This document shows positions 1 through 64,000 of a stretch of 64,000 nt of DNA, piece after piece (the stretch's first letter is position 1; the number at the start of each line of letters is the position of its first letter). Made by a program: the position numbers and the translations under genes. The notes beneath the pieces are model-generated. The model saw nothing but the letters and a program-made list of their open reading frames with translations, was not told where the DNA came from and ran no database searches. Source of the DNA: Aminobacter ciceronei (GTDB lineage Bacteria; Pseudomonadota; Alphaproteobacteria; Rhizobiales; Rhizobiaceae); NCBI RefSeq assembly GCF_014138625.1, contig NZ_JACJHY010000002.1:248001-312000 (forward strand), written 5' to 3'.

Positions 1-246
1 GATGCGGCGTGCCTCGTCGTGCAGCACGTCGACGCCGATCTCCTTGAGCACCCGCAATGAGGCAAGGTGGATGGACTCCAGCTCGTCGTCGGAGATCAGC
101 CTGGTCGGTGCAAACGGGATCTTGAGCTGGCGGAAAGGCGGCTGCTCGAATGCCTGGGCGCCGCCGGCGCGCTTGCCGGCACGACCGCCGCGTCGAGCGC
201 GGTCGGAGGCAGGAGCCTGTTCGGCTGTTTGCAGGGCCACGGTCAT
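1..246 (-). CDS. Trimethylamine methyltransferase (MttB) superfamily protein, N-terminal part only
   Basis: The reading frame starts at the ATG read on the minus strand from 246 and runs off the left edge, giving 82 codons. The N-terminus is a low-complexity Ala/Arg/Gly linker (RARRGGRAGKRAGG), followed by FRQLKIPFAPTRLISDDELE and SLRVLKEIGVDVLHDEARR, which resemble the start of rhizobial MttB-family proteins. Characterised members transfer a methyl group from trimethylamine or quaternary amines to a corrinoid protein. Most bacterial members lack pyrrolysine and some act on glycine betaine. The catalytic region lies outside the window, so substrate and Pyl status cannot be judged. It is divergent from the MFS gene at 464. 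Confidence 0.75.
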   Translation of the reverse strand, partial: MTVALQTAEQAPASDRARRGGRAGKRAGGAQAFEQPPFRQLKIPFAPTRLISDDELESIHLASLRVLKEIGVDVLHDEARRI

Positions 247-463
247 GGAATCCTCACGGCAAGCTTCAGTGTCGGGAGGCATAATGGACCGGGGCAGTGC
301 TGCTCATTGCGGAGGTGGCGACAAGTAGCGCGAGGGAAACGACATCGTCGACGGGTGCCGTGGGGACAGCGACCGATTGGGACTGGACCGACGTTCTCCG
401 TCGTGGTGAGGCATCCGGCACAGGGCGCATCATCTATAGGATCGCCGTCATTCGATTCTCCTG

Positions 464-1651
464 GTGACTGCTTTGACCTCTCCCGCTTCCACCGCCGCCG
501 AACCGCCTCTCAGGTGGGCACCGCTTGTCGGCGTCACCGCAGCACTTGCGATGTTTGGCGCAGCGCAAGGGCTGAGCTATCCGCTGTTTTCGTTGCTGAT
601 GCAGAAACAGGGCATGCCGCCGGCGATGATCGGCCTGTCGGCGGCGATGATGCCGCTGGGCCTGATCGCCTCCGCCGCCTTCGTGCCTTGGGCCGTGCGC
701 CTCGTCGGGGCGAGAAACCTGGCGGTCGGCTGCTCGATCGCGGCTGCCATCTGCTTCCTGCTCATCGGCTATCTCCAGGACTGGTTCGCCTGGTTCGTCC
801 TGCGCTTCATGATCGGGGTGGTCATCAACCCGCTCTACATCCTCGGCGAGGTGTGGGCGCTGTCGATGGCCCCGCCGTCGCGGCGCGGGCGCGTCATGGG
901 CGTGTTCAACACGCTGATGGGGGTCGGTTATGCCAGCGGGCCGCTGGTGCTGACCTTCGTCGGCACCGCAGGCTGGACGCCTTTCGTCATTGCAATCGTC
1001 GGCTTCCTCGCCTGTGCCACCGTCCTGCGCATCTTGTCGGATCTGTCGGGCTTCGAGGATGACGGCCAGTCCAAGGGCGGTGTGCTTGGCTTTGCGGCGC
1101 TCGCGCCGGCGCTGCTGTTTGCCGTGCTCGTGTCGGCGGCCAACCAGCAAAGCACCTATTCGCTGCTGCCGGTTTTCGGCGCCGGCCACGGGCTGCCCGA
1201 AGCCATGCTCGCCGCGATGCTGACGGCACTGTCGATGGGCAACATCCTGCTGCAAATTCCGCTTGGCCTGATGGCGGAACGGGTCGGCGGCCGTGCCATG
1301 ATCCTGTTTTGCGCCGCGGTGACGGCCATCTGCGCCGTGCTTTTGCCGCTGCTGATCGAGACGAGGCTGATCTGGCCCGTGCTCGTGGTGATGGGGGCCG
1401 TGGGCTATGGCGTCTACACCATGGCACTGGTCGAACTCGGCAACCGCTTCAACGGCAGTGTGCTCGTCGCCGGCAACGCGGCGTTTGCGCTGATGTGGGG
1501 CATGGGCGGCATTGTCGGGCCGCCAAGTTCGGGGCTGGTGATGCAGACTTTCGGCCCGATCGGGCTGCCGGCGGTGCTGGCGAGCCTGAATGTCACCCTG
1601 CTGGCCTTCGCCTTCTATCGCGCTGCAGTCCGGCGCCACAGGACGGATTAG
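464..1651 (+). CDS. MFS transporter (YcaD/sugar-permease-like)
   Basis: A 395-residue integral membrane protein with about 12 hydrophobic segments, the normal size for a major facilitator. After a short Ala/Pro-rich N-terminus the first helix contains FGAAQGLSYPLFSLLM. The cytoplasmic loop after helix 2 carries RLVGARNLAVG, and a PSRRGRVMG motif follows helix 4, as in YcaD-like MFS proteins. The start is GTG at 464; no ATG upstream fits the frame. The substrate cannot be inferred. It is convergent with the small secreted gene at 1710, with a strong hairpin between them. It is divergent from the MttB-family gene, so the 217 bases between 247 and 463 should hold both promoters; I see no clear box there. 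Confidence 0.85.
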   Translation: MTALTSPASTAAEPPLRWAPLVGVTAALAMFGAAQGLSYPLFSLLMQKQGMPPAMIGLSAAMMPLGLIASAAFVPWAVRLVGARNLAVGCSIAAAICFLLIGYLQDWFAWFVLRFMIGVVINPLYILGEVWALSMAPPSRRGRVMGVFNTLMGVGYASGPLVLTFVGTAGWTPFVIAIVGFLACATVLRILSDLSGFEDDGQSKGGVLGFAALAPALLFAVLVSAANQQSTYSLLPVFGAGHGLPEAMLAAMLTALSMGNILLQIPLGLMAERVGGRAMILFCAAVTAICAVLLPLLIETRLIWPVLVVMGAVGYGVYTMALVELGNRFNGSVLVAGNAAFALMWGMGGIVGPPSSGLVMQTFGPIGLPAVLASLNVTLLAFAFYRAAVRRHRTD

Positions 1652-1672
1652 GGCGGGGGCGGACTGGGGCGG

Positions 1673-1703
1673 GCTGCGCGACGAGGTGGCCCCGTCGCGC
1701 AGC
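1673..1703. terminator. Convergent-gene hairpin, 11-bp perfect stem
   Basis: GCTGCGCGACG (1673-1683) pairs perfectly with CGTCGCGCAGC (1693-1703) around a 9-base loop. It lies between the ends of the MFS gene (+) and the secreted-repeat gene (-). Neither strand has a good T-run after the stem, so it is a stem-loop barrier rather than a classical intrinsic terminator. Confidence 0.55.
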
Positions 1704-1709
1704 AAAAGG

Positions 1710-2087
1710 TCAGTCGGCCTTGGCGATGTGCCAGACGCCGCCCTTGCCCTCGCCGGTGACGTCGCCGGCCTTTTTGTCCTGGACGAAGGTGTAGAGCGGC
1801 TTGCCTTCATAGGCCCACATCTTGGAGCCGTCGTCGCGGGTGACGACGGTCCAGTCGCCTTCGTCCTTGGCGTCGGCCGCAGCCATCAGCGGCGGCCAGT
1901 TGACGGCACAGTCGCCATTGCAGGCCGACTTGCCGGCGCTGTCCTTGTCATAGGTGTAGAGCGTCATGCCGTTGGCGTCGGTGTACATCTTGCCGCCGGC
2001 GCCTTCGGCGATCTTGGCCGGTTCGGCGGCGAAGGAGAGGGCTGAACTCGCAAGCAGGAGGGCGAATGCGGACAGTACGGTCTTCAT
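1710..2087 (-). CDS. Secreted COG4315-type repeat protein
   Basis: A 125-residue exported protein. The chosen start at 2087 has the Shine-Dalgarno AGGGAG close upstream and gives a clean signal peptide (MKTVLSAFALLLASSALSFA). The mature part has two copies of the short secreted-lipoprotein repeat: one with GMTLYTYDKDSAGKSACNGD and CAVNWPPLMAAADA, the other with GKPLYTFVQDKKAGDVTGEG. Members of this family are small periplasmic or surface proteins of unknown biochemical role. There is no lipobox cysteine at the cleavage site, so it is probably soluble in the periplasm. A longer in-frame extension upstream to 2195 lacks signal-peptide character and is not preferred. Confidence 0.85.
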   Translation of the reverse strand: MKTVLSAFALLLASSALSFAAEPAKIAEGAGGKMYTDANGMTLYTYDKDSAGKSACNGDCAVNWPPLMAAADAKDEGDWTVVTRDDGSKMWAYEGKPLYTFVQDKKAGDVTGEGKGGVWHIAKAD

Positions 2088-2418
2088 GATGGTTCTCCCT
2101 GGGTTGGCCGCAAAATGCCGGCCACACGGGCAGTCAACGCTTGCCATCGCCGATCTATTCCCGCCATGAGGCGCAGGAGAGGATTTTTCCAGCACTTGTG
2201 GCCGGCGCTTGTAGATTGGCGAAACGCCGGGTTAGAGTGCCGGCATGTGCGCATTTCATGCTCATACCCCGGCAGCGGACGCCGCATCGAAGCCGTCGCC
2301 GCGGACGCGGCACACCGAGCTTCTGCGGCTTTGCGCACGCATTGGCTACTCGCCGCCCGCCTGAACTCGAATCCGCCCCGGCGCCTGCCGGATCGATTCA
2401 AGAGAAAGGCACAAGCCA

Positions 2419-3798
2419 ATGACTTATCAGAACTATTCGCTGAAGCAGCTTCAGCAGATCGACGCCGCGCATCATCTCCACCCGTTCACCGACCACAAGG
2501 AACTGCGCGAGGCGGGCTCGCGCATGATCACCCACGCCGAAGGGCCGTTCATCTACGATTCGGAAGGCACCGAACTGCTCGACGGCATGGCCGGCCTGTG
2601 GTGCGTCAATGTCGGCTACGGCCGCGACGAACTGGCCGAAGCGGCCTACGCCCAGATGAAGGAAATGCCCTACTACAATTCCTTCTTCAAATGCTCGACG
2701 CCGACGCCGGTGCTGCTGTCGAAGAAGCTCGCGGAACTGGCGCCCAGGAACATCAACCAGGTGTTCTACGGATCGTCGGGTTCGGAATCGAACGACACGG
2801 CGCTCCGCCTGGTGCGCCACTACTGGGCGCTCGAGGGCAAGCCCGAGAAGAACCGCATCATCTCGCGCAAGATGGCCTATCACGGCTCGACCGTCGCCGG
2901 CACATCGCTCGGCGGCATGGAGGGCATGCACCAGCAGCTTGGCGGTGCCGTGCCCAACATCGTCCATGTGATGATGCCCTACGCCTATGAACTGGCGCTT
3001 CCAGGCGAGAGCGATGATGATTTCGGCCTGCGCGCCGCCAGGTCGGTCGAGGATGCGATCCTGGAGGCCGGCGCCGACAATGTCGCCGCCTTCATCGGCG
3101 AGCCGATCATGGGGGCGGGCGGCGTCAAGATTCCGCCGGCAAGCTACTGGCCGGAGATCCAGCGCATCTGCCGCAAATATGACGTGCTCCTGATGCTCGA
3201 CGAGGTCATCACCGGCTACGGGCGCACTGGCGAGTGGTTTGCGGCCCAGACCTTCGGCATCGAGGCCGACACGATCACCACCGCCAAGGCGCTGACCTCG
3301 GGCTACCAGCCGCTGTCGGCGCTGCTGGTCGGCGATCGTATCGCCTCGACGCTGGTCGAGAAGGGCGGTGAGTTCTATCACGGCTACACCTATTCCGGGC
3401 ACCCGGTGGCCTGTGCGGTGGCGCTCAAGAATATCGAGATCATCGAGCGTGAAGGGCTGGTCGAGCGGGTGAAGACCGACACCGGCCCGTATTTCGCCCA
3501 GATGCTCAAGGAGCGCATCGCTCGCCACGGCCTCGTCGGCGAAGTCCGTTCGGTGGGCCTGATGGGCGCCATCGAGATCGTCAGGGACAAGGCGACCAAG
3601 GAGCGGTTCTCACCGGGCGGCAGTGCCGCGGTCGTGGTGCGCGACCATGCGATTGCCAACGGCATGATGATGCGCGCGACCGGCGACTCGATGATCCTGT
3701 CGCCGCCGCTGATCTGGACTCGCGCCACCATCGACATGGCCGGCGACCGTATCCTGAAGGCGCTCGACCTCGCCGAAGCCGATCTCAGGAAAGCCTGA
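2419..3798 (+). CDS. Class III omega-aminotransferase (putrescine/omega-amino acid:pyruvate type)
   Basis: A 459-residue PLP enzyme of aminotransferase class III. N-terminal LDAAHHLHPFTD-like and LLDGMAGLWCVNVGYGR motifs closely match omega-transaminases such as Chromobacterium violaceum TA and SpuC-type putrescine:pyruvate aminotransferases. GSSGSESNDTALRL binds the PLP phosphate, LMLDEVITGYGRTG holds the cofactor Asp, and the Schiff-base Lys is in TTAKALTSGYQPLSA. It moves an amino group from a diamine or omega-amino acid to pyruvate in the cytosol; the exact donor is not determined. A purine-rich site (AGAGAAAGG) precedes the ATG. A second gene, AhpD-like, follows 52 bases downstream on the same strand. 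Confidence 0.88.
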   Translation: MTYQNYSLKQLQQIDAAHHLHPFTDHKELREAGSRMITHAEGPFIYDSEGTELLDGMAGLWCVNVGYGRDELAEAAYAQMKEMPYYNSFFKCSTPTPVLLSKKLAELAPRNINQVFYGSSGSESNDTALRLVRHYWALEGKPEKNRIISRKMAYHGSTVAGTSLGGMEGMHQQLGGAVPNIVHVMMPYAYELALPGESDDDFGLRAARSVEDAILEAGADNVAAFIGEPIMGAGGVKIPPASYWPEIQRICRKYDVLLMLDEVITGYGRTGEWFAAQTFGIEADTITTAKALTSGYQPLSALLVGDRIASTLVEKGGEFYHGYTYSGHPVACAVALKNIEIIEREGLVERVKTDTGPYFAQMLKERIARHGLVGEVRSVGLMGAIEIVRDKATKERFSPGGSAAVVVRDHAIANGMMMRATGDSMILSPPLIWTRATIDMAGDRILKALDLAEADLRKA

Positions 3799-3807
3799 TG
3801 CCAGATT

Positions 3808-3832
3808 GCCGGGCAGGGGATTTCTGCCCGGC
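3808..3832 (+). other. Intercistronic hairpin, 9-bp perfect stem
   Basis: GCCGGGCAG (3808-3816) pairs with CTGCCCGGC (3824-3832) across a 7-base loop. It sits between the aminotransferase stop and the AhpD-like start. No T-run follows, so it may protect or partly attenuate the upstream message. Confidence 0.5.
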
Positions 3833-3850
3833 CTACCCCGGGAGCGAACG

Positions 3851-4261
3851 ATGAGCGGCAAGCCGATCGTGCCTTTGATCCAGTATGAGGATGCAAGCGA
3901 GGCGGTCCGCGCCGTCTATGACGACATCCTGGCTTTCAGGAAGGTCGACTGGATCAACAATTTCTGGAAGGTGCTGGCGCATGACCCGGCGCTGCTCAAG
4001 CGCACCTGGGAGTCGGTGCGCGAGGTGATGGCGCCCGGCGCGCTCGATCCGCTTACCAAGGAACTGATCTATATCGCCGTATCGGCGACCAATGGCTGCG
4101 AATATTGCACCTACTCCCATACGGCGGCGGCGCGCAGCAAAGGCATGAGTGAAGCCCAGCTGATGGAATTGCTCGCTGTTGTCGGCATGGCCAACGAGAC
4201 AAACCGCCTCGCCAACGGCTTGCGGCCGCCGGTGGACGTGCAGTTCGAACCAAGGGACTGA
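3851..4261 (+). CDS. Carboxymuconolactone decarboxylase / AhpD-like family protein
   Basis: A 136-residue all-helical CMD-family protein. The CMD core is at residues 70-90 with the redox-type motif NGCEYCTYSH: C83 and C86 are two residues apart, with H90 downstream, as in AhpD-like alkylhydroperoxidases. The start at 3851 is chosen because GGGAGCG lies just upstream; a 15-codon extension to 3806 would run through the hairpin. It likely acts as a thiol-dependent peroxidase or as a CMD-fold enzyme of unknown substrate. It is probably co-transcribed with the aminotransferase. Confidence 0.82.
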   Translation: MSGKPIVPLIQYEDASEAVRAVYDDILAFRKVDWINNFWKVLAHDPALLKRTWESVREVMAPGALDPLTKELIYIAVSATNGCEYCTYSHTAAARSKGMSEAQLMELLAVVGMANETNRLANGLRPPVDVQFEPRD

Positions 4262-4297
4262 GGCGATCGGCTTGTTCATGACAGTGCCGCGGCTTAT

Positions 4298-4314
4298 ATT
4301 GTGCACTGCACAAT
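4298..4314. promoter_or_regulatory. Perfect 17-bp palindrome ATTGTGCA-C-TGCACAAT
   Basis: The arms ATTGTGCA and TGCACAAT are exact reverse complements around one central base. It lies 44 bases upstream of the phasin-like gene at 4358, the usual place for a promoter operator. TGC/GCA-containing inverted repeats are known binding sites of PhaR-type regulators of polyhydroxyalkanoate granule genes in alphaproteobacteria. Assignment to PhaR is inference. Confidence 0.6.
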
Positions 4315-4357
4315 AAGCTCGCGCGCATAATCGGCCGGGCAAACCGGAGTGCGCGAG

Positions 4358-4729
4358 ATGAAGAATAGACGATTGGCAAGGGCCTCGCGCCATTCCGGCG
4401 CCATTGCCGGCAATCTGATGCTGGCGCCGATGGTCATGGCGATGCGGTTGCCGATGATGGCGACCGAAGCGCGCAAGGGTGGGCCACTGCATGGCGAAAG
4501 CCTGGCGGCTGTAACCGAAAAGACGACCGCCATGGCCGAAGGCATGGTGGCGGCGCAGATATCCTACTTCCAGTCGGCGCTGCAGTTCTGGCCGGAAGTG
4601 CTGTCGGGCCGCACGCCATCGGTGCTGAACGGCGTTGCCGCGCAAAAGTCGGTTGCAGCCGCGTTGAAGCCGGCCAGCAAGCGCGTGCGCGCCAATTTTC
4701 GCCGGCTGGCGACGAAATCCGGGACATGA
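4358..4729 (+). CDS. Phasin-like small protein
   Basis: A 123-residue protein, basic and Ala/Met-rich, with no signal peptide. Residues 1-45 are basic with a Met-rich hydrophobic stretch (NLMLAPMVMAMRLPMMA). The middle, VTEKTTAMAEGMVAAQISYF followed by QSALQFWPEV, has the amphipathic helical look of phasin-family proteins that coat PHB granules. The C-terminus is rich in Lys/Arg. GGAG at 4345-4348 sits nine bases before the ATG at 4358; a GTG at 4349 is an alternative start three codons earlier. A perfect palindrome precedes it. The phasin call is inferred from composition, the helix-like centre and the upstream site; it could be another small conserved rhizobial protein. Confidence 0.55.
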   Translation: MKNRRLARASRHSGAIAGNLMLAPMVMAMRLPMMATEARKGGPLHGESLAAVTEKTTAMAEGMVAAQISYFQSALQFWPEVLSGRTPSVLNGVAAQKSVAAALKPASKRVRANFRRLATKSGT

Positions 4730-4745
4730 GGGGTGGGCACAACGC

Positions 4746-4773
4746 AAAAACCGCGTCCCGGACGGGAACGCGG
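4746..4773 (-). terminator. Rho-independent terminator on minus strand
   Basis: The stem CCGCGT...ACGCGG with an inner CCCG/CGGG pairing (4751-4773) is followed on the minus strand by five Ts (complement of AAAAA at 4746-4750). It ends the mmsB transcript or the candidate small RNA. Confidence 0.65.
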
Positions 4774-4935
4774 CTTTGCCACTATTACGCATGGCCCTTC
4801 GCGACGCTTGACCAGCGAAGGTTTACAGCTCCGGTACGCGAGACCTGATCCGGAGCCAGAGGCGGCTGCGAAGCCCGCCCTTGCAAACCGTTTTAGCTGG
4901 ACATCGTTACCGCGTGGTTATCGAGAGCTTAAGCA
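4746..4935 (-). ncRNA. Candidate structured small RNA or long 3' UTR
   Basis: Reading the minus strand from about 4935 to 4746 there is no good ORF, but four stem-loops follow one another: GGCGG/CCGCC (4861-4879), GCTCCGG/CCGGAGC (4828-4856), CCTTCGC/GCGAAGG (4796-4821), and a GC-rich terminator stem (4751-4773) followed on this strand by TTTTT (4746-4750). A series of perfect stems ending in an intrinsic terminator is typical of a trans-acting small RNA. It could instead be the 3' end of the mmsB message, whose stop is at 4965. I do not recognise a known family (no SRP, 6S or tmRNA signatures). Confidence 0.45.
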
Positions 4936-4964
4936 AACCTAAATTTTGAACTTTTTTGGATTAA

Positions 4965-5849
4965 TCAGGCCGCATCGCCACGCAGAAACCTTATGATGCC
5001 GGAGAAGTCCGTGCCGCCATTGCCGAGAGCCGTGAACAGGGCATAGAGCTGGGTTGCCTCGGCGCCGAGCGGAGTGACGGCACCGGCCTGCTGCGCCGCT
5101 TCCTGCGACAGCTTCAGGTCCTTCAGCATCAGGGCTGCGGCAAAGCCGGGCTGGTAGTCGCGGTTGGCCGGCGAATTGGGCACCGGGCCGGGGACCGGGC
5201 AATAGGACGTCAGCGACCAGCACTGGCCCGAGGAGGTCGAGGCGACGTCAAACAGCGCCTGATGCGACAGGCCGAGCTTTTCAGCGAGCACGAAGGCCTC
5301 GGCAACGCCGATCATCGAAATGCCGAGGATCATGTTGTTGCAGATCTTGGCTGCCTGGCCGGCGCCGGCGTCGCCGCAATGGACGATGCGTCCGGCCATC
5401 GGCTTGAGCACCGGCTCGGCCAAGTCGAACGCCGCCTGCGCGCCGCCGGCCATGAAGGTCAACGTGCCGGCCGCAGCACCGCCGGTGCCGCCCGAGACCG
5501 GCGCGTCGACCGACAGCAGGCCATTGCTGGCAGCAATCGCATGTGCCTTGCGGGCTGAATCGACGTCGATGGTCGAGGAATCGATGAGCAGCGCGCCCTT
5601 CTTCAGCTTCGGCGCGATGTCCTCATAGACCGTAAGCACATGCTTGCCGGCGGGCAGCATGGTGATGACCACATCGGCATCCTTGGCGGCGGCGGCGGCA
5701 TTGGCCATGACGGTGACGCCGTTGTTGCGCGCCGTCTCGAGATGCTCGGGCATCAGGTCGAAGCCGAGCACCGCGTGGCCGGCCTTGACGAGATTGGCGG
5801 CCATGGGGTTGCCCATGTTGCCCAGTCCGATGAAGGCGATGGTGGTCAT
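4965..5849 (-). CDS. mmsB: 3-hydroxyisobutyrate dehydrogenase
   Basis: A 294-residue beta-hydroxyacid dehydrogenase, normal family length. It opens with the Rossmann motif FIGLGNMGNPMAANL at residues 6-20. The substrate-binding segment DAPVSGGTGGAAAGTL and the helix GQAAKICNNMILG with the catalytic Lys are present. It oxidises 3-hydroxyisobutyrate to methylmalonate semialdehyde with NAD in valine degradation, in the cytosol. A good SD (GGAGGAACC) lies upstream of the ATG. It follows an acyl-CoA dehydrogenase gene on the same strand after a 103-base gap, which fits a valine catabolic operon. The symbol is by function; the other mms genes are not in the window. Confidence 0.9.
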   Translation of the reverse strand: MTTIAFIGLGNMGNPMAANLVKAGHAVLGFDLMPEHLETARNNGVTVMANAAAAAKDADVVITMLPAGKHVLTVYEDIAPKLKKGALLIDSSTIDVDSARKAHAIAASNGLLSVDAPVSGGTGGAAAGTLTFMAGGAQAAFDLAEPVLKPMAGRIVHCGDAGAGQAAKICNNMILGISMIGVAEAFVLAEKLGLSHQALFDVASTSSGQCWSLTSYCPVPGPVPNSPANRDYQPGFAAALMLKDLKLSQEAAQQAGAVTPLGAEATQLYALFTALGNGGTDFSGIIRFLRGDAA

Positions 5850-5866
5850 TGGTTGGTTCCTCCAGT

Positions 5867-5938
5867 GGGAAGGGAGTAGGGCGGTAGGGAGTAAGGGAAC
5901 AGGGGGACAAGGCAGTGGGGCAATGGGAGTGTCCCCCT
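5867..5938 (+). repeat. G-tract cluster with hairpin in the acd-mmsB spacer
   Basis: Eight runs of three to five G occur between 5867 and 5927 on the plus strand, spaced mostly 2-12 bases apart, with repeated AGGGAGTA-like units. This has the form of a G-quadruplex-prone sequence. AGGGGGAC (5901-5908) can also pair with GTCCCCCT (5931-5938). The plus strand is the template for the acd-mmsB operon, so the transcript itself is C-rich here. Confidence 0.6.
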
Positions 5939-5952
5939 ACTGTCCTCGACCG

Positions 5953-7128
5953 CTACTTTCCGATCAGATGCCTGGCGATGATGACACGCATGATCTCGTT
6001 GGTGCCTTCGAGGATCTGGTGGACCCTGAGGTCACGCACCAGCTTCTCGATGCCGTAGTCGTGCAGATAGCCGTAGCCGCCGAGCAGCTGCAGGGCGTCG
6101 TTGGCAATGTCGAAGCCGGTGTCGGTGACGAAACGCTTGGCCATGGCCGACCATTTCGAGGCGTCGTGCGCCTTGCGGTCGAGCCTTGATGCGGCGGCAT
6201 AGAGGAACAGGCGGGCGGCCTGGAGTTCGGTTTCCATGTCGGCGAGGCGGAACTGCAGCGCCTGGAAGCGGTCGATGGTCTGGCCGAAGGCCTTTCGCTC
6301 GGCGGTGTAGGCCAGCGCCTTGTCCAGCGCCGACTGGGCGCCGCCGACAGAGCAGGCGGCAATGTTGAGCCTGCCACCGTCGAGGCCAGCCATGGCGATG
6401 CCGAAGCCGGCACCCTCATCGGAAAGCAGGTTTTCGGCCGGCACCTTGCAATCGTCGAAGATGACCTGGCGGGTCGACTGCATATGCCAACCCATCTTGT
6501 GCTCGTTGGCGCCGAAGGACAGGCCGGGCGCATCCTTGGGGATGACCAGCGTCGAGATGCCCTTGGGGCCGTCGGCACCGGTGCGGACCATGGCGACATA
6601 GACGTCGCTGTCGCCGGCGCCCGAGATGAACTGCTTGGTGCCGTTGACGACGAAGTCGCTGCCGTTGCCGCCGCTGCGTACCGCTTTGGTCTTGAGTGCT
6701 GCGGCGTCCGAACCGGAACCCGGCTCGGTCAGGCAATAGCTGGCGAGCCATTCCATCGATGTCAGCCTGGGCAGGAGGCGCTGGCGCTGCTCCTCGTTGC
6801 CGAAGCGGTCGATCATCGACGCGGCCATGTTGTGGATCGAGATGAAGGACGAGAAGCCCGGGCAGGCATGTGCCAGCTGTTCGAAAACCAGCACGGCGTC
6901 GAGACGGGTGAGGGCGGAGCCGCCGACATCTTCCTTGACGTAGAGGCCGCCGAAGCCGAGCTGGCCGGTTTCGCGGATGACGTCCTCGGGGAAGCGCCTG
7001 GCCTTGTCCCATTCAAGGGCAAAGGGCGCCACCTTTTCGGCGGCGAAACTGCCCGCCATTTCGCGGATGGCCAGCTGATCTTCGTTGAGCTCAAACTGAC
7101 CGGCGGTCGCGTCGATTGCGGCGTCCAT
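5953..7128 (-). CDS. Acyl-CoA dehydrogenase, probably isobutyryl-CoA dehydrogenase
   Basis: A 391-residue FAD acyl-CoA dehydrogenase of standard length. The N-terminal helical domain starts at FELNEDQLAIREMAGSFAAE. The FAD motif CLTEPGSGSDAA is at the beta-domain edge, and the C-terminus has the family signatures ALQLLGGYGYLHDYGIEKL and QILEGTNEIMR. By family knowledge a catalytic Glu for the isobutyryl/short-branched group lies in the C-terminal helical domain. It introduces the alpha,beta double bond in branched-chain acyl-CoA. Location directly upstream of mmsB supports a role in valine catabolism (isobutyryl-CoA to methacrylyl-CoA). Strand-mate spacing is 103 bases. Confidence 0.87.
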   Translation of the reverse strand: MDAAIDATAGQFELNEDQLAIREMAGSFAAEKVAPFALEWDKARRFPEDVIRETGQLGFGGLYVKEDVGGSALTRLDAVLVFEQLAHACPGFSSFISIHNMAASMIDRFGNEEQRQRLLPRLTSMEWLASYCLTEPGSGSDAAALKTKAVRSGGNGSDFVVNGTKQFISGAGDSDVYVAMVRTGADGPKGISTLVIPKDAPGLSFGANEHKMGWHMQSTRQVIFDDCKVPAENLLSDEGAGFGIAMAGLDGGRLNIAACSVGGAQSALDKALAYTAERKAFGQTIDRFQALQFRLADMETELQAARLFLYAAASRLDRKAHDASKWSAMAKRFVTDTGFDIANDALQLLGGYGYLHDYGIEKLVRDLRVHQILEGTNEIMRVIIARHLIGK

Positions 7129-7245
7129 GTCGGCCTCCCTGTCGTTTTTTGGCTATGCGCGGGGCTCAATCTAGACCAATGATGCGGCCGCGCAACCCGA
7201 CCTTCAACAGAGCGGCTGTGCGCAAATGCATGGGCGAGAACGAAC

Positions 7246-7863
7246 GTGGCGACAAATTTTGATGGGCTGCTGCAGGCCTTCAGAGGCTTTCTCGAGGCAA
7301 CCGATTCGGTGGCGCCAGTAGGCGAATTCCTCGGCGACATCGACTGGGACATGCCCGCGCGTCCGTTGAGGCCGCATGCTGTCGCGTGCGCACGCCTTCT
7401 CGACCGCGCCGTCGAATTGGCGCCTGCCGGTTGCCGTCCCTTGGCTGAGCTTGTGGCGCGGCATCGCGGCGAACTGCACTGGGGGCAGACCTACACGGCA
7501 GCGGATTTCGGGCAGCGCTTCCTCTACAATTACGGCTGGGCGGAGATGTTCGGCACGCGCGGCCACTATGCCAACGACACGGTGGCGGGCGGCTTCCTCG
7601 TGCTTGGCCCTGATGTCGAATATCCCGACCACCACCACCTTGCCGAAGAGATCTACATCCCGCTGACCGGCGGCACGGCGTGGCGAATGGGCGATGCGCC
7701 GTTCGGCCCGCGCGATGCAGGCGAAGTGATCCACCACGCCGCCAATGTGAACCACGCCATGCGCACCGGCGGCGAGCCGCTGCTCGCGCTCTATCTCTGG
7801 CGCGGCGGGCCGCTGGCGGCCAGGTCGACGGTTTCAGGAACAGCCGCTGGCGTAAGGGCCTGA
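7246..7863 (+). CDS. Cupin of the DMSP lyase (DddL-like) family
   Basis: A 205-residue protein whose C-terminal half is a cupin. Cupin motif 1 is EYPDHHHLAEEIYIPLTGG, residues 125-143, with H129/H130/H131, E134/E135 and Y137. Motif 2 around VIHHAANVNHAMRT supplies another His. This arrangement of His, His, Glu, Tyr and His matches the metal site of DddL/DddQ-type dimethylsulfoniopropionate lyases, which split DMSP to dimethyl sulfide and acrylate. The start is GTG with a weak GAGAA upstream. It ends three bases before cobQ, so the two are probably co-transcribed. Actual DMSP cleavage in a soil-type rhizobium is uncertain; a related but different substrate is possible. Confidence 0.72.
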   Translation: MATNFDGLLQAFRGFLEATDSVAPVGEFLGDIDWDMPARPLRPHAVACARLLDRAVELAPAGCRPLAELVARHRGELHWGQTYTAADFGQRFLYNYGWAEMFGTRGHYANDTVAGGFLVLGPDVEYPDHHHLAEEIYIPLTGGTAWRMGDAPFGPRDAGEVIHHAANVNHAMRTGGEPLLALYLWRGGPLAARSTVSGTAAGVRA

Positions 7864-7866
7864 ACC

Positions 7867-9336
7867 ATGGCCAAGGCGATCATGCTCCAGGGCACCGGCT
7901 CGGATGTCGGCAAAACAGTGCTGGTGGCCGGCCTTTGCCGGGCGGCGCGCAATCGCGGCATGCAGGTGCGGCCATTCAAGCCGCAGAACATGTCGAACAA
8001 TGCCGCGGTCGCCGACATTTCCGGCGCGGCAGGCGGCGGCGAGATAGGCCGCGCGCAGTGGCTTCAGGCGATAGCCTGCGGGGTCAAGCCGTCGATCCAC
8101 ATGAACCCGGTGCTGCTCAAGCCGCAGAGCGACATCGGCAGCCAGGTCGTGGTGCAGGGCAAGGTCTTCGGTTACGCCAAGGCGCGCGATTATCAGGAAC
8201 TGAAGCCCAAGCTGATGGGCGCGGTGCTCGATTCCTGGCAGACACTGGGCGAGGGCGCCGAGCTGATCGTCGTCGAGGGCGCCGGCTCGCCCGCCGAGAT
8301 CAATCTTCGTCCGCGCGACATCGCCAATATGGGCTTCGCCACCCGCGCTGGTGTGCCCGTCATCCTCGTCGGCGATATCGATCGCGGCGGGGTCATCGCC
8401 TCGGTTGCCGGCACGCATCTGATCCTGCCGGAAGACGATCGGCGCATGATCGTCGGCTATCTGATCAACAAGTTCCGCGGCGATGCCAGCCTGTTCGACG
8501 ACGGCATCAAGGCAATCGGGCATTTCACCGGCTGGCCCTGCTTCGGCGTCGTGCCGTGGCTCAAGGCGGCGGCGCTGCTGCCTTCGGAGGATTCGGTGAT
8601 CCTCGAAAGGCTGGCCGGCGGGGAAGAGCGGGCGCTCAAGGTTGCCGTGCCGATGCTCGGCCGCATAGCCAATTTCGACGATCTCGACCCGTTGCGTGCC
8701 GAACCGCAGGTCGAAGTGGTGTTCGTGCCGCCGGGGCAGCGGCTGCCCGAGGATGCCGGGCTGGTGGTCATTCCGGGGTCGAAATCGACGATCGGCGACC
8801 TGCTGCTGTTCCGCGACAATGGCTGGGACCGCGATCTCGAGGCACATCGCCGGCGAGGCGGTCATGTCGTCGGCATCTGCGGCGGCTACCAGATGCTCGG
8901 CCGTATCGTGCACGACCCGCTGGGCATCGAAGGCAGCGTTACGCGCGCCGAAGGTCTCGGCCTGCTCGACGTCGAGACGGTGATGGCGCCGGAAAAGACC
9001 GTGCGCAATGTCGAGGCGCGCTCGGTGCGCTATGGCGAGCCACTGTCCGGCTACGAAATACACCTGGGCAAGACCACGGGCGCCGATTGCGTCAGGCCGA
9101 CAGCCGTCATCAATGGCGTCGACGATGGTGCGACCTCGGCCGACGGCAAGGTGTTCGGCACCTATATGCACGGCCTGTTCGGCGCCGACGGTTTCCGCGG
9201 GCGGTTCCTCGAAAGTCTTGGCATCAGGGGCGGCGGCATCGACTACCGCGCCGAAGTCGAGCGCGCCCTCGACGAGATTGCCGAACAGCTCGAACGCCAC
9301 CTCGACTGCGACGCGATTTTTGCTGCCGCGCGTTGA
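7867..9336 (+). CDS. cobQ: Cobyric acid synthase
   Basis: A 489-residue enzyme, normal for CobQ/CbiP. The N-terminal dethiobiotin-synthetase-like domain has the P-loop GTGSDVGKTVLVAGLCRA at residues 9-26 and KPQNMSNNAAV. The C-terminal class I glutamine amidotransferase domain has the Cys nucleophile in HVVGICGGYQMLGR and the His in GYEIHLGKTTG. It amidates four side-chain carboxylates of adenosylcobyrinic a,c-diamide using ATP and glutamine in aerobic cobalamin synthesis. No other cobalamin gene is nearby and I saw no cobalamin riboswitch upstream. It is convergent with the VOC gene at 9343, only six bases apart. Confidence 0.95.
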   Translation: MAKAIMLQGTGSDVGKTVLVAGLCRAARNRGMQVRPFKPQNMSNNAAVADISGAAGGGEIGRAQWLQAIACGVKPSIHMNPVLLKPQSDIGSQVVVQGKVFGYAKARDYQELKPKLMGAVLDSWQTLGEGAELIVVEGAGSPAEINLRPRDIANMGFATRAGVPVILVGDIDRGGVIASVAGTHLILPEDDRRMIVGYLINKFRGDASLFDDGIKAIGHFTGWPCFGVVPWLKAAALLPSEDSVILERLAGGEERALKVAVPMLGRIANFDDLDPLRAEPQVEVVFVPPGQRLPEDAGLVVIPGSKSTIGDLLLFRDNGWDRDLEAHRRRGGHVVGICGGYQMLGRIVHDPLGIEGSVTRAEGLGLLDVETVMAPEKTVRNVEARSVRYGEPLSGYEIHLGKTTGADCVRPTAVINGVDDGATSADGKVFGTYMHGLFGADGFRGRFLESLGIRGGGIDYRAEVERALDEIAEQLERHLDCDAIFAAAR

Positions 9337-9342
9337 AGTCCA

Positions 9343-9762
9343 TCAGGCGGCCGGTTCGCCTGCTTTCGGCCAGTAGGTGCCGACACTCCAGACATTGCCC
9401 TCGGGGTCGCGGCAGATGAACTCGCGGCTGCCGTAAGCGCGATCGGTGAGTTGCTGGACGATGTCGGCGCCTGCCGCCTTGGCCCTGGCATGGACGACGT
9501 CGACATCTTCGACCGCCAGATAGATGGCCTTGCCGCCATTGTGGCCGGGTTCGCCAACGATGGCGCCGAAGGCGTCGGCGCGAGACGACCCGATCATGAT
9601 CATCGACGATCCGAGCGCGAGTTCGGCGTGACCGACGTCGGCGCCGTCCATGTATTTGGCATGGACGAGAAAGCCGAAGGCTGTTGCGAGCCAGTCAATC
9701 ATGGCGGCAGCATTGGCGTAGCGCAGCGTCGGGAATATGCGGGGAGCTTCCGGGGTAGGCAT
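9343..9762 (-). CDS. VOC superfamily (glyoxalase/bleomycin-resistance-like) protein
   Basis: A 139-residue protein with paired beta-alpha-beta-beta-beta units. The first unit has FPTLRYANAAAMIDWLATAF, the second contains YLAVEDVDVVHARAKAAGAD and ends with EFICRDPEGNVWSVGTYWP, the typical metal-ligand Glu and Gly-Asn-Trp edge strand. This resembles the PhnB/YglL-like VOC group. The start at 9762 (MPTPEAPRIF) is chosen because it begins just before the fold; an extension to 9792 is Arg-rich and unlikely. Substrate unknown. It lies downstream of the AraC gene on the same strand with a 78-base gap. Confidence 0.8.
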   Translation of the reverse strand: MPTPEAPRIFPTLRYANAAAMIDWLATAFGFLVHAKYMDGADVGHAELALGSSMIMIGSSRADAFGAIVGEPGHNGGKAIYLAVEDVDVVHARAKAAGADIVQQLTDRAYGSREFICRDPEGNVWSVGTYWPKAGEPAA

Positions 9763-9840
9763 CTGGCGCCTCCTGTGGCGTTGAACGATCACCCAGTGTG
9801 GCCGCGTGCCTGATGGCGGTATTGAACAAATGTAACCGGC

Positions 9841-10665
9841 TCAGTCGAGCCCGGTCGGTGTGGCGCCGGCAAGCGCGCGGAACTCGCGCACCATGTGGGC
9901 CTGATCGGCATATCCGCACTCAACGGCAAGATCGGCCCAGCTTGTGCGATCCGCCCGTTTTGACAGGTTTGCGGCGCGATTGAACCTTGCGATGCGCGCG
10001 ATGGATTTCGGCCCGACGCCGACCTGGTCGGCGAAGCGGGCGGCCAGGTGCTTGCGGCTCCAGCCGATCTCGTCGGCGATGGATGCGACACGGGCCCGGC
10101 CGCCGCTGGCGACGATCGTTGCCAGGGCCCAGCCGATTTCATCGGAGATAGCCGGCATCCTCGTCAGCCGTTCGATGATGAAAGCCTCGGTCATGTCGAG
10201 CCGCCGATGCCAGTCGGTTTCATCGCCAAGCCGTTCTCGAAGCCGGTGGCCGGCGCTGCCGAGCACCTCGTCGAAAGGCACCATGCGGTCGGCAAGCTTG
10301 CTCATCGGCAGGCTGAAGAAGCGCCTTGCGCCAAGCGGCGTGAAATTGACCTGGATGCAGCAGGCCCGGCCAAAGGAATCGATGATCACCGGTCCGGCGT
10401 GGATGCCAGCGGCAAAGCTTGCGAAGCGGTCATTGTCTCGGGGTGCCCGGCTCAGGCCGATGGCGAAGGCTTCACCGAAACTGATGATCAGCGGAACATG
10501 CAGCGAAGCGACCTCGGTCTGCCTGACATAGACAGGGACAAGTTCGCGAAAACCGATGAGTTTGGTGACGATGCCGGCGAGCTGTGGCGAAGGCGTGCGC
10601 CGCACGAACTCGAACTGCGCCGGGGCAGGCTCATCAGGTGTCTCGTCGCGTTGGCCGCTTGCCAT
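9841..10665 (-). CDS. AraC-family transcriptional regulator
   Basis: A 274-residue protein. The N-terminal part is an effector or dimerisation domain (FVRRTPSPQLAGIVTKLIGF onward). The C-terminal AraC domain has its first helix-turn-helix at VASIADEIGWSRKHLAARFAD and the second at WADLAVECGYADQAHMVREF, ending with the short AGATPTGLD tail. The start at 10665 has GGAG seven bases upstream; a TTG at 10719 would lengthen it by 18 codons. It lies between a TauE-type permease and a VOC protein on the same strand and may control one of them. No effector can be named. Confidence 0.85.
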   Translation of the reverse strand: MASGQRDETPDEPAPAQFEFVRRTPSPQLAGIVTKLIGFRELVPVYVRQTEVASLHVPLIISFGEAFAIGLSRAPRDNDRFASFAAGIHAGPVIIDSFGRACCIQVNFTPLGARRFFSLPMSKLADRMVPFDEVLGSAGHRLRERLGDETDWHRRLDMTEAFIIERLTRMPAISDEIGWALATIVASGGRARVASIADEIGWSRKHLAARFADQVGVGPKSIARIARFNRAANLSKRADRTSWADLAVECGYADQAHMVREFRALAGATPTGLD

Positions 10666-10726
10666 GTCATGGCTCCGCCGGGGCAAACGGACGATATCAG
10701 CCAGGGGGCAGACGGTCAAAACGCCG

Positions 10727-11512
10727 TCACAGGCCGATCATCACGCGCAGCGGGTTGGTGGGGTCGATGAGCAGGCGGATGGCCAGTGCGACGCAGGTGC
10801 AGACCAGCAGCGGCTTGATCAGCTTTGCGCCGTTGCGCATTGCCATGTGGGCGCCAAGCCGGGCGCCGAGGAACTGGGCAATGCCCATCAGCACCCCGAT
10901 CTTCCAGGCAACCACGCCGACAAGCGCGAAGGCAATGAAGCTGCCGACATTGGAGGCGAAGTTGAGCAGCTTGGTATGGGCGGTGGCCTTGAGCACGCCG
11001 TAGCCGGCCAGGGTGACGAAGGCGAGCATGAAGAACGAGCCGGCGCCGGGGCCGAACACGCCGTCATAAAAGCCGATCAGCGGCACCACTGTCAGTCCGA
11101 ACAGCAGGGGCGGCAGGCGTTCGACGCGATCGACGTCATCCATGTTGGGCTTGAACGCGAAGTACAGCGCAATCGTGATCAGCAGGAACGGCAGAAAGAT
11201 GCGCAGGATGTCGCCGGGCAGGACCGTCGCCAGCATGGCTCCGAGCATCGCGCCGACGAATGAAATGGCTGCGAACGGCAATTGCTTGCGCAGGTCGACA
11301 TGGCCTTTGGCGGCGTAGCTGATGGTGGCGGAGCCCGAGCCGAACAGCGATTGCAGCTTGTTGGTGCCGAGCGCCTCGAGCGGCGGTAGGCCGGCGAGCA
11401 GCAGTGCCGGAATGGCGATCAGGCCGCCGCCGCCTGCTATGGAATCGATGAAGCCGGCGATGAAGGCAGCCACGATCAGGATCAGCAAGGTTTCTGTGGC
11501 TATGTCGAACAT
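10727..11512 (-). CDS. Sulfite exporter TauE/SafE family permease
   Basis: A 261-residue membrane protein with about eight hydrophobic segments. The first TauE repeat begins with AAFIAGFIDSIAGGGGLIAIPALL and LEALGTNKLQSLFGSGSAT. The second repeat has GFYDGVFGPGAGSFFMLAF and AHTKLLNFASNVGSF. The inverted half-repeats with IAGGGG and FGPGAG are the family hallmark. Family members export sulfite, sulfoacetate or other small organic acids; the solute here is unknown. The start at 11512 gives the usual length; a longer in-frame region upstream to 12019 overlaps the opposite-strand TerB gene and is not coding. Confidence 0.87.
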   Translation of the reverse strand: MFDIATETLLILIVAAFIAGFIDSIAGGGGLIAIPALLLAGLPPLEALGTNKLQSLFGSGSATISYAAKGHVDLRKQLPFAAISFVGAMLGAMLATVLPGDILRIFLPFLLITIALYFAFKPNMDDVDRVERLPPLLFGLTVVPLIGFYDGVFGPGAGSFFMLAFVTLAGYGVLKATAHTKLLNFASNVGSFIAFALVGVVAWKIGVLMGIAQFLGARLGAHMAMRNGAKLIKPLLVCTCVALAIRLLIDPTNPLRVMIGL

Positions 11513-11674
11513 CGGTGCGGAGATCTGTCCAGGAGTATGAGGCCTTCGACCACAGCGCACCCGCTTGCGCAATAGCGCGTCGGCGGCAATGCTGGCCCAG
11601 CCATTGGGCCAAGTGTTTTTCGCCGTGCATTGCTCTATATCGGAATTGCAGTTGCCTCGACGGAAGGGATTCGC

Positions 11675-12106
11675 ATGGTAACAGGATTGCTGACCCAAAT
11701 TCTGAACATGTTCGAGGGCGACCCCGGCGTCCGCAAGGTCGCCGACGACCCCGTGCTTTCGGCCGAGCTGCTGCTGCTGTTCCGGATGATCCTCGCCGAC
11801 GGTGTCGCCAGTGAAGCCGAGATGATCGCCTTTCGTCGGATCTGCACCGAAGCCTTCGGCATCGCCGAGAGCAGCATCGATGGCGTCATCGAATATCTCA
11901 ACGAGTTCGGCTACGAGACCAACGGTTCGCAGGCCATCGCCATGTTCCGTGATCTCGACGTCGAACGACGCCGGCAACTGGCCCGCCACATGGCCGAGAT
12001 CGCCAAGGCCGACGCCCATCTGGCGGAAAACGAGGTCAAGCTCCTGCGCCGCACGCTCGATTTGCTGGGCATCAGCCCCGTCGATGTGGTGAAGCCGGCG
12101 ACTTAG
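11675..12106 (+). CDS. TerB-family (tellurite-resistance/COG4103-like) protein
   Basis: A 143-residue all-helical cytosolic protein. The core has acidic patches typical of TerB domains: LLLFRMILADGVASEAEMIAF, and near the end EIAKADAHLAENEVKLLRRT, where the Asp and Glu residues form the metal-binding sites in the family. GGAAGGG precedes the ATG at 11675. Standalone TerB proteins of this type are common in Rhizobiales and have no assigned function; there are no other ter genes here. It is divergent from the TauE gene. Confidence 0.8.
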   Translation: MVTGLLTQILNMFEGDPGVRKVADDPVLSAELLLLFRMILADGVASEAEMIAFRRICTEAFGIAESSIDGVIEYLNEFGYETNGSQAIAMFRDLDVERRRQLARHMAEIAKADAHLAENEVKLLRRTLDLLGISPVDVVKPAT

Positions 12107-12215
12107 GCTTTTTTCCAGGCTTGATCGCCGGGTCCCCGCTGCTTCGCATCGTCCCGGCGTTCGCTAGCCTTTCATCGTACACTGGCACGATGAATTCGCT
12201 AAGCGAACCGGCTGC

Positions 12216-13841
12216 TCACCCCTGTTCCTGCAGCCTCCGGGCGATTGCCCGGTGCAGGTCGGGTGCTGCCGAGACAAGTGCCTGCGCGGCCTCCGTCTGC
12301 GGATGGTCCAGCACTTCAGATGTCTTGCCGCGCTCGACGATCCGCCCTTCATGCATGATCAGAACGTCGTCTGTTATGGCGCGGGCGACGGTCAGGTCGT
12401 GTGTGATGAAGAGATAGGCCACGCCCAGCTTCTGGTTGATCTCGGCGAACAGGTCGAGGATTTGCGCGCGGATCGAGACATCCAGCGCCGACACAGGCTC
12501 GTCCGCCACCACCAGCTTGGGCCGGGTGATGATGGCGCGGGCGATCGACAGGCGCTGGCGCTGGCCGCCTGAAAACTCGTGCGGGTATTTCTCCATGTCG
12601 GAACGGCTGAGGCCGACTTCATGCAGGGCGCGACCGACCATGTCGCGACGTTCCTTGCGGTCTGGCTTGCGCTCGAGAAGATGCAGCGGTTCGCCAACAA
12701 GCCGCTCGACGGTGTGACGCGGGTCGAACGAGCCGTAAGGGTCCTGGAACACCACCTGCATGTTGCGGCGGGCGCGGCGCATGGCGGTCTCGTCGGCGCG
12801 GGTAATGTCCATGCCGCGAAACTTGATGGTTCCATCGGTGGGGGTGTCGAGCGCAAGGATCATCCGCGCAAGGGTCGACTTGCCGCAACCGGAGCGGCCG
12901 ACAAGCGCTACCGAAGCACCCGGCTTCATCTTGAGCGAGACGTTGTCGACGGCACGGACGGGTTCCGGCTTCGAAAACAGCGACCGTCGCCGGCCGGGAT
13001 AGTCCCTGGTCAGATTGGCGACGTCGAGCAGGGTGTCGGGTGCGGTTTCGTCGATATGAGGCCTGACGCGGGCCGGCACGTGCATCGAGGCCAGAGCCAG
13101 CTGGCGGGTGTAGGGATGGGTTGCCTCCGACAGCGTTCGTGCGGTGTCGCCACACTCCGTCACCATGCCCTGGCGCAGGATGGTGATCCGGTCGGCCATT
13201 TCGGTGACGACGGCGAGGTCGTGCGAGATGAACAGCAGGCTCATCCGGTTTTCGCGGACCAGTTCCTTGAGCAGGTCGAGGATCTGCGCCTGCAGCACGA
13301 CGTCGAGTGCGGTCGTCGGCTCGTCGGCGATCAGCAGTTTGGGCTTCAACGCGCAGGCGATGGCGATGGCGACGCGCTGCCGCTGGCCGCCGGACAATTC
13401 GTGCGGATAGCGCGACAGCGGGAATTTCTGCTCCGGCAGGCCGACCCGGTCGAGGATTTTCCGCGCTTGCGCCTCGGCCTCGGCCCGGCTCGCCCTTGTG
13501 TGCCACCTGATGCCTTCGGCGACCTGCTCGCCGATCGTCTTGACCGGATTGAGCGCTGTCATCGGCTCCTGGAACACCATGCCGATGTCGTCGCCGCGCA
13601 GCGCGCACATCTGGGCCTCGGTGGCAGAGAGAATGTCGATGCCGTCAAAGGTGACACGCCCCTTCATCTGCGATGCCGCAGGCGTGAGGCGCATGACGGC
13701 AAGTGCCGTCATGGATTTTCCCGACCCGGATTCTCCGACGAGCCCCATCACCTCGCCGGGTTCGATGGCGAGGTCGATCTCCTTCAGCACCTGCGTCCGG
13801 CCGATCCTGAGCGACAGCTTTTCGATCTCGAGCAGGCTCAT
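12216..13841 (-). CDS. ABC importer ATPase, fused DppD-DppF type
   Basis: A 541-residue protein with two complete ATP-binding domains. Domain 1: Walker A GLVGESGSGKSM at about residues 33-44, signature ELSGGQRQRVAIA, Walker B KLLIADEPTTALD. Domain 2: Walker A ALVGRSGCGKSTLA, signature EFSGGQRQRLSIA, Walker B KLVVADEPVSALD. This is the single-chain arrangement seen in GsiA/YejF-type peptide and opine importers. The ATG at 13841 overlaps the stop of the upstream permease gene (ATGA), indicating translational coupling. It energises uptake by the two permeases and the binding protein encoded upstream. Confidence 0.92.
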   Translation of the reverse strand: MSLLEIEKLSLRIGRTQVLKEIDLAIEPGEVMGLVGESGSGKSMTALAVMRLTPAASQMKGRVTFDGIDILSATEAQMCALRGDDIGMVFQEPMTALNPVKTIGEQVAEGIRWHTRASRAEAEAQARKILDRVGLPEQKFPLSRYPHELSGGQRQRVAIAIACALKPKLLIADEPTTALDVVLQAQILDLLKELVRENRMSLLFISHDLAVVTEMADRITILRQGMVTECGDTARTLSEATHPYTRQLALASMHVPARVRPHIDETAPDTLLDVANLTRDYPGRRRSLFSKPEPVRAVDNVSLKMKPGASVALVGRSGCGKSTLARMILALDTPTDGTIKFRGMDITRADETAMRRARRNMQVVFQDPYGSFDPRHTVERLVGEPLHLLERKPDRKERRDMVGRALHEVGLSRSDMEKYPHEFSGGQRQRLSIARAIITRPKLVVADEPVSALDVSIRAQILDLFAEINQKLGVAYLFITHDLTVARAITDDVLIMHEGRIVERGKTSEVLDHPQTEAAQALVSAAPDLHRAIARRLQEQG

Positions 13842-14704
13842 GGGCGACGCCTCGACCGCGGATCGAAGATATCTGAGATGCCGTCGCCGAGCAGGTTGAG
13901 CCCAAGCACGGTGATCAGGATCGCGCAGCCGGGGAACAACGCCAGCCATGGCGACACCATCATCAGCGTCTGCGCGTCGAACAGCATGCGTCCCCAGCTC
14001 GGCATCGGCGGCTGCGTGCCGAGCCCGACATAAGACAGGGCGGCCTCGGCCAGGATACCAAGCGCGAACTGGATGGTGCCTTGCACCAGGAGCAGGTTGG
14101 CGATGTTGGGCAGGATATGCTCGACGGTGATGCGGCTCTTGTTCTTGCCGGCGGCACGGGCGGCAAGGATGTATTCGCGCGGCCAGATCGACAACGCGCC
14201 GGCACGCGCGACGCGGGCGAAGACCGGGATGTTGAAGATGCCGATGGCGATGATGGCGTTGATCGCGCTCGGTCCGAAGACAGCGGTGATCATGATCGCC
14301 GACAGCAATGCGGGAAAGGCGAAGACGAGATCGTTGAAGCGCATCAGCGCCTCGTCGACCCAGCCACCACGCGCTGCCGCCCAGCAGCCGAGCGGCACGC
14401 CGATGCCCATGCCGATGACGACCGCGACAAGCGCCACGGCGATCGAGTTGCGCGCCCCGATCATGATCATCGACAGCACGTCGCGGCCGAAATGGTCGGT
14501 GCCGAACCAGTGCTCTGCGGAGGGCGGCTGCATGCGGTCGGCGACGACGAGCCTGGTGACGTCGAAGGGGGTCCAGAAGAACGAGATGGCCGCCATGGCA
14601 GCGACGACCAGGGCGATGACGAGGCCGATGACGAAAGAGCGGTTGCCGAACGCACGGCCGACGAATTCGCCGAAACCTTCGCTGTGAGGTGTCGCTTCGT
14701 TCAT
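13838..14704 (-). CDS. ABC importer permease, DppC type
   Basis: A 288-residue membrane protein. An N-terminal cytoplasmic segment and first helix are followed by the OppC-type motif HWFGTDHFGRDVLSMIMIGAR, five more hydrophobic segments, and the EAA loop EYILAARAAGKNKSRITVEHILP. The ATG at 14704 overlaps the TGA of the DppB-type gene in the sequence TCAT, and its own stop overlaps the ATPase start. It forms the channel with the DppB-type partner in the inner membrane. Confidence 0.92.
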   Translation of the reverse strand: MNEATPHSEGFGEFVGRAFGNRSFVIGLVIALVVAAMAAISFFWTPFDVTRLVVADRMQPPSAEHWFGTDHFGRDVLSMIMIGARNSIAVALVAVVIGMGIGVPLGCWAAARGGWVDEALMRFNDLVFAFPALLSAIMITAVFGPSAINAIIAIGIFNIPVFARVARAGALSIWPREYILAARAAGKNKSRITVEHILPNIANLLLVQGTIQFALGILAEAALSYVGLGTQPPMPSWGRMLFDAQTLMMVSPWLALFPGCAILITVLGLNLLGDGISDIFDPRSRRRP

Positions 14705-15648
14705 TGCCGTGCCCTCAGGCGCGGGTCGACCAGCGCATAGGACAGATCGACGATCAGGTTGACCAGCACCACGGCGGCGACCAGCAGCATCACCACGCTT
14801 TCGACGACGATCAGGTCGCGCTGGATGATCGCCTGGAAGACAAGGCGTCCCAGGCCCGGCAGATAGAAGACATTTTCGATGATGATGGTGCCGGCGAGCA
14901 GGAAGGCGAATTGCAGGCCCATGATGGTCAGCACCGGGATCATGGCGTTGCGCAGCGCGTGCCGCCACAGCACTGCGCGCATCGGCATGCCCTTGGCGCG
15001 TGCCGTGCGGATGTAGTCCTCGTTGAGCACCTCGATCAAGGCGGCGCGGGTGACGCGGGCCAGGATCGCCGCCTGCGGCAAGGCGAGGGCGAGCGCCGGC
15101 AGGATCAGCGCCTTGAGCGCCGGCCAGATGCCGTTGCCCCAGCCGGGAAAGCCGCCGGCGGGCACCAGCCGCAACCAGACGGCGAAAACATAGACAAGCA
15201 GCAGCGCGAACCAGAAATTGGGCATGGCGACGCCGACCTGTGCCACGGCCATGGCAGCGGTGTCGCCAGCCTTGCCACGGCGCGCGGCGGCGAACAGGCC
15301 GACGGGGATGGCAATGAGTGTCGAAAGCGTCAGGGAGATCACCGCAAGCGGGAAGGAGACGACAAGCCGCTCCCTGATCAGGTCGATCACCGGCACCGAA
15401 TAGGTGTAGGATTTGCCGAAATCCAGCCGGAGCAGGCCGCGGATCCAGTCGAGATAGCGCAGGATCAGCGGCTGGTTCAGCCCCATCTGCTCACGCAGCA
15501 GGTCGACCTGCGCGTCACTGGTGTTCATGCCCAGCATCAGCCGGGCCGGATCTCCGGGGACGACCTCGAGCATCAGGAACACGACGAGCGAGGCGACGAT
15601 GAGGGTCGCAATTCCGATCAACAGGCGTTTGAGCAGATAGATCGTCAT
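14701..15648 (-). CDS. ABC importer permease, DppB type
   Basis: A 315-residue membrane protein. It starts MTIYLLKRLLIGIATLIVAS with the characteristic N-terminal helix, then the periplasmic DppB motif VPGDPARLMLG and MGLNQPLILRYLDWIRGLLR. The EAA loop is EVLNEDYIRTARAKGMPMRAVLWRHALRN. ATG at 15648 is preferred over an in-frame TTG three codons upstream. There are 196 bases between the binding-protein gene and this one, containing a stable hairpin just after the binding-protein stop. Confidence 0.92.
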   Translation of the reverse strand: MTIYLLKRLLIGIATLIVASLVVFLMLEVVPGDPARLMLGMNTSDAQVDLLREQMGLNQPLILRYLDWIRGLLRLDFGKSYTYSVPVIDLIRERLVVSFPLAVISLTLSTLIAIPVGLFAAARRGKAGDTAAMAVAQVGVAMPNFWFALLLVYVFAVWLRLVPAGGFPGWGNGIWPALKALILPALALALPQAAILARVTRAALIEVLNEDYIRTARAKGMPMRAVLWRHALRNAMIPVLTIMGLQFAFLLAGTIIIENVFYLPGLGRLVFQAIIQRDLIVVESVVMLLVAAVVLVNLIVDLSYALVDPRLRARQ

Positions 15649-15812
15649 CAAGCGCAAACTGCCCGAGAAAATGCCGCTTCGAAAGCTCGCAAAGGTTGCA
15701 GAGAAGCGCAGTTCACAGAACTCTTGCGATGCTCCCAGAAATAACGGCGACGAAGTTCGTCGCGAGTGCCTTCATATCGGCAGGCAACATGCCGTGCTTC
15801 CGCCAAGCGGGT

Positions 15813-15838
15813 GGTGGCGCACCCGAAGGCGCGCCACC
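15813..15838 (-). other. Hairpin after the binding-protein gene, 8-bp stem
   Basis: GGTGGCGC (15813-15820) and GCGCCACC (15831-15838) pair exactly with a 10-base loop, six bases beyond the binding-protein stop. No T-run follows on the minus strand. Such elements often stabilise the binding-protein message and reduce read-through, which gives more binding protein than permease. Confidence 0.55.
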
Positions 15839-15844
15839 TTGTCA

Positions 15845-17326
15845 TCAGTCGGCCCACTTCACCTTGGTGAGGTCGTTGGCCTGGATGGGCGAGTTTTCCC
15901 ACAGGCCTTCGACCTTGGCGTCCCAGATGCCGACCTTGGGCAGTTCGAACAGGAAGCCGTTGACGGCATCGTCGGCGAGAATCTTCTGCGCCTGCTTGTA
16001 GAGCTCGGTGCGCTTGGCCTCGTCGGAGGTCAGGTTGAGCTCGTCGATGACCTTGTTGAAGGCCGGGTTGTCGTAATTGAAGTAGTAGTCCTTGCGGGCA
16101 TAGATATCGATGTCGTTGGGCTCGGTGTGCGAGACGATCGACAGGTCGTAATCCTTGTCGGTGAACACCTGCTTGAGCCAGTCGGCCCATTCGACCGGGA
16201 TGATCTGCAGGTCGATGCCGATCTCGCGCAATTGCGAGGCGATGATTTCGCCGCCCTGGCGGGCGTAACCGACCGGCGGCAGCTTGAGCGTCGCCTTGAA
16301 GCCATCGGCGAGGCCCGCTTCCTTGAGCAGTTCCTTGGCCTTGGCGATGTCGTGCGGATAGGTGCCGGTCAGGTCGATATAGGCCGGGTTGTGCGGGGCG
16401 AAATGCGAGCCGATCGGCGTGCCCAGGCCACCGGTCGCGCCGTCGATCAGCGCCTTGCGGTCGATGGCATGTGCGATCGCCTGGCGCACCTTGAGATTGT
16501 CGAAGGGCGGCTTCTTGTTGTTGGTCGACAGCACCGTTTCACCCTCGGTGGTGCCGATGACCACCTTGAAGCGCGGGTCGGCCTTGACCTGGGCGAGCGC
16601 ATCGCCGAGCGCAAAGTTGGGCAGCGCCTGCACGTCGCCCGAAAGCAGGGCAGGGATGGCGGCGGCGGCGTCGGGGATGATGCGGAACTCCGCCTTGTCG
16701 AGCGCCACCGGATCGCCCCAGTAGCCATCGGCCTTGACCAGCGTGATCGACGAGCCCTTGGCCCAGTTCTGGAACTTTAAAGGGCCGGTGCCGACAGGCT
16801 TTTCCTTGTTGGTCTCGGCGCTCTCCGGCGCAACGATCACCGCGTCGCCCCAGCCGAGATTGTAGAGGAACGAGCCGAGCGGGTTCTTGAGCGTCACCTT
16901 GACGGTGGCCGGATCGACGACCTCGATGGTGTCGATCGGCGCAAACAGGCCTTTCTGCGCGTTGACCGAGCTTTCGCCACGGGCGCGGTCGAGCGAGAAC
17001 TTGACGTCGGAGGCGTCGAAGTCGCTGCCGTCATGGAATTTCACGCCGGAGCGCAGCTTGAAGGTGTAGGTCTTGCCGTCGTCGGAAATCGTCCAGCTCT
17101 CGGCCAGATCGGGCAGCACCTCGCCGCGCGAACCGATGCGGGTCAGGCCTTCGAAGACGTTGGCGTAGAAGACTTCGTCGATGGCGGCGGCTGCGCCTGC
17201 CGTCGGGTCGAGATGTGGCGGCTCCAAGGGCATGCCGAGCACGAGGTCGGTGCGGGCGGCCATCGCGGCGGTGCCGGAGGCCAGCGCCAGCGCTGCGGCC
17301 GCCAGTATGGTTTTCCATTGCTTCAT
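15845..17326 (-). CDS. ABC transporter substrate-binding protein, family 5 (peptide/opine/nickel)
   Basis: A 493-residue periplasmic protein. The signal peptide MKQWKTILAAAALALASGTAAMA is followed by the mature start ARTDLVLGMPLEPPHLDPT. Family signatures include EGLTRIGSRGEVLPDLAESW and TYTFKLRSGVKFHDGSDFDASDVKFSLDRA. The start at 17326 has the signal peptide immediately downstream; the 37 upstream codons are Cys/Lys-rich and unlikely. It delivers the solute to the DppBC-type channel. The ligand is not known; the linked M20 hydrolase hints at a peptide-like or N-acylated compound. Confidence 0.9.
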   Translation of the reverse strand: MKQWKTILAAAALALASGTAAMAARTDLVLGMPLEPPHLDPTAGAAAAIDEVFYANVFEGLTRIGSRGEVLPDLAESWTISDDGKTYTFKLRSGVKFHDGSDFDASDVKFSLDRARGESSVNAQKGLFAPIDTIEVVDPATVKVTLKNPLGSFLYNLGWGDAVIVAPESAETNKEKPVGTGPLKFQNWAKGSSITLVKADGYWGDPVALDKAEFRIIPDAAAAIPALLSGDVQALPNFALGDALAQVKADPRFKVVIGTTEGETVLSTNNKKPPFDNLKVRQAIAHAIDRKALIDGATGGLGTPIGSHFAPHNPAYIDLTGTYPHDIAKAKELLKEAGLADGFKATLKLPPVGYARQGGEIIASQLREIGIDLQIIPVEWADWLKQVFTDKDYDLSIVSHTEPNDIDIYARKDYYFNYDNPAFNKVIDELNLTSDEAKRTELYKQAQKILADDAVNGFLFELPKVGIWDAKVEGLWENSPIQANDLTKVKWAD

Positions 17327-17462
17327 GCTCAGATCTCCCCGCTTCGACTTCGACGGGCCGGATAGAAGCGTGATTTCCCGGCCGAGTAAATCGCGTTTGT
17401 TGCAATTGCAGCAGTGCTGCGGAAATGATTTTCTCACGGCCCAACAGCCGTTGCTTGCCCGC

Positions 17463-18806
17463 TCAGCCGCTGAACTGGCCGCGCAGCAAGATGTCGAGGC
17501 CTATTGCCATCACCTTCGCCGACTGGACCATGTCGTCGATGCCGACCCATTCGTCCGGCCGATGGGCGAGGTCGAGAATACCCGGGCCATAGGCGATGCA
17601 ATCGTACAAATGGCCGATGCGGGCGACGTGCTTCTGGTCATAGGTACCGGGCGAGATGACATATTCTGGCTCCTTGTCGAAGATCTCGCGTATGCCCCTG
17701 GCAATGGCCGACGCCACCGGCGCATCGCGCTCGGTCATCAGCGGCTGGACCTCCATGATGTCGCGGATCTCGTAGTCGAACTTCTTCCGCTCGCTCTTCA
17801 GGCGGTCAAGGATGCTGGTGACTTCGCCTTTGACGTCGACGATGTTTTCTTCCAGCAGGAAGCGACGGTCGATGGTCAGGCGACAGGAATCGGGCACGTT
17901 GGGCGAGGGCAGGCCGGGGCGAAAATCGTCGGTCTGGCCGCCATGGATCGAGTTGATGTTCATCGTCGAGCGCCTGGCGCCTTCCGGCACCACCGGCATT
18001 CGCGTCGTCTTGCGGTCGAGCGCGGGAAACAACTCCCGCTCGAAGGCTTCGAGCACGGCCCCCATGTGGCGGACGGCGCAGTCGCCGAGGAACGGCATGG
18101 AGCCATGTGCGATCTCGCCCTTGGTCTCGATTTCCGCCCACCAGACGCCGCGATGACCGAGGCAGATACGGTCCTTGTTGAGCGGCTCGGGAATGATGAC
18201 GTGGTCGACCCTGGGCCTGGAGAAATACCCCTTGCCGGCGAGATAGGCGACGCCGCCGAAACCGCCCGACTCCTCGTCAACGGTGCCTGATATCTCGATG
18301 GCGCCGGGAAAATCCGGGTTGGCGTCCATGAAAGCTTCGGCGGCGATGATCGAGGCCGCCAGCCCGCCCTTCATGTCGCAGGCGCCGCGGCCATAGACGC
18401 GGCCGTCGCGGATCGTGCCGGCAAATGGATCAACCGACCAGCCTTCGCCCGCCTCGACGACGTCGATATGGGAATTGAAATGGACGGTGGGTCCGGCCAC
18501 CCGGCCGTCGAAACGGGCAACGACATTGATGCGCGGATAGCGATCGGTGTCGCCTGGCGTGCCTTCGGCTCTGATGTATTCGACGCCGAAGCCGCGCTTG
18601 GCCAGGCGATTGCCGAGATATTCCGCGCAAGGGCGATAGGCGTCGCCGGGCGGGTTGATGGTGGGAAAACGGATCAGCTCCGCAGTCAGTTCCGCCAGTT
18701 CTTCACGACGGTCGTCTATGATCTTGAAAAGCTTGTCATACATGCGGTCGACATTGTTCACTTTGTCTGGCTTCACCTTGCCCGGATTGTTGCCAGTCTT
18801 GCGCAT
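17463..18806 (-). CDS. M20-family metallo-deacylase/peptidase (ArgE/DapE-like)
   Basis: A 447-residue cytosolic zinc hydrolase. Metal ligands are visible in HFNSHIDVV, GRGACDMKGGLAA and the base in SGTVDEESGGFG; EP in HVIIPEPLNKD and the late His in LDLAHRPDEWVGIDD complete the set. The lid domain lies between. Such enzymes remove acyl groups from amino acids or cut small peptides. It lies 136 bases upstream of the binding-protein gene on the same strand, so it likely processes the imported compound. The start is uncertain: ATG at 18806 has a poor SD, and ATG at 18743 (MYDKLFK) is a plausible alternative. Confidence 0.87.
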   Translation of the reverse strand: MRKTGNNPGKVKPDKVNNVDRMYDKLFKIIDDRREELAELTAELIRFPTINPPGDAYRPCAEYLGNRLAKRGFGVEYIRAEGTPGDTDRYPRINVVARFDGRVAGPTVHFNSHIDVVEAGEGWSVDPFAGTIRDGRVYGRGACDMKGGLAASIIAAEAFMDANPDFPGAIEISGTVDEESGGFGGVAYLAGKGYFSRPRVDHVIIPEPLNKDRICLGHRGVWWAEIETKGEIAHGSMPFLGDCAVRHMGAVLEAFERELFPALDRKTTRMPVVPEGARRSTMNINSIHGGQTDDFRPGLPSPNVPDSCRLTIDRRFLLEENIVDVKGEVTSILDRLKSERKKFDYEIRDIMEVQPLMTERDAPVASAIARGIREIFDKEPEYVISPGTYDQKHVARIGHLYDCIAYGPGILDLAHRPDEWVGIDDMVQSAKVMAIGLDILLRGQFSG

Positions 18807-18869
18807 CCGTCAGCTGCTGTCGAGCGCGCAGGCTGCCTGTTTCGGGGCAACCCGCGCAAACCGTACCAC

Positions 18870-19370
18870 TCACGGCCGGACGGCGGTGACCTCGATCTCG
18901 ATCAGCCAGCCGGGCGCGACGAGGCCGGCGACCTGCATCACCGAGCGGGCCGGCAGGTTCGGTTGTTCCTTGGTGCCGAAAAACTTGGTGTAGCTGTCCA
19001 TGAAGCCGGCAAAATCCATCTTGCCGCCCTGTGCCGGATCACCGACGAGGAAGACCTGCATCTTGACCACGTCGCCCATCTTGAGGCCGAGCCCTTCGAG
19101 GGTCTTTTCGATCGATTTCAGCACCGATTCCGTCTGCGTTCTGGTGTCGCCATAGGCGGCAAGGCTGCCCTTCTCGGCCTTCTCGTCGATGACCGAGGGC
19201 ACGGCGCCGCTGACATAGACCGTCGTCTTGCCGGCGGGGACTTCGACGGCCTGGGCGATCGGAAAGTCCGAATTGGGGTTCTTGTGGCGCACCACATCCT
19301 CAGCCAGCGCGCTGCCCGAGAGCAACAGGCCGGCCACGAGCGTGGCGGCGCAGATCCGCAGTGTTGTCAT
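18870..19370 (-). CDS. Exported RidA-family imine/enamine deaminase
   Basis: A 166-residue protein made of a signal peptide and one RidA (YjgF) domain. The start at 19370 has a strong SD (AAGGAGA). MTTLRICAATLVAGLLLSGS and the following ALA form a normal Sec signal. The C-terminal family signature is present in LPARSVMQVAGLVAPGWLIE: the conserved Arg that binds the substrate carboxylate and the closing Glu are both kept, so it should be catalytically competent. RidA proteins hydrolyse reactive imines or enamines. Most are cytosolic; export is unusual. It lies 125 bases downstream of the cytochrome gene, in line with an amine oxidase, suggesting it clears the imine formed in the periplasm. Confidence 0.85.
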   Translation of the reverse strand: MTTLRICAATLVAGLLLSGSALAEDVVRHKNPNSDFPIAQAVEVPAGKTTVYVSGAVPSVIDEKAEKGSLAAYGDTRTQTESVLKSIEKTLEGLGLKMGDVVKMQVFLVGDPAQGGKMDFAGFMDSYTKFFGTKEQPNLPARSVMQVAGLVAPGWLIEIEVTAVRP

Positions 19371-19495
19371 GTCTTTCTCCTTTTGCCGCATGAAATGAAG
19401 CAGCCAGCAGGATCACCGGCTGCTTCGGTCGCTGGAGCTGGCGCTCCAAACCTGGTGGATCCAGGCCGTCTGGTGGCCAATCCGGCGTCGATCCG

Positions 19496-19909
19496 TCAGC
19501 GTGCCCCGGCGACGTCTTCCGCCGTCACCGGATCCTTGTAGTCGTTGCCGAAATTGGTCCTGACATAGTTGACCACGGCGGCCACCTGGTCGTCGCTCAT
19601 CATGCTGCCGACGGGCGGCATGCCCTTCTGGCCATGCAGGATGACGTAGACGGGGTAACCGCCTGATTCCAGGTTCTCGTTCTTGGCGAGCGCCGGATAT
19701 TTGCCGGCGCCGACGGCGCCCTGGCCCTGGTCCATGTGGCAGGCCTGGCAGACATTGGCGTAGAGTTCCTGGCCGGTTTTTTCGGAGAAATTGTCACCAT
19801 CGCTGAAGGTTGCACCGGCCGAGTCGGCCAGGGCAGCACTCGCCTGGAATGTAGCGAAGATGACGGCGGCGGTGATTTGGCCGGTTAAAAGTTTCGATTG
19901 CTGGGTCAT
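19496..19909 (-). CDS. Small exported class I cytochrome c
   Basis: A 137-residue protein. The signal peptide MTQQSKLLTGQITAAVIFAT then FQASAALA precedes a single haem motif CQACH in ELYANVCQACHMDQGQGAVG. The axial Met is probably in GMPPVGSMMSDDQVAAVVNY, the usual C-terminal position. The start at 19909 is chosen because it gives a proper signal peptide; an ATG at 19963 that overlaps the stop of the upstream gene would hide the signal. It lies 50 bases downstream of the flavin amine oxidase and probably receives its electrons. Confidence 0.87.
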   Translation of the reverse strand: MTQQSKLLTGQITAAVIFATFQASAALADSAGATFSDGDNFSEKTGQELYANVCQACHMDQGQGAVGAGKYPALAKNENLESGGYPVYVILHGQKGMPPVGSMMSDDQVAAVVNYVRTNFGNDYKDPVTAEDVAGAR

Positions 19910-19959
19910 GTCGACATGCCTTGCGAAAAATGAGGATGAAGGATGAGCGGCGGCGGCCG

Positions 19960-21561
19960 TCATCCGGCCACGACGCGCTGGTGCAGCCGAGTGATCGCAT
20001 CGAGCGACGACAGGATCGCCCCCTCCATCCACGCCGGGATGTAGGAGGCGTGTTCGCCGGCGAGCACGATGCGGCCATCGATCTGGCAAAGATTGTCGTA
20101 GTGCTCCTTGCGCGCTTCCTCGGTCCAGTCGCCGGCACAGCCGAGCGTAAACGGTGAGCGGTGCCAGGCCATCGAGATGCCGTTCTCGAACTCGTCCTTG
20201 TATTGCGGGTGGATCATCGTTCCGTATTCGACGGCGCGCTTGACGCGCTCCTCCGGCGCCATCGAGGTGAACTCATAGGAATGCGGCCCGTTCCAGGTGT
20301 AGGCGCCGAGCAACACGCCCTTGCCGTTGGTGTTGAAGCTGGTGCTCGGATAGGAGATCTGGGTGATCGGCAGGTCGGTGTAGCTGACGCCGCCGAAGAT
20401 CAGCTCGTCCTGTTCCCAGAAACGCCGCTTGAACTGCAGGCCGACCTTGACCGACGAGGCATAAGGCACGGCTTCGATCGCCGCCTGCATCGGGGCGCCG
20501 ACATTGATCTCGATCTGGCTGAGAATGGTCAGCGGAATGGTACAGATGCACCAATCGGCCTTCTCCTCGGCCATCGTGCCCGGTTTCTGGACGTCCTCAT
20601 AGGTGACGGTGACGCCCTTGTCGTCCTGATGGATCTTCGACACCTTGGCATTGTAGGTGATCAGGTCGCCGACCTCCTTGGTGAAGGCCTTGCCGATCAT
20701 GTCGATGCCGCCAACCGGCTGGAACATCGTCGTCTGGAACTCGTAAAGGGCGAAATTGGCGAGGCTGCCCCACAGGCCCGAGCTCAATATGTCGGTCAGC
20801 GCAATCGGATCGCTCGGCACGGGGGCAGCCCCGAGGCCGCCGCCGGGATCCTTGGCGAAACCGCGGAATTCGGAGTTTGCTATGCTCTTGGTGTAGGCAT
20901 AGTCCTTGTCGAGCGCACCCCAGGAGCGCAGGGCCTCGACCAGCATCTCCTGGTCTTCCTTGGTGACGCCGCCTTCGAGCTTGCCGGTGTGGGCAACCTT
21001 GGCGAGCAGTTCGGAGACATGGCCCTGGAAGTCGATCTTGATGTCGCGCACGCGCTGCGGCTTGCCGCCGAACGCCTTGGACGAATGCAGGAAGGCGTTG
21101 TGGTTGAGCTGCTGGAACGGCTCCAGCGTGACGCCGAGGCGCCGGCAATAGGCGAGCAGACCGTTGTGGTGATAAGGGATTCGCCACGGGCCGGGATTGA
21201 TGTAGAGGCCTTCGTCGAAATCGCATTTCTGCGTCGCGCCGCCGAGCTCGGTGTAGGTGTCGCCGCCGCGCAACGTCCAGTTACGCCCGCCCGATCTGTT
21301 GTTGTATTCGAGAATCTTGACCTTGTAGCCGGCCTGCCGGAGCTCGAGTGCGGCCGTCATGCCGGCGAGGCCGGCACCCAGGATAAGCACGCTGGCGCCC
21401 TTCGGATCGCCCTCCAGTTTCACCGGTCCCTTGTAGCCTGACTCAACCGCGAGACCGAGGCTGGTCATCGCCTGGTACATCGCGGCAGTGCCTGCCGTGA
21501 GGCCGATCAACGACAGCAGGTTTCGCCTGCTCATGCCGCTAAAATATTGGGATGGTTGCAT
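19960..21561 (-). CDS. Tat-exported flavin amine oxidase/dehydrogenase
   Basis: A 533-residue FAD enzyme of the monoamine oxidase/L-amino acid oxidase superfamily. The N-terminus has the twin-Arg motif SRRNLLSLIG followed by a hydrophobic stretch, so the folded flavoprotein is probably exported. The dinucleotide motif VLILGAGLAGMTAALELRQAG is near residues 58-78 and is followed by LEYNNRSGGRNWTLRGG. The C-terminal FAD segment is IVLAGEHASYIPAWMEGAIL. ATG at 21561 follows GGAGGA. The substrate is not known; the active-site region GAYTWNGPHSYEF does not identify it. The downstream cytochrome c and exported RidA suggest a dehydrogenase that passes electrons to cytochrome rather than O2. Confidence 0.87.
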   Translation of the reverse strand: MQPSQYFSGMSRRNLLSLIGLTAGTAAMYQAMTSLGLAVESGYKGPVKLEGDPKGASVLILGAGLAGMTAALELRQAGYKVKILEYNNRSGGRNWTLRGGDTYTELGGATQKCDFDEGLYINPGPWRIPYHHNGLLAYCRRLGVTLEPFQQLNHNAFLHSSKAFGGKPQRVRDIKIDFQGHVSELLAKVAHTGKLEGGVTKEDQEMLVEALRSWGALDKDYAYTKSIANSEFRGFAKDPGGGLGAAPVPSDPIALTDILSSGLWGSLANFALYEFQTTMFQPVGGIDMIGKAFTKEVGDLITYNAKVSKIHQDDKGVTVTYEDVQKPGTMAEEKADWCICTIPLTILSQIEINVGAPMQAAIEAVPYASSVKVGLQFKRRFWEQDELIFGGVSYTDLPITQISYPSTSFNTNGKGVLLGAYTWNGPHSYEFTSMAPEERVKRAVEYGTMIHPQYKDEFENGISMAWHRSPFTLGCAGDWTEEARKEHYDNLCQIDGRIVLAGEHASYIPAWMEGAILSSLDAITRLHQRVVAG

Positions 21562-21869
21562 TTTTGAGATCCTCCGGGCGACGGTCCGCCGTGGGCCGCA
21601 CGTTATCCGGCTGGAGCATCTTGGAACGTGGCTCCAGCTGCGACGGGCAGCCTATGCCCATACCGGGTCGAGTCAACTGGGCCAGACGGGGCGGCGAGGG
21701 GCACTGACTTGGGCCACCTGAAAGTCGGCGAAAATTCACGCCATCAACCTCAGGTTGCTGATCTGGTTGCATTCATCTTCCGAGTTCAGTTTTACCAACC
21801 GTACAGCTTTTCGTGCTCCCATCGTCGGTGGGCAGGGAAAATACTGCCGGTTTGGGGAGTGTGCGAAGA
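21562..21869. promoter_or_regulatory. 308-base divergent spacer with 8-bp inverted repeat
   Basis: This spacer separates the amine oxidase (-) from the L,D-transpeptidase (+). GCTGGAGC (21610-21617) and GCTCCAGC (21631-21638) form an exact inverted repeat 49 bases upstream of the amine oxidase ATG, a possible operator or 5' UTR hairpin. I see no other structure and no convincing small gene. Confidence 0.45.
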
Positions 21870-22298
21870 ATGTACAGGGCTCTCTTCTTCATGGTCGCCG
21901 CATTGGGCTTTGCTGGCGTTCCAACTCAGGCACTTGCCGATGTTCTTGTCGCGCGGGTCAGTATCGCGACGCAGACCATGACCGTCAGCTTCGACGGGCG
22001 GGTGATCCACCAATGGCCAGTTTCGACGGCACGCAGGGGATATGTCACGCCACGCGGCAGCTGGCGGCCGAAGCGCCTGCATCGGATGTGGTATTCGCAG
22101 AAATACGACAATTCGCCGATGCCCTATTCGGTGTTCTACAATGGCGGCTATGCCATCCATGGCACGGGTGCGGTCAGGCAACTGGGCCGTCCGGCATCAC
22201 ATGGCTGCGTCCGGCTGCAGACGGCGAATGCCGCGAGGTTCTATTCGCTGGTCAGGGAAGTCGGTGCGAGCAACACGCGGATCGTCGTCACCAACTAG
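21870..22298 (+). CDS. L,D-transpeptidase (YkuD domain), exported
   Basis: A 142-residue protein. The signal peptide MYRALFFMVAALGFAGVPTQ and ALA precede one YkuD domain. The catalytic motif is YAIHGTGAVRQLGRPASHGC, followed by VRL; the His at the start and the SHGC Cys are intact. The strand before it is SIATQTMTVSFDGRVIHQW. Such enzymes cross-link meso-DAP residues of peptidoglycan or attach proteins to it; short single-domain forms are abundant in Rhizobiales. The start at 21870 is chosen to begin at the signal peptide, with GAAGA upstream; an earlier in-frame codon at 21813 does not fit. Confidence 0.9.
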   Translation: MYRALFFMVAALGFAGVPTQALADVLVARVSIATQTMTVSFDGRVIHQWPVSTARRGYVTPRGSWRPKRLHRMWYSQKYDNSPMPYSVFYNGGYAIHGTGAVRQLGRPASHGCVRLQTANAARFYSLVREVGASNTRIVVTN

Positions 22299-22466
22299 CG
22301 TTTGCTGGCGGAAACATACATGCCATTTGCGCCGATATCAGCATTTCTGTTGCAGAATTGCTTCATGCCGCGATGAAAGAGCTTGAACTGAACGGCTCAA
22401 GAATTGCTGTCGATCAAGACGGTGCTAATGTGACCGCCAACTGAGTTTCGGGGCGACGTGCCTACG

Positions 22467-22500
22467 AAAAGGCCGGGGAGTGGGGGCTCCTCGGCCTTTT
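22467..22500. terminator. Bidirectional rho-independent terminator
   Basis: AAAAGGCCG with GGAG pairs with CTCC and CGGCCTTTT, giving a long stem with A-run on one side and T-run on the other. It lies about 170 bases after the L,D-transpeptidase stop. The bases between 22299 and 22466 hold no gene I can support; short open frames there are under 40 codons and lack a clear SD. Confidence 0.75.
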
Positions 22501-22537
22501 CATTTCTGGCGTGACTTTAGCCGTCTGGTCTAAGTTG

Positions 22538-22555
22538 TTGTCTCGGTATAGACAA
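22538..22555. promoter_or_regulatory. Inverted repeat TTGTCT-N6-AGACAA upstream of soeA
   Basis: TTGTCT (22538-22543) and AGACAA (22550-22555) are exact reverse complements six bases apart, 80 bases before the soeA ATG. Position and symmetry suggest a regulator site. No regulator gene sits next to it, so the binding protein is unknown. Confidence 0.5.
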
Positions 22556-22635
22556 ATTTTGCCGTAGAGAGCCGTTTTCGGGCATTTCCTTTCAGCCGCC
22601 GCCTCGCTAGGACTCTTGTTCAGGGAGGCCGCCGG

Positions 22636-25485
22636 ATGAAGTCAGAACCGCATGTAGCGCTTTCGGAACCCGTCTCCGACGAGGTCCGCAAGACCACCTG
22701 CTACATGTGCGCTTGCCGCTGTGGCATCGACGTCCATCTCAAGGACGGCAAGGTCCGCTACATAGAGGGCAACCGGGACCATCCGGTCAATCGCGGCGTT
22801 CTGTGCGCCAAGGGTTCGGCCGGCATCATGCAGCACTACGCGCCGGCGCGGCTGCGCGCGCCGCTGCTCAGGACCGGGCCGCGCGGCTCGGGTGAGTTCA
22901 AGGAGATTTCCTGGGACGATGCGCTGGAGCTGGCGACCGGCTGGCTGGACGGCGTGCGCCATGCCGATCCGAAGAAGCTGGCCTTCTTCACCGGCCGCGA
23001 CCAGTCGCAGTCGCTGACCGGCTTCTGGGCCCAGCAGTTCGGCACGCCCAACTACGCCGCCCATGGTGGCTTCTGCTCGGTCAACATGGCGGCCGCCGGC
23101 ATCATGACCATCGGCGGCGCCTTCTGGGAATTCGGCGCGCCCGACTGGGACCGCACCAAGCTGTTCGTGATGTTCGGCGTGGCGGAGGACCACGATTCCA
23201 ACCCGCTCAAGATCGGCATTTCGAAGCTCAAGAAGCGCGGCGCGCGCTTCGTCTCGGTCAATCCGGTGCGGACCGGCTATTCGGCAGTCGCCGACAACTG
23301 GATCGGCATCCGGCCCGGCACCGACGGCCTGCTGATCCTCGCCGTCATACATGAACTGCTGAAAGCGCGGAAAATCGATGTCGACTACATCGTGCGCTAT
23401 TCCAACGCGACCTGGCTGGTCGTCGATGCGCCCGGAACCGCCGAGCACGGACTTTTCGTCCGCGATGCCGAGGGCAAGCCGCAGATCTTCGAATCCGTCA
23501 CCGAACAGGTCGTGGCATTGGGCAGCAAAGGCGCGCGGGCCGCACTTTCCGGGCGTGTCGAGCTGCCCGACGGCCGCTTTGCGGTGCCGTCGTTCCAACT
23601 CCTCGCCGAAAAATACCTCGACCCGCAATATGCGCCGGAGGCGGTCGCCGCGGAAACCGGCGTCGCCGCCGACGTCATCCGGGGCCTCGCTGCCGAGATC
23701 GCGCGCGTCGCCTTCGACGAGGCGATTACGATCGACCAACCCTGGACCGACATGAATGGCGAGCGCCATGAGGCGTTTGTCGGGCGTCCGGTGTCGTTCC
23801 ATGCCATGCGCGGGCTTTCGGCGCATTCGAACGGCTTCCAGACGGCGCGCGCCCTGCACATGCTGCAGGTGCTGATCGGCGCTGTCGACTGCCCCGGGGC
23901 CTTCCGCTTCGAGCCGCCTTATCCCAAGCCGATCGAGGCGCATCCGACGCCGCACGGCAAGGCCGAGCATTTCGGCTCCAACAAGCCTTTGTCCGGCCCG
24001 CATCTCGGTTTTCCCCGTGGGCCGGAAGATCTGCTGATCGACGCCGACGGCAAACCGATGCGCATCGACAAGGCGTTTTCCTGGGATGCGCCGATTTCTG
24101 CCCATGGGCTGATGCACATGGTGATCGCCAACGCCCATGCCGGCGATCCGTACCCGATCGATCTGATGTTCCTCTACATGGCCAACATGGCGTGGAACTC
24201 GTCGATGAACACCGCGGGCGTCATCAGGATGCTCGAGGACAAGGATCCCGCGACGGGCGCCTACCGCATCCCGAAGATCATCTATTCGGACGCCTATTCC
24301 TCCGAAATGGTCGCTTATGCCGACCTGGTGCTGCCCGACACGACCTATCTCGAGCGGCACGACTGCATTTCGCTGCTCGACCGGCCAATCTCCGAGCCGG
24401 ATGCGGTCCAGGACGCCATCCGTTGGCCGGTGGTAGAGCCGGATCGGGATGTGCGCGGCTTCCAGAGCGTGCTGATCGACCTTGGCGCGCGGCTCAAGCT
24501 GCCCGGTTTCGTCGACAGCCGCGGCAAGGCGCTCTATGCGGACTATGCCGACTATATCGTGCGCCATGAAAGGCGGCCGGGCATCGGGCCGCTTGCCGGC
24601 TTCCGCGGCAGCAATGGCGACCGTGCCGGGCGCGGGGCGATCAACCGTAACCAGCTCGATCGCTACATCGAGAACGGCTCGTTCTTCTCAGCGCATATCC
24701 CGCTCGAAGCGCAGTTCTTCAAGCACGCCAACAAGGCCTATCAGGATTTTGCCGTGCGCATGGGCTTCTTCGACGAGCCGAAGCCGGTGACCTTCCAGCT
24801 CTACCAGGAATCACTGCAGAAATTCCGGCTCTCGGCCGAAGGCCTGCGTGAACCGGTGGCGCCCGAGACGCATCGTGAGCGCATCCTCGCAACCTTCGAT
24901 CCGCTGCCGATGTGGTATCGGCCGTTCGAGGAGGCGGCGGTCAGCCGAGAGGACTATCCCTATCATGCCATCACCCAGCGACCGGCGGCGATGTACCATT
25001 CCTGGGGCTCGATGAATGCCTGGCTCAGGCAGATCCATACACGGAACCCGCTCTATGTGCCTGGTCCGATCTGCGACGAGATCGGGCTCGTCGATGGCGA
25101 CTGGGTCTGGGTGATTTCGCATCACGGCCGCATCAAGGTCGAGGTCGCGCGGATGGAAGCGGTCAATTCGAGCACGATCTGGACATGGAATGCGATCGGC
25201 AAGCGCGCGGGCGCCTGGGCGCTCGACAAGGATGCACCAGAAGCCAAAAAAGGCTTCCTGATGAATCACTTGATCCATGAACTTCTACCGCCGAAGGGCG
25301 ACGGGATGCGCTGGTCGAACTCGGATCCGGTGACCGGCCAGGCGGCGTGGTACGATCTGCGCGTGCGCATCGAGAAAGCCGAACCGGCAGAGGTCAGCGA
25401 GCCGCATCTTGCCGCCGTCGCGCAACCCGGCGGAGCACGTCCGCATGCTGACGAGCTGCGCTACGGCCAGGAGTGGGCGGAATGA
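22636..25485 (+). CDS. soeA: Sulfite dehydrogenase (SoeABC-type) molybdopterin subunit
   Basis: A 949-residue DMSO-reductase-superfamily protein without a Tat signal, so cytoplasmic. The N-terminal [4Fe-4S] motif C-x2-C-x3-C-x27-C uses C22, C25, C29 and C57. C147 in HGGFCSVNMAAAG is a likely Mo ligand by position (inference). The molybdopterin guanine dinucleotide segments and the C-terminal domain with PGPICDEIGLVDGDWVWV are present. Size, lack of signal and the following ferredoxin and DmsC-like genes fit SoeABC, which oxidises cytoplasmic sulfite and feeds quinone, as described in Allochromatium vinosum and found in roseobacters. Other cytoplasmic DmsABC-like oxidoreductases are the alternative. 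Confidence 0.8.
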   Translation: MKSEPHVALSEPVSDEVRKTTCYMCACRCGIDVHLKDGKVRYIEGNRDHPVNRGVLCAKGSAGIMQHYAPARLRAPLLRTGPRGSGEFKEISWDDALELATGWLDGVRHADPKKLAFFTGRDQSQSLTGFWAQQFGTPNYAAHGGFCSVNMAAAGIMTIGGAFWEFGAPDWDRTKLFVMFGVAEDHDSNPLKIGISKLKKRGARFVSVNPVRTGYSAVADNWIGIRPGTDGLLILAVIHELLKARKIDVDYIVRYSNATWLVVDAPGTAEHGLFVRDAEGKPQIFESVTEQVVALGSKGARAALSGRVELPDGRFAVPSFQLLAEKYLDPQYAPEAVAAETGVAADVIRGLAAEIARVAFDEAITIDQPWTDMNGERHEAFVGRPVSFHAMRGLSAHSNGFQTARALHMLQVLIGAVDCPGAFRFEPPYPKPIEAHPTPHGKAEHFGSNKPLSGPHLGFPRGPEDLLIDADGKPMRIDKAFSWDAPISAHGLMHMVIANAHAGDPYPIDLMFLYMANMAWNSSMNTAGVIRMLEDKDPATGAYRIPKIIYSDAYSSEMVAYADLVLPDTTYLERHDCISLLDRPISEPDAVQDAIRWPVVEPDRDVRGFQSVLIDLGARLKLPGFVDSRGKALYADYADYIVRHERRPGIGPLAGFRGSNGDRAGRGAINRNQLDRYIENGSFFSAHIPLEAQFFKHANKAYQDFAVRMGFFDEPKPVTFQLYQESLQKFRLSAEGLREPVAPETHRERILATFDPLPMWYRPFEEAAVSREDYPYHAITQRPAAMYHSWGSMNAWLRQIHTRNPLYVPGPICDEIGLVDGDWVWVISHHGRIKVEVARMEAVNSSTIWTWNAIGKRAGAWALDKDAPEAKKGFLMNHLIHELLPPKGDGMRWSNSDPVTGQAAWYDLRVRIEKAEPAEVSEPHLAAVAQPGGARPHADELRYGQEWAE

Positions 25486-26249
25486 CCAGCCTGCCGTCAC
25501 TGCCGACACCGAAGAAGCTTGGCCTGGTCATCGACCTCGACGTCTGCGTCGGCTGCCATGCCTGCGTCATCAGCTGCAAGGAGTGGAATACCGGCGGCTA
25601 TGGCGCGGCGCTGTCCGACCAGGACCCGTATGGGGCCGATGTCTCCGGCACCTTCCTCAATCGCATCCACACCTTCGAGGTCGTGCCGGAGGGCGGGCAG
25701 GTGATCGGCGAGGCGGGAGAGGCACGCATCGTGCATTTCCCCAAGTCATGTCTGCATTGCGAGGACGCGCCCTGCGTCACCGTCTGTCCGACAGGCGCCT
25801 CCTACAAGCGCGCCGAAGACGGCATCGTGCTAGTCGACGAGAGCAAGTGCATCGGCTGTGGCCTGTGCGCCTGGTCCTGCGCCTATGGCGCGCGCGAGAT
25901 GGATCTGGCCGCCGGGGTGATGAAGAAATGCACGCTCTGCGTCGACCGCATCTACAACGAGACGCTCAAGGAGGTCGACCGGGTGCCGTCCTGTGTCCGG
26001 ACATGCCCGGCCAATGCCCGGCATTTCGGCGATCTCGGCGATGCCTCATCAGAGGTCTCGCGCATGGTGGCCGAGCGCGGCGGCTACGACCTGATGCCGG
26101 AGCAGGGCACGCGCCCGACCAACAAGTACCTGCCGCCACGGCCGCGCAAGCCGCTGGCCGCAAGTGCCGGTTCTGCCGTGCTGGCTGAGAACACCCACGA
26201 CGCCAAAGGGTTCTTTGCCTGGCTCGACGGCATGCTGGACCGGATCTGA
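25482..26249 (+). CDS. soeB: Four-cluster ferredoxin subunit of the sulfite dehydrogenase
   Basis: A 255-residue DmsB/PhsB-like protein. Cys clusters occur in DVCVGCHACVISCKEW, SCLHCEDAPCVTVCPTGASY, KCIGCGLCAWSCAYGAREMD, KKCTLCVDRI and SCVRTCPANARHFG, enough for four [4Fe-4S] centres. The ATG at 25482 overlaps the soeA TGA (ATGA), so the two are translationally coupled. It passes electrons from the molybdenum subunit to the membrane anchor. There is no signal peptide, consistent with a cytoplasmic-facing complex. Confidence 0.85.
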   Translation: MTSLPSLPTPKKLGLVIDLDVCVGCHACVISCKEWNTGGYGAALSDQDPYGADVSGTFLNRIHTFEVVPEGGQVIGEAGEARIVHFPKSCLHCEDAPCVTVCPTGASYKRAEDGIVLVDESKCIGCGLCAWSCAYGAREMDLAAGVMKKCTLCVDRIYNETLKEVDRVPSCVRTCPANARHFGDLGDASSEVSRMVAERGGYDLMPEQGTRPTNKYLPPRPRKPLAASAGSAVLAENTHDAKGFFAWLDGMLDRI

Positions 26250-26252
26250 ACC

Positions 26253-27170
26253 ATGCATCCCGCCTTCTCCATCATCGTGTTCACCACGCTTTCCGGGCTC
26301 GGCTACGGCCTGGCGGCTGTGCTCGGCCTTGGCCTGCTCGACGCCTCGACCCTGTCGGTCAAGCTTGCACACATCGGCGCGCTGGCAATGATCGCAGCCG
26401 GCCTGTTGGCGTCGACGCTGCATCTCGGCAACCCGCAACGGGCATGGCGGGCGCTGTCGCAATGGCGCTCGAGCTGGCTGTCGCGCGAAGGCGTGATGGC
26501 AATCGCCAGCTTCGTGCCGCTGACTGTTACGGCATGGTTTGCGATCGTCGAGGGGCGTCACCTCGCGGTTGCGGGCCTGGCAGGCACGCTCATGTGTGGC
26601 GCCACGGTCTACTGCACGGCGATGATCTACGGTTCGCTGCGCTCGATCCAGGCCTGGAATACAGGGCTAACGCCGCTTTGCTACCTGCTGTTCGCCGCAG
26701 CCGGGGGCTTCCTGCTCGCGTCCGTCGCCGGTTATTCATCCGGCAGCCGCGGCCCGGTTTGCGCCGCAATCGCCATCCTGTTTGTCGTGGCGGCGTGGAT
26801 CTGCAAGCAAAAGTGGTGGACAAGGCTGCGGACACTCGCGCCGTTCTCGACGCCCGAGAGCGCCACCGGGCTTGGCCATATCGGCCATGTCAGGCTGTTC
26901 GAGCGGCCGCATGTCAATGAGAACTACCTGACCCGTGAAATGGGCTTCAAGGTCGCGCGCAAGCACGCGCTCAAGCTGTCCAGGCTGGCGATCCTGTCTG
27001 GCGGGCTGGCGCCTGTTCTGCTGCTGCTGGTGGCGATCCTTGCCGGCGGGTCGGCCGCCGTGCCGGCTGCCGTGCTGGCCGTGTTCTGCTATGCGCTCGG
27101 CCTTGTCGTCGAGCGCTGGCTGTTTTTCGCGGAAGCCCGCCATGCGGTCATGACCTATTACGAGGGATAG
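26253..27170 (+). CDS. soeC: DmsC-family membrane anchor of the sulfite dehydrogenase
   Basis: A 305-residue membrane protein with about eight hydrophobic segments, beginning MHPAFSIIVFTTLSGLGYGL, the typical DmsC/NrfD-2 start. HLGNPQRAWRALSQWRSSWL is the conserved loop of DmsC anchors with the quinone-site His. It begins three bases after soeB. It docks the catalytic subunits on the inner membrane and passes electrons to quinone. Its stop is four bases from the oppositely oriented lpxXL stop, so there is no room for a separate terminator. Confidence 0.83.
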   Translation: MHPAFSIIVFTTLSGLGYGLAAVLGLGLLDASTLSVKLAHIGALAMIAAGLLASTLHLGNPQRAWRALSQWRSSWLSREGVMAIASFVPLTVTAWFAIVEGRHLAVAGLAGTLMCGATVYCTAMIYGSLRSIQAWNTGLTPLCYLLFAAAGGFLLASVAGYSSGSRGPVCAAIAILFVVAAWICKQKWWTRLRTLAPFSTPESATGLGHIGHVRLFERPHVNENYLTREMGFKVARKHALKLSRLAILSGGLAPVLLLLVAILAGGSAAVPAAVLAVFCYALGLVVERWLFFAEARHAVMTYYEG

Positions 27171-27174
27171 CGCT

Positions 27175-28173
27175 TCAGCTATCGGCCGAGAGCTTGCCCG
27201 ACTTGTTGACCTTGCGGCGTCGGCCTTCGGTCAAGCCCCAGCGCTTGTGGAACCACATCCACTGGCCCGGATCCTCGCGGATCCAGCGCTCGACGGTGTC
27301 GTTGAGCATCTGTGTGGTGGCCTGGACATCGACGGCGCCATCGTCGCGGCGCGGCAGTGCCAGCTTATCTTCGATCGTCAGCCTGTAGCGCCCGCCGGGG
27401 AGGCGGATGCAATGCGCCGGATAGACGTCGCAGTCATAATGGCGGGCGAGCATGGCGAGCACCGGATTGGTCTCGCATTCGCGGCCGAAGAAGGTCGTCC
27501 TGAGGCCGCGCTTGAACTTCTGGTCGACGAGCACGCCGACATTGCCGCCACGGTCGAGAATGCCGGCGAGTGCGAAGGACGCGCCGCGCTGCGAGGCGAG
27601 CAGGTCACCCATGTTCGACGCACGTGTCGAGAAGATGTACTCGGCCAGATAGGGGTTGTTTGGCGGGCGGAACAGCGACGTGATCTTCATGCCGAAGGTG
27701 GCAGCGGCGATCGGCAGCAGCTCGAAATTGCCGAGATGGCCGGTGAAGACGATGTGGGGCTTGTCCTCGCTGGCGATCTTGAGGAAATGGTCGTTGCCGG
27801 TCACTTCGATACGACCGGGCGTCTCGGCCTCCGGATCGTAGTCGAAAATCTGCCCGAGAAAGATGTACTCAGCGCCAAGCCGGCCCATATTGCCCCACAT
27901 ATCCAAGGCAATGGCTTCGATTTCGGCTTCGCTTTTCTCAGGATAGGCGGCGCGCAGGTTGGAGAGTGCCACGCGGTGACGGCCAAACCACGGACCGACG
28001 GTGCGGGCGGCGCGGTCGGCGAAGTTGAGCCCCTTGTCGACCGGCAGCAGGCGCAGCAGCTTGAGCGCTACTAGGGCGACCTGCGCCACCAGCCAGTAGT
28101 TGAGCATGCGCAGCCGCCCCATGATGCGCATCATTGTGGGGCTTGGGATCTTGCTGGCCTTCCTGCGGGGCAA
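27175..28173 (-). CDS. lpxXL: Lipid A very-long-chain acyltransferase (LpxXL, HtrB/LpxL family)
   Basis: A 332-residue lysophospholipid-type acyltransferase. After an N-terminal membrane helix (LNYWLVAQVALVALKLLRLL) the catalytic HX4E motif is in HIVFTGHLGNFELLPI. Further family features are RPPNNPYLAEYIFSTR and GGNVGVLVDQKFKRG. It transfers the 27-hydroxyoctacosanoyl chain (or similar) from AcpXL to lipid A at the inner membrane. The identity as LpxXL rests on position at the end of the acpXL cluster, 16 bases after adhXL. The start is unsure: TTG at 28173, or ATG at 28134 (MMRIMGRL) 13 codons later. Confidence 0.87.
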   Translation of the reverse strand: MPRRKASKIPSPTMMRIMGRLRMLNYWLVAQVALVALKLLRLLPVDKGLNFADRAARTVGPWFGRHRVALSNLRAAYPEKSEAEIEAIALDMWGNMGRLGAEYIFLGQIFDYDPEAETPGRIEVTGNDHFLKIASEDKPHIVFTGHLGNFELLPIAAATFGMKITSLFRPPNNPYLAEYIFSTRASNMGDLLASQRGASFALAGILDRGGNVGVLVDQKFKRGLRTTFFGRECETNPVLAMLARHYDCDVYPAHCIRLPGGRYRLTIEDKLALPRRDDGAVDVQATTQMLNDTVERWIREDPGQWMWFHKRWGLTEGRRRKVNKSGKLSADS

Positions 28174-28189
28174 TTCGCTGGCGTCCTAC

Positions 28190-29218
28190 TCAGTCGATGC
28201 GCAGGATGATCTTGCCGAACACGTCGCGACCTTCCATCCGCTTCAGCGCGGTGTCGATGGAAGCAAAGTCGACTTCGGTGTCGATAATCGGCTTGACTAG
28301 GCCGGCGGCCATCTTCTGCATGGCGTTGGCCATGTTTTCCATACGACAACCAAAGGAGCCGAGCAGCTTGAGCTGCTGCTGGAACAGCATCATCAGGTTG
28401 ATTTCGGTCGACACACCCGAGGTCGAACCACAGGTGACGAGGCGGCCGCCGCGCTTGAGGCTGAACATCGAGCCGGCCCAGGTGTCCTTGCCGACATGCT
28501 CGAAAACGACGTCGACACCCTTCTTCTTGGTCAGCTTACGGACGACGCCTTCGAAGCGGTCTTCGCGATAGTTGATGACGTGATCGGCGCCGAGCGCCTT
28601 GGCCTTCTCGATCTTGTCGTTGGAGCCGACCGTGGTGATGACGGTGCAGCCCATCTTCTTGGCGAGCTGGATCGCGGCCGAACCGATGCCCGAGCCGCCG
28701 GCGTGGACCAGGATCGTCTCGCCTGGCTCAAGTCTGGCGTTGTCGAACAGCATGTGCTCGACAGTGCCGAAGGTGACGGGCGCGACCGCGGCACCAACGG
28801 CGTCGACACCGGGAGGTGCAGGCACCAGCAGGCGCGCCGGAAGGTTGATCTTTTCCTGGGCGAAACCGTCGAGGTGGAAGCCGTGCACGCCCGAGACGTG
28901 CTCGCAGAGATTGTCGCGGCCTTCGCGGCAGGGGCGGCAAAGCCCGCAGGTGCGGGCGCCGTAGATCGACACGAGCTGACCGGGCGTAAGTCCGGTGACG
29001 CCGGGGCCGACTTCATCGATCTCGCCGGAGGCCTCGGCGCCGATGACCAGTGGCATCTTGCGCTTGGCGAATGCCATGCCGCGCCAGCCCCAGACGTCGA
29101 TGTGGTTGAGCGCCACGGCCTTGATGCGCAAGGTGACTTCGCCGAGGCCGGGAGGGGAAGGCGGGGCGATGTCGACCTGCTCGAGCCGGCGGTCCTCAAC
29201 GAGCTGCAATGCGCGCAT
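28190..29218 (-). CDS. adh2XL: Zinc-type alcohol dehydrogenase of the acpXL cluster
   Basis: A 342-residue medium-chain dehydrogenase. The catalytic Zn region has NHIDVWGWRGMAF, GAEASGEIDEVGPGV and four structural-Zn cysteines in GARTCGLCRPCREGRDNLCE. The NAD(P) motif is VHAGGSGIGSAAIQLAKKMG. The start at 29218 (MRALQLVEDRRL) is where the fold begins. In rhizobia this gene (adh2XL) is part of the acpXL operon for the C28 acyl chain; its exact step has not been settled, and an enoyl- or ketoacyl-reductase-like role is plausible. It is separated from fabF1XL by 89 bases holding a 20-bp perfect palindrome. Confidence 0.85.
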   Translation of the reverse strand: MRALQLVEDRRLEQVDIAPPSPPGLGEVTLRIKAVALNHIDVWGWRGMAFAKRKMPLVIGAEASGEIDEVGPGVTGLTPGQLVSIYGARTCGLCRPCREGRDNLCEHVSGVHGFHLDGFAQEKINLPARLLVPAPPGVDAVGAAVAPVTFGTVEHMLFDNARLEPGETILVHAGGSGIGSAAIQLAKKMGCTVITTVGSNDKIEKAKALGADHVINYREDRFEGVVRKLTKKKGVDVVFEHVGKDTWAGSMFSLKRGGRLVTCGSTSGVSTEINLMMLFQQQLKLLGSFGCRMENMANAMQKMAAGLVKPIIDTEVDFASIDTALKRMEGRDVFGKIILRID

Positions 29219-29248
29219 GGTGTCGCTAATCCTTGTCGCTGCGGCGCA

Positions 29249-29268
29249 GCGCATCGAATTCGATGCGC
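29249..29268. promoter_or_regulatory. Perfect 20-bp palindrome GCGCATCGAATTCGATGCGC
   Basis: Each half is the exact reverse complement of the other with no spacer. It lies between fabF1XL and adh2XL, 31 bases upstream of the adh2XL ATG. With no loop it is a better candidate for a protein-binding site than for an RNA hairpin, though it could form a short cruciform or stem. Confidence 0.6.
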
Positions 29269-29307
29269 GCGCGGCGTCGCAGTACCTGATTTCGTGTAGG
29301 CGGTCGC

Positions 29308-30579
29308 TTAGACCGGTTCCCGCGCCATGACAAGGCAGGTGTTCTGACCGCCGAAGCCGAAGGAGTTGGAAAGCACGGTGCGAACCTCGGCCTTCCGCTT
29401 CACATTCGGCACCACGTCGAGCTCGATCGACGGGTCGGGATTGTCGTAGTTGATGGTCGGCGGAATGACGCCTTCACGCATGGTCATCAGCGAGAAGGCG
29501 GCCTCGATGGCGCCTGCTGCCGACAGCGTGTGGCCGATCATCGACTTGTTCGACGACACCGGAATCTTGCGGATGCGCTCGCCGAACACCGTCGACAGCG
29601 ACAGATGCTCCATCTTGTCGTTCTCGGGCGTCGAGGTGCCATGCGCATTGACGTAGTCGATCTCGTCTTCGGCGAGGCCGGCATCGGCAAGGGCCGCTTT
29701 GACCGCGGCGATCGCCGGCGAGCCGTCGGGCTTGGAGCGAGTGCGGTGGAAGTCGTCGGCCTTTTCGCCGCAGCCCCTGAGGATGCCGAGCACCTCGGCA
29801 CCACGAGCAAGCGCGCTTTCCAGCGATTCGAGCACCAGGGCTGCCGAACCTTCGGCCAGCACGAAGCCGTCGCGGTCCTTGGAGAAAGGCTTGGAGGCCT
29901 TTTCCGGCACGTCGTTGTTGGTCGACAGCGCCGACAGCAGCGAGAAGCGGATCAGCGCTTCGGCCGTCGCCGAACCGTCCGCGCCGACCGACAATGCGCG
30001 GTCGCATTCGCCGCGACGAATGGCCTCGACGCCGAGCTGGATGGCGGTGGCACCCGATGCACAGGCGGTCGAGGTGGTGATCGGCAGGCCGCGCGTGCCG
30101 AACCGGTCGGCGAGGCGATCGGCGATCGAGCCGAATTGAGAGGTGTCGAACATGTCGAGCGAGTTCTGGCTGCGCGCCACCTTGAGCAGGCGCTCGGAGG
30201 CCGAGCCTTCATCGTCGCCGGCATAGAGCGTGAAGCGGTCTCGCCAGTCGAGCTCGACCGGCGGCGAGGCGAGGAACAGCGGCCCGTCGAAGTCGGCGCC
30301 GGCAAAACCGGCCTCCTCGACGGCTTCGAGTGCGGCCGTCTCGGCCAGCTCATAAGTCAGCGCGCTGGCACCCTTGGTGCTCGACGGCAGGAAGTCGACC
30401 ATGCCGGAAATCTGGGTGTTGAGCAGATCGGTGGGGAAGCGGGTGATCGGATGAATACCCGACTTGCCAGCGGTCAGCGCGGCCCAGTTGTCGGCCTTGC
30501 CGACGCCAAGCGAGGTGACGACGCCGATGCCGGTGACGGCGACGACGGGTCTGCCGAGGTGATCCTTCAGATTGGCCAT
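29308..30579 (-). CDS. fabF1XL: Beta-ketoacyl-ACP synthase FabF1XL
   Basis: A 423-residue condensing enzyme with a complete KAS II active site. The nucleophile is C173 in TTSTACASGATAIQLG, the first His is in NAHGTSTPENDKMEH and the second in NKSMIGHTLSAAGAIEA. The C-terminal SNSFGFGGQNTCLVM is intact. It elongates acyl-AcpXL towards the C28 chain of lipid A. AGGA precedes the ATG at 30579, nine bases apart; a GTG at 30594 is too close to its purines to be used. It is 18 bases downstream of the FabF2XL-like partner, which lacks these residues. Confidence 0.9.
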   Translation of the reverse strand: MANLKDHLGRPVVAVTGIGVVTSLGVGKADNWAALTAGKSGIHPITRFPTDLLNTQISGMVDFLPSSTKGASALTYELAETAALEAVEEAGFAGADFDGPLFLASPPVELDWRDRFTLYAGDDEGSASERLLKVARSQNSLDMFDTSQFGSIADRLADRFGTRGLPITTSTACASGATAIQLGVEAIRRGECDRALSVGADGSATAEALIRFSLLSALSTNNDVPEKASKPFSKDRDGFVLAEGSAALVLESLESALARGAEVLGILRGCGEKADDFHRTRSKPDGSPAIAAVKAALADAGLAEDEIDYVNAHGTSTPENDKMEHLSLSTVFGERIRKIPVSSNKSMIGHTLSAAGAIEAAFSLMTMREGVIPPTINYDNPDPSIELDVVPNVKRKAEVRTVLSNSFGFGGQNTCLVMAREPV

Positions 30580-30597
30580 GTTTTGTCCTGACACCCT

Positions 30598-31785
30598 TCA
30601 GCGCGGCGCGGAGACGAGCGCCATGCCTTCAAACTGGTGATAGCCGATCGCCGTTGCGAGAACATTGCGTGGCTGGCCGGAGAAATCTCTTTCGCCCACC
30701 TCGAACGCCGGATAGCCGGCGCCACGGTCGACGGCCAGGGCGGCAAGCGCCACCGCGAACGGAAACTGTGCTTCCTTCATGTGGCCGGTCAGCGACGAAA
30801 GGGCGCGTGCCGCAATCGCCGGATTGCCGTCGAGTGCCGATTTTTCGGCAGCCGTTGCGGCATGTGCGCCCGATGCACCCGAAATCGCGAGCAGGTCGCC
30901 CTCCGGCAACTCGGCTTTGGCCAACAGTTCGGCAATGTTCTCAGCGAGGCCACCATTCCGACGCCTGCTGCGACCGGAAAGGACCGGGCCGAGCTCGGCA
31001 TAGATCTTCTGGCCGCGTGCTTCGGCATGATCGCGCGATTCAAGCACCAGGAACGCGCCGCCGGAGCCGGTGATGACGCCGCCGCCTTCCGAGCCCTGGC
31101 GCTGCCATACCGGCTTCCACGGGCCGCGATGGAGATAACCGGCCAGTTCGTAGCCAAGCAGCATGTCGGAATGTTCGGTCTGGAAGGCGCCGCCGACCAG
31201 CACATGCGTCGACTGGCCCGAGCGGATGCGGGCCGCTGCCGTCTCGATCGCCGAAACGCCGGCACCTTCCTCGCCCATGAAGGTGCGCGAAGAGCCGGTG
31301 ACCTTGTGGACGATCGAGATGTTGCCGGCGAGCAGGTTGGAAAGCTGGGCCAGAAACAGCGTCGGGCGGAGTTCCGTCGTCAGCTTCTCATTGATCAGCA
31401 CATCGCGGTCGGTGCGATTTTCGGATGCTGCAAGCACGCCGGCGTCGACCACTTCGTCGCGTTCGCCGCCACCTGCAGCCACCACCATGTCCATGGTCGC
31501 GCTGAGTTCGTCATTGCCCTTGATGCCGGCATCATCCAGCGCCATGCCGGCCGTATAGGTGCCAAGCCGCTGCCAGGTTTCCATCTGGCGCTGGTCGCCG
31601 CGCTTGGCGATCTGCAGGCCCCAGTCGATCTCGGGAAGCGGATGGATGGCATAGGGCTGGAAGCGCTCGGCGTCGATCACCGGGGCGGTGCCCGCTTTTG
31701 TCAGCTTGTCCCAGTGGGCTGCACCGCCTTCTCCGAGCGAGGAGACGAGGCCGATGCCTGTGATGACGACGTTGCGATTGGCCAT
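30598..31785 (-). CDS. fabF2XL: FabF2XL-like ketosynthase homologue lacking the catalytic Cys (chain-length-factor-like)
   Basis: A 395-residue member of the ketoacyl synthase family. The fold start ANRNVVITGIGLVSSLGEGG is normal. Where active enzymes have TACASG, this protein has VTGSSRTFMGEEGAGVSAIE, so by ungapped alignment E173 replaces the nucleophilic Cys. The first catalytic His region is AISGASGAHAATAAEKSAL rather than NAHGT, and the second is SLTGHMKEAQFPFAVALAAL. It is therefore probably non-condensing and works as a partner of FabF1XL, as chain-length factors do in type II polyketide systems. The ATG at 31785 is 17 bases after acpXL; a longer frame upstream overlaps acpXL and is not real. 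Confidence 0.85.
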   Translation of the reverse strand: MANRNVVITGIGLVSSLGEGGAAHWDKLTKAGTAPVIDAERFQPYAIHPLPEIDWGLQIAKRGDQRQMETWQRLGTYTAGMALDDAGIKGNDELSATMDMVVAAGGGERDEVVDAGVLAASENRTDRDVLINEKLTTELRPTLFLAQLSNLLAGNISIVHKVTGSSRTFMGEEGAGVSAIETAAARIRSGQSTHVLVGGAFQTEHSDMLLGYELAGYLHRGPWKPVWQRQGSEGGGVITGSGGAFLVLESRDHAEARGQKIYAELGPVLSGRSRRRNGGLAENIAELLAKAELPEGDLLAISGASGAHAATAAEKSALDGNPAIAARALSSLTGHMKEAQFPFAVALAALAVDRGAGYPAFEVGERDFSGQPRNVLATAIGYHQFEGMALVSAPR

Positions 31786-31802
31786 GGGCGGCTTCAGCGT
31801 GC

Positions 31803-32084
31803 TCAGGCGTTCTTCGCAGCGACGAGCGCGTCGATCTTGGCGCAGAGGTTCTTCATGACGAAGTACTCGTCGGTCGAAGCCTTGCCATCGTTGACTTCCT
31901 GCGTCCACTTCTCGAGCGGCACCTTGATGCCGAATTCCTTGTCGATCGCAAAGACAATGTCGAGGAAGTCGAGGCTGTCGATGCCCAGGTCGTCGATGGT
32001 GTGGCTCTCGGGCGTGATGGTGTCGATGTCGATCTCGCTGGTCTCGGCAATGATCTTGGCGACTTTGTCGAAGGTCGTGGACAC
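31803..32084 (-). CDS. acpXL: Specialised acyl carrier protein AcpXL
   Basis: A 93-residue acidic acyl carrier protein, the length typical of AcpXL (about 92) rather than of the 78-residue housekeeping AcpP. The phosphopantetheine serine is S37 in [16 protein letters not shown]. The C-terminal part, [20 protein letters not shown], and [14 protein letters not shown] are AcpXL features. GTG at 32084 with AAAGGA upstream is the start; an ATG at 32111 would add nine codons. It carries the growing very-long-chain acyl group. It is the first gene of the minus-strand operon, so its promoter should lie between 32085 and 32247. Confidence 0.92.
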
Positions 32085-32247
32085 GGTTTTTCCTTTGGTG
32101 AGGGCGATCATGAACCCGGGACAGATTCTACGCGCATAGTTTTGAGGGGCTGTCTAATCGGTTTTTCCGGACAGGAAAAGGCCAAATCCTGCGCTTTCGT
32201 TAAGGCGTCCGGCCCCGAACGCAAGGGAAGGCAGGCCGCCTGAAGCT

Positions 32248-32793
32248 CTAGAAGACGATGCGGCCAAGCACATGCAGCTTTTCTCCTTGCAGGCCGACGA
32301 TCAGCGCTTCGCCTTCGCGTGCGGCCGCACCGGTCAATGCCTGGATGTTCTCGAGATGGGTAACGAGCACGATGTTGTCGGAGCCGGAATAGTTGCGGAT
32401 GATGTCCAGCACGGCGGCGACGTCGGCCTCGCGGGTGGCATCCGTCGGCTTGTCGAGGGCCGCAGTCGGCTCGACCTTGCGGTCGTCGAAGGCGAGGCGG
32501 GCGGTTTCCAGCGTCCGGCAATAGCGGCTGGCCAGGATGCGCTCGACCGGCGCGGCGCGGGCGTCGAACAGCGCGCCGATCTTGCGCGCCTGCTGGCGGC
32601 CGCGGTCGGACAGGTTGAGCTGGGAGGCGCATTTCTCGATGTCGAAATTGGGCGGCTCGACCGTGCCGGTTGTCATGGCGTTGCGCAGCAGCACGACATG
32701 GCCGCCATTTCGCAGCAGCGCCCAGCCGGCTTCCGTGGCCTGGGCGGGCAGGGCGCCGAGCAACAGCATGATCGCAATGATGAATCTGAGCAT
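32248..32793 (-). CDS. Exported histidine-phosphatase-like protein with altered RHG motif
   Basis: A 181-residue protein: signal peptide MLRFIIAIMLLLGALPAQA, then a phosphoglycerate-mutase/SixA-like fold. The usual catalytic RH(G/A) motif reads HVVLLRNAMTTG, so Asn38 sits where the phosphorylated His belongs. The second His region NIVLVTHLENIQALTG and the Arg in ASRYCRTLETA are kept. It is likely a catalytically weakened or non-enzymatic member, or the site has been recently lost. The ATG at 32793 fits the signal peptide. It is divergent from the AEC transporter gene at 32958. Confidence 0.8.
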   Translation of the reverse strand: MLRFIIAIMLLLGALPAQATEAGWALLRNGGHVVLLRNAMTTGTVEPPNFDIEKCASQLNLSDRGRQQARKIGALFDARAAPVERILASRYCRTLETARLAFDDRKVEPTAALDKPTDATREADVAAVLDIIRNYSGSDNIVLVTHLENIQALTGAAAREGEALIVGLQGEKLHVLGRIVF

Positions 32794-32957
32794 GAGTGAT
32801 CCCGAACAGGCGATGCGGATATAGGGAGGCCAAAGTGGATTGAAAGGCAAGGTGACGCCAAATACCGTGCGCCGACTGCTGAACTCGTGTCGTGCCTTGA
32901 TCGAACGTGACCGCGGGGCAATGCTCGGATAAGCCGATTCCCATTTGCCGAGTGCCG

Positions 32958-33908
32958 ATGTCACCTCTCGTAGAAACCGTGCTCTTCGTCTTCGGCCTGG
33001 TGGCGCTGGGCTATCTCGCGGGTGCCAGCGGCTATCTGCGCAGCGAAACCGGGGACGCGCTTTCCGAGTTCGCCATCGGCGTGGCGCTGCCGCTCTTGCT
33101 GTTTAGGACCATGATTGGCGCCGATTTCCACGGTTCGGCGCCCTGGTTGCTATGGGCGACCTATTTCATTGCGGTTACGGTCGCCTGGACAGCGGGACAT
33201 CTGGTGACGACGCGCATGTTCGGCCGCGACGGGCAGGCCGGCGTGGTCGGCGGCGTGTCCTCGGCCTTTTCCAATCTCGTGCTGCTCGGCATTCCCTTCA
33301 TGCTCGGCGTCTTCGGCCAGGAGGGGTTCGAGATCCTGTCGCTGATCGTCTCGGTGCACCTGCCGACCATGATGATGGCGTCGATCATCCTGTTCGAAAT
33401 ATTCGGGCCACGACGCAGCGAGCCGATGCATCCTGTTGTGATCATTCGTGATTTCCTGCGCAAGATCCTGACCAATCCGCTGATCGTCGGCATCGTGGCC
33501 GGGCTTGCCTGGCGGGCGACCGGGGTGCCATTGCCGGGCCTTGCCACCCGCTTTGTCGACGCGCTTGCCAACATCGCCGGGCCGGTCGCATTGTTTGCGA
33601 TGGGGCTCGGGCTCAAGAAGTTCGGCATTTCGGGCAACATCAAGCCGGCATTGGCGCTGTCGGTGCTCAAGCTGATGCTGATGCCGGCCGTAGCGTTGCT
33701 GTTTGCCTGGCTGTTCGGTCTGCCGCCCTTGTCGGCGAAGGTGGCCGTGGCGGCAGCCAGCCTGCCTTCGGGCGTCAATTCCTATCTCATCGCCACGCAG
33801 TTCGGCACCGGCCAGGCCCTGGCCTCCAACCAGATGACGATCGCCACCGCCTGTGCCGTGGTCACGACCGCATTCTGGCTGACGATTGCGACGATGGTCT
33901 TCGGGTAG
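32958..33908 (+). CDS. AEC (auxin efflux carrier) family transporter
   Basis: A 316-residue membrane protein with about ten hydrophobic segments. The first half has VFGLVALGYLAGASGYLRSE and FAIGVALPLLLFRTM; the second half has PLIVGIVAGLAWRATGVPLP and the crossover region with AVAAASLPSGVNSYLIATQF. This fits AEC transporters such as malonate or malate exporters (MdcF/MleP-like). The substrate is not known. The ATG at 32958 fits the first helix. It is divergent from the phosphatase-like gene with 164 bases between. Confidence 0.85.
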   Translation: MSPLVETVLFVFGLVALGYLAGASGYLRSETGDALSEFAIGVALPLLLFRTMIGADFHGSAPWLLWATYFIAVTVAWTAGHLVTTRMFGRDGQAGVVGGVSSAFSNLVLLGIPFMLGVFGQEGFEILSLIVSVHLPTMMMASIILFEIFGPRRSEPMHPVVIIRDFLRKILTNPLIVGIVAGLAWRATGVPLPGLATRFVDALANIAGPVALFAMGLGLKKFGISGNIKPALALSVLKLMLMPAVALLFAWLFGLPPLSAKVAVAAASLPSGVNSYLIATQFGTGQALASNQMTIATACAVVTTAFWLTIATMVFG

Positions 33909-34114
33909 ATGGGCGGTGTTCGGGTAGAAGGGCAGCCGGGTATGCGGTTAGGCTGGACCAACGCATCTGTGCCATAATGCGGTTGATCGCCGACCCGGCG
34001 GCACGCTACTAAACTGCCTGGCGCATCGGGCCGTCAGCTATCCCGGACGCGCGCTTTTCGACGATTTTCAGAGTAGCCTGCGTCGCAACGGACGCCATTT
34101 CAGGAGGTGAAGCC

Positions 34115-35572
34115 ATGCTTCAGAAAACCAGTCATTTCATGCGGCAGGCCAATCTCATCAACGGCGAATGGGTCCAGGCCGATTCCGGCAAGACCATCGA
34201 CGTCACCAATCCGGCGACGGGTCTCAAGATCGGCACCGTGCCGCGTTCGGGTGCGGCCGAGACGCGTCGCGCCATCGAAGCGGCCAACGAGGCGTTCAAG
34301 ACCTTCCGCAAGACCTCGGCGCTCGAGCGCTCGAAGCTGCTGCGCAAGCTGCACGACGCCATCATGGACAATCAGGACGCGCTGGCCGAACTGCTCACCA
34401 TCGAGCAGGGCAAGTCGCTGACCGAAGCCAAGGGCGAGATCGGCTCGTCGGCCGCCTATGTGCTGTGGTTTGCCGAAGAGGCGCGCCGCACCTATGGCGA
34501 CGTCGTGCCATCGCCTTGGGCGGATCGCCGTGTCCTCGTCACGAAGGAACCGGTGGGCGTCATTGCTGCCATCACGCCGTGGAATTTCCCGTCCTCTATG
34601 CTGTCGCGCAAGCTTGGACCGGCCCTTGCCGCGGGCTGCACCGCCGTGGTCAAGCCGGCGTCGCAGACGCCCTATTCGGGCCTGGCCTGGGGTGCGCTGT
34701 GCGAGGAAGTCGGCTTCCCCAAGGGCGTGGTCAACGTCCTGACGGGGTCGGCCGGCGAGATCGGCGACGAAATCTGCGCCAACCCGCTGGTCAAGAAGAT
34801 CACATTCACCGGCTCGACCGAAGTCGGCAAGATGCTGATCGCCAAGTCGGCCTCGACGGTGAAGAAGGTTTCGATGGAACTGGGCGGCAACGCGCCGTTC
34901 CTGGTCTTCGATGACGCCGACATCGATCGTGCCGTCGAAGGCGCGATCACCGCAAAATTCCGCAATTCCGGCCAGACCTGTGTCTGCACCAACCGCTTCT
35001 TCGTGCAGGCCGGCATCTACGACAGGTTCGTGGCCAAGCTGGCCGAGGCGTCCAGCAAGCTCAAGGTCGGCTCGGGTCTCGACGCCGGCGTGCAGCAGGG
35101 CCCGCTGATCGACGAAAAGGCCGTCGAAAAGGTCGAGGAATTCATCGCCGACGCCACCGCCAAGGGCGGCAAGGTGGTTGCCGGCGGCAAGCGCCACGCG
35201 CTCGGCGGCTCGTTCTTCGAGCCGACGGTCATTTCGGGCGCGACGCCTGCCATGCTGTTCATGAAGGACGAGATCTTCGGCCCGGTCGCTCCGGTCTTCA
35301 AATTCGAGACCGAAGAGGAGGCGATTGCGCTCGCCAATGACACCGAGTTCGGCCTCGCCAGCTACTTCTACACCGGCGATCTCGGTCGTGCCTTCCGGGT
35401 CATGGAAGGGCTGAAATACGGCATGGTCGGGGTCAATGAAGGCCTTATCACCACGCCGGAAGCGCCGTTCGGCGGCGTCAAGGAGTCCGGCCTCGGCCGC
35501 GAAGGCGGGCATCAGGGCATCGAGGACTATCTCGACACCAAATATGTCTGCATCGGCGGGCTGGGCCTCTAA
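34115..35572 (+). CDS. gabD: NAD(P)-dependent succinate-semialdehyde dehydrogenase family
   Basis: A 485-residue aldehyde dehydrogenase. Motifs: ITPWNFPSSMLSRKLGPALA for cofactor binding, FTGSTEVGK for the Rossmann turn, MELGGNAPFLVFDDAD with the catalytic Glu, and C289 in RNSGQTCVCTNRF as nucleophile; the Cys-x-Cys arrangement is typical of GabD. The C-terminal end has PFGGVKESGLGREGG. It oxidises succinate semialdehyde to succinate in GABA metabolism, in the cytosol; glutarate semialdehyde is a possible second substrate. AGGAGG with a few bases precedes the ATG. A good terminator follows. Confidence 0.9.
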   Translation: MLQKTSHFMRQANLINGEWVQADSGKTIDVTNPATGLKIGTVPRSGAAETRRAIEAANEAFKTFRKTSALERSKLLRKLHDAIMDNQDALAELLTIEQGKSLTEAKGEIGSSAAYVLWFAEEARRTYGDVVPSPWADRRVLVTKEPVGVIAAITPWNFPSSMLSRKLGPALAAGCTAVVKPASQTPYSGLAWGALCEEVGFPKGVVNVLTGSAGEIGDEICANPLVKKITFTGSTEVGKMLIAKSASTVKKVSMELGGNAPFLVFDDADIDRAVEGAITAKFRNSGQTCVCTNRFFVQAGIYDRFVAKLAEASSKLKVGSGLDAGVQQGPLIDEKAVEKVEEFIADATAKGGKVVAGGKRHALGGSFFEPTVISGATPAMLFMKDEIFGPVAPVFKFETEEEAIALANDTEFGLASYFYTGDLGRAFRVMEGLKYGMVGVNEGLITTPEAPFGGVKESGLGREGGHQGIEDYLDTKYVCIGGLGL

Positions 35573-35607
35573 GGGGCTCCGGATCCATCTGGCCGCTGGA
35601 ATGATCG

Positions 35608-35636
35608 AACGCGCGCTCCGAAGGGCGCGCGCGTTT
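35608..35636 (+). terminator. Rho-independent terminator after gabD
   Basis: ACGCGCGC and GCGCGCG(CG)T form a GC-rich stem around TCCGAAGG and are followed by TTTTC on the plus strand, 36 bases past the gabD stop. Confidence 0.75.
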
Positions 35637-35834
35637 TCTCTTGGATCTTTGACAGGAAGAATCCGGAAATCGGCATAACGTGCTGCAATCGTTATGTTCG
35701 GCTGGTTCTGTTTCGGTGTCGCGTTTGGAATGGCCAAGTGCTCGAGAACGGGCCATCTTGCGGTGCCGCTAATCTGATGTCGCCGGGAAAGCGCGCTGTC
35801 GGAAAAACGTTGTCGGCAGGCGGGAGGAACAGGA

Positions 35835-36275
35835 ATGACTTCAGCGTGGCGCATGGTCGTCGGGGCGTTCGGGCTGGTGGCGCTGGCCATCGGCTTTCTT
35901 TCGGTCGTTTTCCTGACAGCGCCTGCGGCGCCGGGGCCCGACCTCGCGCGTTCCAAGAATTCGGCCAAGGGCCTCTATGCATTGTCCATCGCGCCAGAGG
36001 CCGGTGAGCCCAGGCAAGGCGAGCTGCATGCGTGGGTGGTGACGGTGAAGACGCGGCAAGGGGCGCCGGTGGAGGGGGCTGCGATCAGCGTCGGCGGCGG
36101 CATGCCCGAGCATGCGCATGGCCTGCCGACGAGCCCTGAAGCGACGGCCTATCTCGGCGATGGCCGCTACCGCATCGAAGGGATGAAGTTTTCCATGCCC
36201 GGCTGGTGGCAGCTGAAACTTGGCGTCAGCGCGCCTGCCGGCACCGACGAAGCCACATTCAACCTGGTGCTGTGA
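35835..36275 (+). CDS. YtkA/FixH-like membrane-anchored protein
   Basis: A 146-residue protein with one N-terminal membrane segment (MVVGAFGLVALAIGFLSVVF) and a periplasmic beta-sandwich resembling the YtkA/FixH fold: LHAWVVTVKTRQGAPVEGAA, GGMPEHAHGLPTSPEATAYL with Met and His residues suited to copper, and GMKFSMPGWWQLKLGVSAP. Proteins of this fold act in metal delivery or oxidase assembly. GGAGGAACAGGA precedes the ATG. It lies four bases upstream of a MauG-type cytochrome gene, so the two are co-transcribed and the pair probably works together in the periplasm. Confidence 0.75.
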   Translation: MTSAWRMVVGAFGLVALAIGFLSVVFLTAPAAPGPDLARSKNSAKGLYALSIAPEAGEPRQGELHAWVVTVKTRQGAPVEGAAISVGGGMPEHAHGLPTSPEATAYLGDGRYRIEGMKFSMPGWWQLKLGVSAPAGTDEATFNLVL

Positions 36276-36279
36276 GGCG

Positions 36280-37488
36280 ATGGCGGGCGGCCTGCTCACC
36301 AATCTGATCGCCGCTGCGACGATAACGGCAGCGCTGGCAGGCTGCAGCGAAGCCGATTTCACCGACGCCGAAAAGCGCACCATCGTATCGATGTCGCTGT
36401 CGGCACTTGCCCCCCTGGCGTCGGATCCGACCAACAGCTTCGCCGACGATCCCGGGGCTGCAGCACTTGGTGCAACGCTGTTCTTCGACACCGGCATGAG
36501 CCGCGACGGCAATGTCGCCTGCGGCACCTGCCACAAGATCGACAGACAGTTCCAGGACGACCTGCCGCGCGGTGTCGGAGTCGGCGAGACAAATCGAAGG
36601 ACCATGCCGCTGGCCGGCGTGGCGCGCGATCCGTTCTTTTTCTGGGACGGCCGGCGCGACAGCCTGTGGTCACAGGCGCTGGTGCCGCTGGAAAATGTGC
36701 TCGAGCATGCCGGCACGCGCACCGCCTATGCGCATTATCTCAAGCGCCGCTTCGGCGAGCGCTACGAACGCATTTTCCGGCCTCTGCCCGACCTGTCGAC
36801 ATTGCCGGCCAGTGCCGGGCCGTTCGGCACGCCGGCGGAGAAGGCCGCCTGGGCCGGGATGAGCGATGCGCAGCGCGAGGGTGTCGACCGCATCTTTTCC
36901 GACATCGGCAAGGCCATCGCTGCCTTCGAGCGCTCGCTGGTCCACGGCAAGACCCGCTTCGACCGCTTCGCCGATGCCGTGGCGCAGGGACGGGCGCCGT
37001 CCGCGGAAGACGCTCTGTCGGCCGAGGAAGGGCAAGGCCTCAGGCTTTTCATCGGCAAGGCCAATTGCTCGACCTGCCATACCGGGCCACGTTTCACCGA
37101 CAATCACTTCCACAACACCGCTGTGCCGCCGGTCGCCGGATTGCCCGCCGATCGTGGACGCATCGCAGTTGTCGACGAGGTTCTGGCCGATCCGTTCAAT
37201 TGCGTGGGAAAATTTCGCGACGGCGGCGAGGAGGCCTGCGGTGAGCTGCGCTTCATGCAGAAGAGTTCGCCCGAGCTCGTCCGCGCCTACAAGACCCCAT
37301 CGCTGCGCAATGTCGCCGGGCGTCCGCCCTATATGCATGCGGGGCAGTTCGCCACTTTGGAGCAGGTCGTGAACCACTACGCGACAGCGCCGAAATCGGT
37401 AGAAGGCGAGAGCGAGATACATGCCGTGGCGCTGTCCGAGGGGGAGCGGGCGGCACTCGTGGCGTTCCTGAAGACGCTCAGTGACTAG
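36280..37488 (+). CDS. Di-haem cytochrome c peroxidase/MauG-family lipoprotein
   Basis: A 402-residue exported protein. The start at 36280 gives MAGGLLTNLIAAATITAALAGC, a lipoprotein signal whose lipobox Cys is C22. Two haem-binding motifs are visible: CGTCHK in NVACGTCHKIDRQ and CSTCHT in KANCSTCHTGPRF. Family segments LPLAGVARDPFFFWDGR-like (here TMPLAGVARDPFFFWDGR) and KTPSLRNVAGRPPYMHAGQF are present. Members reduce peroxide or carry out oxidative modification of a partner protein as MauG does. It is four bases after the YtkA-like gene. Its stop directly abuts the putR stop on the other strand. A partner substrate is not evident. Confidence 0.85.
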   Translation: MAGGLLTNLIAAATITAALAGCSEADFTDAEKRTIVSMSLSALAPLASDPTNSFADDPGAAALGATLFFDTGMSRDGNVACGTCHKIDRQFQDDLPRGVGVGETNRRTMPLAGVARDPFFFWDGRRDSLWSQALVPLENVLEHAGTRTAYAHYLKRRFGERYERIFRPLPDLSTLPASAGPFGTPAEKAAWAGMSDAQREGVDRIFSDIGKAIAAFERSLVHGKTRFDRFADAVAQGRAPSAEDALSAEEGQGLRLFIGKANCSTCHTGPRFTDNHFHNTAVPPVAGLPADRGRIAVVDEVLADPFNCVGKFRDGGEEACGELRFMQKSSPELVRAYKTPSLRNVAGRPPYMHAGQFATLEQVVNHYATAPKSVEGESEIHAVALSEGERAALVAFLKTLSD

Positions 37489-37941
37489 TCAGCGGTCCTT
37501 GACCGTTTCCATGGCAACGAAGGTCGATGTCTGGGCGACATGGGGCAGGGCCGATATGCGCTCGCCGAGCACGCGCCTGTAGGCAGCGATGTCGCGAGTT
37601 CGCACCTTGAGCAGATAGTCGAAGCTTGCCGCCATCATGTGGCACTGCTCGATCTCGCGCACCGCATGCACGGCGCGGTTAAAATCGTCGAGGGCAGCCG
37701 AGCGGGTGTCGGACAGCTTGACCTGGACAAATGCGACGTGGCCTTCGCCCATGCGTTCGCTGTCGATGACCGCCTGGTAGCCCCGGATGAAGCCCTCTTT
37801 CTCCAGCCGCTTGACGCGCGCCTGTACGGGGGTCTTGGAAAGTCCCACTTTTGTGGCAAGCTCTGCCATCGACAAGCGGCCGTCGCGCGAAAGGGCGAAC
37901 ATGATGTTGCGGTCGATGCGGTCCAATTGGTCTTCAGGCAT
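37489..37941 (-). CDS. putR: Lrp/AsnC-family regulator, probable PutR
   Basis: A 150-residue protein. The N-terminal helix-turn-helix is in LSMAELATKVGLSKTPVQAR, as in AsnC proteins, and is followed by the RAM effector domain (HVAFVQVKLSDTRSAALDDF onward). It is divergent from putA with 167 bases between the two starts. In Agrobacterium and Rhodobacter an Lrp-type PutR activates putA in response to proline; position supports the same role here. Confidence 0.88.
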   Translation of the reverse strand: MPEDQLDRIDRNIMFALSRDGRLSMAELATKVGLSKTPVQARVKRLEKEGFIRGYQAVIDSERMGEGHVAFVQVKLSDTRSAALDDFNRAVHAVREIEQCHMMAASFDYLLKVRTRDIAAYRRVLGERISALPHVAQTSTFVAMETVKDR

Positions 37942-38108
37942 GAAAGTAGCGGCTCGTTTGGCGAATGAATTGCGCCAACACTAGGCGTTTTGGTCTGCAG
38001 AGTCGAATTGTTTGGACCGGCTGGTTTCACGACGATGTGGTAGTTTTCGACCAAATGCCGGGAGCGATGGTTCGCCCGGCGCAGCCGCAACAGCTCTACA
38101 GGATCGCC

Positions 38109-41100
38109 ATGCCCGCGCTCGACGCCATCCGCCAGGAAATCCGCGCCAACTATCTCCCCGACGAAGCCGCCGCTGTGAAGCGGCTGGCAGCTCTCGCCAA
38201 CCTTTCCCAGGACGACCGCAAGGCGATCTCGGCCCGTGCCGCCGATCTCGTGCGTGCCGTGCGCGGCTCGACCGATCCCAGGCTGATGGAGGTTTTCCTC
38301 TCTGCCTACGGCTTGTCGACCAAGGAAGGCGTGGCGTTGATGTGTCTGGCCGAGGCGCTGCTGCGCGTGCCCGACACCGAGACGATGGACGACCTGATCA
38401 AGGACAAGATCGCGCCGCATGACTGGTCGTCGCATTCGGGCGGTTCTAGCTCGATCTTCGTCAATGCGTCGACATGGGCGCTGATGCTGACCGGTCGCGT
38501 GCTCGACGAAGGCGAGGGTTCGATCGAGCGCACCTTGCGCTCCATGGTCCGCCGCCTCGGCGAGCCGGTGATCCGCACCGCGGTCGCGGCTGCCATGCGC
38601 GAGATGGGCGAACAATTCGTCCTCGGCCGCACCATCACCGAGGCCGTCAAGCGCGGCCGCTCGATGATCCAGAAGGGCTATCTCTATTCTTTCGACATGC
38701 TGGGCGAGGCCGCCCGCACCGAGACCGACGCGCTGCGGTACCACCGCGCTTATGCCGAGGCGATCTCGTCGCTCGACAATGGCACCAACGGCCCCGACAT
38801 CCGCTACAATCACGGCATTTCGGTCAAGCTGTCGGCGCTGCATCCGCGCTACGAGGTCTCGCACAAGGACGAGATGCTGCCTGTCATGACCGAGCGCCTG
38901 CTGTCGCTGTGCCTCGCCGCCAAGCATGCGCGCATGGGCCTCAACATCGATGCCGAGGAAGCTGACCGGCTCGACCTGTCGCTCGACGTCATTGCGGGCG
39001 TGCTGGCCAGTCCGCAGCTCGAAGGCTGGAATGGTTTCGGCGTCGTCGTCCAGGCCTACGGCCCGCGCACGGCCTTTGTCATCGACTGGCTCTATGCGCT
39101 CGCCAACAAGCTCGACCGCAACATCATGGTGCGCCTGGTCAAGGGCGCCTATTGGGACACCGAGATCAAGCGCGCCCAGACGATGGGTTTGCCGGGCTAT
39201 CCGGTGTTCACCCGCAAGGCCAACACCGACGTCTCCTACATGGCCTGCGCCCGCAAGCTGTTGTCGATGACGGACCGCATCTACCCGCAATTCGCCACCC
39301 ACAACGCCCACACCGTCGCCGCCATCCTGTCGATGGCCACGGACCGCACCTCATTCGAGTTCCAGCGCCTGCACGGCATGGGCGAGGCGCTGCACGAGAC
39401 GGTGCGCAAGGCAGAGGGCACGCGCTGCCGCATCTATGCGCCGGTCGGTGCGCATTCCGACCTGCTTGCCTATCTGGTCCGCCGCCTGCTGGAGAACGGT
39501 GCCAACTCGTCCTTCGTCCACCAACTGACCGACGAGGACGTCGCCCCCGAGGACATCGCCCGCGACCCGCTCGACACGGTGGAGACGCAAGGGACGGCAT
39601 CCAATCCGTCGATCCCGACGCCTTCGGCGATCTTCGGCGCTGGCCGCGTCAACGCCAAGGGCTGGGACATCACCGACCCGGTGACGCTGGCAGCGCTCGA
39701 CAAGGCCAAGGCGGAATTCAGGGGGCCGGACCGCTGGAGCGCCAAGCCGGTTACCCGCGCCGCCGGCTACGGCGCGTCGCGCAAGGTGACCAATCCGGCC
39801 AAGCCCGCCGACATCGTCGGCACGGTGACCGAGGCTGCGGCCAAGCAGGTGCCGACGGCAGTGCGTTTTGCCATCGAAGCACAGCCGGCCTGGGCGAAGA
39901 AGCCCGTTGCCGAACGCGCCGCCATCCTGCGCCGCACAGCCGATCTCTACGAGGCCAATGCCGCCGAGTTCTTTGCGCTCGCCACACGCGAGGCCGGCAA
40001 GTCGCTGTCGGACGGCGTCGCCGAGGTGCGCGAGGCGGTCGACTTCCTGCGCTACTACGCTGCCGAGGCTGAGAAGACCGAGGCCGGCACCGAGGCGCGC
40101 GGTGCCATCGTCTGCATTTCGCCGTGGAATTTCCCGCTCGCCATCTTCACCGGCCAGATCGCGGCGGCCCTGGTCACCGGCAATTCGGTCATTGCCAAGC
40201 CGGCCGAGCAGACGCCGCTGATTGCCGCGCGTGCGGTGGCCCTGATGCGCGAGGCCGGCGTGCCGGAAGACGTGATCCAGCTCCTGCCGGGCGACGGCCC
40301 GACCGTCGGCGCACCGCTGACGGCCGATCCGCGCATCGCCGGTGTCTGCTTCACCGGCTCGACGGACGTTGCCAAGCTGATCGAAAAGCAGCTGGCCGAG
40401 ACGGCGGCGCCCGACGCGATGCTGATCGCCGAGACCGGCGGCCTCAACGCGATGGTCGTCGATTCCACCGCATTGCCCGAGCAGGCGATCCGCGACGTGC
40501 TGGCCTCGTCGTTCCAGAGTGCTGGCCAGCGCTGCTCGGCCTTGCGCGTGCTCTACGTCCAGACCGACGTCGAAAAGAAGATGGTCGAGATGCTGAAGGG
40601 CGCGATGGATGCCTTGACCATCGGCGATCCGTGGCAGTTGTCGACCGACGTCGGCCCGGTTATCGACGAGGAAGCGCAGAGCTCGATCCGCGACTATTGC
40701 GCTGCGATGGAAGCCAAGGGCAAGCTGATCGCCAAGCTCGACGCGCCGGCCGATGGCCGCTTCGTCGCGCCGCATGTCTTCAAGGTCAAAGGCATCGAGG
40801 AGATGGAGCGCGAGGTCTTCGGACCGGTGCTGCATGTCGCGACCTTCGAGGCCGATGAGATCGACGACATCATTTCGGCGATCAACCGCAAGGGTTACGG
40901 CCTGACCTTCGGCCTGCACACCCGCATCGAGGGCCGCGTCCAGCACATGGTCGACGGCATCCACGCCGGCAACATCTATGTCAACCGCAACCAGATCGGC
41001 GCCGTCGTCGGCTCGCAGCCTTTTGGCGGCGAGGGGCTGTCGGGCACCGGGCCCAAGGCCGGCGGACCGCACTATCTCCGTCGTTTCCGCAAGTCGCCCG

Positions 41101-41714
41101 AGGCGGGCGCAGTGCTGCCGGAAGGCCGCAAGGTCACGGCGACCGAGCTGGTCGACAATCTCGTCGATGCCGGGGAGTGGGCGACGCGGACCGATCGCAT
41201 CGCCATGCTGCGCAAGCATCTGCGCGGCAAGGGTGCCGCGGCCATCGCGGCAGCGGCGAGCATCGACTTCGGCCAGGTCGACCTGCCCGGACCGACGGGC
41301 GAGGCGAACACGCTGTCGCTCAACCCGCGCGGGCGCGTTCTGTGCCTTGGCCCTGACGCCGAGACCCTGCTTGCCCAGGCGATCCAGGCGCTGGCCGCCG
41401 GCAATGCGGTCCTGGCCGTTGCGCCCGGTGCGCCGGCCGCCGTCCATGCCCTGATGGGCAAGGATCTGCCGATCGCCGCGATCGACGGTCGCCCCGACCC
41501 GGTGGAAGCGCGCGCATTGGCCGTCGATGTCGTGGCTTATTCGGGCACGGAAGAGAGCATGCGCATCGTCCGCAAGGTCATCGCCGAGCGCAAGGGGCCG
41601 ATCGTTCCGCTGATCAGCGAGGTGATCTATCCGGCGGCTTACGCACATGAACGCGCTGTCTGCGTCGACACCACGGCCGCCGGCGGCAACGCTAGCCTGC
41701 TGGCCTCGGCCTAA
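38109..41714 (+). CDS. putA: Bifunctional proline dehydrogenase/1-pyrroline-5-carboxylate dehydrogenase
   Basis: A 1201-residue bifunctional enzyme. The PRODH domain (about 60-500) includes YLYSFDMLGEAARTETDALR, RLVKGAYWDTEIKRAQ and FEFQRLHGMGEAL. The P5CDH domain (about 560-1000) has ISPWNFPLAIFTGQ and C809 in SAGQRCSALRV, and ends with QPFGGEGLSGTGPKAGGP. The C-terminal ~180 residues form the extra PutA domain. There is no N-terminal ribbon-helix-helix DNA-binding domain, so regulation depends on the divergent PutR. The ATG at 38109 is preceded by AGGA; an earlier frame start at 37965 would run through the promoter. It oxidises proline to glutamate with FAD then NAD. Confidence 0.95.
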   Translation: MPALDAIRQEIRANYLPDEAAAVKRLAALANLSQDDRKAISARAADLVRAVRGSTDPRLMEVFLSAYGLSTKEGVALMCLAEALLRVPDTETMDDLIKDKIAPHDWSSHSGGSSSIFVNASTWALMLTGRVLDEGEGSIERTLRSMVRRLGEPVIRTAVAAAMREMGEQFVLGRTITEAVKRGRSMIQKGYLYSFDMLGEAARTETDALRYHRAYAEAISSLDNGTNGPDIRYNHGISVKLSALHPRYEVSHKDEMLPVMTERLLSLCLAAKHARMGLNIDAEEADRLDLSLDVIAGVLASPQLEGWNGFGVVVQAYGPRTAFVIDWLYALANKLDRNIMVRLVKGAYWDTEIKRAQTMGLPGYPVFTRKANTDVSYMACARKLLSMTDRIYPQFATHNAHTVAAILSMATDRTSFEFQRLHGMGEALHETVRKAEGTRCRIYAPVGAHSDLLAYLVRRLLENGANSSFVHQLTDEDVAPEDIARDPLDTVETQGTASNPSIPTPSAIFGAGRVNAKGWDITDPVTLAALDKAKAEFRGPDRWSAKPVTRAAGYGASRKVTNPAKPADIVGTVTEAAAKQVPTAVRFAIEAQPAWAKKPVAERAAILRRTADLYEANAAEFFALATREAGKSLSDGVAEVREAVDFLRYYAAEAEKTEAGTEARGAIVCISPWNFPLAIFTGQIAAALVTGNSVIAKPAEQTPLIAARAVALMREAGVPEDVIQLLPGDGPTVGAPLTADPRIAGVCFTGSTDVAKLIEKQLAETAAPDAMLIAETGGLNAMVVDSTALPEQAIRDVLASSFQSAGQRCSALRVLYVQTDVEKKMVEMLKGAMDALTIGDPWQLSTDVGPVIDEEAQSSIRDYCAAMEAKGKLIAKLDAPADGRFVAPHVFKVKGIEEMEREVFGPVLHVATFEADEIDDIISAINRKGYGLTFGLHTRIEGRVQHMVDGIHAGNIYVNRNQIGAVVGSQPFGGEGLSGTGPKAGGPHYLRRFRKSPEAGAVLPEGRKVTATELVDNLVDAGEWATRTDRIAMLRKHLRGKGAAAIAAAASIDFGQVDLPGPTGEANTLSLNPRGRVLCLGPDAETLLAQAIQALAAGNAVLAVAPGAPAAVHALMGKDLPIAAIDGRPDPVEARALAVDVVAYSGTEESMRIVRKVIAERKGPIVPLISEVIYPAAYAHERAVCVDTTAAGGNASLLASA

Positions 41715-41743
41715 AGCCGAGCAGGATCACGCTCGCACAATAC

Positions 41744-41773
41744 GAAAGGGGCAGGCGTGGGCCTGCCCCTTTC
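41744..41773. terminator. Bidirectional terminator, 13-bp perfect stem
   Basis: GAAAGGGGCAGGC (41744-41756) pairs with GCCTGCCCCTTTC (41761-41773) around GTGG. Short A and T tracts flank the GC core on both strands. It ends putA and, on the minus strand, the hmuR operon; the stem overlaps the last codon of the VOC gene. Confidence 0.8.
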
Positions 41774-42131
41774 AACTTTCTTCCTGCGCGCAGCCGAAGC
41801 GCAGCAGATTGCGATGCGGGTCGTGGACGTAGAATTCCTTCATGTTCCATGGCCGCACGGTGAACGGGCTGAGTCGTTCCACGCCGCGCGCCGAAAACTC
41901 GGCGTGAAGGGCGGGAACCTCGCCACCCCTGATGTGGCAGGATGTCACCACCGGCAGTTTGCGGTCGTCCGACCTCCCGAAATGGATCTCGATCTCGCCG
42001 CGCCGCACGATCAGATAGTCGTCCATTTCGGGACCGATGCCCTCGAAACCAAGCCTGTCGCGATAGAAATCGCGGCTCTCGCCGATGTCAGGCGAGGGCA
42101 AGACCGGAATGCTGCGGGCGAGGTCGGTCAA
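41772..42131 (-). CDS. VOC family protein (bleomycin-resistance-like), last gene of hmuR operon
   Basis: A 119-residue VOC protein: SIPVLPSPDIGESRDFYRDR begins the first unit, GEIEIHFGRSDD the inner strand, and MKEFYVHDPHRNLLRFGCAQ the last strand with His and Asp. It resembles BLMA-type antibiotic-binding proteins; ligand unknown. The only reasonable start is TTG at 42131, four bases past the stop of the haem monooxygenase gene, which suggests translation by coupling. Being the last gene of the hmuR transcript, it may bind a haem-derived or metal-containing ligand, but this is inference. Confidence 0.75.
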   Translation of the reverse strand: MTDLARSIPVLPSPDIGESRDFYRDRLGFEGIGPEMDDYLIVRRGEIEIHFGRSDDRKLPVVTSCHIRGGEVPALHAEFSARGVERLSPFTVRPWNMKEFYVHDPHRNLLRFGCAQEES

Positions 42132-42134
42132 TCG

Positions 42135-42449
42135 TCAGGCGCCTTCGACGACCGAGAAGCCCTCGAACTGCGGATGGCCGACATAGGATGCCTTGGACGA
42201 ACCGGCGTTCTTGTGGGCGTTGCGGAAGTTTTCCGACTTGGTCCAGGCGACGAAGTCGTCCTGGCTCGCCCAGATCGTGTGCGACGCGTAGAGCGTATAG
42301 CCTTCGGCTTCGTTCACCGGGCCGCGCAGCAGGTGGAATTCGCGAAAACCCTTCATTTCGTTCAGCGATGAGTCGCGGTTCTTCCAGACGTCTTCAAAGG
42401 CGGTCTCGGAGCCGTTCTGCACCTTGAAGCGGTTCATTGCGATGTACAT
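42135..42449 (-). CDS. hmuQ: Haem-degrading monooxygenase, HmuQ/IsdG-like
   Basis: A 104-residue ABM-fold protein. It starts MYIAMNRFKVQNGSETAFED with the conserved Asn (N6); Trp is in VWKNRD and the putative haem-ligand His in RNAHKNAG. These correspond to the Asn/Trp/His triad of IsdG-type haem oxygenases; HmuQ and HmuD of Bradyrhizobium japonicum are characterised relatives. It should open the haem ring in the cytosol and release iron. AAAGGAAG precedes the ATG. It is 10 bases after the small unknown gene and 3 bases before the VOC gene. Confidence 0.83.
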   Translation of the reverse strand: MYIAMNRFKVQNGSETAFEDVWKNRDSSLNEMKGFREFHLLRGPVNEAEGYTLYASHTIWASQDDFVAWTKSENFRNAHKNAGSSKASYVGHPQFEGFSVVEGA

Positions 42450-42459
42450 TGTCTTCCTT

Positions 42460-42714
42460 TCAACGGGCCTTGCGTTGCGCTGTTGTAGTCCTTTGAGCGC
42501 TGCGTAGCGACACAACATTGGCGCCGGTACCGTCACCGGCGGCTCTTGGATTCGGGCCAGCCTGGGTCGTCGACTGCGCACGGTAGCTGGCAAGGTCGGT
42601 CACGTTTTCGCTCGTCCTTATCGCTGCCAGGCGGTCGAACAGCTCGCGCATCTCGGGCAGCAGGCCGTCGCCCTGGCGTTTCACCATCTGATCGAATTTG
42701 TTCAGTCCGAACAT
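42460..42714 (-). CDS. Uncharacterised 84-residue protein in haem operon
   Basis: A small basic soluble protein without signal peptide. It begins MFGLNKFDQMVKRQGDGLLP and continues with a predicted helix, EMRELFDRLAAIRTSENVTD; the C-terminal 35 residues are Gln/Thr/Arg-rich and probably disordered. I do not recognise a family. It lies 59 bases after the secreted unknown gene and 10 bases before hmuQ, so it is in the same transcript as hmuR. There are no cysteines and no haem-binding motif (only the N-terminal Met-Phe region is hydrophobic). Confidence 0.65.
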   Translation of the reverse strand: MFGLNKFDQMVKRQGDGLLPEMRELFDRLAAIRTSENVTDLASYRAQSTTQAGPNPRAAGDGTGANVVSLRSAQRTTTAQRKAR

Positions 42715-42773
42715 GCGTTTATGCCTTTCGATGCGCCGCGCGCCGGGGGACAGGAGTCTGGGCAAGGCTGGTC

Positions 42774-43223
42774 TCAGATGCCGAAGGCGATGCCGGATCT
42801 GGTTTCGGTCCGCAGCGCCTTGAGGCAGGCCGTCGCGTCGATCCCGCCGCCGGTGCAATCGGTGGCCTGGTTGATCAGGACACGACTGACCTTGGTGCAG
42901 TCGGTGCCCGACAGGTCGAAGCGCGTGACCTTGGTCTTGCCGGCCGGCAGGTCCTTGAAATCGAGCACCGTCAGCCTGTCGGCGACGCCCGCCTCGTTGA
43001 ACAGCACAATCTCGAACGCCGCCTTGGACAGCGCGGCGCCGAGATTGTTGGTGACGACGAAGGTGAAGCGGCAGCCCTTGTCGGAGGGTTGGGCTGCGTT
43101 GAGCTCGAGCACAAGTGCCGGGGCCGACGGGGCGCTCTGGGCGCCCGCCATGGCCGTGGCGGCAAGCAGTGCTGCCGTGACCAGGGGTGACAACGCGTTC
43201 ACGCCAAAGCGCACGATTACCAC
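42774..43223 (-). CDS. Uncharacterised exported protein overlapping hmuR
   Basis: A 149-residue protein with a signal peptide (VNALSPLVTAALLAATAMAG). The mature part is a predicted beta-sandwich, SAPALVLELNAAQPSDKGCR and FTFVVTNNLGAALSKAAFEI, with four cysteines (GCRF, DCTKV, DCTGG, ACLK) that could form two disulfides in the periplasm. The start overlaps the last seven bases of hmuR: GTG at 43223, or GTG at 43214. I do not recognise the family. Coupling to the receptor suggests a role in moving haem through the periplasm or supporting the receptor; this is inference. Confidence 0.75.
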   Translation of the reverse strand: MVIVRFGVNALSPLVTAALLAATAMAGAQSAPSAPALVLELNAAQPSDKGCRFTFVVTNNLGAALSKAAFEIVLFNEAGVADRLTVLDFKDLPAGKTKVTRFDLSGTDCTKVSRVLINQATDCTGGGIDATACLKALRTETRSGIAFGI

Positions 43224-45376
43224 CCGAACTGCTTGGACAGGGAGACCTTGAACGTCCGGCCCTTGGCATCGTCGTTCATCAGGAACTCCTTGTACTGCTT
43301 GTTGAAGATGTTATCGACGCCGAAATTGGCTTCCCAGCCGGCGAGCTGGCCGTCCTGCGGCTTCCAGGTGACGAAGATGTCGTGGACGTCGAAGGCCTGC
43401 GCATAACGCGACGACGGACGTGTGCTTGGCGGGATCACGACGGGGGCCGAAGACCGCCTGCTTGCATCCTGCGGAGCGGCGGCGAAGCGGGCCTTCCAGC
43501 CGAACTTGAGATCGTAGTCCGACAGCTTGCCGCCAAGAGTCAGTGCAAGTTCGTGCGGCGCGATTGTGGTCAGATAGCTGTTGGTCGACTTGTCCTTGCC
43601 GACGACGAATGAATATGCGGCGTTGGCAAAAACGTAGTCGGAATCGTAGGCAGTTTCGATTTCGAAGCCGTAGATGTTCGCCTTGTTCAGGTTGACATAG
43701 CCTTCGCGCGTGGGATTGAAGCCCGGGACAAGCTCGCTGTTCAGCGCAATCAGGTTCGTTATGTCGTTATAAAAGCCCGTGAACTTCAACTGGGCCGCGT
43801 CGCCGTCCTGAACCAGATCATAGCCGGAGAGGGCGAAGCCTGCTTCGAAGTTGTTCGACTGTTCCTTCTTCAGGCTGAGGCTTGGTTTGAACTGCGAAGA
43901 GGAACTGGTTGTTGAAAAGACCTCGTCGATGGTCGGAAAACGTTCCGTGTGCGCGATGGATCCGAAGACCGATACGCTATCGTTGAACTTGTAAAGGGCT
44001 GCAATCTTCGGCGAGAAGGCCGTGTCGTCGCTGGAAGGGGCGTTCAGCGCGCCATCTGGCGTCAGCTTGTGCCAGTCAAGGCGCATGCCGGGCGTGATCG
44101 TCAACCGCTCGTCCCAGATGAACTCGTTCTGGACGAAGACGCCGGTTTTTACGTCGGTGCCTTCCGGGTGGAAGGTGACTGGAAACAGGTTGCCGTTGTT
44201 GAAGAACGCCTCGGCCTTGCGGGTCTGGTAGCTCGACTGGGAACCGATGGTCAGGTGGTTGGCCCAGTCGTCGCCAGTCCAGTCCATCGTGTTCTGGGCA
44301 TTGAACTGCCAGGTCTCGTAGCCATAGTTCGAGTCGCAGACCACCGCGAACGTGCCGGCGCTGCAAAACGACCGCAGGCTGGCATTGCGCTGTTTGTTGG
44401 TGGTGTTGGAGTAGGACGCCGACACCTTCAGGTCGAGCACGTCGTTATCGGCGAACGGATTTTCATAGGACACGGCAGCAGTGCGGTCGACGACGTGGCG
44501 GTCGACCAGGCCGAAGCCCGCATCGCCGCTCGTCTGCGACAGCTGCTGATCTTCGAGCTCGGAATCCCACTGCTGGTAGGAAAGCCGAAGCTTGCCCTCG
44601 TCGCCGACATTGAACGTGCCCTTGGCGAGCCCGGACCAGGCCTTGAAATTGGTGCCGATGACTTCCTTGCCGTTGCCGGATTCGTAAGGGTCGGAAGCGC
44701 GGTAGTTGCCGGTCAAAAGGAACTCGGCGTTGTCGCCAAGCCGCTGGGCAAGCACGGAATTCACCAGGTAGCCATTGCCGTTACTGTTCCAAGAGCTCTT
44801 CAGGCGCAGGGCACCGGTCTGTCCCTCGGCGATGAAATCGGAGGCATCCTTGGTCTCGAAATTGATGACGCCGCCGAGGGCGCCCGAACCGTAGAGCGTC
44901 GAGGAGGCCGGCCCGCGGAGCACTGCGACGCGCTTGTAGAGTTCCGGGTCCGAGAAGAACGATCCCAGGCGATATTGCTCGTAGAACTTCTGCGCGCCAT
45001 CGACGTTGACGATGATGCGGCCGCCGTCGCCGGTGTTTTCCGGCGCGCCGATGCCGCGGATGTTGAAGCTCTGGCCAAGCAGTCTGTCGGAGCCCGTCAC
45101 GTTGACGCCGGGCGTCGCCCGGATGATTTCGCCGATCGTCTCGGGCTGAAGGCGGTCAATATCTTCCTGCTCCACGACGGTCACCGCCTGCGGCGTATCG
45201 ATGGCGACCTTGGCGACGCCGGCGCTGACGACGAGACGTTGCAGGACTGTGACTCGCGGCTTCCTGTCCTGCTCAGTGGTTTTGGCTTCCTGCGCGTGAG
45301 CCGCATGCGCGCCCACGAACACCGCCATTGCCGCTCCGCCCAGCAGAGCGGCCTTATTCCGACCAACTAGCCCCAT
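43217..45376 (-). CDS. hmuR: TonB-dependent haem/haemoglobin outer-membrane receptor
   Basis: A 719-residue outer-membrane receptor. Signal peptide NKAALLGGAAMAVFVGAHAA, plug domain with TPQAVTVVEQEDIDRLQPET and SFNIRGIGAPENTGDGGRII, KRVAVLRGPASSTLYGSGAL and GGVINFETKD, then a 22-strand-type barrel ending in FKVSLSKQFGW with the terminal aromatic. GGAG precedes the ATG at 45376. Similar proteins (HmuR/ShmR) bind haem at the surface. It is divergent from hemP-hmuSTUV over a 206-base spacer that holds a candidate iron-responsive operator, and it is followed by four small genes in the same transcript. Confidence 0.92.
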   Translation of the reverse strand: MGLVGRNKAALLGGAAMAVFVGAHAAHAQEAKTTEQDRKPRVTVLQRLVVSAGVAKVAIDTPQAVTVVEQEDIDRLQPETIGEIIRATPGVNVTGSDRLLGQSFNIRGIGAPENTGDGGRIIVNVDGAQKFYEQYRLGSFFSDPELYKRVAVLRGPASSTLYGSGALGGVINFETKDASDFIAEGQTGALRLKSSWNSNGNGYLVNSVLAQRLGDNAEFLLTGNYRASDPYESGNGKEVIGTNFKAWSGLAKGTFNVGDEGKLRLSYQQWDSELEDQQLSQTSGDAGFGLVDRHVVDRTAAVSYENPFADNDVLDLKVSASYSNTTNKQRNASLRSFCSAGTFAVVCDSNYGYETWQFNAQNTMDWTGDDWANHLTIGSQSSYQTRKAEAFFNNGNLFPVTFHPEGTDVKTGVFVQNEFIWDERLTITPGMRLDWHKLTPDGALNAPSSDDTAFSPKIAALYKFNDSVSVFGSIAHTERFPTIDEVFSTTSSSSQFKPSLSLKKEQSNNFEAGFALSGYDLVQDGDAAQLKFTGFYNDITNLIALNSELVPGFNPTREGYVNLNKANIYGFEIETAYDSDYVFANAAYSFVVGKDKSTNSYLTTIAPHELALTLGGKLSDYDLKFGWKARFAAAPQDASRRSSAPVVIPPSTRPSSRYAQAFDVHDIFVTWKPQDGQLAGWEANFGVDNIFNKQYKEFLMNDDAKGRTFKVSLSKQFGW

Positions 45377-45480
45377 GTCCCACTCCAAAAATGTCTCGTG
45401 CTGGCTTGCTTTTCGCTCGCTAGCAATTTTTCGCTCGCCGGCTGCGTCTTAAATCTTGACTTGATCACTCCGGTATTGCA

Positions 45481-45510
45481 TTGACTAATAAACATGAATG
45501 TTCGAGTCAA
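45481..45510. promoter_or_regulatory. Iron-responsive operator candidate in the hmuR-hemP spacer
   Basis: TTGACT (45481-45486) and AGTCAA (45505-45510) are inverted. Inside lies TGA-N9-TCA (45495-45509), the spacing of the rhizobial iron-responsive operator bound by RirA. Another TTGACT occurs at 45456-45461. The site is between the two divergent starts, so one regulator could control both haem operons. Confidence 0.6.
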
Positions 45511-45582
45511 CTAATAGATTCAAGCATGAGGGCCTCGTCCGGGCTTTTCCGGCGCGGCGGACGGATGAAGGAGTGGAATGAG

Positions 45583-45807
45583 ATGAATTCGCACAATCCG
45601 AACCATTTCCGTTCTGGCCAATTCCGGCACGGATACCGCCGGCCTGAAGGCCAGGTTGCGGCGCGTCCGATCGCCGGTTCCCTCGCTGTCAGAACATTGA
45701 CCAGCGAGTCGCTGTTTCTCGGTGATTTCGAGATCGGCATCGACCATGGCGGCGCTCTCTACCGCCTGAAGATTACCCGTCAGGGCAAGCTCATTCTCAA
45801 CAAGTAG
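45583..45807 (+). CDS. hemP: Haemin uptake protein HemP/HmuP
   Basis: A 74-residue protein whose C-terminal half is the HemP domain: RTLTSESLFLGDFEIGIDHG then GALYRLKITRQGKLILNK. In Bradyrhizobium the homologue HmuP is a co-activator needed for hmuR transcription and it can bind haem. AGGAG lies nine bases before the ATG at 45583; an ATG at 45565 is possible but overlaps that SD. It is the first gene of the plus-strand haem operon, ten bases before hmuS. Confidence 0.87.
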   Translation: MNSHNPNHFRSGQFRHGYRRPEGQVAARPIAGSLAVRTLTSESLFLGDFEIGIDHGGALYRLKITRQGKLILNK

Positions 45808-45817
45808 GTGTTTTCAA

Positions 45818-46870
45818 ATGGACCAGCGCGTAAGGCCCAACCCACACGAAATCAGGCGGGCGCGAACTGACAACCCCAAGATGCGCGAGCGCGATCTCGC
45901 CAGCCAGCTCGGCATTTCCGAGGCTGAGCTGGTGGCCGCGCATTGCGGCGAGGGTGTCGTTCGCATCGAACCGCGCGTCAATGATCTGCTCGCCGGCATC
46001 GAGGCCGTCGGCGAGGTCATGGCCCTGACCCGCAACGAAAGCGCGGTCCATGAAAAGATCGGCATCTACGACAAGGTCGTGCCCGGCACCCAGGCCGCAA
46101 TGGTGCTCGGTGAACAGATCGACCTCAGGATCTTTCCGAGGGCCTGGGTTCACGGCTTCGCCGTCGAAAAGCGCGACGGCGACGACATCCGCCGCAGCCT
46201 GCAGTTCTTCGACGCCGCCGGCACGGCGGTGCACAAGATCCACCTGCGTCCGGCTTCTAACCTCTACGCATATCAGAAGCTGGTCGAAACCTTGATCAGC
46301 GACAATCAAGACCCGTCGATCGTGACGGTTCCTTCAGTGGTGAAGTCGCCGGACGAGGAGACGTCGACCGGTGTTGAGGAGTTGCGCGACCGCTGGAGCA
46401 AGCTGACCGACACGCATGAGTTCTTCGGCATGCTGAAGTCGCTCAAGCTCGGCCGCCAGCAGGCCATGCGCATGGTCGGCCAGGACTATGCCTGGAAGCT
46501 GGAACATGGCGCGCTGCCGGCCGTCTTCGACAAGGCTGCGGCAAGCGGCCAGCTGATCATGTGCTTCGTCGGCAACCATGGCTGCATCCAGATCCATTCC
46601 GGCTCGGTGCAGAACATCAAGCCGATGGGCCCGTGGCTCAACGTGATGGACGAGACGTTCCACCTGCATCTCCGAACCGATCACGTCCAGGAACTCTGGG
46701 CGGTTCGCAAGCCGACCAAGGATGGCCATGTCACCTCGGTCGAGGCCTATGACGCCAATGGCGAGATGATCATCCAGTTCTTCGGCAAGCGTAAGGAAGG
46801 CCACGACGAGCGCGGGGATTGGCGCGAGCTGGTCGAAGCGCTGCCTGTTGCGCAGCAGAACGCGGCCTGA
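45818..46870 (+). CDS. hmuS: Haemin-degrading factor HmuS
   Basis: A 350-residue cytosolic protein of the HmuS/ChuS/HemS family, standard length, made of two similar halves (RNESAVHEKIGIYDKVVPGT in the first and FCFVGNHGC-like FVGNHGCIQIHSGSVQNIKP in the second). It accepts imported haem and either stores it, delivers it or breaks it down. An IsdG-like monooxygenase is also encoded nearby (hmuQ), so this strain may have two haem-processing routes. It begins 10 bases after hemP and ends 11 bases before hmuT. Confidence 0.92.
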   Translation: MDQRVRPNPHEIRRARTDNPKMRERDLASQLGISEAELVAAHCGEGVVRIEPRVNDLLAGIEAVGEVMALTRNESAVHEKIGIYDKVVPGTQAAMVLGEQIDLRIFPRAWVHGFAVEKRDGDDIRRSLQFFDAAGTAVHKIHLRPASNLYAYQKLVETLISDNQDPSIVTVPSVVKSPDEETSTGVEELRDRWSKLTDTHEFFGMLKSLKLGRQQAMRMVGQDYAWKLEHGALPAVFDKAAASGQLIMCFVGNHGCIQIHSGSVQNIKPMGPWLNVMDETFHLHLRTDHVQELWAVRKPTKDGHVTSVEAYDANGEMIIQFFGKRKEGHDERGDWRELVEALPVAQQNAA

Positions 46871-46881
46871 GGAGCATGATG

Positions 46882-47781
46882 ATGTCGACACCCCAACGGC
46901 TGCTTCGCTCAGCCGCACTAGGCCTGTCGTTGCTTCTGGCAACCGGGACCGCCGCCTTGGCGGTCGAGGGCGCCACTGTTTTCCCTGACCGCGCCCGCGT
47001 CGCCTCCGTCGGCGGTTCGATCACCGAGATCGTCTATGCGCTCGGCGAAGAGAAGGCACTGGTTGCCCGCGACTCGACCAGCGTCTATCCGGAAGCAGTC
47101 TTCAAGCTGCCCGACGTCGGCTACATGAGGGCGCTGTCGCCAGAAGGCGTCTTGTCGGTCAATCCGACCGGCATCCTGGCGCTCGAAGGCAGTGGGCCGA
47201 AGGAAGCGATCGACGTCCTCAAGAAGGCGAGCGTTCCCTACATCCAGGTGCCTGAAGGCTTCAGCCACGACGGCATCCTCCAGAAGATCCGTGTCGTCGG
47301 CAAAGCGCTCGGCGCCGACGCCAAGGCCGAGGCGCTCGCCGCCGACGTCGGCAAGCAGCTGTCGGAAGCCGAGGCGCTGACCAAGAACATTGCGCAAGGC
47401 GAGCGCAAACGCGTGCTGTTCATCCTCAGCATGCAGGGCGGCAAAATCCTGGCGTCCGGCAACCATACCGCTGCCGACGGCATCATCGCGCTGGCCGGTG
47501 CCGTCAATGCGGTCGAAGGCTACCCTGGCTACAAGCAGCTCACCGACGAGGCGGCGATCACCGCCAGGCCCGATGTGATCCTGATGATGGATCGTGGCGG
47601 CGGCACCGCAGTCCCCGACGACGAGCTGTTCGCCCATCCAGCTATCGCCTCGACGCCGGCCGGTCAGGCCAGGCGAGTTATCCGCATGGACGGCGCCTAT
47701 CTGCTCGGCTTCGGCCCGCGCACGGCAGCTGCGATCAAGGACCTCGCCGTTGCGCTCTATGGCGACGCCGTCAAGAAGTAA
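46882..47781 (+). CDS. hmuT: Periplasmic haem-binding protein HmuT
   Basis: A 299-residue cluster A-II (BtuF-like) binding protein. Signal peptide RSAALGLSLLLATGTAALAV; mature part starts EGATVFPDRARVASVGGSIT. LARDSTSVYPE-like segment (VARDSTSVYPEAVFKLPDVG) contains the Tyr that may bind haem. Three in-frame ATGs occur at 46876, 46879 and 46882; GGAG at 46871-46874 best fits 46882. It carries haem to HmuUV. Confidence 0.9.
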   Translation: MSTPQRLLRSAALGLSLLLATGTAALAVEGATVFPDRARVASVGGSITEIVYALGEEKALVARDSTSVYPEAVFKLPDVGYMRALSPEGVLSVNPTGILALEGSGPKEAIDVLKKASVPYIQVPEGFSHDGILQKIRVVGKALGADAKAEALAADVGKQLSEAEALTKNIAQGERKRVLFILSMQGGKILASGNHTAADGIIALAGAVNAVEGYPGYKQLTDEAAITARPDVILMMDRGGGTAVPDDELFAHPAIASTPAGQARRVIRMDGAYLLGFGPRTAAAIKDLAVALYGDAVKK

Positions 47782-47794
47782 GGCCAGGACAGTG

Positions 47795-48901
47795 GTGGAT
47801 GAAACGATCGCCGGCGGCGCCGGCGTGCAGGAGAGAGGTCGCCGTGTCGACGGCGACCGCTCCGCTCGTGCTTTGCTGGTCATCGGCCTGCTTGCCCTGG
47901 CGCTGGCCGCAACGGCGCTGTTCAGCCTGACATGGGGCGCATCCGACGCCTCGGCGCTTGGGCTCGTTCGCAGCTGGCTGTTCGGCGCGACGCCGGGCAA
48001 TGAGGCGTTGTCGATGCGCGACAGCGTCATCGTCTACGACATTCGCCTGCCGCGCATCGTGCTGGGCATGCTGGTGGGCGCAGCGCTTGCCATATCGGGC
48101 GCGGTCATGCAGGGCCTGTTCCGCAATCCGCTGGCCGATCCCGGCCTGGTCGGTGTATCGGCAGGCGCGGGCCTTGGCGCCGTCTCGGTGATCGTGCTGG
48201 GCGCGACCGTGCTTGCACCGTTCACGGCGCTGCTCGGCAGCTACGCGCTGCCATTCGCGGCATTTGGCGGTGGCCTGCTCACCACCATCATCCTCTACAA
48301 TGTCGCCACGCGGCAGGGGCGCACCTCGATCGCCACCATGCTTTTGGCCGGCATCGCGCTGGGCGCGATGGCCATGGCCCTGACCGGGGTGCTGGTCTAC
48401 ATCGCCGACGACAGGCAATTGCGCGACCTGACATTCTGGCAGCTCGGCTCGCTGGCCGGCGCGACCTGGCTGAAGATCGCGGGTGCCGGCCCGATCATCG
48501 TCCTGGCCCTGGCGACGACGCCTTTCATGGCCAAGGGGCTGAATGCACTTGCCTTGGGCGAGGCGACGGCAAGCCATCTCGGCGTTCCGGTCCAGCGGCT
48601 GAAATACGTGGCGATCGTTGCAGTTTCGGCGGCGATCGGCGCATCGGTGGCGGTCAGCGGCGGCATCGGCTTTGTCGGCATCGTCGTGCCGCATCTGCTG
48701 CGCCTGGCGATCGGACCCGACAACCGCTACCTCTTGCCGGCGTCGGCGCTTCTGGGCGCATGCCTGCTGTTGCTGGCGGACGCGGTGAGCCGCACCATCG
48801 TAGCACCCGCCGAGTTGCCGATCGGCATCGTCACCGCCGCCGTCGGTGGCCCGTTCTTCCTGTGGATATTGCTGCGCAAGCGCGGCGTCGTCGATCTTTG
48901 A
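47795..48901 (+). CDS. hmuU: Haem ABC transporter permease HmuU
   Basis: A 368-residue BtuC/FecCD-family permease with about ten membrane segments. Motifs include DIRLPRIVLGMLVGAALAIS, GAVMQGLFRNPLADPGLVGV, SAGAGLGAV, and GGIGFVGIVVPHLLRLAIGP near the coupling helix. The start is a GTG at 47795 (AGGA five bases upstream) or 47792. It forms the inner-membrane haem channel together with the HmuV ATPase. It follows hmuT by 13 bases. Confidence 0.92.
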   Translation: MDETIAGGAGVQERGRRVDGDRSARALLVIGLLALALAATALFSLTWGASDASALGLVRSWLFGATPGNEALSMRDSVIVYDIRLPRIVLGMLVGAALAISGAVMQGLFRNPLADPGLVGVSAGAGLGAVSVIVLGATVLAPFTALLGSYALPFAAFGGGLLTTIILYNVATRQGRTSIATMLLAGIALGAMAMALTGVLVYIADDRQLRDLTFWQLGSLAGATWLKIAGAGPIIVLALATTPFMAKGLNALALGEATASHLGVPVQRLKYVAIVAVSAAIGASVAVSGGIGFVGIVVPHLLRLAIGPDNRYLLPASALLGACLLLLADAVSRTIVAPAELPIGIVTAAVGGPFFLWILLRKRGVVDL

Positions 48902-48923
48902 TGCGGCGAACTGTGAGGTACTC

Positions 48924-49715
48924 ATGATCGAAGCACGCCAGGTTTCGGTGTCGATCGGCAGCACGCGCATCGTCAGCGATGTGGATTTCACCGTACGTCC
49001 GGGTGAACTGGCAGCGATCGTCGGACCCAATGGTTCCGGCAAGACGACCTTCCTGAGAGCGCTGACGGGCGAACTGGCCTATTCGGGCCAGGTATCGCTC
49101 AATGGGCGCGACGCAGTGAAGCTGAAGCCATGGGAAGCGGCAAGCATCCGTGCGGTGCTGCCGCAGTCGACGGCGCTGTCATTTCCCTTCACGGTGCGCG
49201 AGATCGTCAAGCTTGGCGTGACGGGCGGCCGCTCAGGCGCATTGGCGGGCGAGGACGACCGGCTGCCGGAGCGGGCGCTGGCCCGGGTCGATCTCGAAGG
49301 CTTTGCCGGACGCTTCTATCAGGAGCTTTCAGGCGGCGAACAGCAGCGCGTGCAGCTTGCCCGCGTCTTGTGCCAGGTGTGGGCGCCGGTGCTGGACGGG
49401 CAGCCGCGCTATCTGTTCCTCGACGAGCCGGTGTCGAGCCTCGACATCAAGCACCAGCTGATCATCATGAACATCGCCCGCGATTTCGCGCGGCGCGGCG
49501 GCGGCGTTGTCGCGATCCTGCACGACCTCAATCTGACGGCGATGTATGCCGACCAGATCTGCGTCATGCATCGCGGCAAGCTTGCGGCCGCGGGTGCCCC
49601 GCAGGTCGTGCTCACCGATGGTCTGATCGAAAAGGTGTTCGGCTGCCGGCTGCGCGTCGGTGCGCTGCCTCAGGGGGATATCCCGTTCGTGCTGCCGCAA
49701 TCGGCCGTGGCCTGA
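48924..49715 (+). CDS. hmuV: Haem ABC transporter ATPase HmuV
   Basis: A 263-residue ABC ATPase: Walker A GPNGSGKTT at residues 34-42, Q-loop LPQSTALSFPFTVREIV, signature LSGGEQQRVQLARVL, Walker B RYLFLDEPVSSLD, H-loop VAILHDLNL. It powers haem import. The ATG at 48924 follows 22 bases after hmuU. Its stop is 25 bases from the rirA stop on the opposite strand. Confidence 0.94.
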   Translation: MIEARQVSVSIGSTRIVSDVDFTVRPGELAAIVGPNGSGKTTFLRALTGELAYSGQVSLNGRDAVKLKPWEAASIRAVLPQSTALSFPFTVREIVKLGVTGGRSGALAGEDDRLPERALARVDLEGFAGRFYQELSGGEQQRVQLARVLCQVWAPVLDGQPRYLFLDEPVSSLDIKHQLIIMNIARDFARRGGGVVAILHDLNLTAMYADQICVMHRGKLAAAGAPQVVLTDGLIEKVFGCRLRVGALPQGDIPFVLPQSAVA

Positions 49716-49740
49716 AGCCTTTGCACTTGGCCAGGGCGTG

Positions 49741-50202
49741 TCAGCTGGCCAGGGCGCTGGGCTCGGGGAAGTGCAGCCCGAGCAGGTCGCGCATGTTGGG
49801 ACGTGCAGCGACCAGATCGGCGATGGTGTAGCGCGCCAGCACTTCGAAGAAGGCGTTGAGCGCTTCGCGCAGGGCGGAATTCAGGCCGCAGCTGTCGACA
49901 AGCGGGCACTCGGCGGCATCGTTCTCGAAGCACTCGGCCATGGCGAAGCTCTCTTCGGTGACGCGGACGACGTCGAAGAGCGAGATCTGGTCGGCCGGCT
50001 TGGCAAGGCGCACGCCGCCGTTGCGGCCACGCACCGTCTCGACCAGCTTGGCTTCGACCAGCGGCTGCAGGATTTTGAACAGGAACAGTTCCGACACCGT
50101 ATAGGCAGCGGCGATTTCAGGAACGCGGCTCAGCCGTCCTTCATTGGCCGCGCAATACATCAGGATGCGCATGGCGTAGTTGGTCTGGCGTGTGAGGCGC
50201 AT
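49741..50202 (-). CDS. rirA: Rrf2-family iron regulator RirA
   Basis: A 153-residue Rrf2 protein. The winged helix lies in PEIAAAYTVSELFLFKILQP and RGRNGGVRLAKPADQISL. Three cysteines at C91, C99 and C105 (AECFENDAAECPLVDSCGLN) ligate an Fe-S cluster, exactly the RirA spacing. With iron sufficient, RirA represses iron uptake genes by binding iron-responsive operators. Location beside the haem locus, and an operator candidate at 45495-45509, fit direct control. A possible Irr site lies upstream of its own start. Confidence 0.93.
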   Translation of the reverse strand: MRLTRQTNYAMRILMYCAANEGRLSRVPEIAAAYTVSELFLFKILQPLVEAKLVETVRGRNGGVRLAKPADQISLFDVVRVTEESFAMAECFENDAAECPLVDSCGLNSALREALNAFFEVLARYTIADLVAARPNMRDLLGLHFPEPSALAS

Positions 50203-50257
50203 TGCGTGTTCCTTGCTCTGCGTTGAGTCCGCGAGTCCGGCTAATATGGCCCATACC

Positions 50258-50272
50258 TTAGAACAATTCCAG
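50258..50272 (-). promoter_or_regulatory. Possible Irr-type box upstream of rirA
   Basis: TTAGAACAATTCCAG (plus strand) is a partial inverted repeat (TTAGAA-N3-TTC) resembling iron-control elements bound by Irr, 56 bases upstream of the rirA ATG. Irr is known to control rirA in Agrobacterium. One half-site is degenerate, so confidence is low. Confidence 0.35.
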
Positions 50273-50419
50273 ACAGGGTTTCAAATTATATATGACGGAG
50301 ATAGTCATATTTGTGGCGCATAGCAGCCTTGCATTTACGTAAAGGTCAAAACGGTTGATTTTGATGCTGCGCTGCACAATATTAGCGATGTCGGGAGTTG
50401 GAGACTCAGGGAGGAACCC

Positions 50420-50467
50420 ATGAGGACTGCGACATGGAACAGATCATACGCACACAAAGGCCATTGA
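50420..50467 (+). CDS. Possible 15-residue leader peptide overlapping the GNAT start
   Basis: The strongest Shine-Dalgarno in this spacer (GGGAGGA) precedes an ATG at 50420 that opens a 15-codon frame, MRTATWNRSYAHKGH, ending at 50467. It overlaps the first codons of the GNAT gene in another frame. It could be a leader for translational coupling, or the sign of a lost base. Confidence 0.35.
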   Translation: MRTATWNRSYAHKGH

Positions 50468-51000
50468 CGGGCGTCATCCGTCAGTTGCGGCCGTCCGATC
50501 TGCCCCGCTTTGCCGAACATCTGCTGAGACTTGACGACCAGAGCCGGCGCGACCGCTTCAACGGCCTGACCCATGACGGCTTTCTCCAAGCCTATGCCGA
50601 GCGCAGCTTCCGCGAGGGGGCGACGGTCATCGGCTATGTCGAGGGCGACAAGGTACTTGCCGCCGCCGAGCTGCACGAACGCGCCGAAGAGAGCGAGCCG
50701 ACGGCCGAAATTGCCTTCAGTGTCGAGCACAAGATCCAGAACCGGGGCATCGGCGGACGGTTGTTCCAGCGCCTCGTTGCCCAGGCGAGGGGGCTCGGCT
50801 ACCTCAGGCTGCAGGTGACGACGCACGCCAACAACAGCGCCATGAAGGCCCTGGCCCGGCGTTTCGATGCCAAGCTCAGCTTCCAGCAGGGCGAAACCAA
50901 CGGCATCATCGAACTCGACGGCGCGGCAGGCCTTGATGCCGATTGGCGCGCGTCCGCCGTTCTCGGCAGGCGCGGTGCCGGCAAGGCCATTGCTGCCTGA
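50434..51000 (+). CDS. GNAT-family N-acetyltransferase
   Basis: A 188-residue protein with one GNAT domain. The fold starts at GVIRQLRPSDLPRFAEHLLR; the acetyl-CoA motif A is in IAFSVEHKIQNRGIGGRLFQ, with QNRGIG binding the pyrophosphate, followed by RLVAQARGLGYLRLQVTTHA. The substrate is unknown. ATG at 50434 has no SD of its own at the right distance, but lies within the 15-codon frame described separately. A TTG at 50398 is another possible start. Confidence 0.82.
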   Translation: MEQIIRTQRPLTGVIRQLRPSDLPRFAEHLLRLDDQSRRDRFNGLTHDGFLQAYAERSFREGATVIGYVEGDKVLAAAELHERAEESEPTAEIAFSVEHKIQNRGIGGRLFQRLVAQARGLGYLRLQVTTHANNSAMKALARRFDAKLSFQQGETNGIIELDGAAGLDADWRASAVLGRRGAGKAIAA

Positions 51001-51061
51001 CACATGTCTCGGTGAGCAGCGTCACTTACCTGACTGCATCCGAGCGGGTCAGAAGATCTGC

Positions 51062-52232
51062 TCACGACTGCCCATAAATCCTTGCGATGTCGTGGAAGGC
51101 CAGCTTTGGCTCCCAGCGGATCTTGCCTCTGGCGAGATCGATGCCGTGACATTTGACGATGGCGTGGCTGGCCATGTCGAGGTCGTAGCGCGCATCGGGC
51201 GAATGCACTTCACCCTCCGACAGGAATTGGTAGACGAAGGCCCCGTCGATCTCTTCTTCCTTATAGAGGCGCAGCAGGTTGCCTATCTCGGTTGCCTGCG
51301 TTTGCTCGCTCCTGACATGACCGTCCTTGATCCGTGGCGGGTCCTGCTCAAAGTCGATGATGTCGAAACCCATTCCGCCACGCTGTTCGGCCCCTTCGAA
51401 GGTGCTGCAGCCGAATTCGGTGATGACCACCGGCTTGCCGTGGCGCCGCAGCTCGCGCAGGCCCTCCACATAGGTCGAGCGGTTGTCGGCGTCGCGGTAG
51501 TAGTTGGCCGATACGATGTCGAACAGCTTCCAGTCGACGTCCTCCCAGGGGATCGGGCTTGTAGGTGATCTCACCCTTGAAGTGCTTGCGGGCAATCTCA
51601 CTTGCCTGAGCCAGGTGCTCGCCGAGCGCCTTGTTGATGTCAGGAAACAGCGGAACCGGAGAGGCTTGCAGCGTCGCCATGCGCTCCTGGAAGTTGCCGC
51701 CCTCGACGAAGCCTTGGGTGAACATTGAAAGCTCGCAGCCGACATTGAGGACGAGTTTTCCGTGGCGCTGCCCAAGTGTCTCGGCCATCGTTGCGATCTC
51801 GCCGAGATAGGTCAGCATGTCCTGCCTGCTGGCGTCGAACAGCCGCGGCTGCATCCATACCTGAAGCCCCTGGCCGAAAGCTGCCGTCGCAGCCTGTTCG
51901 AGCCGCTGGATGTTGGTGCCAGAAATACTGATCGCGTTGCAGAGAAGCTGGGCGCGAATGACGCGCATTTCCTCCTGCACCACTGCCCGGTTCCAGATCT
52001 GCCGCGACAGCTGGCCCGGCCAGTAGTTGGTGCCAGTGTCGTAGACTATGCCGCATAGGCTCAAAGGCTTGCGGCTGTCTGGTGCCGTAGCTCTTGAAGT
52101 CCCGGTCGCCTTGGCCCGGCTCAGGCCGACAGAAACCAGCGCCAGGCCGGCGGTGATCGCTGCGCCGCCCTTGATGATCTGCCGGCGTCCAGATGCAGTT
52201 GTCCTGTTGGCCGGAACGGTTTCGTTCGCCAT
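51062..52232 (-). pseudogene. Frameshifted glycoside hydrolase-like (TIM barrel) gene with Tat-type signal
   Basis: The first part reads from the ATG at 52232 (GGAG upstream). It has a twin-Arg signal (SGRRQIIKGGAAITAG) and a TIM-barrel-like region ending at GEITYKPDP near 51550. The second part continues in another frame with IPWEDVDWKLFDIVSANYYR and runs to 51062. Joined, they give about 390 residues with two candidate acid residues, VGCELSMF and VVITEFGCSTF, as in clan A glycoside hydrolases. The frames meet around a CCCC run near 51545-51560, so an indel, real or a sequencing error, breaks the gene. I do not recognise the exact family. Confidence 0.75.
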
Positions 52233-52286
52233 ATTCAATCTCCATCATTGTTCAGCCTGTGTCGCCGATCCCTGGTCGGCTCCCAG

Positions 52287-52898
52287 TCAGCTCGCGGTGT
52301 CGGCTCCAGGTGCCAGGAAGCGGATGATGATGCGCCGCAAGCTGGCTTTTTCTCTGTAGGGCTGGAAGCCGGCGTCGGCCGAGGAGCGCACGAATGCCCC
52401 CTCGATCAGCACCATGATCCAGTTGGCGGTCGCCACTGGATCGAGCGTCGGGTCGATCTGGCCGGCCTCAGCTGCCCGTCTCAGTAGCATCGTCACGCCG
52501 TCGCGGTTTGCGCGGTCGTTGCGGTCGAGCAGGGCGGCGAACTCCGCGTCGCGTTTTGCGTTGGCGATCACCTCGAGCATCAGTCCTGCCAGATGCGGGT
52601 AATCTGTCTGCGCGACCATGAATTCGGCGAAACCCAAAAGCGCCTCGAGCGCATCGTGGGCGGTCGCTGCCTGCTCGAACAGGGCGGCATTGTCGCGCCC
52701 GTCCTGTTCGAAGATCGCCAAGAAGATCGCCTGCTTGGAGGGGAAGTAGTGAAACAGGTTGCCCGAACTCATGCCTGCCGAAGCGCAGATGTCGGCAGTG
52801 CGCGTGCTTTCAAACCCCTTGGTGGCGAAGCACTCGGCGGCTGCGGCAAGGATATGGCGGCGCTTCGCCTCGTGCTTTGCGGGGTCAACCGTGCGCAT
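52287..52898 (-). CDS. TetR-family transcriptional regulator
   Basis: A 203-residue regulator. The helix-turn-helix is near residues 30-55, FESTRTADICASAGMSSGNL then FHYFPSKQAIF, the standard TetR DNA-binding region. The C-terminal ligand domain (YPHLAGLMLEVIANAKRDAE) is unspecific. It lies 54 bases upstream of the broken hydrolase gene on the same strand. The target and ligand are unknown. Confidence 0.88.
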   Translation of the reverse strand: MRTVDPAKHEAKRRHILAAAAECFATKGFESTRTADICASAGMSSGNLFHYFPSKQAIFLAIFEQDGRDNAALFEQAATAHDALEALLGFAEFMVAQTDYPHLAGLMLEVIANAKRDAEFAALLDRNDRANRDGVTMLLRRAAEAGQIDPTLDPVATANWIMVLIEGAFVRSSADAGFQPYREKASLRRIIIRFLAPGADTAS

Positions 52899-52942
52899 GG
52901 GCAGCTCCCGTGAGCGAGATGCGGATGCTTTTGTTCATCGGC

Positions 52943-53371
52943 TCATTCATCCTGCGACTGCCACTGGCGTGAGGTCTTGCGGCGGCGCCGGCGCTTGATT
53001 TCAGTGAAGCTTACGACAATCGCTGCCATAATCGGGACGACCCACTTCATGCAGGCAAGCACGGGCTTAAGCCAGTCCGGCAGATCGACATGCAGCCATG
53101 AGGGCCAAAGCCTGCGCAAAGTCAGCCACTCCGGCCAGAAGCCGCGCATCCACGACAGGTCGAGGCTTGGCCAGGGGATCCACGACCAGTCGATGTTCGG
53201 GATCAGCAAGGCGAAAATCGCACCGACGCCCAACATGCCGGCCAGCACTTCTGTCGTGGCCAGTATCACGTGGCGTGACGCGTGGAGCCACGGATGACGC
53301 CGGGCGAAAGCTACCAGCCTGGCCTTGAGGCGTATGGCGTTGGTGCGTCGGGCAATCGGGATCGGGCGCAT
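52943..53371 (-). CDS. Uncharacterised Trp-rich membrane protein
   Basis: A 142-residue basic protein with two hydrophobic segments: VILATTEVLAGMLGVGAIFA and LACMKWVVPIMAAIVVSF. Between them, about residues 60-105, lies an unusual stretch with at least nine Trp residues and repeated W-P and S-W pairs (IDWSWIPWPSLDLSWMRGFW is one part). N- and C-termini are rich in Arg/Lys. I do not recognise the family. It is just upstream of the TetR gene on the same strand and divergent from DUF445. Confidence 0.65.
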   Translation of the reverse strand: MRPIPIARRTNAIRLKARLVAFARRHPWLHASRHVILATTEVLAGMLGVGAIFALLIPNIDWSWIPWPSLDLSWMRGFWPEWLTLRRLWPSWLHVDLPDWLKPVLACMKWVVPIMAAIVVSFTEIKRRRRRKTSRQWQSQDE

Positions 53372-53519
53372 TGGTTAATAATAAACCGCGTGCTCTGTTT
53401 ATTCAAGAGAAGGACATCTGATTTGCCGGAAGGGTTGTAATCGGGCGCGCCGTCTCGATATCTGACCGGCATGAGACATGTTTGTCGCGTCGACCCGCCG
53501 CCGCATGCGAGGGTAGAAT

Positions 53520-54845
53520 ATGAGCAAGGACGGACCTGGAATGGTTGCAGCAAACGGCGACGCCATGCCCACGGCCTTGCGCGCCTTGAGTGCCGACGAG
53601 GCGGCAAAACTGTCCGCCCTGCGGCGGACAAAGTTCATCGCAACCGGCGCACTGGTTGTCTGCGTTGCCATCTTTACCCTCGCCAAGTCGCTGCAGGGGC
53701 GCTGGCCGTGGCTCGGTTTTGTCGCCGCCTTTGCCGAGGCGGCGACGATCGGCGGCCTCGCCGACTGGTATGCCGTGGTGGCGCTGTTCCAGCGGCCGCT
53801 CGGCCTGCCGATCCCGCATACGGCAATCATTCCATCCAATCAAAACCGGATCGCCGACAATCTCGGCCGTTTCATCGAATCCAACTTCCTGGCGCCGGAG
53901 CCGGTGCGGCAGAAGCTCAAGGAAGTGGATTTCGCAGCGCTCGTCGCCGATTGGCTGTCGGACCGCCAAAGAGCGGAGGGGCTGTCGGTTTTTGTCGGCC
54001 GGCTGGTGCCGCAGATGCTGCAGGCGATCGAAGGCTCGGGCCTGCGGGATTTCGCGACGCGGCGTATGTTGGAGCGCATCGGCAAGGTCGAGGTCGCACC
54101 GCTGGTGGCGGAGCTGTTGACAGCCTTCACCGAAGACCGCCGCCACCAGCGCCTGCTCGACGAGTTCACCAAGATCATCGGCAATTTCCTCAGCGACGAG
54201 CAGGCTCTGGCCGTGCTGCGCGAGAAGATCAGGGAAGAGCTGCCGTCGGTGTTCAATCTGTTCCGGGCCGATGCCTATCTGCTCAAGCGGATCGTGGCGT
54301 CGGCAGCGACGCTGCTTGAAGATGTCAGGGGCGATCCCGACCATCCGCTGCGCGGCGAGTTCGACCAGTTCGTCCACGGTTTCATCGACCAGCTTCGCCA
54401 TTCGCCTGACTATGCCAGGCGGGCCGAGCAGCTGAAGCGCAACTTCCTCGCCCGACCGGAATTGCGCGGGCTGGCGCAGGATGTCTGGAAAAGCATGCGC
54501 GGCTTCATCGAGCAGGATGTCGCGTCGCCCAATTCGATGACGCGAAGGCACCTGACCAGCCTGTTCGTCGAAGTCGGCCAGAACCTGGCGCGCGACCCCG
54601 ATATCCGCGCCGACATGAATGCCGGTTTCGTCGTGGCACTCGCCTCGTTCGTCGAAAGCCAGAAAAGCGGTGTTTCCGGTTTCATCTCCGAACAGGTCAA
54701 GCGCTGGGATCTCGGCCAGCTGACCCGGCTGATCGAGATCAACATCGGCCGCGACCTGCAATATATCCGCTTCAACGGCATGCTGATCGGTGGTCTTGCC
54801 GGCCTCGCGCTGTATTCACTCGAGTTGCTGGTACTTGCGAATTGA
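53520..54845 (+). CDS. DUF445 (YjiN-like) membrane protein
   Basis: A 441-residue protein. Two N-terminal hydrophobic stretches, IATGALVVCVAIFTLAKSLQ and FVAAFAEAATIGGLADWYAV, then the DUF445 core (HTAIIPSNQNRIADNLGRFI) and long amphipathic helices, ending with a C-terminal hydrophobic helix GMLIGGLAGLALYSLELLVL. DUF445 proteins are membrane-associated with no settled function. GAGGG precedes the ATG. It starts 148 bases past the divergent gene. Confidence 0.88.
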   Translation: MSKDGPGMVAANGDAMPTALRALSADEAAKLSALRRTKFIATGALVVCVAIFTLAKSLQGRWPWLGFVAAFAEAATIGGLADWYAVVALFQRPLGLPIPHTAIIPSNQNRIADNLGRFIESNFLAPEPVRQKLKEVDFAALVADWLSDRQRAEGLSVFVGRLVPQMLQAIEGSGLRDFATRRMLERIGKVEVAPLVAELLTAFTEDRRHQRLLDEFTKIIGNFLSDEQALAVLREKIREELPSVFNLFRADAYLLKRIVASAATLLEDVRGDPDHPLRGEFDQFVHGFIDQLRHSPDYARRAEQLKRNFLARPELRGLAQDVWKSMRGFIEQDVASPNSMTRRHLTSLFVEVGQNLARDPDIRADMNAGFVVALASFVESQKSGVSGFISEQVKRWDLGQLTRLIEINIGRDLQYIRFNGMLIGGLAGLALYSLELLVLAN

Positions 54846-54916
54846 CCGGCCGCCTTGCTCGTCTATGCTGACCTGGCGACCTCCGGGGGACGCCCGGAGC
54901 CAAACGGGAGCGAGCC

Positions 54917-55348
54917 ATGGCGAAGAAGCCGGAACCGGAATCCTTCATGGACATGTTTTCGAAATTCGGGCGCGACCTGAAGATGCCCGCGGTCGATGTC
55001 GACACGATCATCGGCCATCACCGCAAGAATCTCGAAGCGCTGGAACAATCGGTCAAGGCGACGGCCTCCGGAGCCTCGTCGCTGGTGGCGAAGCAGCGCG
55101 AGATGCTGCAGGAAGCCTTGCATGAGATCACCGAGGCCGCCCAGGGGCTTCGGGCGCCAGGCAACCCGCAGGAGCTGATTTCCAGGCAGGCCGACTTCGC
55201 CAAGCGCTCATTCGAGGCTGCCGTCAAGAATGCCGGCGAGGTAGCCTCCATCGTACGCAAGTCGGGCACGGAATCCGTCGATATCCTGCGCAGCCGCATC
55301 CATGAATCGATCGAGGAAATCCGCGACAGCTTCGACAAGAAGAAGTAG
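54917..55348 (+). CDS. Phasin family protein
   Basis: A 143-residue, all-helical, amphipathic protein. The start ESFMDMFSKFGRDLKMPAVD is followed by the phasin core IIGHHRKNLEALEQSVKATA and a second helix ISRQADFAKRSFEAAVKNAG, with a Lys-rich C-terminus. Phasins coat polyhydroxybutyrate granules and set their size and number. It lies 71 bases after DUF445 on the same strand. GGGAGCG is upstream of the ATG. Confidence 0.87.
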   Translation: MAKKPEPESFMDMFSKFGRDLKMPAVDVDTIIGHHRKNLEALEQSVKATASGASSLVAKQREMLQEALHEITEAAQGLRAPGNPQELISRQADFAKRSFEAAVKNAGEVASIVRKSGTESVDILRSRIHESIEEIRDSFDKKK

Positions 55349-55569
55349 CCGTGCCGATCCAGTCCTGACCTCAGCTCTCTTGTGGGTTTCGCGAGAGGGC
55401 TCGCGCATTGCCCGCGATCGGATGCTATTGAAGGGCGATCACCATCGGAGCGTGGTGCGTCCGTCCGGGCGCACAAAGACGCTTTAACACTTTGAATCCG
55501 GCTATTGTGGCTTCCGCGAATCGATACGGACTCGCGGACCGGCGCAGCAGGGTTCAACTGGGGTAGAGG

Positions 55570-57078
55570 ATGAAGGTAGGCATCGAGATGGGGGCGGCGT
55601 CCGGGGGGACGAAGGCTCAGGTTGATCTCGAAGAACTGTTGGCGACCCGTTTGCTGGTTCAAGGCAATTCGGGCTCGGGAAAGTCGCATCTGTTGCGTCG
55701 CCTGCTCGAACAGAGCGCGCCGTGGGTGCAGCAGTGCGTCATCGACCCCGAGGGTGATTTCGTCACGCTCGCCGACAAGTTCGGACATGTCGTCGTCGAT
55801 GCCCAGCGCACCGAAGCCGAACTGACCCGCATTGCCGGCCGAATCCGCCAGCATCGCGTATCGGTCGTGCTCAATCTCGAGGGCCTCGACGTCGAGCAGC
55901 AGATGCGTGGTGCCGCAGCGTTCCTGAACGGCATGTTCGATGCCGAGCGTGATTTCTGGTACCCGGTTCTGGTCGTGGTCGACGAGGCGCAGCTGTTTGC
56001 GCCGGCCATCGCCGGCGAGGTCTCCGACGAAGCCCGCAAGATCTCACTTGGCGCGATGACCAACCTGATGTGCCGCGGCCGCAAGCGCGGCCTGGCCGGC
56101 GTCATCGCCACCCAGCGCCTGGCCAAGCTCGCCAAGAACGTCGCCGCCGAGGCGTCCAACTTCCTGATGGGCCGCACCTTCCTCGACATCGACATGGCGC
56201 GCGCCGCCGACCTGCTCGGCATGGAGCGGCGCCAGGCCGAAATGTTCCGCGATCTGGCGCGCGGCAATTTCATCGCGCTCGGACCGGCGATGTCGCGCCG
56301 GCCGCTGCCGGTCGCCATCGGCCCGGTCGAGACCTCGGCACGTTCGGTCAGCCCCAAGCTGATGCCACTGCCCGACGCCAGCGAAGACACGCGCGACCTG
56401 ATCTTTGCGCCGGCGCCGCTGGAAACGCGCCAGACGGTCCGGCGCACGGCGCCGCCTGCGCCGACGCCCACGGCCGACATCATCGCCCAGCTTTCCCAGG
56501 TGCGCACCGAGGCCTCGGCGCCCGTTGCCGAGCCGATCTTCCCGCTGTTCGATGAAGCCGAGCGCGAGGCCCTGATCGATACCATCGTGCGCGAGATGGT
56601 CGAGGATCCCGACGCGGCGTTCCGTACGGACGCCGTGCTGTACCAGGATTTTCTCGTCCGCTGCCGCATCAAGCGGATGCAGGGCGAGCCGCCGCCGCTG
56701 TCGATGTTCCGCCGCCGCTACGCGGTGGCGCGTTCGGGCATCGATGAAGAAACCGCGTCGAGCGATACCTGGCAACAGGCCCTCGGCATGTCCGTGACAC
56801 TTCCCGAGGATCTGCAGGCGGTGTTCCTGATCGTTGCCCAGGCAGCGGTCAAAGGCGCGCCTTGCCCATCCGACGCTGCGATCGCGCATGCCTATGGCAG
56901 CCATTCGGCGCGCCGGGCACGGCGGCTGCTGACCTATTTCGAGGAGCAGGGGCTGGTTGTCGTGCGCACCGATTTCCACGGCAAGCGCTCGGTGGCGTTC
57001 CCCGAACTCGGCTGCGAAACAGCCCCCGGCGACCCCGAGAGAACCGACGATCTGCCAGAGCGCGAGGCTGCGGAATAG
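55570..57078 (+). CDS. HerA-like (DUF87) ATPase with C-terminal winged-helix-like domain
   Basis: A 502-residue protein. The N-terminal AAA/HerA-like ATPase has Walker A LVQGNSGSGKSHLLRRLLEQ at residues 30-45, Walker B VLVVVDEAQLFAPA, an Arg-rich region RGRKRGLAGVIATQRLAKLA and a sensor segment. Residues 270-330 are a Pro/Thr-rich linker. The C-terminal part (DAAIAHAYGSHSARRARRLL then TYFEEQGLVVV) resembles a small winged helix. It has no NurA, SIR2 or other nuclease partner nearby. Such standalone proteins are common in Rhizobiales and have no assigned function. A 221-base spacer precedes it without clear structure. Confidence 0.83.
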   Translation: MKVGIEMGAASGGTKAQVDLEELLATRLLVQGNSGSGKSHLLRRLLEQSAPWVQQCVIDPEGDFVTLADKFGHVVVDAQRTEAELTRIAGRIRQHRVSVVLNLEGLDVEQQMRGAAAFLNGMFDAERDFWYPVLVVVDEAQLFAPAIAGEVSDEARKISLGAMTNLMCRGRKRGLAGVIATQRLAKLAKNVAAEASNFLMGRTFLDIDMARAADLLGMERRQAEMFRDLARGNFIALGPAMSRRPLPVAIGPVETSARSVSPKLMPLPDASEDTRDLIFAPAPLETRQTVRRTAPPAPTPTADIIAQLSQVRTEASAPVAEPIFPLFDEAEREALIDTIVREMVEDPDAAFRTDAVLYQDFLVRCRIKRMQGEPPPLSMFRRRYAVARSGIDEETASSDTWQQALGMSVTLPEDLQAVFLIVAQAAVKGAPCPSDAAIAHAYGSHSARRARRLLTYFEEQGLVVVRTDFHGKRSVAFPELGCETAPGDPERTDDLPEREAAE

Positions 57079-57167
57079 CCCTTTCCGCTGCGCTTGGAGG
57101 TTGACAAACGCGCCTCGTTTATGGTCCCCAACGCCCACTTGGCCAGCTTATGTGAGGAGAGGGAAGC

Positions 57168-57653
57168 GTGCGGAAGCCCATCGAGACCTATGAGGAATTG
57201 CGCGAAAATATCGGGCAGGAACTCGGCGTTTCCGATTGGGTGCTTGTCGACCAGAGCCGCATCGATGCCTTTGCCGACTGCACCGGCGACCGCCAGTGGA
57301 TCCACGTCGATCCCGAAAGGGCGAAACGGCGCAGTCCGTTCCGCACCACGGTGGCGCATGGCTTCCTGACATTGTCGCTGATTGGCGCGCTGGTCCAGGA
57401 AATCGGCGTGGTGCCCGAGAATACGCTTGCTGCCTTCAACTATGGCCTCGACAAGGTGCGTTTCATCTCGCCGGTGAAGGTCGGCTCGCGGGTGCGCCTG
57501 CGCACCGTGCTGATGTCGATGGACGACAAGGGCCCGGGCCAATATCTGCTCAAGGCCGAAAACACCATCGAGATCGAAGGCGAGGACAAGCCGGCGCTCG
57601 TCGCCGAAACGCTCGTCATGCTCTACGAAAAGCGCAAGAAGGCGACGGCCTGA
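57168..57653 (+). CDS. MaoC/(R)-specific enoyl-CoA hydratase family (NodN-like)
   Basis: A 161-residue hot-dog fold protein. The hydratase motif with catalytic Asp and His is in AFADCTGDRQWIHVDPERA, then PFRTTVAHGFLTLSLIGAL on the central helix. It resembles NodN and other bacterial MaoC proteins that hydrate trans-2-enoyl-CoA to (R)-3-hydroxyacyl-CoA. GTG at 57168 has AGGAGAGGG upstream. The product could feed polyhydroxybutyrate or branched-acid metabolism; nothing in the sequence decides which. Confidence 0.87.
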   Translation: MRKPIETYEELRENIGQELGVSDWVLVDQSRIDAFADCTGDRQWIHVDPERAKRRSPFRTTVAHGFLTLSLIGALVQEIGVVPENTLAAFNYGLDKVRFISPVKVGSRVRLRTVLMSMDDKGPGQYLLKAENTIEIEGEDKPALVAETLVMLYEKRKKATA

Positions 57654-57668
57654 GCCGCCGCCCGCCAG

Positions 57669-58364
57669 TTACCGTGCAGCGATCGAAATCTCGATCTCGC
57701 CGACGCCGTCGACACCGCCTGTCATGCGGTCTCCTGGCTTGACTGCGCCGACGCCCGCCGGCGTGCCGGTGTAGATTAGGTCGCCGGCCTTCAGTTCCAT
57801 CGATTCACTGCAGATGGCGATCACTTCGGGGATCGACCAGATCAGTTCGGAGAGGTCGCCTTGCTGCCTGGTTTCGCCATTGACGGCGAGCCACACCCGG
57901 CCTTTGTCGGGGTGGCCGATGTCGGACACCGACACCAGCGGTCCGCATGGTGCCGCGCGGTCGAAACCCTTGCCCCAGTCCCAGGGGCGACCGAGTTTCT
58001 TGGCTGCGTCCTGCAGGTCGCGGCGGGTCAAGTCGATGCCGACGCCGTAGCCCCAGACGTGGTCGAGCGCGTCGGCCGCGGCGATGTTCGATCCGCCCTT
58101 GGCGATGGCGACGACAAGCTCGATCTCGTGGTGCAGGTCGCCGGTCAGCGGCGGATAGGGGATCGTCGTGCCGCTGTCGACGACAGAATCTGCCGGCTTG
58201 CCGAAGAAGAACGGCGGCTCGCGATCGGGATCCTTGCCCATTTCGCGGGCATGCGCTGCGTAGTTGCGGCCGACGCAGAAGATGCGCCGTACCGGAAACC
58301 GGTGCGAAGATCCTGAAATGGCGACCGAAGCTGGCTCGGGCGGAGAGATGACGAAGTTGACCAA
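57669..58364 (-). CDS. Fumarylacetoacetate hydrolase (FAH) family protein
   Basis: A 231-residue protein of the short FAH family. [20 protein letters not shown] begins the core; [15 protein letters not shown] and [13 protein letters not shown] carry the metal-binding acids, and [19 protein letters not shown] is the C-terminal signature. Members cleave acylpyruvates or decarboxylate oxaloacetate. The start is TTG at 58364, preceded by GGGAGG at good spacing; no ATG fits. It is divergent from the cox cluster and convergent with the MaoC gene. Confidence 0.85.
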
Positions 58365-58418
58365 GCAGGGCCTCCCGCAAACGTGATGACGGCTTTTGGC
58401 ACGATCCGCGCGCGCATT

Positions 58419-58462
58419 CCACTTGCAATCTGCAGTCTGGCCACTTGCAATCTGCAGCCTGG
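58419..58462. repeat. Tandem 22-bp repeat in the FAH-coxS spacer
   Basis: CCACTTGCAATCTGCAGTCTGG (first 20 bases shown to pattern, 58419-58440) is followed at once by a second copy (58441-58462) with one mismatch. Each carries CTTGCA and CTGCAG. Other CTTGCA/TGCAAG copies occur at about 58486 and 58573. The spacer is divergent (FAH minus, coxS plus), so repeated operator sites are plausible. Confidence 0.7.
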
Positions 58463-58660
58463 GAAGTGGCCGTTGCTGGCTGGGCTGCAAGTTGGCTGAA
58501 GTCGAAGCGGCCGCGATCAGGCGTCTTTTCTGCGCTGGCATGCACGCATTGCGTGTCTGGATCCAAAAAGGCGCTTGCAGCCTGCATTTGCACAGATAGG
58601 ATTTGCTCACCTGACTGGTGCGGGGTCTGCCTAGCCGGTCGCGGCAACATGGGAGGTTTC

Positions 58661-59161
58661 ATGTCGGAGGTATCTTTGGTCGTGAATGGCCGAAAGGTCA
58701 GCGGCGCGGTGGAGGACCGCACGCTTCTCGTTCATTTCCTGCGTGAGCATTTGGGGCTGACCGGAACGCATGTCGGTTGCGATACGTCGCAATGCGGTGC
58801 CTGCGTCGTCCACGTTGACGGCAAGGCGATGAAGTCCTGCTCGATGCTTGCGGTACAGGCCTCGGGTTCGACCGTTACCACCATCGAAGGCCTCGCCAAT
58901 GGCGCCGACCTTCATCCCGTCCAGGCGGCGTTCAAGGAACATCATGGCCTGCAGTGCGGCTTTTGCACGCCGGGCATGATCATGACGGCGACCGACATGA
59001 TCCGCAGGCATCCCGAAGGCCTCGACGAGGCGACCGTGCGCGCGGAGCTCGAAGGCAACATCTGCCGCTGCACAGGTTACCACAACATCGTCAAGGCGAT
59101 CCTCGCCGCTTCGAAAACGATGTCGAAGGCGTCCAAGAGCAAGGCGAAAAAGGCGGCATAG
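58661..59161 (+). CDS. coxS: Molybdenum hydroxylase [2Fe-2S] subunit, CoxS-like
   Basis: A 166-residue iron-sulfur subunit. Plant-type ferredoxin cysteines are in [20 protein letters not shown], and the second cluster in [17 protein letters not shown] and [19 protein letters not shown] precedes the ATG at 58661. It shuttles electrons from the CoxL molybdenum centre to the FAD of CoxM. The C-terminal tail is Lys/Ser-rich. The gene order here is S, L, M, as in form II clusters. Confidence 0.9.
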
Positions 59162-59264
59162 GGGCGGGGAGCGAAGGGCGCAGGGACATGGTCCCTTACG
59201 CCTTCGCGATCTCCTTCCATAGCCACCATTCGCCATCTGCTTTTTGAGTTCGGGAGGAACTGAA

Positions 59265-61616
59265 ATGGGAATCGAAGGCATCGGCGCGCGGGTTGCGCGC
59301 AAGGAAGACAAGAGATTCATCACAGGCGCCGGACGTTATGTCGACGACATGGTCGTGCCGGGCATGAAACACGCGGCATTCGTGCGCAGCCCGCACGCCC
59401 ATGCCGACATCAAGAAGATCGACACCAAAAAGGCCGAGGCGATGCCGGGTGTCATCGGCGTGCTGACCGGCAAGCAGCTCAAGGCCGACGGCATCGGCAA
59501 CCTGATCTGTGGTTGGATGATCCATTCCAAAGATGGTTCGCCGATGAAGATGGGTGCGTGGTCGCCGCTGGCGGTCGACCGGGTGCGCTATGTCGGTGAT
59601 GCCGTCGTGGTGGTGGTGGCCGACACCAAGGGCCAGGCGCGCGACGCCGCCGAAGCTGTCGAGATCACCTACAAGGAACGCAAATCGGTTGCCGATGCGG
59701 TCGATGCGCTCGCCAAGGGCGCGCCGCAGCTTCATCCCGAAGCCGACGGCAACCTGATCTTCGACTGGGGCATCGGCGACGAAGCTGCGACCGACGCCGC
59801 CCTCAAGTCGGCTGCCCACATCACCCGGCTCAACATCGTCAACAACCGGCTGGTTCCGAATGCGATGGAGCCGCGCGCGGCCCTTGGCCACTACGACAAG
59901 GCCGAGGATCACTACACCTGCTGGACGACCTCGCAGAACCCGCATGTCGCCCGACTGGTAATGAGCGCGTTCTACAACGTCGCGCCGGAAAACAAGCTGC
60001 GTGTCATCGCACCCGACGTCGGCGGCGGCTTCGGCTCGAAGATCTACATCTATCCCGAGGAAATCGTCTGCCTGTGGGCCTCGAAGCGGACCGGCGTGCC
60101 GGTCAAGTGGGTGGCCGATCGCACCGAGAGTTTCCTCACCGACGCCCATGGCCGCGACCATCACACCACTGTCGAGATGGGTTTCGACAAGAACAACAGG
60201 ATCGTTGGGCTGAAAGTCGACACGGTCGCCAATCTCGGCGCCTACATGTCGCTATTTTCCTCGGCGACGCCGACCTATCTCTACGCCACGCTGCTGTCGG
60301 GCCAGTACAACATCCCGGCGATCTACGGCAATGTGCGCACCGTCTATACCAACACCGCACCGGTCGATGCCTATCGCGGGGCAGGCCGGCCTGAAGCCAC
60401 CTTCGTGCTCGAGCGCACCATGGAGATTGCCGCGCGCGAGCTCGGCGTGTCGCCGGCCGAACTCAGGCGAACCAACTTCATCACCCAGTTCCCGCACCAG
60501 ACGCCCGTCATCATGTGCTACGACGCCGGCAATTATGGCGCCTCGCTCGACGCTGCGATGAAGCAGGCCGACTATGCCGGCTTTGCCAAGCGCAAGGCTG
60601 CGGCGGCCAAGAAAGGCAAGCTGCGCGGCATCGGCATGAGCTGCTACATCGAGGCCTGCGGCATTGCGCCGTCGGCGGCGGTGGGGTCGCTCGGCGCAGG
60701 TGTCGGCCTGTGGGAATCCGCCGAGGTGCGGGTCAATGCCGTCGGGACCATCGAGGTTCTGACCGGCTCGCACAGCCACGGCCAGGGCCATGAGACGACC
60801 TTCGCCCAGCTCGTCAACTCACGCTTCGGCGTGCCGCTCGACAGTGTCTCCATCGTCCATGGCGACACTGACAAGGTGCAGATGGGCATGGGCACCTATG
60901 GCTCGCGCTCGGGCGCAGTCGGCATGTCGGCGATCGTCAAGGCGCTCGACAAGGTCGAGGCCAAGGCCAAGAAGATCGCAGCACATCTGCTCGAGGCCGA
61001 CGAGGGTGACATCGTCATCGAGAACGGCCAGCTCAAGGTCGCCGGCACCGACAAGAATGTGCCGTGGTTCCAGATGGCGCTTGCCGCCTATACCGCACAC
61101 AACCTGCCGCAAGGCATGGAGCCCGGCCTGAAGGAGACGGCATTCTACGATCCGTCGAACTTCACCTTCCCGGCCGGCTGCTACATCTGCGAGGTCGAGA
61201 TCGATCCCGAGACCGGCAAGACCGATATCGTCCAGTTCGTCGCTGCCGACGATTTCGGCAACATCATCAATCCGATGATCGTCGAAGGGCAGGTGCATGG
61301 CGGCATCGCCCAGGGCGTCGGCCAGGCGCTGCTGGAAGGCGCTGTCTATGACGCCAGCGGCCAGCTTCTGACGGCAAGCTACATGGACTACACCATGCCG
61401 CGTGCCGACGATCTGCCGTCGTTCCAGATATCGACGTCGAACACGCCCTGTCCGAGCAATCCGCTCGGCATCAAGGGCTGCGGCGAGGCCGGCGCCATCG
61501 GTTCGCCGCCGGCGGTCATCAACGCCATCACCGATGCGCTCGGCCACGACAACCTGACCATGCCGGCGACGCCGGGCAAGGTCTGGGCCGCATTGCGCGC
61601 CGGCACGAAGCACTGA
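59265..61616 (+). CDS. coxL: Molybdenum hydroxylase large subunit, form II CoxL
   Basis: A 783-residue xanthine-oxidase-family subunit. [20 protein letters not shown] is a molybdopterin-binding segment. The active-site loop reads [11 protein letters not shown] near residue 369, the form II signature; form I CO dehydrogenases have AYxCSFR with the Cu-binding Cys. The C-terminal [20 protein letters not shown] is normal, including the catalytic Glu. Form II enzymes are widespread in rhizobia; their true substrate is often unknown and CO is not assured. GGGAGG lies upstream of the ATG at 59265. Confidence 0.9.
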
Positions 61617-61628
61617 GGAGGACGCACC

Positions 61629-62426
61629 ATGTATTCCGTCAACTATCATCGCGCCACCTCGGTCGCGGACGCCGCCAAGAAGATCAAGAGCGGTGACGCC
61701 AAATATCTCGCCGGCGGCATGACGCTGATCCCGGCGATGAAGACACGGCTCGCAGCCCCCTCGGACTTGGTCGACCTGAACCACATCGCCGACCTCAAGG
61801 GCATCAAGGTCTCGGGCAAGAACGTCACCATCGGTGCGGCGACGACGCATTTCGACGTCGCCAATGACGAGAAGCTGAAAAAGGTCTGCCCGGCCTTGTC
61901 GCATCTCGCCAGCCACATCGGCGATCCCGCCGTCCGGCATCGCGGCACCATCGGCGGGTCGGTCGCCAACAACGATCCGGCGGCCGACTACCCCTCGGCG
62001 CTGCTGGCGCTGGGCGCGACCATCGTCACCAACAAGCGCCAGATCGCCGCCGACAAATTCTTCAAGGGCCTGTTCGAAACAGCGCTCAAGGACGACGAGA
62101 TCGTCACCGCCGTCACCTTCACCGCGCCGGCCAGGTCGGGCTACGCCAAGTTCCCGAACCCGGCGTCGCGTTATGCCATGACCGGCGTGTTCGTAACCAA
62201 GGGCAAGGATGGCGTGCGTGCGGCAGTCACCGGGGCAGGCGACGATGGCGTGTTCCGCTCCAAGGAGATCGAGGCGGCGCTGACCAGGAAGTTCGAGGCA
62301 TCGGCGCTGGAGGGGGTGACGGTTCCGTCAGGCAGCCTGATGGGTGACATCCATGCCACACCGGAGTATCGCGCCAACCTGGTGGTGGTGATGGCCAAAC
62401 GTGCGGTCATGGCCGCCAACGCCTGA
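61629..62426 (+). CDS. coxM: Molybdenum hydroxylase FAD subunit, CoxM-like
   Basis: A 265-residue FAD-binding subunit. FAD pyrophosphate motifs are [15 protein letters not shown] and [20 protein letters not shown]. The C-terminal CO-dehydrogenase flavoprotein domain is short and complete. It begins 12 bases after coxL, with GAGGA upstream. It passes electrons from the Fe-S subunit to an acceptor. No coxD, E, F or G accessory genes follow within the window. Confidence 0.9.
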
Positions 62427-62454
62427 GGGCCAGCAAACGCAAAAAATGCCGAGA

Positions 62455-62478
62455 GGGGCCTCCGGGCCCCTTTTGACG
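62455..62478 (+). terminator. Rho-independent terminator after coxM
   Basis: GGGGCC (62455-62460) and GGCCCC (62465-62470) flank a TCCG loop, followed by TTTT. It ends the coxSLM transcript 28 bases past coxM. Confidence 0.7.
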
Positions 62479-62496
62479 TCAGAAAGGAAACACGAC

Positions 62497-62850
62497 ATGG
62501 CCGTTCGTCGCATCGTCGCCAATCTACACGCAGCGGAGCCCAGGGCGGCACAAGCATTCTACGGCGACCTGCTCGGGCTCGACATTCTCATGGATCACGG
62601 CTGGATCCTGACCTTCGGCACCGGCGGCACGATGACACCGCAGCTCGGCGTTGCCAGCGAAGGTGGGGCGGGTACGCCTGTACCGCTGCTTTCGATCGAG
62701 GTCGACAATGTCGATGAGCTCTATGACAGGGTGAAGGCCGCGCGCCTTGAGATCGTCTACGATCTTGCCGATGAGCCCTGGGGCGTCAGGCGGTTTTTTG
62801 TCCGCGACCCGTTCGGCAACATCGTCAACATCCTCGAACACCGGGCATAG
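62497..62850 (+). CDS. VOC family protein
   Basis: A 117-residue VOC protein: RRIVANLHAAEPRAAQAFYG begins unit one; VPLLSIEVDNVDELYDRVKA begins unit two, which ends in RFFVRDPFGNIVNILEH with the family's typical Asp-Pro-x-Gly-Asn motif. AGAAAGGA precedes the ATG. It lies after a terminator, so it has its own promoter. Substrate unknown. Confidence 0.83.
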   Translation: MAVRRIVANLHAAEPRAAQAFYGDLLGLDILMDHGWILTFGTGGTMTPQLGVASEGGAGTPVPLLSIEVDNVDELYDRVKAARLEIVYDLADEPWGVRRFFVRDPFGNIVNILEHRA

Positions 62851-62958
62851 AACGAAAGTCTGCGATTTCCGGACAGACATCTTGCCGGTCAGGCCTTGGC
62901 ATCGGTCGCGAAGGCGGCTTACATGCCGCCGGTCATCAGCATCCTGGAGCATAGTGGA

Positions 62959-64000
62959 ATGGCGCGTCCGATTACCTCGATCGCCGATCTTCGAGCCATC
63001 GCCAAGCGCCGGGTGCCGCGCATGTTCTACGACTATTGCGATTCCGGCTCTTGGACCGAGAGCACCTATCGCGAGAATGAGAGCGACTTCGTGCCGATCA
63101 AGCTGCGCCAGCGCGTTGCCGTCGACATGCGCGACCGTACGCTTGAAACGACGATGGCCGGCGAGACGGTGTCGATGCCGGTGGCGATCGCGCCGACCGG
63201 CCTAACCGGCATGCAGCATGCCGACGGTGAGATTCATGGCGCACGCGCTGCAGAGAAGGCCGGCATTCCGTTCACGCTGTCGACGATGAGCATCTGCTCC
63301 ATCGAAGACATCGCCGAAAATACGTCGAAGCCATTCTGGTTCCAGCTCTATGTGATGCGCGACCGCGAATTCGTCTCGAACCTGATCCGTCGCGCCAAGG
63401 CTGCCAGATGCTCGGCCCTGGTGCTGACGCTCGACCTGCAGATTCTCGGCCAGCGCCACAAGGACATCGTCAACGGCCTGTCGACGCCGCCGCGCATGAC
63501 GGTTGCCAACATCATCAATCTGGCGACCAAGCCGCGCTGGTGCCTCAACATGCTGCGCACCAACCGGCGCACCTTCCGCAATATCGCCGGTCACGCCAAG
63601 GGCGTCACCGATCTGCGGTCGCTGTCGTCATGGACCGCCGAACAGTTCGACCCGGCGCTCAGTTGGGACGACGTGAAGTGGATCAAGGAGCAGTGGGGCG
63701 GCAAGCTGATCCTCAAGGGAATCCTCGATGCCGAAGACGCCGAGAAGGCCGTGGCAAGCGGCGCCGACGCGCTGATCGTCTCCAACCATGGCGGCCGCCA
63801 GCTCGACGGCGCGGTTTCCTCGATCTCGGCGCTGCCCGGCATCGTCGACTCTGTCGGCGACCGCATCGAGGTGCTGATGGATGGCGGCATCCGCTCCGGC
63901 CAGGACGTGCTCAAGGCCGTGGCCCTTGGCGCCAAGGGCGTGTTCATCGGCCGCTCGTTCCTCTATGGCCTCGGCGCCGGCGGCGAGGCGGGCGTGACCG
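62959..64000 (+). CDS. lldD: FMN-dependent alpha-hydroxy-acid dehydrogenase, probable L-lactate dehydrogenase, C-terminus missing
   Basis: The first 347 codons are present, running off the right edge; the full enzyme is usually about 380-390. FMN and active-site features visible: FYDYCDSGSWTESTYREN with the active-site Tyr, PVAIAPTGLTGMQHADGE, FWFQLYVM, LTLDLQILGQRHKD, and LIVSNHGGRQLDGAVSS with the catalytic His and Arg. It oxidises L-lactate (or a similar 2-hydroxy acid) and passes electrons to quinone at the membrane. The ATG at 62959 with GGAG is preferred over an in-frame ATG at 62923. Confidence 0.88.
   Translation, partial: MARPITSIADLRAIAKRRVPRMFYDYCDSGSWTESTYRENESDFVPIKLRQRVAVDMRDRTLETTMAGETVSMPVAIAPTGLTGMQHADGEIHGARAAEKAGIPFTLSTMSICSIEDIAENTSKPFWFQLYVMRDREFVSNLIRRAKAARCSALVLTLDLQILGQRHKDIVNGLSTPPRMTVANIINLATKPRWCLNMLRTNRRTFRNIAGHAKGVTDLRSLSSWTAEQFDPALSWDDVKWIKEQWGGKLILKGILDAEDAEKAVASGADALIVSNHGGRQLDGAVSSISALPGIVDSVGDRIEVLMDGGIRSGQDVLKAVALGAKGVFIGRSFLYGLGAGGEAGVT

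Follow-up and report, generated by a model that had tools for sequence, protein, structure and literature searches.

A lao-cccA-ridA cluster of Aminobacter ciceronei and its probable role in periplasmic L-amino acid oxidation

Three genes lie in line on the minus strand at positions 18870-21561 of the 64,000-nucleotide stretch of Aminobacter ciceronei DNA analysed here (the window), and the question raised by this locus is whether an exported flavoenzyme, a cytochrome c and a Rid protein act together in the periplasm and, if so, on which substrate and with which electron acceptor. An earlier note, made from the sequence alone, had described the trio as a module for the dehydrogenation of amines; its place, strand and common direction were confirmed by the open reading frames and the Pfam matches. 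The first gene (19960..21561, minus strand), a homologue of lao, encodes an FAD-binding flavoenzyme of 533 amino acids that matches Pfam Amino_oxidase at 3.9e-56; its N-terminus, MQPSQYFSGMSRRNLLSLIG, carries the twin-arginine motif SRRNLL of a Tat signal at residues 11-16 (21514..21531, minus strand). The cccA homologue (19496..19909, minus strand) encodes a 137-amino acid cytochrome c, the predicted electron acceptor, with a signal-like N-terminus and a single haem-binding motif, CQACH, at residues 54-58 (19736..19750, minus strand). It is matched by Cytochrome_CBB3 (PF13442, 1.4e-13) and PF00034 (1.5e-10), and Met97, the likely axial ligand, is methionine in 64/64 aligned sequences. The Tat motif of the flavoenzyme and the single haem and predicted export of the cytochrome, as the note had them, agree with sequence and Pfam. 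The third gene (18870..19370, minus strand), a ridA homologue, encodes a predicted exported Rid3-like imine deaminase of 166 amino acids (Ribonuc_L-PSP, PF01042, 4e-20); its start codon, ATG at 19370, is preceded by GGAG, and a second in-frame ATG is found at 19391.

A NicA2-like amine enzyme, as proposed in the earlier note, was not supported, since the best relatives of the flavoenzyme in both sequence and fold are L-amino-acid oxidases. The best PDB sequence match is 2jae, the LAAO of Rhodococcus opacus (RoLAAO; 3.3e-86), with 37% identity over 470 positions; the fold is likewise shared, the best Foldseek matches being 2jb1/2jae (TMt 0.87). Arg127, Lys372 and Trp511 are conserved in 87/87 aligned sequences (window included), and Arg127 aligns with the LAAO arginine that we take to be the binder of the substrate carboxylate. 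By nearest sequence, fold and this carboxylate-type arginine, the flavoenzyme is of the LAAO type and, because of this type, amino acids would be likelier substrates than simple amines.

Export of the trio and of its homologues was judged by motifs and a crude home-made signal rule. Arg12 and Arg13 of the Tat motif are invariant in a 29-sequence alignment (A1), and a simple Tat pattern is present in 78 of 87 flavoenzyme homologues. Among the nine misses, one is a fragment (L042), one has too little upstream frame (L142), in four the wrong stretch was examined (L107, L108, L112, L113), and three carry near-Tat motifs (SKRDLL in L129, TKRQFL in L114 and SRRSFV in L115). A Tat signal has also been reported for the R. 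opacus LAAO (PMC5053998). The signal rule was negative for the cytochromes of 3/20 close homologues (L130, L132, L135). With a Tat motif on the flavoenzyme and Sec-type or lipoprotein signals on the cytochrome and Rid, the common compartment proposed for the three proteins held up as a prediction.

The Rid protein begins with a signal-like stretch of residues 1 to ~23, ending in SALA. Its catalytic-type Arg142 (18945..18947, minus strand), the equivalent of RidA Arg105, is arginine in 57/57 of the Rid sequences aligned from the loci, that of the window among them; in the same alignment Glu158 is glutamate in 57/57, and Glu160 is glutamate in 55 and aspartate in 2. The signal-like N-terminus and the intact arginine and glutamate were thus read correctly at the outset; the name RidA was not. 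Among the chains listed, the closest solved sequences are 9bkc (PFL1385, 6.7e-38) and 9bka (PSPTO3006, 4.6e-37), the other 23 being at 1e-7 or weaker, and the RidA subfamily model TIGR00004 scores 51.7 bits vs. a cut-off of 106.25. PFL1385 and PSPTO3006 are classed as Rid3 and cut LAAO-made imines in vitro (PMC5619798); in the alignment, the PFL1385 chain, like the window Rid, begins with a hydrophobic stretch that resembles a signal. By sequence comparison, the window protein is Rid3-like with the Rid arginine and not a RidA in the strict sense, and imine removal is a sensible role for it. In the Aminobacter genome itself, the signal rule, applied to 15 Rid loci out of 17 Rid matches, called five, three of which look false because the start lies inside the domain; the two real-looking ones are the trio Rid (L056) and one other (L060).

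The trio, which the note took to be undescribed as one system, was published in 2016 as the lao-cccA-ridA cluster of Gluconacetobacter diazotrophicus PAL5 (GDI2456-2454; PMC5053998). Joint expression and a requirement for tryptophan conversion are reported there: insertions in lao left tryptophan unused and IAA was not made. No single gene's role is proven by this mutant, because the transcripts of all three genes were reduced in it. The enzyme is described there as probably periplasmic, and an assisting role was proposed for cytochrome c and RidA (PMC5053998). All six published primers (6/6) match exactly in one genome, at a trio whose flavoenzyme, cytochrome and Rid share 59, 48 and 54% identity, respectively, with the Aminobacter proteins. 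The two clusters have in common the three genes, their order and direction, an LAAO-type enzyme with a Tat-like motif, an exported single-haem cytochrome c and a Rid with a signal-like N-terminus; they differ in the organism and in the M20 and ABC-transporter genes downstream in the window, the comparison covering the trio only. The Aminobacter trio is therefore a new example of an already described cluster and not a new system.

How firmly the three genes belong together was followed in homologous loci, with close homologues defined as flavoenzymes above 500 bits in an even sample (n=20), alongside a pattern-found set (n=39), and with cytochrome and Rid search models built from trimmed hits. 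A c-type cytochrome adjoins the flavoenzyme in every case, 20/20 for the close homologues in the even sample and 39/39 for the pattern-found set. This linkage is not due to chance, since the Aminobacter genome (6.77 Mb) holds as few as eight PF13442 matches, seven of them above the cut-off and the trio cytochrome included. A Rid gene lies within 6 kb in 14/20 and nearby in 26/39, respectively, and by the rule has a signal in 14/14 and 26/26 of these cases, so that an exported Rid is not as unusual in this setting as had been supposed. Of the trio linkage expected in related genomes, the cytochrome part was upheld at every close homologue sampled and the Rid part in the 14 only. Rid is the looser partner, because it is missing within 6 kb of six of the 20 close homologues and because 12 label changes are needed for it on the tree vs. 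two for the cytochrome (counted on either side). Two readings of this tree were dropped: that of at least four changes in cytochrome pairing, two of which came from genes with the cytochrome on the other side, and, given the 12 changes, that of Rid as the more constant partner. Of the remote homologues in the even sample (n=25), eight have an adjacent cytochrome (five single-haem, three two-haem), and Rid lies within 6 kb in 8/8 of these; in the other 17 a cytochrome motif is absent within 900 bases, and therefore the wider family does without one. Co-occurrence across Rhizobiales proved patchy: in the order sample, 1/199 genomes, that of this Aminobacter, gave a match at 1e-60, and the phylum sample contains two more of the order. 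By sequence comparison, the linkage is conserved in many Pseudomonadota families.

From these data, the Aminobacter copy would, with good probability, serve the periplasmic oxidation of L-amino acids, with electrons passing to cytochrome c and the imine being hydrolysed by the exported Rid3-type protein. The flavoenzyme would fold with FAD in the cytoplasm, be exported by the Tat pathway and take hydride from L-amino acids to give 2-imino acids. The small cytochrome c would reoxidise FADH2 in two one-electron steps and feed a terminal oxidase, and Rid, acting in the same place, would hydrolyse the imino acid to ammonium and a 2-oxo acid. Use of the cytochrome in place of O2 is inferred by analogy with proven NicA2-type dehydrogenases (PMC12224317), and the adjacent cytochrome argues against O2 as the acceptor. 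NicA2/CycN and the other dehydrogenases of that group have in common with the trio an Amino_oxidase-family flavoenzyme, a Tat signal and an adjoining exported cytochrome c; unlike them, the window enzyme is of the LAAO type, and the terms "LAAO" and "L-amino" do not occur in the main text of PMC12224317. Among the FAOs tested from clades 2 and 3, a Tat signal together with an adjacent cytochrome predicted cytochrome use. Against this stand the clade 1 pairs, which are slow with their own cytochrome; the P. aeruginosa enzyme, for instance, reached 290 per M per s with its cytochrome and 160 with O2 (PMC12224317). At the level of motifs, the combination of a Tat signal and an adjoining cytochrome gene with a Sec signal is found in Aminobacter. 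Of the periplasmic interpretation first offered, the shared compartment, the linkage and the removal of the imine are retained; the NicA2-like enzyme, the strict RidA, the rarity and the novelty are not.

It appears unlikely that the enzyme is instead a periplasmic L-amino-acid oxidase giving H2O2 and imino acid from O2, with the cytochrome co-regulated or otherwise employed and the imine removed by Rid. The nearest solved relative, RoLAAO, is known as an oxidase, differing there from the predicted dehydrogenase, and the remote homologues without a nearby cytochrome motif point the same way; this is opposed by the cytochrome adjoining every close homologue of the even sample, by the two-haem cytochromes found in the same place in a remote branch and by the prediction elsewhere of dehydrogenases from Tat signal and cytochrome (PMC12224317). 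The periplasmic LAO1 and LAO2/RidA of Chlamydomonas resemble the trio in pairing an extracellular LAAO with a Rid protein; unlike the predicted dehydrogenase, the Chlamydomonas system produces H2O2, and the passages considered name no cytochrome partner (PMC10805672).

A NicA2-type dehydrogenase of amines, not amino acids, would share the Amino_oxidase domain family and the layout of Tat signal and cytochrome, but is very improbable: the best matches are L-amino-acid oxidases, the LAAO-type Arg127 is invariant, a nicotine enzyme is named in none of the best 60 of 103 PDB matches (judged by match names, several being labelled only "amine oxidase"), and tryptophan conversion needs the G. diazotrophicus homologue (PMC5053998). 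The preferred mechanism could also operate with a narrow substrate range, the main role being formation of indole-3-pyruvate from tryptophan for indole-3-acetic acid. The lao mutants of G. diazotrophicus (PMC5053998) and the dependence of IAA on Chlamydomonas LAO1 (PMC10805672) favour such an auxin-forming module, while the genes downstream in Aminobacter, for an M20 deacylase and for a transporter of peptide type, do not, and as the main role in this organism it is doubtful.

If periplasmic oxidation with transfer to cytochrome c is true, bacteria could use extracellular amino acids for respiration in the periplasm with no H2O2 formed, the cytoplasm would be spared reactive imines, exported Rid proteins would gain a clear job, and the cytochrome-using "oxidases" would extend to the L-amino-acid oxidase branch. 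The assistance of an amino-acid oxidase by cytochrome c and Rid, put forward in 2016 for auxin formation in a plant endophyte, also becomes testable. Whether the LAAO-type branch consists, over many Pseudomonadota families, of L-amino acid:cytochrome c dehydrogenases in a periplasmic relay, mostly with a dedicated exported Rid3-type protein that comes and goes, the single-haem cytochrome being fixed in the main branches and replaced by a two-haem one in a remote branch, is an evenly balanced matter. A search of open-access journal papers yielded, among the matches listed, no biochemistry of the LAAO branch beyond PMC5053998 and no kinetic data for any of its members.

Outside the core, an M20 deacylase/peptidase (17463..18806, minus strand; NF009558, 6.6e-228) and a lineage-specific peptide/opine-type ABC transporter with ATPase, two permeases and binding protein (12216..17437, minus strand; Pfam) lie downstream. 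A clear M20 homologue is found near the flavoenzyme in 14/84 loci (13 distinct, L037 and L124 being one contig), and the transporter binding protein in the identical 14; looser single-linkage clustering gives an M20 group of 18 loci, four of them unconfirmed by a stricter homologue check. These neighbours, restricted to loci of close relatives, say little about function or substrate of the core. A link to sulfonated amino acids had been considered, on the basis of the divergent molybdoenzyme (22636-27170) and of a gene resembling TauE (10727-12019). It was dropped, since no NCBIfam model reached its cut-off on the molybdoenzyme genes or the TauE-like gene and the molybdoenzyme set is confined to those relatives. 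A promoter and terminator scan gave no promoter-like and no minus-strand terminator-like sites; plus-strand terminator-like sites numbered four (shuffles, 2.6 +/- 1.6).

The three genes encoding the flavoenzyme, the cytochrome, and the Rid protein lie in line on the minus strand (18870-21561), separated by gaps of 50 and 125 nt. According to sequence and profile matches, they code for a flavin-containing amine oxidoreductase of 533 amino acids (19960-21561), a single-haem cytochrome c of 137 amino acids (19496-19909), and a Rid protein of 166 amino acids (18870-19370). Most likely, the flavoenzyme would oxidize an L-amino acid to the 2-imino acid and pass two electrons to the cytochrome, whereupon hydrolysis to the 2-oxo acid would be catalyzed by the Rid protein. 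The substrate class, L-amino acids, is well supported and the cytochrome as electron acceptor moderately so; the Rid step is proposed by analogy.

The top PDB match of the flavoenzyme is the L-amino acid oxidase (LAAO) of Rhodococcus opacus (RoLAAO; 2jae, 3.3e-86); the two share 174 identical residues over 470 aligned positions. An AlphaFold2 model built with 29 sequences (mean pLDDT 81.7) has the same enzyme as first structural match (2jb1/2jae; TM-score by target length 0.87, 36% identity), followed by other amino acid oxidases. In an alignment of 87 flavoenzyme sequences, counting the window sequence and near-copies and excluding one fragment, Arg127, Lys372, and Trp511 are invariant (87/87), and position 421 is tyrosine, as in the window, in 83 and phenylalanine in 4. 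Arg127 aligns with the arginine by which RoLAAO holds the substrate carboxylate. Across the 29-sequence alignment, both arginines of the Tat motif are fully conserved. Among the relatives retrieved, the nearest named one is Aminobacter carboxidus, with 99% flavoenzyme identity.

For NicA2-related enzymes, PMC12224317 describes a Tat signal and a neighbouring cytochrome as good predictors of cytochrome-using dehydrogenases; clade 1 reacts slowly with cytochrome. By this rule, the window flavoenzyme is a predicted cytochrome c dehydrogenase and, given its LAAO kinship, L-amino acid oxidation with the cytochrome as acceptor is likeliest. No assay for this LAAO branch was found in the open literature among the matches listed.

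The Rid protein matches the Rid3 proteins PFL1385 (6.7e-38) and PSPTO3006 (4.6e-37) in the PDB, the other 23 chains listed being at 1e-7 or weaker, and scores 51.7 bits on the RidA-type model, well below the 106.25-bit cut-off. Both Rid3 proteins, according to PMC5619798, reduced the imine signal from LAAO acting on Leu, Gln, Phe, Met, and His, and also acted on iminoarginine made by DauA. Export was judged from motifs and a simple, home-made hydrophobicity rule. Of the 17 Rid matches in the Aminobacter genome, 15 have loci, and 5 of these are called signal-bearing; three of the five start inside the domain and appear false, so that two plausible signal-bearing genes seem to remain among the 15 loci, the window gene and one other. 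The latter (G000:C3:209836-210174; L060, L154) has the signal-like N-terminus MSRKIKHLLVGGLITMTMSLPTATTANES.

A lao-cccA-ridA cluster has been reported in Gluconacetobacter diazotrophicus. In that report (PMC5053998), with Tn5 inserted in lao (two insertions), tryptophan stayed unmetabolized and IAA was no longer made; mutant Gdiaa01 had lower transcript levels for the whole trio; Lao is described as carrying a Tat signal and as 34% identical to the R. opacus LAAO; and cytochrome c and RidA are proposed to assist a probably periplasmic Lao. The cluster is restated in PMC10805672, which also describes a periplasmic LAO1-LAO2/RidA pair in Chlamydomonas; RidA or Rid3 genes adjoining FAD amine oxidase genes had been noted earlier, in PMC4433059. 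Within the family to which G529 belongs, 347 genomes were searched with the published lao forward primer, giving 2 matches. All six published primers match locus L153 exactly and in order, and the second primer-matching genome has one mismatch in one of the six; from these matches we infer that L153 would be the G. diazotrophicus cluster. Its flavoenzyme, cytochrome, and Rid are 59, 48, and 54% identical to the window proteins, and its Rid, like that of the window, begins with a signal-like stretch.

Conservation was followed in two sets, split at 500 bits into close and remote flavoenzyme homologues. The pattern-found set, which includes near-identical copies, has 40 loci; 39 of its genes score above 500 bits, distributed over 37 loci, and 3 score lower. 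The even samples, one with 385 genomes from the class and the other with 398 from the phylum, overlap and yield 45 genes besides the Aminobacter one, a fragment, L079, being excluded; 20, from 19 genomes, exceed 500 bits. One contig is common to both sets (L037 = L124). Presence is patchy: at 1e-60, a sample of 199 genomes from the order has the gene in just one, the Aminobacter genome itself, and the phylum sample adds two of the same order.

Every close homologue has a same-strand c-type cytochrome within 700 nt (39/39 pattern-found, 20/20 even samples), located downstream in 38/39 and 19/20; in the even samples, 3 of these 20 cytochromes are not called signal-bearing by the home-made rule. 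A Rid gene lies within 6 kb in 26/39 and 14/20, the contig of L039 stopping too soon past the flavoenzyme gene to reveal one, and each such Rid has a signal or lipobox by the same rule. It adjoins directly (<800 nt, same strand) in 24/39 and 11/20. In Solimonas marina (L029), a single run holds the flavoenzyme gene in three copies together with two cytochrome genes and three Rid genes; all three Rid genes are signal-bearing, and one of them has a lipobox. At L036, L038, L132, and L135, a large cytochrome gene is immediately upstream of the flavoenzyme, with three CxxCH motifs at L132 and L135. Members of a TonB-dependent-receptor-like gene cluster occur near the flavoenzyme in 18 loci, with Pfam confirmation for the L039 copy only (L039:3069-5711).

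Among the 25 even-sample genes at or below 500 bits, the adjoining cytochrome is single-haem in 5 and two-haem in 3, and no CxxCH frame was found within 900 nt in 17. A Rid gene lies within 6 kb of 16, and 13 of these 16 Rid genes are signal-bearing; it accompanies 8/8 genes with a cytochrome versus 8/17 without. The 3 remote pattern-set genes, from Siphonobacter, have neither nearby. In a tree of 70 rows, the label for a cytochrome, either side counted, changes 2 times versus 16.2 for shuffled labels, both changes being forced by well-supported branches, and the Rid label 12 versus 20.7. By these counts, pairing with a cytochrome holds steady across the main branches, with at least 2 changes overall, and Rid comes and goes. 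At L140, L142, and L144, all remote, a two-haem cytochrome c is positioned between flavoenzyme and Rid gene. An aminotransferase with a signal-like start (Aminotran_1_2, 2.6e-35) adjoins a Siphonobacter flavoenzyme (L043:4607-5893); its cluster also contains genes of L039, L044, and L045.

Downstream of the window trio are genes for an M20 deacylase, then a binding protein of peptide type, two permeases, and a double ATPase. Upstream and divergent are a YkuD-domain gene and, on the plus strand, three genes of a molybdo-oxidoreductase set (Mo and Fe-S subunits and a DmsC-like anchor; 22636-27170), which presumably resembles cytoplasmic sulfite dehydrogenase. The Mo subunit family occurs close to the flavoenzyme in 14 loci, of which two are a single contig. 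In the cytochrome-to-rid gap (19372-19496, minus strand), RNA folding is unusually strong (-55.7 kcal/mol, z -3.58), and a 12-pair stem sits immediately ahead of the rid gene.
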